Assembly: GCA_002689345.1 (NCBI GenBank)
Contig: NZFU01000014.1
Location: 1-33,060 of the forward strand
Source of the DNA: Methanobacteriota archaeon
GTDB taxonomy: Archaea; Thermoplasmatota; Poseidoniia; Poseidoniales; Poseidoniaceae
Direction of reading: 5' to 3'
DNA length: 33,060 nt
In this document: piece after piece, positions 1-33,060 of the stretch
How the letters are laid out: each line of letters opens with the position of its first letter
Numbering within the stretch: the first letter of the stretch is position 1
Notes under the pieces: generated by a model
Told to the model about the DNA's origin: nothing
The model's database searches: none
What the model saw: only the letters and a program-made list of their open reading frames with translations
Program-made: the position numbers and the translations under genes

Positions 1-84
1 CAAGAGTCATTGGAATACCATGAAATCGACGAAGATGGAATACGTTATGCATCTGCATTGATTGGTTGCAGTTTTGTCATTTAG
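1..84 (+). CDS. C-terminal end of an unidentified protein (5' truncated by window)
   Basis: Reading frame 1 is open from the first base to a TAG at 82-84 and gives 27 residues ending in GCSFVI. The acidic stretch (HEIDEDG) followed by a hydrophobic end reads like real coding sequence. The neighbouring minus-strand gene ends at 131, so the two genes converge with a 46-base gap, which is the spacing seen elsewhere here. The piece is too short to assign a family or function. Bases 85-130 show no other feature. Confidence 0.55.
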   Translation, partial: QESLEYHEIDEDGIRYASALIGCSFVI

Positions 85-130
85 ACTTACCAAAGGGTAC
101 CCACTGTATTGTGTTGAACGCAGGCCCTGG

Positions 131-1234
131 CTAATCGGATGCAACTCTGATAACTCTTGTAGTGCGGTAGCCCTGAAGCATTTTCAGGTATTTTTTTTCT
201 TGGAAATCTTGGTCTAGCGAATCATCACCGGTATCGATTCGGATTTCACTCAACCCCAATAATTTTGCAGGAGTGGCAATACCTAGGATATTTCCAATTT
301 CGATTTCTCGCAATACTGCTGGAGACAGTTGTAAATTTCCTCTTCCAATTAGGAAACCTTGACCGCCCATAGGAGATAGTAGAAGCAATTTGGCTCCACT
401 GTGGTTACTGATGTGCTCTAGTAGTCCTTGTTCGTTGAGGTCTTTGTGCATGATTCCATTATGCTGGATATCAATCCCCAATAATGTGGCTTCAAAACCT
501 AATTCAAGACACATCTGTCTCAATGTTCCTCCACTTCCCCAAATAATCATCAGTTCTGGATTATCTTCAACTAAATTTCCAATATGCATGGCCATCGCTT
601 CGAGAGTTTCGCTTTCACTTTCTCTTTGGACTTGCTCTTTTGCACCTTGCATCCAGCGCGGACTTGCAGGAGTAAACGCTTCTCCATACATTCTTACTTT
701 CCATTCACCCTTGAGATATAATTCTTCATCCAAGTCCATCACTTCAGTTCTAGCAATCATCAAATCCCCAGTAATGAATGACCATACAACTTCGGCAGCA
801 GATCTAGGTGTAGTTGCAAAACATCCACTATGCATTTTCACTCCACCTGGCACCCCTACTATTGGGATCTCTCTTTGGCCGAGAGCTTGAACGATATCTC
901 TTGTCGTACCATCACCGCCAGCATATAGGAAAAGGTCAGGCTCATGTGATTTGATGAAATCAGCAGTTGAATTTGCATCGGTAGTGTTGGGGGTTTGTCC
1001 CGTTGAAGTGTATTCTCCCGGAATCCAATCTCCGCCCATTCTTCCGTCCCATGCCAAGATTTCTATCGGCTCTCTTGCTAATTCAGATAATTTTGCCAAG
1101 CATTGCATCATCCTTGGCCCCGCTCTATCTTGAGCTCCTGCAGCACGTGCTTCCGCAGCCCTTCCATCACTGCCTTTGAAACCCAGACGGCCCCCAAGGC
1201 CAGCATCTGGATTGACTATGACGGCTAGGCGCAT
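131..1234 (-). CDS. ATP-NAD kinase-like protein (COG3199 family)
   Basis: A soluble protein of about 367 residues. It opens with the nucleotide-binding start MRLAVIVNPDAGLGG and has the GGDGT signature at about 106-110, followed by GVPGGVKMHS at about 127-136, typical of COG3199 (predicted polyphosphate/ATP-NAD kinases). The family is related to NAD kinases, which phosphorylate NAD to NADP, but many COG3199 members are uncharacterised, so the substrate is inferred only from the fold. In-frame ATGs at 1264 and 1261 would add ten residues. I chose 1234 because the product then begins directly with the first beta-strand, and because the AT-rich box at 1269-1279 would start transcription near 1248, downstream of the earlier ATGs. 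It is divergent from the small gene at 1299. Confidence 0.8.
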   Translation of the reverse strand: MRLAVIVNPDAGLGGRLGFKGSDGRAAEARAAGAQDRAGPRMMQCLAKLSELAREPIEILAWDGRMGGDWIPGEYTSTGQTPNTTDANSTADFIKSHEPDLFLYAGGDGTTRDIVQALGQREIPIVGVPGGVKMHSGCFATTPRSAAEVVWSFITGDLMIARTEVMDLDEELYLKGEWKVRMYGEAFTPASPRWMQGAKEQVQRESESETLEAMAMHIGNLVEDNPELMIIWGSGGTLRQMCLELGFEATLLGIDIQHNGIMHKDLNEQGLLEHISNHSGAKLLLLSPMGGQGFLIGRGNLQLSPAVLREIEIGNILGIATPAKLLGLSEIRIDTGDDSLDQDFQEKKYLKMLQGYRTTRVIRVASD

Positions 1235-1268
1235 AACACGGTCCAGAAGTTCACGATACATCAAACCG

Positions 1269-1279
1269 ATTATTTATCA
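1269..1279. promoter_or_regulatory. TATA-like box shared by two divergent genes
   Basis: The AT-rich stretch ATTATTTATCA lies between the divergent genes at 1234 (-) and 1299 (+). Its centre is about 25 bases upstream of the plus-strand ATG at 1299, the spacing expected for a leaderless archaeal transcript. On the minus strand it reads TGATAAATAAT and would give a short leader before ATG 1234. No other AT-rich box is present in this gap. Confidence 0.5.
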
Positions 1280-1298
1280 CGACTTACAACGCTTAAGC

Positions 1299-1562
1299 AT
1301 GGAGAGGCGTGTAGACGAGTTGAGTTTCGAAGGCGCTTGGGCTAAACAACTCAAGGATGAGGAGAAGGAAGTTGTACCTACTGAGAAAAAAGAAGTGAAG
1401 GTACACGAAGCTCCAAAATTCCGAGGGCAAAGAGATACAGTTGAAAATCGAACCGAAATTCGTATGACTACTAAACAACAACCTGCTCCCGAAAAGAAGC
1501 AAGTAAATGTTGTAGCAGAGCCTTCATCAAAAGAAGGAGACGACTTTGACGTCGAATGGTAA
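1299..1562 (+). CDS. small charged protein of unknown function
   Basis: An 87-residue protein beginning MERRVDELSFEGAWAKQLKD and ending GDDFDVEW. It is very rich in Lys and Glu, lacks a membrane segment, signal peptide or cysteine motif, and its middle (PTEKKEVKV through QQPAPEKKQVNV) looks disordered. The short aromatic/acidic end could be a docking tail, which is speculation. ATG 1299 is chosen because a TATA-like box sits about 25 bases upstream. The frame is open further upstream, but that part overlaps the divergent kinase-like gene and reads as Arg/Pro-rich antisense. It stands 99 bases before thrS on the same strand. I do not recognise the family. Confidence 0.6.
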   Translation: MERRVDELSFEGAWAKQLKDEEKEVVPTEKKEVKVHEAPKFRGQRDTVENRTEIRMTTKQQPAPEKKQVNVVAEPSSKEGDDFDVEW

Positions 1563-1633
1563 TCGGCACCAATCGATTAGCATTCAGACAGCCATTCTTT
1601 ACTTTCTTTAATCGCCAAGGTGAAGTGTAGTAG

Positions 1634-1650
1634 CGCCCCCGTAGGGGGCG
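1634..1650 (+). promoter_or_regulatory. GC-rich hairpin in the thrS leader
   Basis: CGCCCCC (1634-1640), loop GTA, GGGGGCG (1644-1650): a perfect 7-bp stem. The ribosome binding site GGAGG (1650-1654) starts on the last base of the stem and lies 7 bases before ATG 1662, so the hairpin could modulate translation initiation. A nearly identical hairpin lies before sdhC. Confidence 0.55.
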
Positions 1651-1661
1651 GAGGCACTCAC

Positions 1662-3689
1662 ATGTCTATGATTTCAGTAACCCTGCCAGACGGTTCAGTT
1701 AACGAATACGCCGCAGGAATAACGGCTGGTGAAATTGTCATTGATATCGAGGGCCGAAAGCATGACTGCGTTGCAGCATCGGTTAACGGTGAAGAGAAAG
1801 ATTTCTCGACTATGTTAGATTCAGATTGCTCTGTTGAAGGGATATCGGGATTCACAGATCAGGGAATCCATATTCTTCGACATAGTGCCGCACATTTACT
1901 TGCTCAAGCAATTACTTCCCTTTACCCCGATGCGAAACCAACAATTGGCCCAGCAATCGAAAGAGGATTCTACTATGATTTTGCTAACCTAGATGATTTT
2001 GGTGAATCGGATCTCAAAGCAGTGCAAAAGAAAATGCATGAAATCGCTCGCAGAAATATTACTGTAGAGAGAGTTGAATGCGACGAATCAGAATTGAACG
2101 ACTTATTCTCATCCAATCCCTACAAGATTGAAATCATCAATGATAAGTTGGAAGATGGAGCCGGCTCCACAATTTATCGTCAAGGAGATTGGTATGATTT
2201 GTGCTTAGGACCACACGTTCATTCAACTGCTAAATTGATGCATGTCAGATTGACTTCAGTATCATCTGCATTTTGGCGTGGAGACCAGAGTAGAGAGCAA
2301 TTGACTAGAATTTACGGAATCATTGAACCTACTAAGGATGCGCTCAAGGCTACTATGTCTGCAATAGAGGAAGCAAAGAAAAGAGACCATCGTAAGTTGG
2401 GTAAAGACTTGCAGTTATTCCATGTGGACGAAGATGTAGGCCAAGGACTGATTCTTTGGACACCCAGAGGCGCAATCATTCGCACCTGCCTACAGAATTT
2501 CATTTCAGAACATCTTACTCGTCAAGGATACCATCAGGTGTACACCCCACATATCGGTAAATTGGATTTGTATCGGACAAGTGGCCATTTCCCGTATTAT
2601 CAAGATTCACAGTATCCGCCATTAGTTGAGAAAGACATGATGGCTAAATTGGCTAGTGAAGGATGCACTTGTGGCGAATTAGCGAACATGATGGCTGCAG
2701 GCGATATTGAAGGATACATGCTGAAGCCAATGAATTGCCCTCATCACATCAAGATATACTCTTCACAAGCTCGTTCTTATCGAGACCTTCCACTTCGGTT
2801 AGCCGAGTTTGGAACAGTTTACCGCTGGGAACAATCCGGAGAAATTTCTGGAATGACCAGAGTTAGAGGATTCACCCAAGACGATGCTCACTTATTCGTA
2901 ACAGAAGACCAGATTGCAGACGAAGTATTGGGATGTATTGAATTGGTACAGGTCATCTTTGGAGCATTAGGCATGGATGATTATCGGGTTAGAGTTGGAT
3001 TGAGAGATCCTGATTCGAGTAAATATGTCGGGGCTAGTGAAAAATGGGATAGGGCAGAAGAGGCTTGTCGCGCTGCCGCGAATAGCCTTGGTGTAAATTG
3101 GTCTGAAGAGCCCGGCGAAGCAGCATTTTACGGGCCAAAGATCGATTTCGTTGTCAAAGATGTAATTGGAAGAGAATGGCAACTTGGAACCGTTCAAGTG
3201 GATTACAATTTGCCTGAACGTTTCGAACTTCAGTACAAGGGTAGTGATGGAGAAATGCACCGCCCAGTAATGATTCATCGCGCACCATTTGGTTCTATGG
3301 AGAGATTCTGTGGAGTATTGATTGAACACTTTGCTGGACGCTTCCCGACTTGGCTAGCACCAACTCAAGTACACGTTCTCACAATTTCAGAAAAGCAGGT
3401 GCAATATGGCCAAGATGTCGCTGCAAAACTCAAGGCTGCAGGAATTAGAGCAGATTTGGATGATGGCGATGATACCATTGGAAAGAAAATACGAATGCAT
3501 CGTAAGTTCCAGCCAGCATATATGTTGATACTTGGTGATGATGAAGCGGATAATAACACTGTTTCAATTCGTGCAAGAAATGGAAATCAGAGAGCAGGAG
3601 TAGATTTCGAGACATTTTTGAGCGAGTTACTCGAAGAAATCGATATGAAATCTGCAACACCATCTCTAGTACCCCCAAAAGATGAATGA
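1662..3689 (+). CDS. thrS: threonyl-tRNA synthetase, bacterial/eukaryotic type
   Basis: Charges tRNA-Thr with threonine in the cytoplasm. The 675-residue protein has an N-terminal TGS domain (about 1-60), an editing domain with HSAAH at 74-78, the class II catalytic core with MNCP at 357-360 and RVRGFTQDDAH ending at H410, the motif-3 region HRAPFGSMER starting at H539, and a C-terminal anticodon-binding domain. C359, H410 and H539 match the zinc ligands that select threonine. Many archaea instead use a ThrRS with a D-Tyr-deacylase-like editing domain, so this is the bacterial-style form. A segment before MNCP (about 325-350) is longer than in E. coli ThrRS and carries a C-T-C motif (C335, C337). 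ATG 1662 has GGAGG 7 bases upstream; an upstream in-frame ATG at 1620 would encode the hairpin as protein and is unlikely. Confidence 0.95.
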   Translation: MSMISVTLPDGSVNEYAAGITAGEIVIDIEGRKHDCVAASVNGEEKDFSTMLDSDCSVEGISGFTDQGIHILRHSAAHLLAQAITSLYPDAKPTIGPAIERGFYYDFANLDDFGESDLKAVQKKMHEIARRNITVERVECDESELNDLFSSNPYKIEIINDKLEDGAGSTIYRQGDWYDLCLGPHVHSTAKLMHVRLTSVSSAFWRGDQSREQLTRIYGIIEPTKDALKATMSAIEEAKKRDHRKLGKDLQLFHVDEDVGQGLILWTPRGAIIRTCLQNFISEHLTRQGYHQVYTPHIGKLDLYRTSGHFPYYQDSQYPPLVEKDMMAKLASEGCTCGELANMMAAGDIEGYMLKPMNCPHHIKIYSSQARSYRDLPLRLAEFGTVYRWEQSGEISGMTRVRGFTQDDAHLFVTEDQIADEVLGCIELVQVIFGALGMDDYRVRVGLRDPDSSKYVGASEKWDRAEEACRAAANSLGVNWSEEPGEAAFYGPKIDFVVKDVIGREWQLGTVQVDYNLPERFELQYKGSDGEMHRPVMIHRAPFGSMERFCGVLIEHFAGRFPTWLAPTQVHVLTISEKQVQYGQDVAAKLKAAGIRADLDDGDDTIGKKIRMHRKFQPAYMLILGDDEADNNTVSIRARNGNQRAGVDFETFLSELLEEIDMKSATPSLVPPKDE

Positions 3690-3698
3690 GGATTGATA

Positions 3699-6233
3699 AT
3701 GGGAATCACTCTGGTTAGCGAATTCAGCGGAATGGCCGTTTTAGCCATCTTAGTTTCCGCAATTTTCGCTTATCTGTTTCAAGAATATTTTATTCCACGG
3801 GGCCTATCTGGTCTCCAAGTAGCATTTCCAACAGGGCCAAAACGGTATGAGGTTCACACAGTTACCTCTGATAGATTCGAAGCCAGAACGCTGCTTAAGG
3901 CACCAGGGATGCGTAATGGTCTAACAGTATATGTGATGGCATTAACAGGTGCAATCATCCTAGGAGTTGAATGGTTATTCTATCAGATGGGATGGACTAA
4001 TGGTGTGCATATGATGTCATTAGCGATGGCTTTGATTTTGATTATTGTTCCAGCAATGATTTCTACTGGCGTGTCGATGAGCACGCAAATAATTACCAGA
4101 ACCGGTGGAAATAGAGCAACACTGCAAGGGGCGAGTACCTTCAGAAATGGTGTAGGAGTTTCAATCACAATATTGTGGTTTACGGCTTTACTTGTTCTAT
4201 GGTTTATTATGGGTTTAGCTGAAATTGAGTTAGATCGTAAATTAGCATTGATTGGTTGTCTAGCATTTTCGCCAGGATTCATTGCCTATGGTAGAGTAAT
4301 GGGGTCTTCATGGACTGCTCTAAAGGAATCTAGTAAGCAATTATCCAAAGGCGAGCCTTCAGCATTTTACCCATACAAACCCCCTGCTAGAAAGCAATTC
4401 ATTTCCACCTTGGTTTGGCTGAATACCGCTGCTATGCCATTCATTGCATTCAATACTCTAGTGTCTCTAATTTTACTAGCGATTGACCCATCAATGTTTG
4501 AACATTCACAAAGAGTGTTAGATCTTCCCGAGTACAACCCCCAATCATCAATAATGGAAGAAGGAGGAGTTCTAGGATTCTATGCTATTGAATTATTTGC
4601 AAATATTTCTGAATCTGGAATTAGAGTACCTCTAGTCACCATGGTTCTACTATTTTTGTTACTCAACGTAGCCGTTATTGGATTCTTATTCGTCTATGAA
4701 GTTGCTAGGATATTATTCTTAGATATCGCTGATGTTTCTGGGAAAGGTGGAATTCGTCTAGCAGATTCTAGACTTCTCAGGAGTGAAAGAACTCAGCAAG
4801 CAAACGTGTTGAATTTCTGTTTCACGGGTTTCGCAGGTCAATCAATGCTCTTACTCGCTCTAGCAATGTTGACTTTCTGGGATTCACAATACTTACCTCA
4901 AAATGCAGAATGTGGAACATGGCAAGATTCGATTTGTCAAGTATTGAGGAAGAATGCTTTGGAAGAGATGACATGGATGTTAGCTTCAGGTGGCCAAATT
5001 GTATTCTTAGGAATTTGGGTTTTATCGCGTAGAACCGGTCAACGCTTAGAGGACATTTCATTCGATGCAACCGCTAACCAGAAGCGCATTGAATTGGAAG
5101 CGATTGAAGGTATGATATTCAGAAAGGGTAAAGAATTCTGTGATCTAATAGCCTCAGATAATTGGTCGAATGCGATGACAAAAATGGAATTATTGTACGA
5201 GGATCATGGCGAGGATAGTATCGAAGGCCTATCTTTAGTGAAACGGACTGAAGCGAGTATGGAGATGTTGATGGGCCTTGGTAGATGGGACCAAGCCGAA
5301 CAGGTAGCATTGTCGTTTTTGGCATTGAGGGCCGGAAGGACTGCAGAAATAGCAAGGACGATTCTAGCGGCGGCTTCACTCGCTCAACGCGATATCCCTG
5401 AAGCAATGCCTCGCCTCGGCTTTTTGGCTGATGAAGACATAGAGTCTGCTAGACTAAAGTGGGTTACATCAATACTTGACCCTTCACAAAAACTTCCGGA
5501 TTCGATTAGACCATTACTACGCTTAGACTCTATTACAAAGCGAAATATCGACCTTTTACAAAGATACAAGGATGGAATACCTGGAAGCAATATCTCTTGG
5601 AAATATAAGCCAGCATCCAAATTACATGTTTTAGGAGATATTGCTCGATTTAGACTTTGGTCTCAATCCGATATGGCACTTGACAAATTCGAAGCTTGGA
5701 TTGATAAAAATGAAATCGATATGGATGAATGGCCTCATGGACAAACAGCGAGAGCGTTGCTGTATATGGATAGGGGAATGAATGCCAGTGCGATTAACAT
5801 CGTTGAAAAGGCGATGAAAATACATCCGAGGCATCCTCATTTGAGAAGATTGGCCATACACCTTGCCACTCAAGGAGAATTAGAAATGCCAGAAACCGAA
5901 ATTACTGGTCTTATTTGGGCAGACACAATGAGTGGTAATTGGGAGAATAATTGGAAAGAATCTCATAATGTAGTTGCAGCACCAACTATTGCAACAAAAG
6001 AAATGAAGATTCATTCATGGAATGCTAATGCTTGGACTGCGCGTAAAGGAATGGAGAATTACATCGGTGGTAAGAAAGGTTGGAAAAACCTAGATTGGTC
6101 CAATACTCCTCTTGCCAATCATCTGATTATGACTGGATTGATTACAACAGTAGGCGGGGTTCCAGTAGACCTAGGCTTACCTGGATGGATTAATTTCAAG
6201 GCATGTGAAAAGGCGAAATTATTCGACCTTTGA
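3699..6233 (+). CDS. large multi-pass membrane protein with helical-repeat C-terminus
   Basis: An 844-residue protein. The first half has roughly nine hydrophobic segments: one near the N-terminus, a cluster at about 70-200, then one near 240, one near 310 and two at about 380-450. The second half is soluble, alpha-helical and TPR-like, with degenerate helix pairs (for example LGRWDQAEQVALSFLALRAG, and an alanine-rich repeat ending near IHPRHPHLRRLAIHLATQGE). TPR-like domains usually bind proteins, so a membrane-anchored scaffold is plausible, but I recognise no named family. ATG 3699 is preferred over the TTG at 3693 because the GAGGA motif, overlapping the thrS stop, lies about 7 bases upstream. 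It is co-oriented with thrS at a 9-base gap, so probably co-transcribed, and converges with pyrI with no gap. Confidence 0.75.
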   Translation: MGITLVSEFSGMAVLAILVSAIFAYLFQEYFIPRGLSGLQVAFPTGPKRYEVHTVTSDRFEARTLLKAPGMRNGLTVYVMALTGAIILGVEWLFYQMGWTNGVHMMSLAMALILIIVPAMISTGVSMSTQIITRTGGNRATLQGASTFRNGVGVSITILWFTALLVLWFIMGLAEIELDRKLALIGCLAFSPGFIAYGRVMGSSWTALKESSKQLSKGEPSAFYPYKPPARKQFISTLVWLNTAAMPFIAFNTLVSLILLAIDPSMFEHSQRVLDLPEYNPQSSIMEEGGVLGFYAIELFANISESGIRVPLVTMVLLFLLLNVAVIGFLFVYEVARILFLDIADVSGKGGIRLADSRLLRSERTQQANVLNFCFTGFAGQSMLLLALAMLTFWDSQYLPQNAECGTWQDSICQVLRKNALEEMTWMLASGGQIVFLGIWVLSRRTGQRLEDISFDATANQKRIELEAIEGMIFRKGKEFCDLIASDNWSNAMTKMELLYEDHGEDSIEGLSLVKRTEASMEMLMGLGRWDQAEQVALSFLALRAGRTAEIARTILAAASLAQRDIPEAMPRLGFLADEDIESARLKWVTSILDPSQKLPDSIRPLLRLDSITKRNIDLLQRYKDGIPGSNISWKYKPASKLHVLGDIARFRLWSQSDMALDKFEAWIDKNEIDMDEWPHGQTARALLYMDRGMNASAINIVEKAMKIHPRHPHLRRLAIHLATQGELEMPETEITGLIWADTMSGNWENNWKESHNVVAAPTIATKEMKIHSWNANAWTARKGMENYIGGKKGWKNLDWSNTPLANHLIMTGLITTVGGVPVDLGLPGWINFKACEKAKLFDL

Positions 6234-6710
6234 TCAAAGTAGATTGTCGACTAATCCTTCGATGTCTTGGGTCTTTCCACAATATCTACATCTCAGTTCA
6301 AGAGGATCTCTCTTTGTAACGACCAACCTATGAGGTAAAGGCTCTCTAGGATTTGTTGTAATACAGTTAGAGAATGTACATCTTGCTACATTTACTACTT
6401 CATTTGTAAGATTGATCTCCATTTTTTCAGCTACAGTATATGCTCGAATAATTGCTACCGATGCATCAGGTGCAACCAAAGCTAACTTGTCTAATTCGTT
6501 CTGAGTTAATTCACGGTCCTCAACTTTGATGATGTCCTTTCCACCCATTTTCTTTGATGGTACATTCATTACTAGAGAAACAGGGTTTGACATGTATCCT
6601 CCTATGCCTAACATCTTGAGTACAGATAATGCCTTACCCGCCGGAACATGGTCGATAACAGTACCATTTTTAATTGCGGTAACTCTTCTCATGTTTGCTT
6701 CTTGACTCAT
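6234..6710 (-). CDS. pyrI: aspartate carbamoyltransferase regulatory subunit
   Basis: The regulatory chain of aspartate carbamoyltransferase, which binds nucleotide effectors and holds catalytic trimers together. At 158 residues it has the usual length. The N-terminal allosteric domain includes NGTVIDHVPAGKALSVLKML, and the C-terminal zinc domain has four cysteines at C111, C116, C141 and C144 (CX4C...CX2C). The start overlaps the pyrB stop by four bases (ATGA), and GGAGGGG lies five bases upstream inside the end of pyrB, supporting ATG 6710 over the internal Met at residue 7. The pair forms a tight pyrB-pyrI operon and implies an allosterically regulated holoenzyme, the common archaeal arrangement. 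Confidence 0.95.
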   Translation of the reverse strand: MSQEANMRRVTAIKNGTVIDHVPAGKALSVLKMLGIGGYMSNPVSLVMNVPSKKMGGKDIIKVEDRELTQNELDKLALVAPDASVAIIRAYTVAEKMEINLTNEVVNVARCTFSNCITTNPREPLPHRLVVTKRDPLELRCRYCGKTQDIEGLVDNLL

Positions 6711-7657
6711 AGAACCCCTCCTGCCTCATTTACATCTTCAGGAACCGTAACTCCAAGCAATTTACACATCAGTGCCATACGAGCAACAACTCCATTGAAA
6801 GCTTGTTCAAAATAGCAAGCATGACGAGTTGAATCAACAGATGGGTGAATTTCTTCTACCCTTGGTAATGGGTGCATTATGATCATTTCAGCCTTCGCCC
6901 CATCAAGGTCTCTTGCATGCAGTTTGTATGCACCTGCAACCTTGGTATATTCGTCTTCATCAGGGAACCTTTCCTTTTGGATACGTGTCATGTAAATTAC
7001 ATCAGCACTGTTTATTTGTCCGATTAAATCATCGGTTTCAACAACCTCTGCTCCATGAACTTTGAGATCAGCTACTATCTCTTCTGGCATTCGTAAACTA
7101 TCCGGAGAAGCAAAGGTAACATTGCATCCAAAACGAACCAATGCATGTGAGAGTGAATGTACAGTTCTTCCATATCGCAAATCTCCTGCTAAGACTACAT
7201 TCAGCCCTTCCAGAGTTCCATGAGAGCGTCGAATCGTGAAAAGATCCAACATTGTTTGAGTTGGGTGATGCCCAGCGCCATCCCCTCCGTTCATAATCGG
7301 AACCTTTGCACTATCGCATGCATATTGAGCCGCTCCTTGACGAGGGTGTCGCATTGCAATAATGTCGGTATATCCATCGACCATTTGTATTGTGTCAAAC
7401 AGGGTTTCGCCTTTTACTACAGAGGAAGTTTTTACATCGCCGAGGTTGACTACATTTCCTCCTAAACGCTTCATTGCGGTCTCAAAAGACATTCTTGTCC
7501 TGGTAGATGGTTCAAAGAATAAGTTGCCTAAAATACGTCCTTGAAGTAGTGGCAAATACATCTCGCCACGCGCCACAGGTAGTAGTCTTTCAGCATCGTC
7601 AAGGATTGAAATAATCTCCTCATTTGTTAGGTCGTCCATGGTGATGAGTCCGGGCAT
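6707..7657 (-). CDS. pyrB: aspartate carbamoyltransferase catalytic subunit
   Basis: Condenses carbamoyl phosphate with L-aspartate, the committed step of de novo pyrimidine synthesis, in the cytoplasm. The 316-residue protein has the carbamoyl-phosphate loop FEPSTRTR at 48-55, the neighbour-subunit loop TSSVVKGE at 77-84, MRHP at 102-105, the GDG..HHPTQ motif and HPLPR near the C-terminus. All expected catalytic motifs are intact. ATG 7657 is chosen because GGGGGAG lies about five bases upstream and the resulting length fits the family; a longer frame up to 7717 would add 20 residues unlike other PyrB. It overlaps pyrI by four bases and is divergent from the surface-protein gene at 7757. Confidence 0.96.
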   Translation of the reverse strand: MPGLITMDDLTNEEIISILDDAERLLPVARGEMYLPLLQGRILGNLFFEPSTRTRMSFETAMKRLGGNVVNLGDVKTSSVVKGETLFDTIQMVDGYTDIIAMRHPRQGAAQYACDSAKVPIMNGGDGAGHHPTQTMLDLFTIRRSHGTLEGLNVVLAGDLRYGRTVHSLSHALVRFGCNVTFASPDSLRMPEEIVADLKVHGAEVVETDDLIGQINSADVIYMTRIQKERFPDEDEYTKVAGAYKLHARDLDGAKAEMIIMHPLPRVEEIHPSVDSTRHACYFEQAFNGVVARMALMCKLLGVTVPEDVNEAGGVL

Positions 7658-7700
7658 ATTGCTCCCCCTTCCAAACGAGTTGTGCCTAAGCCGACCTTGA

Positions 7701-7708
7701 ACATATGG
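7701..7708. promoter_or_regulatory. possible TATA-like element between pyrB and the surface-protein gene
   Basis: ACATATGG contains the symmetric CATATG and is the only TATA-like stretch in the divergent gap. Its centre is about 26 bases upstream of an in-frame ATG at 7730 (alternative start of the surface protein) and about 47 bases from pyrB ATG 7657, which would leave a roughly 20-base pyrB leader carrying its GGGGGAG site. The match to an archaeal box is weak. Confidence 0.3.
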
Positions 7709-7756
7709 GCGCGACACTCCGCTTGCTTGATGAGGTATGAATGTCCCCTTAGGGAC

Positions 7757-10258
7757 ATGCGCAGAGTATTGTTGCTCATTCTTCTACTTCTCATCCCGCC
7801 GACTTGGGCTGAAGAAACCGAGTCTTGGATTGTAGAAGTCGAAGACCCTCTTGGCAACCCAATAAGCGGCTGTGAAATCATTTTGAAAGAGCCTTGGACT
7901 GGTAGTGTGTTGAGTGAACCTGCAGGTGGAATGTACCATCCTAGTGCAACATGCGATGGTTATGTTGTGATGTGGCACCCACCGGTCCCTTCATCCCAAA
8001 CTACAGTTATTCTAGATGCATATCCGTTGATTGAAGATTTGTTCTCAGTTGAAGGCGCTCACACAATGCAAGTTCTTGGAAGCACTTGGGAGGTGTCGAT
8101 TAGTGATGGCTTAGTCGATGCTCCAAATGGATTGCCGGTTATCTTAATCGGTGATGGAGGGAGTGCAACTCGAAGCGGCGAATCTTCGATTACTATTCCT
8201 AATGCAACAACTACATACAATTTGGAAGGTAATTACTCTGAAGAAATCATGGTTACAGCATTCCATACTGGTTCGGGGCAAACCGTTGATTGGATTGATT
8301 ACAATCTCACAATTGGTGAGTATAATGGCGGCTGGATTGCTAGAGCTTTGGTAAATGGTATGCCTGTGGGCCAATCAATATGGCCTCCAACAAATTCATG
8401 GCTGGATTTACAATTGAATTCAACACAGGCTTATGGGAGTGCAAATCTTGAATTCACCTCAAATTTGTCTCCCAATGAAAACATTACAGGGATCTGGTCT
8501 GCCAATCATATATTCAATAATGGCTTAGGGTTACCTTTCATTCCAGGAGTTCATGCAGGAATAACCAGTCAGGTGGACCGTTTCCTAGACGGGGACGTAA
8601 ACCAATTAGAAAATCTCCTTGAAACAATTTCATACTACAATGGTAGAGAGGCATTGTGTTGTATAATCGATGATGGAGCTGTATTGTTTGACAGTTTTAG
8701 TACAGAATCTGAAATTGATTTCTCTGAAGGAACATGGGGTTGGAATGAATCAGGAACTATTTCAGCATCACGTTCACATATTGATATGCTAAGGTTTGAA
8801 GTTCCATTCCAAAACGATTTACGACAAAAAACACCTCTTACAGTAACAACTGATGGAGATTGGCAATACCTCTCAAGTCCATTAGACGAATGGATTGATG
8901 GTTCTACTGCGAATTTCACTTTAGAACGTGACGAGTCATCAATTTCAGGATATTATACAATCACCCTAGGGCCGAATTCAGCACCTTCGGTCTCATTACA
9001 GGAAGGATATGCTTTGCCATGGGAAAACACCTCCTACGATTTTGAGGCTGTAATAGACGATGCTCCCCTTTCAATACATGATTGCGAATGGAATATTTCT
9101 GGCTCAAATACAAACCAGGGAGTCAACTTGTCATCCTTTACAATCGATTCTAGTCTACCTGTGTCTGTAAGTTGCACCGATGAAGGAGGATTGATTGGTT
9201 CCTGGAATGGTAGTTTTGTTTTGGACGGCGGTGTGCCGTGGATAAATGCAAGTGATGAAGTCCAAGAAATTCCACCTGGGATGTTTGATTGGGATTTGAT
9301 GGTTGGCGATGATCATGATGATAATTTGAGAGTCTATTGGACCAGCAATAAATCAGAAGATTGGTGGTATACAGGAGATGTCCTTAGCACAACATTTTCC
9401 GCAGATTCAAATCTAAATTCAATCAATGATAATATCAGTGAGCGGCATAAGCAAAGAAACCCTGTGGAGTATTGGCTATCCGCTGAGGTTTCCGATGATG
9501 TTGGTCACAGTACAACTGGAAATTGGACAATAAGATTGAGTGATAGTTCTGGACCAGTAGTCATTCCTACCGTTGAGATGCAAGATGATGATGGAGAATG
9601 GAAAGATGCCACTTCAATCGTCAGGCCAGGGGATAAATTAAGACTTAATTTAACCCAATCTTTTGACGACCATACTTCAATTGACAAAATTAATTTTACA
9701 ATTAACATTTTGAACGATGAATATAGTGATCTTTCATGGTCAGAAGCCCGTTATTGGGAACTACCTGAATTCGCTGTTGGCTATCATCAAATTAATGTCG
9801 GAGGGTATGATGAAGTTGGCAATTTAGCAGGTGCTACTATTGGAGTCGCAATATCTCCACCTATCGCTAGAGACCTTGAAATCATAGACATCAAATCTTC
9901 TTCAGTAGAGGTTGAGCCTGGCATGAATCAATTCTGGGTTACTGTACAAAATAATGGAGCTAGTACAACCGAATTTATTCTGTGTAGCGATGAGGTCTGC
10001 AAAGATTCAACTATTGCTCCATCCAGTTTCTCTCAATCGGCAACTACTATTGTATCGATGAATGTGGATTTAGATTGGTTTGAGACATTTTCTGTTGAAC
10101 TATCATATCTGGACGATTCAAATCAAACAGTAGTCAAACATTCGACAAGTGAATACAATTCAGGTGTTGGTTTAGGTGGCTTAGAATTATTTGGAATTGT
10201 AACTCTGGCAGTCATTGCAATAGCATGGCTTCGTTCTCGCAACGAACCGAGATTCTGA
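7757..10258 (+). CDS. secreted, C-terminally anchored surface protein with beta-rich domains
   Basis: An 833-residue protein with a classic signal peptide (MRR, a Leu/Ile core, then PTWA with likely cleavage before EETE) and one C-terminal membrane helix (VTLAVIAIAW) followed by basic residues. The body is acidic and rich in Ser, Thr, Asn and Trp with many N-X-S/T sequons, and has few cysteines, consistent with an extracellular glycosylated beta-sandwich array. The region just before the anchor (from about DLEIIDIKSSSVEVEPG) resembles CARDB-type adhesion domains. No catalytic motif is visible. An in-frame ATG at 7730 would add nine residues and fits a TATA-like box 26 bases upstream, so that start is possible. 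A TGTCCC/GGGACA inverted repeat (7742-7757) touches the ATG chosen here. The next gene follows at 27 bases. Confidence 0.75.
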   Translation: MRRVLLLILLLLIPPTWAEETESWIVEVEDPLGNPISGCEIILKEPWTGSVLSEPAGGMYHPSATCDGYVVMWHPPVPSSQTTVILDAYPLIEDLFSVEGAHTMQVLGSTWEVSISDGLVDAPNGLPVILIGDGGSATRSGESSITIPNATTTYNLEGNYSEEIMVTAFHTGSGQTVDWIDYNLTIGEYNGGWIARALVNGMPVGQSIWPPTNSWLDLQLNSTQAYGSANLEFTSNLSPNENITGIWSANHIFNNGLGLPFIPGVHAGITSQVDRFLDGDVNQLENLLETISYYNGREALCCIIDDGAVLFDSFSTESEIDFSEGTWGWNESGTISASRSHIDMLRFEVPFQNDLRQKTPLTVTTDGDWQYLSSPLDEWIDGSTANFTLERDESSISGYYTITLGPNSAPSVSLQEGYALPWENTSYDFEAVIDDAPLSIHDCEWNISGSNTNQGVNLSSFTIDSSLPVSVSCTDEGGLIGSWNGSFVLDGGVPWINASDEVQEIPPGMFDWDLMVGDDHDDNLRVYWTSNKSEDWWYTGDVLSTTFSADSNLNSINDNISERHKQRNPVEYWLSAEVSDDVGHSTTGNWTIRLSDSSGPVVIPTVEMQDDDGEWKDATSIVRPGDKLRLNLTQSFDDHTSIDKINFTINILNDEYSDLSWSEARYWELPEFAVGYHQINVGGYDEVGNLAGATIGVAISPPIARDLEIIDIKSSSVEVEPGMNQFWVTVQNNGASTTEFILCSDEVCKDSTIAPSSFSQSATTIVSMNVDLDWFETFSVELSYLDDSNQTVVKHSTSEYNSGVGLGGLELFGIVTLAVIAIAWLRSRNEPRF

Positions 10259-10284
10259 TATGCTCTACCCGTGGTGGCAGAAAT

Positions 10285-12030
10285 ATGGACGGCTTTGTTG
10301 ATTTACAAGAAGCGATCAAGGCCGAGACCAAAAATCGACTGGATCGGGTTGAAAAATTGGCTGGTTATTCAGCATTCATCATGCTTGCAGCAGCGACATG
10401 GCTAGCATGGCCAACACTTCAATCCGCTTTGAATGGCGGTTCAATTACTTCAGACCTGAAGTATGCTATGGTCATCATAGCGTGGGGAATATTTGTTCAG
10501 GATTTAGGATTGATGGACAAAAAAGCGAGGTCAAGAATTGGAACAGTCACTACAATCTCTTGGTTACCAATAGCAATTGTTGGTATCTCAAATCTCGAGG
10601 GAGATATATCTCAAAAGCTTGGAATGGTCTTCCTTCTAGTCATCTCATTATGCCTATTTGCAACAAGTAGGTCCATCCTCCAAGGAGATATTTCGGTAAT
10701 GAAATATCGAGCATTGATGGGCGCTCTAGGATTTGTTCTCTCAGCCTCTCTTCTTACAACAATCAGTTTTTCTGATATCTCAGCATTCATTCAACTCGGC
10801 CTTTGTGCAATAGGTCTCACCTTAATCGTAATCGATTGGTTTGGAAAGGATGAAAACCGTGCACTTAGAAAAGAATTTGATGTAAGATTGAATATTCTTG
10901 AAAACAGAATTTTGATTCTAAAAAGCGAAGGGTCCGCTGTTGACCAAGCTGCTAGTTTGATAATGACTGCAAGGGAAGAAGGGCATCGAGACCCTGTATG
11001 GGGAATGCGCTTACTGGATGAAGCAGAAGAGGACATAGAACGCTCACTTTCTCTTGCAGGAGATGTTGAAGAAATCAAAGCAGACTCACTTAATTCAGTT
11101 GAGACCGCAGAGGAAATCGCACCTATTGTCAAGCGCCCAAGAAAGGCTTGGGATATGGGGCAAAGAGAAGTTGAATTGGGTAGTTTGAGGGAAGGAGAAG
11201 CTCTATTCCGTCAGGCTAAGAAACGCGCAGGTGAAGTCATTGAATGGTGGCAAAAGGCAGAAGAGGCGATTAGAGAAGGCTCGGCTTTACTTGCAAAATC
11301 TAAACATCCACAAGAAAGTCTAGAGGAACTATTAGCAGATGCGCGTAAAAAACTCAATGCTGAGAAACCAAAGAAGGCTTACGAATTTGCAATAGTAATC
11401 CCTGAGCAATTATCCGCATCTGGAGATGCGATGGTTATTGCTGAAAAGGCAGTAAAAGAAGCTGCTAGGATGTTGAAATCTGCCGATGGAATCAACAAAG
11501 AATTACTTGAAGAGAGATTGGATAATGCCGAAGTCGAATTGGAACAAGGAAACCATGCTCAGGCTAAGGGGCTATCGGATGGAATCGTTAGAGAAATAAA
11601 TGCTGAAAGAGAAGCAATGGACGATGTTCGTAGGGCACTTAGACAAAAAGTACACTTAATTTCAAGATGGTCTGAAAGAGAAGATTCTGCAGATTGGGAT
11701 TCAAGATTAATCGAAATCGAAACATCGGTTGATTCTCTAGAATGGACACATGCAGCAACCTTGCTTGAAAGACTCACAAAAGATCTGGATGCACAAGGCA
11801 AGGCCAGTGACGAAGCGAGTGAATTACTGAACTTCGTTTTGGATGAATGGAATGTCCTTAGAAATCAATGTGATGCTAGCGGAATAAAGGTCGATGATGA
11901 AGATAGAAGGTCTACTGATGAGGCAATCGGTATAGCCACTGAAGCTCATAAAGCGGGACGTATAGATGAATCGTTGGAGTCATTAGGTCTAGCAGATGGA
12001 TTCATGGAAAAGTTAAGACGCAGGGTTTGA
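10285..12030 (+). CDS. membrane protein with long helical cytoplasmic domain
   Basis: A 581-residue protein. After a short amphipathic start (MDGFVDLQEAIKAETKNRLD) come about six hydrophobic segments between residues 25 and 205. The remaining roughly 370 residues form a highly charged alpha-helical region with repeated Ala/Glu/Lys helices (for example EALFRQAKKRAGEVIEWWQK, LLEERLDNAEVELEQGNHAQ) that looks like helical-hairpin or coiled-coil repeats. No enzyme motif is visible. Its layout resembles that of the 844-residue protein at 3699 (membrane N-terminus, helical C-terminus), though I see no clear sequence similarity. ATG 10285 has GGTGG about eight bases upstream; an earlier frame start at 10225 lies inside the preceding gene and is rejected. 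Function unknown. Confidence 0.7.
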   Translation: MDGFVDLQEAIKAETKNRLDRVEKLAGYSAFIMLAAATWLAWPTLQSALNGGSITSDLKYAMVIIAWGIFVQDLGLMDKKARSRIGTVTTISWLPIAIVGISNLEGDISQKLGMVFLLVISLCLFATSRSILQGDISVMKYRALMGALGFVLSASLLTTISFSDISAFIQLGLCAIGLTLIVIDWFGKDENRALRKEFDVRLNILENRILILKSEGSAVDQAASLIMTAREEGHRDPVWGMRLLDEAEEDIERSLSLAGDVEEIKADSLNSVETAEEIAPIVKRPRKAWDMGQREVELGSLREGEALFRQAKKRAGEVIEWWQKAEEAIREGSALLAKSKHPQESLEELLADARKKLNAEKPKKAYEFAIVIPEQLSASGDAMVIAEKAVKEAARMLKSADGINKELLEERLDNAEVELEQGNHAQAKGLSDGIVREINAEREAMDDVRRALRQKVHLISRWSEREDSADWDSRLIEIETSVDSLEWTHAATLLERLTKDLDAQGKASDEASELLNFVLDEWNVLRNQCDASGIKVDDEDRRSTDEAIGIATEAHKAGRIDESLESLGLADGFMEKLRRRV

Positions 12031-12990
12031 TTATTGCATCTTCTTTTTCATTTCACAAGCCTTACACACTTCTCCGCTACACATTTGCCCACATTCGGGG
12101 CAATTGATTGGACTGACTGAATTCAAACTACTTCCTGCCATAGCGTGTAATTTCTTCACATCATCAGCCATTCTAAGCAATCCGTGGCGAGTTCCAGGAA
12201 CGTCTGCTTCCATCATAGCCACAGTTTCACGGTGTCTAAATCTGAGAGCGCCTTCTCCATGCGGACATTCTTCGTGATGAATTGGAAGATTTCGATGTAA
12301 GGCATACAAGTGAATTTCTTGTTCAGGGACCCATCTTAGTGGGACAATTCTTGGCGCCATACCTTCTAGTGGAGTATTGGTGTGTGGGGCTAGACGTAGA
12401 GTCCTTTCAAGATCTCCATTTTGCATATTCATCATAATTGTCTGAGCCATATCATCGAGGTTATGGCCAAGGGCGATTACATCGGCATTAACTCTGGTAG
12501 CAAGGTGATTGATTCCTTGTCGCCTAAACACTCCACAATATGAACAAGGAGTCTTTTTGTCTCCAGTCTGAATAATTTTACTTGCAACCTCATCCATCTC
12601 TTTGAATCCTAATTCTGGATAAGATACCGTTTCGAATTGAATGCCCAAATCCTCACACAATTGTCTAGCGCATTCTAAGGAGGGGGGGCGGTATCCTTCA
12701 ATGCCTTCGTCCACACAACCACCGATGATTGTAACATCTCTTCTTTTGCTGAGATTTTCATGGATACGTTCTAGCAGAACTGCAGAATCTTTTCCTCCAG
12801 AAATTGCTACAAGGATTGTAGTATGTTCTCCTTTTGGGAAAACTAATTGCTCGCGTAGAGCCTTGGAAACTTTCTTTCTTACACTTTCAGCAAGATGCGC
12901 TCCACACATCATTCTGCCCGAATATACCTGGTGATGAATCGCCGGGTTACGACACTTATCGCAACTAGGGACTTCGAACAGGTCGGCCAT
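12031..12990 (-). CDS. tRNA 2-thiolation ATP pyrophosphatase, TtuA/Ncs6-like
   Basis: A 319-residue protein of the TtuA/Ncs6/CTU1 group, which adenylates a tRNA uridine and replaces its 2-oxygen with sulfur. An N-terminal zinc site is formed by C10, C13, C29 and H32. The PP-loop SGGKDS is at 64-69. CSYC in the middle and a third cysteine in EECPHGEG match the three cysteines that hold the Fe-S cluster in TtuA. A C-terminal zinc site is CPECGQMC...CKAC. Whether the target is U34 of the anticodon (Ncs6-like) or U54 (TtuA-like) cannot be told from sequence alone. ATG 12990 places the zinc finger right at the N-terminus as in homologues; a TTG at 13023 would add 11 residues. It converges with the gene ending at 12030 without a gap. 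Confidence 0.88.
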   Translation of the reverse strand: MADLFEVPSCDKCRNPAIHHQVYSGRMMCGAHLAESVRKKVSKALREQLVFPKGEHTTILVAISGGKDSAVLLERIHENLSKRRDVTIIGGCVDEGIEGYRPPSLECARQLCEDLGIQFETVSYPELGFKEMDEVASKIIQTGDKKTPCSYCGVFRRQGINHLATRVNADVIALGHNLDDMAQTIMMNMQNGDLERTLRLAPHTNTPLEGMAPRIVPLRWVPEQEIHLYALHRNLPIHHEECPHGEGALRFRHRETVAMMEADVPGTRHGLLRMADDVKKLHAMAGSSLNSVSPINCPECGQMCSGEVCKACEMKKKMQ

Positions 12991-13034
12991 GGTGATTCCA
13001 CGAGGTTCTAGGCTTGAGGTCAACGGTTGAATTA

Positions 13035-13065
13035 TTCAATTGGAAAATCAAATTTTCAATTGGAA
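13035..13065. repeat. two direct repeats 20 bp apart around an AT-rich inverted repeat
   Basis: TTCAATTGGAA occurs at 13035-13045 and again at 13055-13065, with exactly 20 bp between starts (about two helical turns). Each copy holds the palindrome CAATTG, and between them AAAAT-CAA-ATTTT is a further inverted repeat. The element lies 45-75 bases upstream of the tRNA-thiolase start and about 135 bases upstream of the Roadblock gene, a suitable place for a dimeric regulator. Confidence 0.5.
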
Positions 13066-13100
13066 CAAAATGAGAACTATTCGGCGCTTAACAAAAATCT

Positions 13101-13159
13101 AGTTGGCAAAATCAAACTACTCCACAAATCGCCCTACGGGCGTTGTGGAAAGCCAAACT
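13101..13159. promoter_or_regulatory. stable hairpin in the putative leader of the Roadblock operon
   Basis: Nested inverted repeats: AGTTGGC (13101-13107) with GCCAAACT (13152-13159, one bulge), CCACAA (13122-13127) with TTGTGG (13143-13148), and CGCCC (13130-13134) with GGGCG (13138-13142) around loop TAC; AT at 13128-13129 is a bulge. The inner 11 pairs form a strong stem. With a start site near 13110-13120, inferred from the AT-rich CTTAACAAAAA at about 13087-13097, it would lie at the 5' end of a roughly 80-base leader before ATG 13199. Confidence 0.45.
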
Positions 13160-13198
13160 TCTTGAAGCCGGTTTCAACCTGAACCCACTTGAGCGCGC

Positions 13199-13540
13199 AT
13201 GATGCAACGAATTCTGGCCGGTTTTTCAGCCCTACCAGGAGTTGACCAAACATACATCATTTCTCGACGAGATGGTTTGGTCGCTGCGGTAGGAAAGAGA
13301 GGTCGTACACCAATGGTTGAACATGCTACCCAATTAGTACAGGCGATGGAAAGACTTGGACAAAGTCCGAGTGTTGGAAGAGGTTTGGAAATTTGGACCG
13401 AAGACAAAGGAATGTATCTTCTCACTCGATTGAGTGAAGATGCAAGTTTGATCATCTCGGGAAAAAAGGGTGGCAGGATAGCTAGGTGGCGACACGCCGT
13501 TGAATGTGATGTTGAAATGCTGAACTCAGTGATGAGGTGA
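13199..13540 (+). CDS. Roadblock/LC7 domain protein
   Basis: A 113-residue single-domain protein with the Roadblock/LC7 pattern: an N-terminal helix (ILAGFSALPGVDQTYIISRRDG), beta-strands, a long central helix (MVEHATQLVQAMERLGQ) and a C-terminal sheet ending ASLIISGKKGGRIARWRHAVE. Roadblock proteins (for example MglB and the Ragulator subunits) dimerise and act as scaffolds or regulators of small Ras-like GTPases; no GTPase gene is in this window. The start could also be the adjacent ATG at 13202. Its stop overlaps a GTG reading into the next frame, and the SD of the next gene (GAGGTGA) lies over the stop, so the two are almost certainly co-expressed. Confidence 0.75.
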   Translation: MMQRILAGFSALPGVDQTYIISRRDGLVAAVGKRGRTPMVEHATQLVQAMERLGQSPSVGRGLEIWTEDKGMYLLTRLSEDASLIISGKKGGRIARWRHAVECDVEMLNSVMR

Positions 13541-13545
13541 CGGAC

Positions 13546-16500
13546 ATGTTCGATCTACCATATGGTATGCCAGTTGATAACGAAATCGATGTGAGTGACG
13601 GCTCAATAATGCCATTTGAAAATGGTTCAATTACGACTTATTTAGGACGTAGGTCCACGGCTAGCGGACATCGAATTGTTCGTGCTGGTAGAGTTGTAGG
13701 GTGGATTGCTGAACCTGCTAAAGGCAAGGTTTTGCTTTGCGGTGCTGCTGCAAAAGCGCGAATTGAAGAGTTAGAAGCAGACCCTCATCGACTGATTGCA
13801 AAAGCGTGGTCACAATCAGCATTAGGCTCTGTAGCCGAAGTGGTCCCAGAAGCATTTGAACACAGTGCTGACATGAGGGGCTTATTGGGCACAGGAGATT
13901 CACTTGAGAGATTATTGTCTAGGGACTTATCTGCAGTTCTAGCAGCATTAGTTCAACGCCCAGAGGTTCGAGGTGGCATTGCAGTCGATTCTGGAATGCT
14001 AATCGATGATGCTGGCGATTTACCTTCAAGCGCAGACGCTTTAGCGGTTCAAGTCGGTGAAACATTGGCTGGAAGAAAGGCGATGGCTAGCGATTTAGGT
14101 CTTGACGGAGCAGGCCATTGGACTTTGCATACAGGAGACGGCTCATTGTTGCTAGCTGAGGCTGGCGATGTTGCAATGGCAATTTGGACTGAAGCAGATG
14201 TTGATCATGGCAGACTTATCAGCCAAATAGCAGCACTGATGGATGGGCAAATCGATGCGATGGGATCCAAAGGAGAAGCCCTAACAGATGGCCATATCGT
14301 TAGAGAAGGCAGAGGAGGTACCGATGCGATTATTTCGATGCTAACCACTGCTGTTGAGGAAGGACTGACTGGTCATTTAGCCGCAGGAAAATCATCCAAA
14401 GCAATCCGTGTTGCTTTGGTAAAAGGGGTTCCTGTTGCAATGCAAGCTCCTGGTCAAATGAAAATCGTCCAAGCGATGAATGCTTTGTGTGAATCTCGAA
14501 GAGTATTAGCCTTACATAGACTTCCAGTAGGAACAATACTCGGTCAAGAATCTGGAAATGTTCCAGATTTCAATCTAGCAACATTTTGTGATGAATTATC
14601 TACAACACGTACTCGTTCAGAATCTCGTCAAACATTGATTAAGCAAACGATGAACCAATTATTCGGATTTGAAATAGATCTTCTTAGGTTGCGTAAAGAG
14701 AGAACAAGGTACGAATTCGAGATTTCAATCGCAACACCTTCTGAAGGTCTTGCAACTATCGATACATCAACTGGTATCGATGACGGATTGAGGAGAAAAC
14801 TTGAGAAATCAGAATTACAATTATCAGAGGCGAATCAAGAAATTGCTTCTCTGAAGGTATCTCTTGAATCAGCAATGAAGGCAGAAAATGCTGCTAAGGT
14901 AAATGCAAACGAAGCAAATAGACATACGTCGGACATTCAAGAGAAAATCGCATCATATAATCGCACAATCGACCAATTACAACTCGACTTATCATCTGCT
15001 CAAGCAGCCTCAGAGAATTCAGAATCTCGAAGCGACAGACTATCTAAGAGAATTAACGAATTAGAACATCAGTTAAGCGAGAGAGCAATTGAATTAGCTC
15101 GCATACTAGGAGATAGTAAAGCAAGTTCTGAATTATCCAATCAAATTGAAGAAATGGCAACTAAAGAAGCAGCCCTCTCTAGCGATATCGATTCACACTC
15201 TGCAACTTTAGCAAGCATTCGTTCTAGAATCGATGATGACCAACGCCGTCAAAGGATGATAGAAGAGCAAGTCGAAGCAGCGAGAGACAGACATCGAAGA
15301 GCACAAGGCGAGTTATCCGAATTAGAATCAAAAATTAGTGATGCTCAGTTGAGTTTGAGACAAATTGAGGCTGAATCAAAGGTTACAAGAGATAGAACTC
15401 AAGAAGACCGTACTAGATTGAATGAGCAAGAGAATAGAGCCTCTATGATTCAATCTGAGATGCGTGAATTGATGGATGAAAGGCGCCAGGTATTGAAAGA
15501 ATTAGGAGATTTAGGGGCTAGGAGAGGGCAGGCTGAAGCTGAGTTGTCCAACTTATTGGACCAAGCAGAAGCACTCGCTCTTGCTCACGAAGAAGCGCTT
15601 TCAGATATCAAAGAGGCCGAATTACTACGAGCCAAATTATCTGAAGAGCCACTGGCCCAAGCACTGCTAGAAGATGGCGCACAATTCGATGGATTAGGAC
15701 CTGTTCTAGAACGATTAGAACATGCTAGAACTCTAGGCTATTCCGTATCGCTACTGGACCGTGCAGTAGAACGCGCATTACAAGTGATTCAGGGATGTGT
15801 AGATCATGTTGCCACTACTCCACGCCACCTCCTTTCAACTGAAGTGATGTCTCTATTAGAGAGACAAGTGCCTCAAACTGCTGGAGCAGTTAGAGGATTA
15901 GCGAGGTGGTCTGTGCAGCAAAGATTAGAACACCAACTCGGTGAAACAGTTACAAATCTGGTTTTGGATTTAGAAAATCTGTTAGAAGATTATGACCGTT
16001 CGATTACTATGCTTAGAAGAATAAGAAATGTCCTTGAGCAACTAGAAAAACTTGGAGCACCTTCCGAGCAAGTTCAAGCATTAATCAATAATACTCGAAG
16101 ACCAGAATCATTACCAGTTCTTGCTCGTGAAACACGAGCACTAATTCAGAAGGCTCTCGATGACATCCATCTCGAGGCTGATATGCGAGATGCAGGATCT
16201 GCAGTCAAGTTAGAAGCAACGACAAGTGCTTTGGATGAATTGCTTACACAACTAGATGCTAGTGGATTTGTAAATGGTGAAGTTCGGGGAGCTTTATGGG
16301 ATTTCAAGCGTGAAGGCCTACTTCCATTCGAGAGAGATTCCTTACCTGTTGGTGAAAGAGAACCAGTTAACGAAGCAGCCATTGAACAAATGAAAGGCGA
16401 ATTAATTGATGAAGAAGTAGCAGTAGCAGTCGATGTAAGTGAAATCACTGAAGAATGGGAAGAATTGTCAACTCCAGTAGAAGATGAAGAATTACAAGCA

Positions 16501-16671
16501 GAAGAGGGCTCCAATCCATTATCTCTTGATGATGAAAGAGCATCTTTAGAAGAAGAATTAGCAAGATTAGATGCTAGGTGGGAAAGAAGAACCGACCCAG
16601 TAGAATCAGCAGAAGTAGCAGATTCAGCATTGGATGAACTTGAAGATTCTCTAGATGGAATCGATCTTTGA
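13546..16671 (+). CDS. large coiled-coil protein with internal Roadblock-like segment
   Basis: A 1041-residue soluble protein. The N-terminal part (1-120) is unassigned and includes a short Gly-rich beta region (GHRIVRAGRVVGWIAEPAKG). Residues about 121-235 resemble a Roadblock/LC7 domain (helix LERLLSRDLSAVLAALVQRP, strands GGIAVDSGMLIDD and WTLHTGDGSLLLAE). About 425-690 is a long heptad-like coiled coil rich in Glu, Arg, Ser and Ala. About 700-930 is a helical globular region. The last 100 residues are very acidic. There is no P-loop, so it is not an SMC/Rad50 ATPase. ATG 13546 is favoured over the GTG at 13537 because GAGGTGA lies five bases upstream. The adjoining Roadblock protein and the small membrane protein downstream suggest one functional module. 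No known family recognised. Confidence 0.7.
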   Translation: MFDLPYGMPVDNEIDVSDGSIMPFENGSITTYLGRRSTASGHRIVRAGRVVGWIAEPAKGKVLLCGAAAKARIEELEADPHRLIAKAWSQSALGSVAEVVPEAFEHSADMRGLLGTGDSLERLLSRDLSAVLAALVQRPEVRGGIAVDSGMLIDDAGDLPSSADALAVQVGETLAGRKAMASDLGLDGAGHWTLHTGDGSLLLAEAGDVAMAIWTEADVDHGRLISQIAALMDGQIDAMGSKGEALTDGHIVREGRGGTDAIISMLTTAVEEGLTGHLAAGKSSKAIRVALVKGVPVAMQAPGQMKIVQAMNALCESRRVLALHRLPVGTILGQESGNVPDFNLATFCDELSTTRTRSESRQTLIKQTMNQLFGFEIDLLRLRKERTRYEFEISIATPSEGLATIDTSTGIDDGLRRKLEKSELQLSEANQEIASLKVSLESAMKAENAAKVNANEANRHTSDIQEKIASYNRTIDQLQLDLSSAQAASENSESRSDRLSKRINELEHQLSERAIELARILGDSKASSELSNQIEEMATKEAALSSDIDSHSATLASIRSRIDDDQRRQRMIEEQVEAARDRHRRAQGELSELESKISDAQLSLRQIEAESKVTRDRTQEDRTRLNEQENRASMIQSEMRELMDERRQVLKELGDLGARRGQAEAELSNLLDQAEALALAHEEALSDIKEAELLRAKLSEEPLAQALLEDGAQFDGLGPVLERLEHARTLGYSVSLLDRAVERALQVIQGCVDHVATTPRHLLSTEVMSLLERQVPQTAGAVRGLARWSVQQRLEHQLGETVTNLVLDLENLLEDYDRSITMLRRIRNVLEQLEKLGAPSEQVQALINNTRRPESLPVLARETRALIQKALDDIHLEADMRDAGSAVKLEATTSALDELLTQLDASGFVNGEVRGALWDFKREGLLPFERDSLPVGEREPVNEAAIEQMKGELIDEEVAVAVDVSEITEEWEELSTPVEDEELQAEEGSNPLSLDDERASLEEELARLDARWERRTDPVESAEVADSALDELEDSLDGIDL

Positions 16672-16680
16672 GGCGATAAT

Positions 16681-16881
16681 GTGAATCCGCAGTATCCATT
16701 ATGGATTGAAAAAGTCATATTTTTGGTATTGATTGGTTTATCAGTATATGGTGGAATGCTTCTACAAGACTATCTTTCAGGAGCCTTATTATGGATTAGT
16801 TGGCTTTGTATAATGCCAATAGCAGTGCTTGTAATTACAGAAGGGATTGGACGAACTGTACAATCTGTGTATCTGAAGTAA
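16681..16881 (+). CDS. small two-helix membrane protein
   Basis: A 66-residue protein from a GTG start at 16681 with GAGGCG about five bases upstream, immediately after the coiled-coil gene (9-base gap). Two hydrophobic segments, about 10-30 (KVIFLVLIGLSVYGGMLL) and 35-54 (ALLWISWLCIMPIAVLVI), with short polar ends predict a helical hairpin in the membrane. There are no other motifs. Its place at the end of the Roadblock/coiled-coil operon suggests that it may anchor that system at the membrane, which is inference from context only. It ends at 16881, directly abutting the convergent gene ending at 16882. Confidence 0.7.
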   Translation: MNPQYPLWIEKVIFLVLIGLSVYGGMLLQDYLSGALLWISWLCIMPIAVLVITEGIGRTVQSVYLK

Positions 16882-18030
16882 TCATTCACGTACAGTGAAT
16901 GAGGACTCTATCAGTCCCCAGAATCTTTGCCAAGGCACCACATAGCGTAATAACGCCATAATTCCCAAGAACAATAGTGCCGAAATCACCAACCCATACG
17001 TCAGCGTCAATTCGATAGATTCACCAACCTGTGATGCCCATTGCGAACCGGTAATACCGCTTACCCAATTAAGTAACACCGAATGGAATCCTAAAGCGAT
17101 AGTAGTAGCAACCACCGTCAATGAAAGGAAGATAGCAGTATGTCTAAGATGGCCATTCAGAAGGTTATCCATTTGAGCAACATACTCTGGGTCTCTCTTA
17201 CACGATTCAGGAAGTCGATATGCGTATTCTAATTGACGAATTACTCCAAACGCAGATTCTTGGAATACCATCATTAAACAAGCGATTAGAATCAAAGAAA
17301 ATTGTTCAGCAGTAACAAGACCAAACACAGTAGGGTCTGAAACAATCACTTCCAAAGTACTGAGTTGTGCGCCGTAACTTCCTAACTGAGAACGAATTAA
17401 TGGGAATGTCAAAATTGCGTGAACTCCAAGGAAAAGTAAGGTGAATCCTATCGACCAAGCAACACCTCTACGAGAAAGCCCCCAAATCCCTTTGGTTCCT
17501 GTGATGATTGGTAATAGGTAGAATGTCAGAATAATAAATGAAAGCATCATCAGGAGAGGCCACTCTAGAAGTTGTAAAACATCAGTTCCAGGAGCACTCC
17601 AACCATCGCTGATAAGTTGCCAAGCATAGCCAAATACAAATCGACCGGCTAATACTAGAATCAAGGTAATGATGAATCCAAGTTTTACTCTTTGCTGGAA
17701 TTTAGGGGTCTGGAAAGCGAGTAATGCCATAGCACCACCTAATCCTAGTCCCAGTCCCATCGGGACATAGAATCTAGCAAGTCCGTCATTTCCACTTCCG
17801 GTTAACCAATCACCGAGTGGTAGTTCAGTACCAAGTCCAGATTCAAGCGTATCGAATAATTGAGTGTGGTCTATACTTCCTACCACATATGTTGAAACAA
17901 CTTCAAGGTACATCCAAACAAGGGCCAAAGTCGCTAGAACTTGTAAGGTGACAATTTGCCACTGAACACGTAATTGACGCAGATGCAGTGAACGTGCGCC
18001 TTCGCCTTGAGGAGTTACTTCGCCTGCCAT
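16882..18030 (-). CDS. polytopic membrane protein of the DUF58/DUF4350-like cluster
   Basis: A 382-residue protein with about eight hydrophobic segments, the first after a polar N-terminus (MAGEVTPQGEGARSLHLRQL) and the rest spread to the C-terminus, with two longer non-membrane loops near residues 50-85 and 265-300. No catalytic motif is visible and I recognise no family. The SD GAGGTGATG overlaps the stop of the upstream DUF58 gene, so the genes are translationally linked. In DUF58 clusters of bacteria and archaea, polytopic membrane proteins and MoxR ATPases are frequent partners, so a role in the same envelope process is likely. No moxR is seen here. Confidence 0.7.
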   Translation of the reverse strand: MAGEVTPQGEGARSLHLRQLRVQWQIVTLQVLATLALVWMYLEVVSTYVVGSIDHTQLFDTLESGLGTELPLGDWLTGSGNDGLARFYVPMGLGLGLGGAMALLAFQTPKFQQRVKLGFIITLILVLAGRFVFGYAWQLISDGWSAPGTDVLQLLEWPLLMMLSFIILTFYLLPIITGTKGIWGLSRRGVAWSIGFTLLFLGVHAILTFPLIRSQLGSYGAQLSTLEVIVSDPTVFGLVTAEQFSLILIACLMMVFQESAFGVIRQLEYAYRLPESCKRDPEYVAQMDNLLNGHLRHTAIFLSLTVVATTIALGFHSVLLNWVSGITGSQWASQVGESIELTLTYGLVISALLFLGIMALLRYVVPWQRFWGLIESSFTVRE

Positions 18031-18039
18031 GTCATCACC

Positions 18040-19293
18040 TCAGTATCCTCTCACCTGCAGTAGAGCCTGTGACAGATCCATGTCCGGCATCCAATCGATA
18101 ACTTGGCTACCGAAACCAGCCAAGGATGTTAGTCTGTTTTGTCTTTCAAGTTTGAGAACTTCGTAAGACATTCTAGGAATACGACTTACCAGTCGTTCAA
18201 AGTCAATGGAAGATGGAGATAGCACAGTTACTTCATGGCCACGCCCTACTAAGTCCCTTACTGCAGATGGCACGGTTCCATCACCTTCACATGATGAAAT
18301 GATAAACACAGGACTTCCTCGACTAAATCTTGCTGCAAGACTGTTAGTAACTGCTTGTAGAGGCATAGTCCCTCTTGGTGCGACACCTGCAAGCGAGGAT
18401 AATATCTTGAAATACTGCTTATCCCCTGTATCGGGAGGTAAGAATGACAATTTCTCATCATAGATTGTCAAAGAGACAGAATCACGCCGCTGAATAAAGA
18501 ATGAAGCAAGACTTGCAGCAGCTACCGTTCCCATCTCCAATGGATTCTTCAACACAGTACCAATTCTAGCAATATCTCTACTATCAAGAATGATGTAAAG
18601 GTCGGTAACAGCATCTCGACACTTTTCGTTGATCATCAAATCTCCAGTACGTGCGAATGCTTTCCAATTGATATTCTTGAATGGGTCTCCTGGAACATAT
18701 TCCCTTAACGAATAGAATTCTGTACCAGGTCCCGGAGTTCTAAGAGTAGTAGCACCAGTGTACATCTTTGCAGTTCTTGAACGAATAAAAGCCTCTTCAA
18801 CATCACGAATTTGAGGGAAAATGATGATGTCTGAATGGTGGTCTACATACATTTCATCGACTGAAAGGTTGAATGTATTTCGATATCTTAGAGATACAGG
18901 TCCGATTGAGTAATGTCCTCTAAGGGGGCAGCGTAGAACGTATCTGATACGTGCGCTTTCTCCAGGTTTTAGGTTGAGTCGCATTTGATTGAGACCACTA
19001 CGTAATTTCATCTCATGAGGAACGTTATCATAGACTTCAAGTTGCTGAGTCTTTCTTCTACTTCGATTGGTTACAAGTAATTCGACATATAGGTCATCAC
19101 CTTTGTACAGGTTATCTGCAGAGAGGGTTCTCTGCACTTCAACATCACCATGGCCACTAACCCAAGAATTCACCACGATAAACGCGATGAATGCTAGTCC
19201 AAGAATCATCATTTGATGATTTGAAATCATCATACCGATTAGAATTAAGGCGATTCCGCCAGTGAAAGTAAATGCTGCTTTACGTGTCCACAT
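18040..19293 (-). CDS. DUF58 domain protein
   Basis: A 417-residue protein. Two adjacent N-terminal hydrophobic stretches (FTFTGGIALILIGMMIS and MMILGLAFIAFIVVNSWV) anchor it. An Ig-like beta region follows (about 50-160, LSADNLYKGDDLYVELLV onward), then the DUF58 signature with GTEFYSLREYVPGDPFKNIN and the WKAFARTGDL segment, and a von Willebrand A-like C-terminal part with LYIILDSRD in place of the usual DxSxS. DUF58 proteins are normally encoded beside MoxR AAA ATPases and are thought to act in assembly of envelope or redox complexes. SD GGTGAT lies four bases before ATG 19293. It sits between the DUF4350-like gene (10-base gap) and the polytopic membrane gene (9-base gap), apparently in one operon. 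Confidence 0.88.
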   Translation of the reverse strand: MWTRKAAFTFTGGIALILIGMMISNHQMMILGLAFIAFIVVNSWVSGHGDVEVQRTLSADNLYKGDDLYVELLVTNRSRRKTQQLEVYDNVPHEMKLRSGLNQMRLNLKPGESARIRYVLRCPLRGHYSIGPVSLRYRNTFNLSVDEMYVDHHSDIIIFPQIRDVEEAFIRSRTAKMYTGATTLRTPGPGTEFYSLREYVPGDPFKNINWKAFARTGDLMINEKCRDAVTDLYIILDSRDIARIGTVLKNPLEMGTVAAASLASFFIQRRDSVSLTIYDEKLSFLPPDTGDKQYFKILSSLAGVAPRGTMPLQAVTNSLAARFSRGSPVFIISSCEGDGTVPSAVRDLVGRGHEVTVLSPSSIDFERLVSRIPRMSYEVLKLERQNRLTSLAGFGSQVIDWMPDMDLSQALLQVRGY

Positions 19294-19303
19294 CTAAATC
19301 ACC

Positions 19304-20941
19304 TTATGTCCGCCCCCAGACCTTTATTCTCTTCACAATTGCAACGGTCTGTTCTAATGAATAATTACGGTTCTCAAATACGAATTTTACCAAAACCGGG
19401 TCACTGATCATACTCTGTAATTCTCTAGCAGGTAAAGAATCAAACTCTTCTCTGGATAATCCGTTTTGGTTTCTAACCTTCGAGAGGAAAACCTGTTTGA
19501 TTTTATTTGATTTAGCATAGTAAGTATACCGATTAGCATCGCCAAATCCATAGTAAATGATACTGAATACATGGCGCCATGGTTCAGGGTCCTTCTTTTT
19601 GAGAAGCACACCTTCGAATGCGATGAATAGAATTAGGAATAGAAGAAGCATTGCCAATCCTTCACCTGTGAAATAAACCAATAGGAAATATACGGTGTTA
19701 TATGATTCAGATGCTAGATTTGGCTGAATATGTCTGCTTTCATCAAAGATTACCATAGCGTTAGGAGCCACTCCTGGAACATCTGAATTAACGCCCACTC
19801 CTGGGGCATCTTTGTCGATATCTCCAGTATCTAGTAACGAATCTGCGATGTAATCCATCGCCCACTTTTTGTTATCATTCTTAGGAATTGGTTTGTCCGC
19901 TTTACCATATTCTCCATTATTGTAGCCTTCATAATCGTAAAGGGCGTTAGTCAGAGCAGAACCATCTGCGATAAATGTAATTCTTCCACCTTGAAGGAAA
20001 TTACAATCCTGAGTAATACAGACTTCTATTGATAGATTGAATTGACCCCAAAGGTCAGGTGTCTCTGAATTTTGTTCAGCGCCAACCCATATTTCTCCAT
20101 CTCCATTAACATCAATAGTTGCTTCAGCAGAAGTTACCGCTCTAAGTTCAGTTGCTCCCATTCCAGTTTTAGCATTTTGAATTACATCGATTCCAGTAAT
20201 GTTGTTTAGCAATACTTGGTAAGATGCATTGTATTGAATTTCATTATCCTTCCAATGTTGTTCACAAACACCAGCCTTGGATTTTGACATTGCAACTCCA
20301 TCATATAATTTGCAAATATGTGCACCATTATCTAATACAGACCAACGACTATGGTTCTCTAAGGTGGAAGTATCAAGTTTCGTGCCATCCATTCCACAAG
20401 GAGATTCTTGTACGCACATCCACACGAAGTTATAATCCAGTTCAGTTACATACACCGTATCATAAAGTTGAACACCTTTGAATTTGACTCCAAAGGCTTC
20501 TGCAATAGATGATGAATAACCAAAATCATCCATTACCAATACATCTCCACCTGCGAATACAAACTCCTTGATCGCATCTACTTCAGCAGGCGAATAACCA
20601 TCCTCTGATGCAAAAGTCAGGAATCCATCCGATGAAAATTGAGGCAGAGAAATGGTGTCTCTTTCGACACCTGCAATGATGAATGTTGTATTTGCAGGGT
20701 CTTCGATATCAGCTAACAATAGTGGCGAGGAAACTAGCGATTTCGTTTCAATTCCCATGTCGTTAATGTCTTGGCGGAATGCAGACATATCATCCCAATC
20801 ATCATCATAGGCTGATTGACCATCCTCATTGCCGATATTGACAACTTGAGATACCACTGTTGAAAGGAGCATTATGAGGACAAACCAGAATGCGATTTGG
20901 AGACCGATTCTTCTCCTATTTATCCGCGGCTTGTCGTCCAT
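19304..20941 (-). CDS. DUF4350/GldG-like membrane protein
   Basis: A 545-residue protein with one N-terminal hydrophobic helix (GLQIAFWFVLIMLLSTVVSQ), a large non-cytoplasmic domain, one C-terminal membrane segment (GLAMLLLFLILFIAFEGVLL) and a roughly 90-residue basic tail. The first part of the outer domain (FIIAGVERDTISLPQF, then GYSPAEVDAIKEFVFAGGDVLVMDDFG) is typical of DUF4350, a glutamine-amidotransferase-like fold also found in GldG-type ABC accessory proteins. An acidic insertion follows, with a DVNGDGEIWVG motif that could bind calcium, and it holds several cysteines that may form disulfides. SD GGTGAT is four bases before ATG 20941. It is the first gene of the three-gene run with DUF58. 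The gap upstream (20942-21023) shows no convincing promoter box. Confidence 0.72.
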   Translation of the reverse strand: MDDKPRINRRRIGLQIAFWFVLIMLLSTVVSQVVNIGNEDGQSAYDDDWDDMSAFRQDINDMGIETKSLVSSPLLLADIEDPANTTFIIAGVERDTISLPQFSSDGFLTFASEDGYSPAEVDAIKEFVFAGGDVLVMDDFGYSSSIAEAFGVKFKGVQLYDTVYVTELDYNFVWMCVQESPCGMDGTKLDTSTLENHSRWSVLDNGAHICKLYDGVAMSKSKAGVCEQHWKDNEIQYNASYQVLLNNITGIDVIQNAKTGMGATELRAVTSAEATIDVNGDGEIWVGAEQNSETPDLWGQFNLSIEVCITQDCNFLQGGRITFIADGSALTNALYDYEGYNNGEYGKADKPIPKNDNKKWAMDYIADSLLDTGDIDKDAPGVGVNSDVPGVAPNAMVIFDESRHIQPNLASESYNTVYFLLVYFTGEGLAMLLLFLILFIAFEGVLLKKKDPEPWRHVFSIIYYGFGDANRYTYYAKSNKIKQVFLSKVRNQNGLSREEFDSLPARELQSMISDPVLVKFVFENRNYSLEQTVAIVKRIKVWGRT

Positions 20942-21023
20942 TCAATCACCCCTAGTACAAGATACAGACAACCGACGCTATCATGTGGGTTTAGAAGGTT
21001 GTGGACTGATGATAATCAGTTGC

Positions 21024-21263
21024 TCATCGTCTTAAGACGATACGTGCCCCGATTTGCGAGATTTCTTGGGCTGGAACGTGGCAAAAACCATCTTCGCTTG
21101 GCCAAGGGAGTTTTGTCACATCGATATCCGAAATAACTTCAACTAAAATCTCAGTAATCTCACCACTTCTTGGCTCGATAATAATGTCGGCTAAATGGCC
21201 AAATAATTCGCCATTTACATCAACGACATCACGTTTGAGAAATTCTCCGCTGAAACTCGACAT
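21024..21263 (-). CDS. PRC-barrel domain protein
   Basis: A 79-residue protein that is essentially one PRC-barrel: GEFLKRDVVDVNGELFGHLADI, then EPRSGEITEILVEV, ending in VPAQEISQIGARIVLRR. PRC-barrels occur in photosynthetic reaction centres and RimM; stand-alone copies are common in archaea, where links to RNA processing and to the CdvB/FtsZ cell-division context have been proposed. There is no membrane segment. SD GGAG lies upstream of ATG 21263. It follows the Cdc48 gene by 69 bases on the same strand and may be co-transcribed or have its own promoter (a CTAAGTAATT stretch lies in the gap). Confidence 0.82.
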   Translation of the reverse strand: MSSFSGEFLKRDVVDVNGELFGHLADIIIEPRSGEITEILVEVISDIDVTKLPWPSEDGFCHVPAQEISQIGARIVLRR

Positions 21264-21332
21264 TGTTAGTCTCCGCTCCTACATGCTGTGCAATTACTTA
21301 GGCCACTTCAATCAACCGGCGAAAAAGCCCGC

Positions 21333-23564
21333 TCACATCGATTCCATGCCAAAACCAGTGTCGCGCGAACGCTTGATATTGGATAGACCAGATGTCAGCC
21401 TTTCTTCCATCTTGGAATAATATTCAAGCATTTCAGGTGTCACTGTTGGACGAACTCGAGAAATTGCATCTTCAAAGTGGCTCTTAGTGACCTTCTTTTT
21501 ATTTGCACGCATTGCAATTAATGCAGCTTCTCTACACACCGCTTCAATATCGGCTCCTGTAAATCCATCCATTCCACCCAGTACATCCTTCATTGAAAAT
21601 TTAGAGAGCGGCATTTCGGATGAATGAATATCCATTATCACTTCTCTTGCTTGTCTATCCGGAGGTGGGACGTGGAGAACTCGTTCGAATCTACCGCTTC
21701 GCAATAGAGCGGGGTCGATCATTTCAGGTCGATTGGTTGCAGCGACGATAATCACACCATCTAAACTTTCAACACCATCCATACTAGCAAGTAATTGATT
21801 CACAACTCTATTTGCTACATCAGAACCACCGCTCTGTGAATTAGAAGAACGCATACCTGCAATTGATTCAAATTCATCCAAGAAAATTATCGAAGGCGCT
21901 GATTGCTTTGCTTTCTTGAAAATCTCTCTAATCGCCTTTTCAGATTCTCCAACCCATTTAGAGATTAATTCAGGACCTTTAATCGAAATAAAATTGGCTT
22001 TTGCTTCATTTGCAATCGCCTTGGCCAATAGGGTCTTACCAGTTCCCGGGGCACCGAATAATACAATTCCACGAGGAGGTTTAATTCCGAAGTGATCGAA
22101 TAGTTCAGGTTTGGTTAGAGGCCACTCAACACTTTCTTTCAGCCTGTCCTTAATCTCGGTTAATCCACCAACACTTTCCCATGATACATCTGGAATTTCG
22201 ACATAAATCTCTCTCAGAGCACTCGGTTCAATCTCACGAATTGCTAAACGGAAATCGTCCATACGAACTTCCATCTTCTCAAGTACTTCAGGAGGTATTG
22301 TTTCTTCTTCCAAATCTATTTCTGGAAGATATCGGCGCAAAGCCTTCATTGCAGACTCACGAACTAATGCAGCGAGGTCGGCCCCAACGAATCCATATGA
22401 ATTCTCAAGGACCCAGTCAACATCAAAATCATCTGCAATAGGCATCTGTCTAGTATGAACATCGAGGATTTCTTTGCGGCCTTCTCTATCTGGAACTCCA
22501 ATCTCAATCTCTCTGTCAAATCGACCAGGTCTTCGTAAAGCAGGGTCCATTGCGTCTCTTCGATTGGTCGCTCCTATGACAATGACATTATCTCGTCCTT
22601 GCATACCATCCATCAAAGTAAGCATCTGCGCGACAACACGACGTTCTACTTCTCCACTAACGTCTTCACGTTTTGGACAGATAGAATCGATTTCATCAAC
22701 GAATACAATTGCAGGTGCATTGTTTGCAGCTTCATCGAAAATCTCTCGTAATTGTTTTTCAGATTCGCCATAATATTTCGAAATTATTTCAGGTCCGTTA
22801 ATTGAAGTAAAGTGTGCATTTGTTTCAGTAGCTACTGCCTTAGCAATCATTGTTTTTCCAGTTCCAGGTGGACCGTGCAACAAGACACCTTTAGGAGGAT
22901 CAATACCCAATCGGCGGAAGAGTTCAGGATGCTTCAAAGGTAATTCAATCATCTCTCTTACTTTCAATAACTGACTACCAATGCCTCCAATATCTTCGTA
23001 GGTTATTCCTTGAGATTGCCCTACATCACCATCATCTATCGCTTCATCTTTGATTACAATATCTGTATCTGAATTGACCTGAACAATTCCTTTAGGAGTT
23101 GTTTGTAGTACAGCGAATGGCAATGCTTCAGCGAATAATGTCATTCCAGGAATAAAGATTCTATCACCTGCTACAACAGGTCGCTTGTTTAATCCTCTAC
23201 GTGCAAACCCTTCAATGCCAGGTCCAAACTTTACTTTCTGCTTGTTTGCCATTACTGGAGATAATACCAACTTTGTACAAATCTTAGCGTCTACCTTGGA
23301 TACAGTAACTCTGTCTCCTAAACTAACGCCAGCATTTTTTCGAATAATCCCATCGACTCTGATTATGTCCATCTTAGCATCTTCGGGGCGACTTCTCCAA
23401 TAGATAGCAGCCGTAGAACGATTGTCACCTTTAATCTCAATAATATCTCCTGGTTTCAAGTCTAAGCCGTTCTCGCCGCTAATGCGTGCTCGGCCGTGAC
23501 CTACGTCGCTTGGTATAGCCTTTGAAACCTTCAATGTGATTGATTCAGTATCCTTGTCAGACAT
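21333..23564 (-). CDS. Cdc48/VAT-type double AAA ATPase
   Basis: A 743-residue protein unfoldase of the p97/VCP/VAT family, expected to form hexamers that unfold proteins for the archaeal proteasome. It has an N-terminal double-psi-barrel substrate domain (about 1-185), a D1 AAA domain with Walker A GPPGTGKT at 231-238 and Walker [11 protein letters not shown] near 286-295, and a D2 AAA domain with GAPGTGKT at 504-511 and [10 protein letters not shown] near 559-568. Both arginine-finger regions ([16 protein letters not shown]) are present. D2 uses DEFES where D1 has DEIDS, but the catalytic Glu is kept in both. ATG 23564 has GGAGGGGT five bases upstream; the in-frame ATG at 23624 would add 20 residues before the N-domain. 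It is divergent from the aldehyde dehydrogenase gene. Confidence 0.94.
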
Positions 23565-23605
23565 GGTTGACCCCTCCGGGTGATGTATCTTCACACTAGG
23601 TATCA

Positions 23606-23613
23606 CTTTAATC
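23606..23613 (-). promoter_or_regulatory. TATA-like box for the Cdc48 gene
   Basis: On the minus strand the sequence GATTAAAG lies about 45 bases upstream of ATG 23564. A start about 25 bases downstream of it (near 23584) would leave a 20-base leader holding the GGAGGGGT ribosome binding site. Confidence 0.4.
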
Positions 23614-23667
23614 CACGCATCCAACTACAAGGCAAGGATTCATGTTCTCTATCCTAAACGGACGGCC

Positions 23668-25296
23668 ATGACGCACGTCTTGGAGACCGGTCTCGAATTT
23701 TTAGAAAGCAGCAATCCTGGTGACCTTCCGAAGGTTAGAGGATACAATATCATCAATGGACAATTAACAACATCTTCTGATGGATCTACATTCATCAGTA
23801 AGAATCCAGCAATTTTAGTTGATGAATTAGGCGAATTTCCATTATCCACAAGGGACGATGTGCACGATGCTATTGCAGCAGCTCGTAATGCATTGACAGG
23901 TTGGTCAACAACCCCTGCGCCAACCCGTGGCCAAATTATTGGTAATATGGGCCGACTATTGATGGAGCATAAGGATGCAATAGTTGCCTTAGAAACCCGT
24001 GAAATTGGAAAGACTCTCAAAGAATCAGCAGGAAGTGTTCAAGAAGCGATTGACACATGCTTGTTCTTCCAATCCGAAGGTAGAAGATTATACGGTCAGA
24101 CTGTAAATTCAGAACTACCAGATAAGGAATTATTCACCTATCGCAGACCGTTAGGAGTTTGCGGAATTATCAACGCCTGTAATTTCCCTGCAGCAGTTCC
24201 ATTTTGGAAAATGATCCCTGCTTTAATTTGTGGAAACACATGTGTTTGGAAGAGCCCACAGGACGCTCCACTTCTATCATTTGCATTAGCTCGAATCATG
24301 CACCAAGCAGGATTACCTGATGGTGTAGTAAATCTGGTACATGGAAAAGGAAGTGGCGCAGGACAATTCATCGTCGATGCTGTCGATGAAGGCCTAATCA
24401 ACAAAATTTCCTTCACTGGAAGTACCGAAGTTGGTAAGGCAATCGGAGAGGTCTGTGGACGAAACTTAGTATCTTGTAGTCTTGAATTAGGCGGAAAGAA
24501 CCCATTGGTAGTAATGCCTTCAGCAGATATCGATAACGCAGTAGAAGGCGCTTATTGGGGTGGATTTGGAACAGCAGGTCAACGTTGTACAAGCCTTGGA
24601 AATTTAATCATCCATGAATCGATTTATGACGAATTTATGGAAAAATTGTTGGCTAAGGTCAAGAGTACAAGGATTGGAGATTCATTAAAGCACGAAAATG
24701 TGCTTTATGGCCCAATGCTTTCAGAGAAATATGCAAAGGATTTCCTCAAAGGATTAGAGATGGTTGAAGCAGACGGTGCAACCAAGTTGTGGGGCCAAGG
24801 CAGAATCGAAACAGGCAATGCTCCTGATAATTTCTTAGGAACTCCTGAAGATGGTGTGTATATGTGGCCACACGTTTACGCAGATGTCACAGAAGATATG
24901 AACTGCTTCCATGAAGAAGTGTTTGGACCTGCTATCACAGTTGTGAAGGCTAAGGATTTCGATCACGCTCTACATCTAGCAAATGCTTCACCATATGGTC
25001 TATCGAGTGCTATTTACACAAATGACCGTCTTGAAGCATACCGCTACAAGATAGGGATTAAGGCGGGAATGACGGGTATTAACAATTCAACATCTGGTGC
25101 TGAAGCCCACCTTCCATTTGGAGGAGTAAAGGGTAGCGGAAATGGAACTCGCGAATCGGGGATTTGGGTCATTGAAGCCTATTCATATTGGCATGCTGTA
25201 AATGATGAATTATCAGGTAAATTACAACTCGCTCAAATGGATGTTGACGAAATCGAGATGGTTGAAGCTGAAGTCGACTACACTTCACTAGCGTGA
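23668..25296 (+). CDS. NAD(P)-dependent aldehyde dehydrogenase
   Basis: A 542-residue soluble enzyme oxidising an aldehyde to its acid (or CoA ester) with NAD(P). All core motifs are present: oxyanion-hole Asn in NACNFPAAVPFW (N172), cofactor Lys in VWKSP (K195), FTGSTEVG at 249-256, general base Glu in ELGGKNP (E273) and nucleophile Cys in GQRCTS (C307). Overall it resembles the ALDH7 and semialdehyde-dehydrogenase branches, but the substrate cannot be fixed. It is about 40-50 residues longer than most, with an N-terminal lead and an acidic tail (MDVDEIEMVEAEVDY). It lies 81 bases before the sdh genes on the same strand, so a role in feeding succinate from succinate semialdehyde is an attractive but unproven guess. 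ATG 23668 has no obvious SD and no clear TATA box. Confidence 0.9.
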   Translation: MTHVLETGLEFLESSNPGDLPKVRGYNIINGQLTTSSDGSTFISKNPAILVDELGEFPLSTRDDVHDAIAAARNALTGWSTTPAPTRGQIIGNMGRLLMEHKDAIVALETREIGKTLKESAGSVQEAIDTCLFFQSEGRRLYGQTVNSELPDKELFTYRRPLGVCGIINACNFPAAVPFWKMIPALICGNTCVWKSPQDAPLLSFALARIMHQAGLPDGVVNLVHGKGSGAGQFIVDAVDEGLINKISFTGSTEVGKAIGEVCGRNLVSCSLELGGKNPLVVMPSADIDNAVEGAYWGGFGTAGQRCTSLGNLIIHESIYDEFMEKLLAKVKSTRIGDSLKHENVLYGPMLSEKYAKDFLKGLEMVEADGATKLWGQGRIETGNAPDNFLGTPEDGVYMWPHVYADVTEDMNCFHEEVFGPAITVVKAKDFDHALHLANASPYGLSSAIYTNDRLEAYRYKIGIKAGMTGINNSTSGAEAHLPFGGVKGSGNGTRESGIWVIEAYSYWHAVNDELSGKLQLAQMDVDEIEMVEAEVDYTSLA

Positions 25297-25345
25297 ACAT
25301 CTGCCGAACAGGTCAAAGACCCCATGGTCTGTGGCGGGGACTATC

Positions 25346-25362
25346 CGCCCCCTAAGGGGGCG
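25346..25362 (+). promoter_or_regulatory. GC-rich hairpin in the sdhC leader
   Basis: CGCCCCC (25346-25352), loop TAA, GGGGGCG (25356-25362): a perfect 7-bp stem ending 15 bases before ATG 25378. The stem is the same as that before thrS at 1634-1650; only the three-base loop differs. Confidence 0.55.
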
Positions 25363-25377
25363 CGGTTGGTGTACCTA

Positions 25378-26190
25378 ATGGGCGACGGACTCAAACTTCC
25401 AATGTTAAACGGCTTGGGGCGAACCAATAGAATTGACAATTGGTGGGCGCAGCCTGCAGTGATGGCTACCGGACTAATTTTGGCAATGGTCTGGACATTT
25501 TGGAGAGTAGTATTTTTTTCAGATCATATCGATTACAATATCGATGGGGCACATGTCATTTCGCCAATGTTTTCGCCCAATGTACTGGAATGGGATATGT
25601 TCTCAGGATGGGACCATCCTTCCTGGGTAAATGCCGCAGTTCTGATTTTGTGGATCCCATTTTCGTTTAGAGGCACTTGCTATTACATGCGCCGAGTCTA
25701 CTACCGAACTTTCTTTGCAAGCCCTACGGCTTGCTGGGTAGACGAGCCTGAAATCAACAAGAAGATAGGATACAAAGGAGAGAAGAGATTGTTCATTGTC
25801 AACAATTTACATCGGTACTTCCTGTATATGGTAATTCCAATTCTTCTAATCAAGTGGTGGGATATAACCCATACAATGGCCTTTGATAATGATGGATATG
25901 GTCTATCTGGTGGAACAATTATTCTAACGGTTGAAGCGGTTTGTTTGACAATGTATGTCACTTCATGCCATGCTTTGAGGCATCTTGCAGGCGGAATGCT
26001 TGACCGTTGGGTTAGTGGAATTTCAAAAATCCGAGGCACACTATTTTCGAAGATTAGTATAATCAACCGAAGCCATGGATTCTGGTTCTGGGTTTCTCTA
26101 GTGTTTGTATTCGTTGGAGATGCTTGGACTATTGCAGTTTCAAAAGGCATCATTAATGATTTCAGCCTTATTCTGATAGGAGGTGCTTGA
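25378..26190 (+). CDS. sdhC: succinate dehydrogenase membrane subunit (mycobacterial Sdh1-like)
   Basis: A 270-residue membrane anchor of respiratory complex II passing electrons from SdhB to the quinone pool. About five hydrophobic segments are seen (about 28-47, 84-98, 147-162, 180-197, 234-253). The signatures TCYYMRRVYYRTFF (C101), SPTACWVDEP (C119), NNLHRYFLY (H145) and SCHALRHLAGG (C197, H198, H202) match the membrane protein of actinobacterial Sdh1, in which a membrane-embedded Rieske-type cluster has been described, rather than the two small heme-b subunits SdhC/SdhD of E. coli. No second membrane-anchor gene is present. ATG 25378 fits the homologues' start; an ATG at 25324 would translate the hairpin and is rejected. 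The stop lies inside the sdhA SD region. Confidence 0.82.
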   Translation: MGDGLKLPMLNGLGRTNRIDNWWAQPAVMATGLILAMVWTFWRVVFFSDHIDYNIDGAHVISPMFSPNVLEWDMFSGWDHPSWVNAAVLILWIPFSFRGTCYYMRRVYYRTFFASPTACWVDEPEINKKIGYKGEKRLFIVNNLHRYFLYMVIPILLIKWWDITHTMAFDNDGYGLSGGTIILTVEAVCLTMYVTSCHALRHLAGGMLDRWVSGISKIRGTLFSKISIINRSHGFWFWVSLVFVFVGDAWTIAVSKGIINDFSLILIGGA

Positions 26191-26191
26191 T

Positions 26192-28045
26192 ATGACTGAA
26201 GAATTTACATCTCACGAATATGATGTTATTGTAATCGGCGCAGGAGGAGCCGGTCTTCGTGCTGCTATTGAAGCGGCAAGAAGTGGTGCTAAGACAGCAA
26301 TAATCACCAAGTCTCTACTTGGAAAAGCACACACTGTAATGGCAGAAGGTGGCTGTGCTGCTGCTTTACAAAACGCAGACCCTCGCGATGGCTGGAAAGT
26401 ACATTTCCATGACACTATGAAAGGAAGCAAATGGCTTGCTAACTGGCGTATGGCTGAGTACCATGCCAAAGAAGCACCCGATAGAGTCAGAGAATTGGAA
26501 CAATGGGGTGCTGTATTCGATAGAACTCCTAAGAATTTAATCAATCAGAGAAACTTCGGTGGGCACACATTCCCACGTCTTGCCCATGTCGGTGATGCAA
26601 CAGGACTCGAATTGATTCGAACTTTACAAGAAAGAGGAATTCATGAAGGCATTGACATGTTCACAGAATATACTGTTCGCCATCTTCTCAAAGAAGGCGA
26701 TAGAGTAACTGGCTGTGTAGCATATACTCGTGTAGATGGTGATTTCCATGCATTCTCTGCAAAGTCAGTAGTTCTAGCAACTGGAGGAATCACCCGATGC
26801 TGGTCGGTTTGCTCTGGGTCTTGGGAATATACTGGAGACGGCCATGCTCTAGCACTTTGGGCAGGAGCTGAACTGCGCGACATGGAGTTCGTGCAATTCC
26901 ATCCTACCGGCATGGTTTGGCCACCATCTGTCAGAGGAATTCTAGTTACAGAAGGTGTACGTGGTGAAGGAGGCCGTTTGACTAATTCAGAAGGTAAGCG
27001 GTTCATGTTTGACTATGTTCCTGAAATGTTTGCAGGCGACCATGCTGCTACTATCGAAGAATCAGATCAATGGGTCGAAGAAGTTGTTAGCGGTAAACTT
27101 GCAACAGTTCGCCGACCTCCAGAACTTCTAACCCGTGACGTTGTCGCTAAGGCAATCAATAGTGAAGTTAAGGCAGGCAGAGGTAGTCCACACGGGGGAG
27201 CATTCCTAGATATTTCACATCGCGGCGAAGAAGCAATTCTCGCTAAACTACCATCAATGCACCATCAATTCAAGGAATTAGCAGGTGTAGATATTTCCAA
27301 AGAAGCAATGGAAGTAGGTCCAACCGCTCACTATGTAATGGGCGGTGTACGCGTCGATGCAGATAGTCAGGAGACCACGGTTTCGGGCCTATACGCTTGT
27401 GGAGAAGTCGCTAGCGGTTTACACGGAGCAAACAGACTAGGAGGCAATTCATTGTCTGACTTAATCGTGTTTGGTAAAAGAGCGGGTGAGTATGCTGCAA
27501 AGCGTGCTACAGACCTAGCCCAGCCAAGTATCGATGAGGGCCAAGTTCAATCTGCAATCGAAGAGATGTTAGCGCCACTCGAGAGAGGAGAGGGTGAGAA
27601 CCCGGGTCGAATCTATGACGAAATGCGTGATATGATGCAAGAAAAAGTGGGAATTATTCGTCTAAAGGATGAATTAGAAGCTGCTTTAGATGACCTTAAA
27701 CAATTTTCACAGAGAGAACAAAAGTGCTATCCTGGAACTAGTAGGAAATACAATTCAGGTTGGCATCAAGCACTCGATCTCAAGAATATGGTAGATATTT
27801 CTACAGTTGCAACTTTAGCAGCACTCACTAGAGAAGAAAGCCGTGGAGGGCATACTCGTGATGATTTCCCAGGGCATGAAGATGAGTACTGGGGTAAAAC
27901 TCTCAACATTTGCTGGATGGAAGATGGTGAAATCAAGATACGTCAAGAGCCGGTTGAAGAAATGAGAGGCGACCTCAAAGACGCAATCACGGAAGTAAAG
28001 ACCATGATTGCTGATAGAGCAGCTGAACAAGGAGGCGGAAACTGA
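26192..28045 (+). CDS. sdhA: succinate dehydrogenase flavoprotein subunit
   Basis: A 617-residue subunit oxidising succinate to fumarate on a covalently bound FAD, facing the cytoplasm. The dinucleotide-binding motif GAGGAG is at 16-21, the flavinylation His is H47 in AHTVMAEGG, and active-site motifs GGHTFPRLAHVGD, FHPTG, RGEGGRL and HYVMGG are all intact, as is the FAD-binding GEVASGLHGANRLGGNSL. The C-terminal helical domain ends in DRAAEQGGGN. ATG 26192 has AGGAGGTG upstream, overlapping the end of sdhC; a GTG at 26183 is a less likely start. The order membrane subunit, SdhA, SdhB is the same as in the mycobacterial sdh1 operon. It overlaps sdhB by one base (TGATG). Confidence 0.96.
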   Translation: MTEEFTSHEYDVIVIGAGGAGLRAAIEAARSGAKTAIITKSLLGKAHTVMAEGGCAAALQNADPRDGWKVHFHDTMKGSKWLANWRMAEYHAKEAPDRVRELEQWGAVFDRTPKNLINQRNFGGHTFPRLAHVGDATGLELIRTLQERGIHEGIDMFTEYTVRHLLKEGDRVTGCVAYTRVDGDFHAFSAKSVVLATGGITRCWSVCSGSWEYTGDGHALALWAGAELRDMEFVQFHPTGMVWPPSVRGILVTEGVRGEGGRLTNSEGKRFMFDYVPEMFAGDHAATIEESDQWVEEVVSGKLATVRRPPELLTRDVVAKAINSEVKAGRGSPHGGAFLDISHRGEEAILAKLPSMHHQFKELAGVDISKEAMEVGPTAHYVMGGVRVDADSQETTVSGLYACGEVASGLHGANRLGGNSLSDLIVFGKRAGEYAAKRATDLAQPSIDEGQVQSAIEEMLAPLERGEGENPGRIYDEMRDMMQEKVGIIRLKDELEAALDDLKQFSQREQKCYPGTSRKYNSGWHQALDLKNMVDISTVATLAALTREESRGGHTRDDFPGHEDEYWGKTLNICWMEDGEIKIRQEPVEEMRGDLKDAITEVKTMIADRAAEQGGGN

Positions 28046-28812
28046 TGTCACTCAAAGGTAAGAAACAGAAATTCAACGTTCTTCGTGGTGAAGGTGAAGA
28101 TTCCAAACTTCAAGAATATGATTTGGAATTGGATGAAGGTATGGTCGTTCTAGATTGTATGCATCGTATTCAATACGAACAAGAACCAGACCTAGCGGTT
28201 CGCTGGAACTGTAAGGCTGGGAAATGTGGCTCCTGTAGTGCTGAAATCAATGGAAGGCCACGCTTGATGTGTATGACGAGAATGTCAGATGTTGTAGCCG
28301 AGACTCCAGAGGGTCAGCCAATTGAGGTTCGACCAATGAAGGCATTCCCTCACGTCAAAGATTTGGTAAGTGATGTTTCATGGAATTATGAAGTAGCTCA
28401 GAAAATCAAACCTATCAAAGGGCCTGAAGAAAAGAATTGGAAATTCAATCAACATGAAGCACACAGAGTTCAGCAATTCAGAGAATGTATCGAATGTTTC
28501 CTGTGCGTAAATACATGTCACGTATTGAGGGACCACCAATTATTCGACGATTTCGCAGGACCTCGTAACTTAGTCCGTCTAGCACAATACGAGATGCATC
28601 CTCTTGATGAGGAGGACAGGATTCCCGAAATCAAGAAAGAATTCGGAATCGAGTATTGTAATATTACAAGGTGCTGTACTGAAGTATGCCCTGCTGGGAT
28701 TCAGATTACAGACGATGCAATTATTCAATTGAAAGAAAGAGTTGTAGACCGATACTATGACCCTCTACAGAGAATCTGGAGAGTAATTACTCGAAAGAAT
28801 GTCCGAATGTAA
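28045..28812 (+). CDS. sdhB: succinate dehydrogenase iron-sulfur subunit
   Basis: A 255-residue subunit carrying electrons from SdhA to the membrane. The N-terminal ferredoxin domain has a [2Fe-2S] site at C56, C61, C64 and C76 (CKAGKCGSC...C). The C-terminal domain holds C148, C151, C154 and C158 (CIECFLCVNTC) and C205, C210, C211 and C215 (CNITRCCTEVCP), together ligating the [4Fe-4S] and [3Fe-4S]-type centres. The CVNTCHVLRDH form and the length resemble the actinobacterial Sdh1 iron-sulfur protein. The start is coupled to the sdhA stop (TGATG). A degenerate copy of residues 195-219 lies 1.7 kb downstream at 30320-30415. Confidence 0.96.
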   Translation: MSLKGKKQKFNVLRGEGEDSKLQEYDLELDEGMVVLDCMHRIQYEQEPDLAVRWNCKAGKCGSCSAEINGRPRLMCMTRMSDVVAETPEGQPIEVRPMKAFPHVKDLVSDVSWNYEVAQKIKPIKGPEEKNWKFNQHEAHRVQQFRECIECFLCVNTCHVLRDHQLFDDFAGPRNLVRLAQYEMHPLDEEDRIPEIKKEFGIEYCNITRCCTEVCPAGIQITDDAIIQLKERVVDRYYDPLQRIWRVITRKNVRM

Positions 28813-28837
28813 ACAAGTCACTTAAGTGGGTATTTGC

Positions 28838-30316
28838 ATGTCTGAACAGTTAGATACAGTTGGTTTTTCCAATCCAAAATCTCGGTTTTCAAATTTTTTC
28901 AAACCAGGGAATGATTTGCTTGGGTACACATTATTTCTAACTTCAATGATTCTTTGGTTCGAAGGAAATAATTTGCGTTCATTGACTATCTTTTTGGCAA
29001 TAATTGCTTTCTTTTGGTTTGTAGTCAACCTATTGACAAAAACCAAATTGTTCTCAAAAAAAGAAACAGACCTCGAAAATCCAAGCACCAAAAGAAAATT
29101 AAAAACTCTGTCATTTATTTTGGTAATCTTAGTCGCTTTATTGGTTTCAACAACCACTATTGTTCTTAATATTGCAGAAGATTTTGGTGGTGAACCGGTT
29201 TCACATGATTCGCCGAATTACAACGATGGTACTTTTGAAAATTCAGAAACAACTTCGCTTCAATCAGGTGAAGTTTCAAGTTGGGATTTACTAGGGGAAT
29301 ACATGGTCAGTGATAATTGCAGATCACCAAATGAAGACCTACCTTCAGAGAAGTTTGAATTGATAGATTTAGAGAATGATGAAATCAGTGTAACATGGTT
29401 TGGTCATTCGACTATCTTGATGCGCTCGAATAATGTGACTATCATTACAGATCCTGTATTCAGTGATGCGGGTGCAGGGCCTCTTTCATTAGGCCCAAGT
29501 CCATTTCCATACGAACATTCTTACAATCTAGATGATTTACCAGAAATCGATTATGTTTTTATTTCGCACGACCATTACGACCATTTGGATATGAATACAG
29601 TCAAGAAACTTGAAGATTCAATGTTCTTTGTTCCATTAGGAATCAAAAACCATCTATTGGAATGGGATATTGAAGATGAACATGTTCAGGAATTAGATTG
29701 GTATGATGAAGTTAATATTTCTCAGGACCTACATGCGGCTCTAACTCCTGCACGACATTTCAGCGGCCGAGGTCTAACCGATAGCCATAGCACCTTATGG
29801 GGCTCTTGGGTTTTCAATTTACACGATACGAGTATTTACTTCAGCGGAGATACAGGTTACACCGACGAGTTTACAAATATCAGTGAAAAATTTGGCCCAT
29901 TCGATATTGCATTCTTGGATTCAGGACAGTATAATATTGCATGGCAGCAAGTCCATATGCTTCCAGAGCAAGTCATTCAGGCAGGCATTGACCTGAATGC
30001 TTCTTTAGTCCTACCAATTCATATTTCCAAGTATGAATTGGCGTTACATCATTGGTATGAGCCGATGGAATTGGTTTCTACACTTGGCGCAGAAAGGAAC
30101 GTGTCTGTAGCGACCCCTATTCTTGGAAGCAGTTTCATCATTGGAGATGAAATTCCCAATGAAGCATGGTGGAGAGGCGTTTCAGAATGTACTGAGCCAT
30201 TTTTTGATGAGCATCCCATACTGGAATACACTTTGATATATACTGGTTTAATTGGAATCTTGTGGGTTGCTATTCCTCGATTCAAGAATAGAAATAAACA
30301 CTCAGAAGAAGAATGA
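28838..30316 (+). CDS. membrane-anchored metallo-beta-lactamase fold hydrolase (NAPE-PLD/UlaG-like)
   Basis: A 492-residue protein. Three hydrophobic segments precede the enzyme domain (about 28-42, 48-66, 91-112), and one more lies near the C-terminus (LEYTLIYTGLIGILWVAI). The catalytic domain (about 183-450) has TWFGHSTILM, ITDPVFSD, the metal site HDHYDH (H244, H246, D248, H249), TPARHFSGRGLTDSHSTLWG and FSGDTGY. These match COG2220, whose members include N-acyl-phosphatidylethanolamine phospholipase D, so a lipid phosphodiester is a plausible but unproven substrate. With three helices before it the domain is likely outside the cytoplasm. The region is AT-rich. ATG 28838 lies 25 bases after sdhB, 10 bases after the palindrome CACTTAAGTG, and has only a weak SD. 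It is followed by the sdhB remnant. Confidence 0.85.
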   Translation: MSEQLDTVGFSNPKSRFSNFFKPGNDLLGYTLFLTSMILWFEGNNLRSLTIFLAIIAFFWFVVNLLTKTKLFSKKETDLENPSTKRKLKTLSFILVILVALLVSTTTIVLNIAEDFGGEPVSHDSPNYNDGTFENSETTSLQSGEVSSWDLLGEYMVSDNCRSPNEDLPSEKFELIDLENDEISVTWFGHSTILMRSNNVTIITDPVFSDAGAGPLSLGPSPFPYEHSYNLDDLPEIDYVFISHDHYDHLDMNTVKKLEDSMFFVPLGIKNHLLEWDIEDEHVQELDWYDEVNISQDLHAALTPARHFSGRGLTDSHSTLWGSWVFNLHDTSIYFSGDTGYTDEFTNISEKFGPFDIAFLDSGQYNIAWQQVHMLPEQVIQAGIDLNASLVLPIHISKYELALHHWYEPMELVSTLGAERNVSVATPILGSSFIIGDEIPNEAWWRGVSECTEPFFDEHPILEYTLIYTGLIGILWVAIPRFKNRNKHSEEE

Positions 30317-30319
30317 CAT

Positions 30320-30415
30320 GGTTTTGAAATCAAGAAGGGATTCCAAATAAAATACTGTAACATCACAAGATACTGTACTGAAACGTGTTCTGCAAACATA
30401 AAATCAAGCGGTTAA
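30320..30415 (+). pseudogene. decayed fragment of an sdhB-like gene
   Basis: The frame from GGT 30320 to TAA 30413-30415 reads EIKKGFQIKYCNITRYCTET and then CSANI in its core. Aligned by eye with SdhB residues 195-219 (28627-28701), 18 of 25 residues are identical, while the bases agree at 53 of 75. Many differences are synonymous third-position changes, so the copy derives from a diverged allele or paralogue that was under selection before it decayed. One cluster cysteine has become Tyr, the Pro after the last cysteine is Ser, and no start codon or N-terminal part remains. It is in the same frame as the preceding hydrolase, whose TGA (30314-30316) lies one codon (CAT) earlier. Confidence 0.8.
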
Positions 30416-30467
30416 TCCCACATTCTTGTCGGATAATGGTGGATTTCGCCCTCATAGTAGGGGATAT

Positions 30468-30489
30468 CTTTGTAAGGTAATTTACAAAG
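30468..30489. promoter_or_regulatory. inverted repeat just upstream of the gene at 30499
   Basis: CTTTGTAA (30468-30475) and TTACAAAG (30482-30489) are perfect 8-bp arms around a 6-base spacer, ending 9 bases before ATG 30499. It could be an operator near the start site or a leader hairpin covering the ribosome binding region (AAGGGT at about 30487-30492). Confidence 0.45.
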
Positions 30490-30498
30490 GGTCAGTTG

Positions 30499-30966
30499 AT
30501 GCAACCTGAAGCACAAGTAATGGGGCAAGTCGCCCCAATGGGCCAACAAGTAATTGTTGTAAGAGAAAAAAGTGGCGGACCTAAGGTCTTTGGAATGTTA
30601 GCAATCCTTCTCGGAGGTTTGAGTATTCTAATGGAAGCCCTCGCTATTGGCGAATGGGACGGAGGTCTATGGATCGCAACTGGAGCGCTAGATATTATTT
30701 CCTCTGGATTATTTATCTACGCTGGTGTACTACTATTCCAGTACCAGAAGAAAGGTGTTTGGATGGGATTCGGAGCTATCGGTGTCTCAGTTCTAAGCGG
30801 CCTTCTATTCTGGCTAGTTGTTGCAGCTGAAGCTTCTGATGAATTAGGAGATGACGCTGGAGGCTTCTTTGCAAGTCTCGGAATTGCTCTGGTCGGAATC
30901 CAAGCAATTTGCTGCAGTATAATCGTCGCTCTTCCTTTGATGATGAACGGCGCAGATCTAGACTGA
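30499..30966 (+). CDS. four-helix membrane protein of unknown function
   Basis: A 155-residue protein. The short N-terminus (MQPEAQVMGQVAPMGQQVIV) is Gln/Pro/Met-rich and likely cytoplasmic. Four hydrophobic segments follow (VFGMLAILLGGLSILMEAL, IATGALDIISSGLFIYAGVL, WMGFGAIGVSVLSGLLFWLV, SLGIALVGIQAICCSIIVAL). The third and fourth are separated by an acidic loop (EASDELGDDAGG). It is an example of the small Gly/Ala-rich tetraspan proteins common in these archaea; I recognise no named family. ATG 30499 is used rather than TTG 30496; AAGGGT lies about eight bases upstream. It begins 83 bases after the sdhB remnant, with an inverted repeat in its leader, so it probably has its own promoter. Confidence 0.7.
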   Translation: MQPEAQVMGQVAPMGQQVIVVREKSGGPKVFGMLAILLGGLSILMEALAIGEWDGGLWIATGALDIISSGLFIYAGVLLFQYQKKGVWMGFGAIGVSVLSGLLFWLVVAAEASDELGDDAGGFFASLGIALVGIQAICCSIIVALPLMMNGADLD

Positions 30967-31101
30967 GTTCAAACTTAGTTTAACCGCTACAAAGCGAACT
31001 GAACCCTGGCATGTTAGGCCGAAAGGCTACACGCCTTGCAACGGTTTGATTACCCTTTGAAACCACTAGTGTGACTTGTGCGCATGCTAGTGGTTTCAAA
31101 G
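30967..31101 (+). ncRNA. structured intergenic region, candidate non-coding RNA or leader
   Basis: Three stem-loops follow each other. The first (about 30967-31004) pairs GTTCA with TGAAC and CGC with GCG around TACAAA. The second (about 31011-31041) pairs GGC...GGCC with GGCTAC...GCC around a GAAA tetraloop, with two single-base bulges. The third is a perfect 15-bp stem CTTTGAAACCACTAG (31055-31069) with CTAGTGGTTTCAAAG (31087-31101) around a 17-base loop. No open frame of note crosses it. The strand is assumed from both flanking genes. It could instead be a leader element of the cytochrome gene, a terminator (no T-run follows), or a small palindromic repeat element. No tRNA features are present. 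Confidence 0.4.
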
Positions 31102-31153
31102 CCCTAGTCATTGATACCAAAACCACATAGAGGAATTGGATACGGGATTAGTT

Positions 31154-31744
31154 ATGGAGAAGAGACATACTATTCTTGCAAGGTTTCTCCATTGGGGATT
31201 TATCATTCTCTATTCTTATGGTATATTCAAACAAATCGACGAATTATCTCAATTAGAAGATACAGGTTTGCTTATTTTTGAGGTAATTTTTGCAAGTTTA
31301 TTTCTTGTTATCGTTTTGATACGATATTTCTACATGAGGAGGTTTGAGACTTTCCTGGGCGCAAGTGAACCAGTTCACATAGTTCACAAATACTTTGCAA
31401 AAACGATTCACACCTCAATGTATGCTTGTTTGATTCTTCTTCCCCTTACCGGGTTGATGATCGCTGGATTATTCACACAAGGCTATACCGACGAAGATGG
31501 AATCTTGATTAGTTCAATACTTGGTGTACATGAGTTTTCTGCTACCCTTAGTTATATTCTGATTGCAACTCATATTGCTGCAGCTATTTATTCACGAATC
31601 AAGGGAGAAGGGATTTGGTCTGCAATGGTTCCATTATTGAATAATGAGAAACCGACATCAAATGAAATAATTATAAAAATTTCAACTTTAGAAAACAAAA
31701 TTTATGATAAAGTTGAAGATTTATTTACTTCAAAGAAAGAATGA
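31154..31744 (+). CDS. cytochrome b561-like membrane protein
   Basis: A 196-residue protein with about four membrane helices and conserved-looking histidines H13 (RFLHWG), H86 (KTIHTSMY), H126 (GVHEFS) and H140 (ATHIAAAIYS), fitting the bacterial-type cytochrome b561 / Ni,Fe-hydrogenase cytochrome b family (PF01292). Such proteins hold two b hemes and pass electrons across the membrane to or from quinones. The charged tail (about 160-196, Lys/Glu-rich) is cytoplasmic. The first in-frame TTG at 31136 would add six residues; ATG 31154 has GGGAT seven bases upstream and starts right before the first helix (MEKRHTILARFLHWG), as in relatives. No partner enzyme is adjacent. It converges with the DoxX-like gene with a nine-base gap. 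Confidence 0.8.
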   Translation: MEKRHTILARFLHWGFIILYSYGIFKQIDELSQLEDTGLLIFEVIFASLFLVIVLIRYFYMRRFETFLGASEPVHIVHKYFAKTIHTSMYACLILLPLTGLMIAGLFTQGYTDEDGILISSILGVHEFSATLSYILIATHIAAAIYSRIKGEGIWSAMVPLLNNEKPTSNEIIIKISTLENKIYDKVEDLFTSKKE

Positions 31745-31753
31745 CCTGATCAT

Positions 31754-32731
31754 TCACAGAATATGAGTTCTGACTTCACAGGAAGATGGTTTCTTAGGAG
31801 CTTCACTGAATCCGAATTTACACGGCTCTTTCATCGGACTAATTTGTCCAGCACTTTGACCCGAAATAATCGCATTAGCTTTGATTATTTTTGAGACTCT
31901 GTCTATTGCATACCATTCCTTCCGGTTATTACGAGTAACCCCATGTGTCCGAGTTGAAAAGAATAGTTTGGCGAAGAACAATTCCACAGTTGCGATGAAT
32001 AAAAGCGAACGTTTGAACGGTATTTTCCAGCCTCTATTCCAAACGAATTCAAGTTCCATCATCTCACAAGAAACTTTCATCTCATCTCCATTTTGTTCAA
32101 CATCAATCTCTTGAATTAGAATTTCATCAAAAGAATACATCTCATCAACGTATTCAGCTATATCTTTGCTTGGAGCGATTAGAGTTCTATGTCCATCAGG
32201 TCGAGCCCACATAATATCTGCAAATTTTCCAAATCGGGATTCATCCCAGGTGCCAACAACAATTCGATCACCACTTTGGAAACCACTTGAAGTAATTCTG
32301 CCTTTGAAAACATCCATCATTTCAATTAGTTTCTCTTTACCTTTGAATGGTGTAATCTGACCAATCCATGCTATTGTAAAAATTAGAATTATTTGAATAA
32401 GTAATCTCACAATATGCCACACGTCATCATATTGGGTGTCATTTAGTGGGATATCGTTGTACCACATATTGAAATTCGCCCAGTATAGTGCTACTAGCAT
32501 CCAAACTATTCCAATCGAAGAAATGGTTCGAGTTTTTGGAATAATCAACATCAATCCAAATAGTACTTCGAATAAACCGCTCAACAAAACCCAAAAGTAT
32601 GCAGAGGGAAGAATTTCTGGTACTATTGGTTCATACCATACGGGATTAATGAAGTGGTCAATTCCTATGTTGATGAAGGCTAGACCTAAGCCTACAGACA
32701 CAAAATCTCGTAATGTGAATTTCAGTTCCAC
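31754..32731 (-). CDS. DoxX-like membrane protein fused to an uncharacterised C-terminal domain
   Basis: A 325-residue protein. The first 125 residues form a DoxX-like four-helix unit (GLAFINIGIDHFINPVWYEP, FWVLLSGLFEVLFGLMLIIP, IGIVWMLVALYWANFNMW, then IIQ-type last helix). Residues from about 145 onward form a separate soluble-looking domain starting SGDRIVVGTWDESRFGKFAD followed by IMWARPDGHRTLIAPSKDIA, a pattern I associate with hypothetical actinobacterial proteins. This domain has one hydrophobic stretch (SLLFIATVELFFAKLFF) and ends with two cysteines in a polar tail. DoxX family members are often linked to thiol or sulfur stress; nothing here fixes the function. The start is GTG 32731, because the overlapping ATG at 32733 is out of frame. 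A TATA-like box lies about 24 bases upstream, so the transcript may be leaderless. Confidence 0.72.
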   Translation of the reverse strand: MELKFTLRDFVSVGLGLAFINIGIDHFINPVWYEPIVPEILPSAYFWVLLSGLFEVLFGLMLIIPKTRTISSIGIVWMLVALYWANFNMWYNDIPLNDTQYDDVWHIVRLLIQIILIFTIAWIGQITPFKGKEKLIEMMDVFKGRITSSGFQSGDRIVVGTWDESRFGKFADIMWARPDGHRTLIAPSKDIAEYVDEMYSFDEILIQEIDVEQNGDEMKVSCEMMELEFVWNRGWKIPFKRSLLFIATVELFFAKLFFSTRTHGVTRNNRKEWYAIDRVSKIIKANAIISGQSAGQISPMKEPCKFGFSEAPKKPSSCEVRTHIL

Positions 32732-32735
32732 ATCT

Positions 32736-32749
32736 AGTCGAAACCGACT
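32736..32749. promoter_or_regulatory. small inverted repeat between TATA box and start of the DoxX-like gene
   Basis: AGTCG (32736-32740), spacer AAAC, CGACT (32745-32749): a perfect 5-bp dyad lying between the T-rich box and the GTG start, where a bound repressor would block initiation. The arms are short, so chance is possible. Confidence 0.3.
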
Positions 32750-32750
32750 T

Positions 32751-32760
32751 GATAAAAAAA
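32751..32760 (-). promoter_or_regulatory. TATA-like box of the DoxX-like gene
   Basis: On the minus strand TTTTTTTATC is centred about 24 bases upstream of GTG 32731, the spacing for a leaderless archaeal transcript. It lies directly downstream of a perfect dyad at 32768-32786. Confidence 0.45.
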
Positions 32761-32767
32761 GGAATGT

Positions 32768-32786
32768 AAATCACCAGCGGTGATTT
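32768..32786. promoter_or_regulatory. candidate operator upstream of the DoxX-like gene
   Basis: AAATCACC (32768-32775), spacer AGC, GGTGATTT (32779-32786): perfect 8-bp arms next to the upstream edge of the TATA-like box, where an archaeal activator or repressor would bind. No T-run follows, so it is not a terminator. Confidence 0.5.
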
Positions 32787-32794
32787 AGAATTGT

Positions 32795-32838
32795 AAAATA
32801 AAAAAAGCCCCTCTCAGAGCCGAAGTTCTGAGAGGGGC
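32795..32838 (-). terminator. hairpin plus T-run terminator after the MC1 gene
   Basis: On the minus strand a perfect 12-bp GC-rich stem (arms 32827-32838 and 32807-32818) closes on an A/C mismatch and then C(TTCG)G, the very stable UUCG tetraloop. It is followed at once by seven T's, an A and four T's. This looks like a bacterial intrinsic terminator. Archaea terminate mainly on T-runs without needing a hairpin, so the stem may also protect the mRNA end. Confidence 0.8.
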
Positions 32839-32884
32839 AAAGTCCCGCGAGGGCGTATCAACAATGCATCATAGCATCCTTAGT

Positions 32885-33060
32885 TCAAAGGTGCTCGATA
32901 CCCTGCTTCTTTACGTTAGCCTTCTTGATCTTGTCAGGAAGCCACGCTGGGCCGTTTGCAGGCTTGTCGACAGTGTCGATGCGTCCGGTGAAGACGTGGA
33001 CTCTCTTGGTCCCACGCTCACGCAGACGGATGTCTGTGTGTCCGCGTGTTGCAGCTTTTA
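32885..33060 (-). CDS. MC1 non-histone chromosomal protein, C-terminal part (5' end beyond window)
   Basis: The last 57 residues of a basic protein, with DIRLRERGTKRVHVFTGR followed by DKPANGPAWLPDKIKKANVK and KQGIEHL. This matches the C-terminal half of MC1 from Methanosarcina and haloarchaea, including RLRERGTKK.HVF and the proline/tryptophan loop. MC1 is a monomeric DNA-bending protein that compacts archaeal chromosomes. The stop TGA is at 32885-32887; the frame is open to the window edge, so about 35-40 N-terminal residues and the promoter lie outside. The gene's local GC is higher than that of its neighbours, suggesting codon use of a highly expressed gene. A strong terminator follows at 32795-32838. 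Confidence 0.88.
   Translation of the reverse strand, partial: KAATRGHTDIRLRERGTKRVHVFTGRIDTVDKPANGPAWLPDKIKKANVKKQGIEHL

Follow-up and report, generated by a model that had tools for sequence, protein, structure and literature searches.

Beyond the succinate dehydrogenase (sdh) genes of an archaeon of the Poseidoniaceae, a short decayed piece of the iron-sulfur subunit gene sdhB lies downstream of the intact gene, and a hydrolase gene stands between the two. Such a locus raises the question of which part of it is the newcomer and how the piece of sdhB came to be there. We analysed a stretch of 33,060 nucleotides of contig NZFU01000014.1, referred to below as the window; its features lie on the forward strand unless stated otherwise. 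An initial annotation of this DNA had taken the hydrolase gene for the inserted cargo and the piece of sdhB for a displaced gene end. Our analysis points to a different newcomer, a segment of 1.43 kb that begins behind the hydrolase gene.

The intact sdhB is the last gene of the sdh cluster (28045..28812; NCBIfam NF009052, E=1.2e-104), and its product is 89-96% identical in amino acids to SdhB of 17 genomes of the genus. A profile search with 18 sdhB genes of the genus (nhmmer) returned this gene and one other significant place, 30322-30394, with E = 1.2e-9. A whole-genome protein search independently matched 30305-30409 to SdhB residues 188-222 (E = 1e-6). The local alignment score of the fragment is 34, and 2000 shuffles gave a mean of 10.7, an SD of 1.5 and a maximum of 20. 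The homology is thus beyond chance. It is recognisable from 30322 to about 30406, which corresponds to sdhB codons ~195-220. The fragment shares with the local sdhB 18 of 25 residues and 54 of 78 bases (53 of 75 over the same 25 codons). These counts, the homology itself and the end of the intact gene at 28812 agree with the initial annotation, which had described a decayed copy of SdhB after the hydrolase.

The fragment begins 5 bases past the TGA of the hydrolase gene, in the same frame. It is truncated at both ends, and about 8 of its 26 residues are changed. Since an in-frame start codon and the last ~33 codons of SdhB are missing and a cysteine of the Fe-S cluster motif is lost by a Cys-to-Tyr change (YCNITRYCTETC vs YCNITRCCTEVC), the fragment is dead. 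Thus, 30322-30406 is a non-functional relic of sdhB, in which the coding capacity is lost and the constraint is relaxed. We also considered read-through of the hydrolase stop codon into the in-frame fragment (32 codons). In the relatives with a readable end of the hydrolase gene, the sequence after the stop codon is unrelated, and this candidate was rejected.

We searched 171 family genomes with two queries, the DNA of the region and the C-terminal portion of SdhB. It turned out that the fragment is present solely in the genome of the window. Second matches to sdhB in G074 and G170 belong to sdh copies that are longer and lie on contigs of their own, probably a mixture of strains, and a second match in G005 proved to be a frameshift inside its one sdhB. 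A degenerate pattern of the fragment had no match in the collections of genome contigs and viral contigs.

The gene between sdhB and the fragment (28826..30316) encodes a hydrolase of the metallo-beta-lactamase fold (MBL), which is NAPE-PLD-like (Pfam PF12706, E=2.2e-37; PDB 4qn9 NAPE-PLD, E=3.6e-42) and may be anchored in the membrane by putative N- and C-terminal segments. Hydrolysis of N-acyl-phospholipids would be an odd activity for a cell in which ether lipids of the archaeal kind are expected. Of the 17 other members of the genus with this type of sdhB, 11 have the MBL gene immediately behind sdhB (12 of 18 counting the genome of the window). The MBL gene is absent from this place in G022, G012, G008, G007 and G017, two of which (G007 and G012) have it elsewhere, and the contig of G016 ends too early to be scored. 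The MBL gene adjoins sdhB in both main clades of the genus, and among the copies with downstream sequence at hand none in another genome is followed by an sdhB fragment. Scans of the genome-contig and viral-contig collections returned no relatives of the hydrolase.

The DNA of the MBL gene is 79% identical to that of G025, its nearest relative, and the flanking sdh genes are 79-83% identical. In trees built with FastTree, the MBL gene broadly shows the main clades of the sdhB tree, some of its deeper nodes being poorly supported, and the genome of the window (G000) and G025 are sisters with a support of 0.97. A model of unconstrained DNA puts the neutral divergence of the fragment at about 0.24 changes per site, with a 2-log range of about 0.12-0.41. 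The base of the genus lies 0.63 third-position changes per site back, and that age is about 9 log units worse for the fragment; both ages are rough, as third positions are not fully neutral, and a correction would make the base of the genus older still. Residence of the MBL gene next to sdhB is therefore older than the fragment, and the hydrolase is probably a long-standing neighbour and no recent insert. Since it is found in 11 other genomes without the fragment, broadly tracks the sdhB tree and predates the fragment, the idea of the hydrolase as cargo bounded by the relic is unsupported. The arrangement predicted from this idea, in which sdhB runs straight into the sequence after 30415, occurs in no relative examined.

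What separates the window from its relatives begins after the MBL gene. A segment of 1.43 kb (30317..31750), delimited by gene order and edge alignments with an approximate right edge, lies between the MBL gene and the next conserved gene. The latter (31754..32731, reverse strand) follows the MBL gene in G025 (75% amino acid identity) and directly follows sdhB in G003 (70%). In G025, the order is sdhB, MBL, about 30 bases and then this gene, with neither fragment nor cargo. Thus, novel DNA at the same conserved site amounts to 1.43 kb in the window and about 30 bases in its close relative, in a comparison where DNA identity is only about 80% even to the nearest relatives, G025 included. Different genes occupy the same site after sdhB in other genomes; therefore, what lies downstream of sdhB varies within the family.

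The segment holds the fragment first, then a small membrane-protein gene and then a cytochrome b561 gene. The small gene (30496..30966, 156 aa) has no Pfam or NCBIfam match. Its product is 51-59% identical in amino acids to proteins of genera g11 and g4, 40-41% to those of another family and about 22-34% to those of genus-mates. Because its nearest relatives are in other genera and not among the genus-mates, a foreign origin by horizontal movement is suggested. The homologue kept by genus-mates is far more distant and has a conserved neighbourhood, and the closer relatives have differing neighbours. The cytochrome b561-type gene (31136..31744; PF01292, E=1.1e-17) shows 66-70% identity to genus-mates and is found at varied places and in varied neighbourhoods in other genomes, so the cargo need not come from one source.

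Within the segment, a DNA profile found no remnants of the hydrolase gene, and no Rfam families were found; no tRNAs were found in the window. Repeats of the segment elsewhere in the genome were limited to weak matches at the level of chance. Between the two cargo genes, two arms of 15 bases form a perfect inverted repeat around a 17-base loop (31055-31101). No second good copy of this repeat exists in the genome, and it is possibly a terminator. An imperfect direct repeat of 19 bases (79%) is present at the two ends of the segment, 30302-30320 and 31730-31748, in both cases over stop codons, and may be due to chance.

The sdh cluster itself differs within the genus. Five genus-mates, G003, G004, G005, G020 and G021 (loci L050-L054), have a different sdh type, in which SdhB is 67-71% identical and identity falls to 34-36% for the subunit upstream of SdhA. 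Their upstream neighbours, where both are comparable, are similar (CDC48, aldehyde dehydrogenase 86-97%). A divergent sdh type beside similar upstream neighbours suggests that the whole sdh operon was replaced in place in these genomes.

From which sdhB was the fragment derived? At the 14 sites where the local sdhB departs from the consensus of the genus, the fragment has the consensus state at 7, the local state at 3 and neither at 4. We placed the fragment on the sdhB tree with a purpose-made likelihood placement that allows for neutral decay after birth, and the local branch came out about 3 log units worse than other lineages. Among simulated local copies born at 75-95% of the local branch, 0-2% showed a difference this large (P 0.000-0.023); the share was 2-3% for births at 50% and 3-7% for births at 5-25%. 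These frequencies reject a recent local duplication of sdhB and only marginally disfavour an old local copy (P about 0.03-0.07). On the first point the data bear out the initial annotation, which had argued from synonymous differences against a recent local duplicate. The best placements, on deep branches of other genera and on branches within the genus, lie within about 2 log units of one another, and the comparison of 78 bases is too short to name the donor lineage. The C66 sequence of G074, whose branch had received a posterior of 0.63, was removed from the placement; it is frameshifted and has an inflated branch.

Because G025 has about 30 bases where the window has 1.43 kb, the relic is most likely the left edge of a later insert between the resident hydrolase gene and 31754-32731. 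We propose, with moderate confidence, that this insert arose by illegitimate recombination helped by homology on one side. The incoming DNA would have come from a related archaeon and carried the sdhB of another lineage. One side, probably the right with its conserved gene, would have paired by homology. On the left side, the DNA would have been joined end to end, with the join falling within the donor sdhB and, in the resident DNA, where the MBL gene ends. The 3' stretch of the donor sdhB may thus have entered as a useless edge that has decayed since, and the two genes beyond it would be the actual cargo, arriving together with the relic.

The sequence at the join suggests a short microhomology. 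The final codons of the MBL gene (30302..30316) are TCA GAA GAA GAA TGA, and sdhB has GAT GAA GAA GAC at codons ~189-193 (GATGAAGAAGAC). GAAGAA is common to both and is in register with the homology of the fragment; this candidate match is short and lies in purine-rich codons. The EEE end is native to the MBL protein in relatives. The arrangement expected of the donor, sdhB followed by this cargo, was found in none of 34 loci of the genus and family and none of 20 loci of genus g11, and so we infer the donor. The ancestral arrangement at the site is taken mainly from G025, because G022, G008 and G012, the nearest relatives by sdhB, are without the MBL gene there.

An old tandem duplication in the local lineage could have produced the same junction with no donor. 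Unequal crossover between the end of the MBL gene and sdhB at codons ~190, which the in-register GAAGAA would fit, would give sdhB-MBL-sdhB'(3' part)-MBL', and the second unit would then have decayed and been replaced by two other genes. Birth early on the local branch is only marginally disfavoured by the simulations (P about 0.03-0.07, as above). However, birth in the last quarter of that branch is rejected, most of the local synonymous states are missing from the fragment, the profile detected no MBL remnant in the segment, and extra steps of loss and gain are needed. We consider this explanation possible, though rather unlikely.

In the reading of the initial annotation, DNA with sdhB-MBL entered by recombination where the resident sdhB ends, and the displaced 3' end of that gene survives as the fragment. 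The order of intact gene, cargo and fragment fits it, as does the lack of the MBL gene at this site in G022, G008 and G012; a variant in which the genome of the window regained sdhB-MBL from a G025-like neighbour is also conceivable. However, the sdhB genes of these three relatives are not the closest to the fragment, which shares with them 51-55 of 78 bases and with its best matches 58-59. The MBL gene adjoins sdhB without the fragment across both main clades, and its divergence from G025 resembles that of the flanking sdh genes. We regard this course of events as improbable. What stands of the earlier interpretation is that the relic is real and is no recent local duplicate; what probably falls is the hydrolase as the insert.

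The join of the MBL gene and the fragment might also be a chimera of the draft assembly, which consists of 74 contigs and is 77% complete. In that case, the chimera should contain intact sequence of an sdhB occurring alongside, yet the piece has about 8 amino acid changes in 26 codons, including the cluster cysteine. Because of these changes it is an aged relic wherever it is located, and we hold an artefact to be very improbable. An intact gene with a 3' fragment is the classic layout of site-specific integrating elements, which the locus matches, but integration at the sdhB 3' end with the fragment as the distal attachment copy is largely refuted, as the terminal ~33 codons are missing from the fragment and its divergence is high, the MBL gene is the only long open reading frame that separates it from sdhB and no integrase gene lies there, and the window has no tRNA.

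The preferred reading, a later insert joined on one side by homology, resembles processes known in bacteria. Homology-facilitated illegitimate recombination has been described in three naturally competent bacteria and in E. coli conjugation (PMC3240628). One-sided pairing with an illegitimate join would account here, too, for new DNA that follows a conserved gene and has a stray piece of the donor at its edge. The bacterial events were observed experimentally, whereas ours is reconstructed from one archaeal genome, with no donor found and a candidate microhomology. The same mechanism has been proposed for the type VI loci of Vibrio cholerae, where old immunity genes are displaced downstream of new modules (PMC5361080). 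Those loci likewise have a constant upstream gene, variable cargo and an older leftover further downstream. In V. cholerae, the leftovers are immunity genes kept in arrays, in contrast to the one decayed 85-base scrap found here. In no essential respect does the scrap differ from the ordinary pseudogene fragments of variable intergenic sites: it is likewise short, decayed, untranslatable and lineage-specific, and merely sits at the edge of a detectable insertion.

One may speculate further that DNA lands repeatedly behind sdhB, that whole allelic versions of the region pass from one genus of these uncultured archaea to another through one-sided illegitimate recombination, and that the scrap is a scar of such an exchange with a piece of sdhB from another genus; we think this doubtful. 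The sdhB fragment is an ordinary scar of an old genome rearrangement and alone changes little. It shows that the site downstream of sdhB is variable, and it corrects the tempting reading of the hydrolase as the newcomer. Scraps of genes at the edges of variable regions record the entry of cargo genes in uncultured archaea that are beyond laboratory study.
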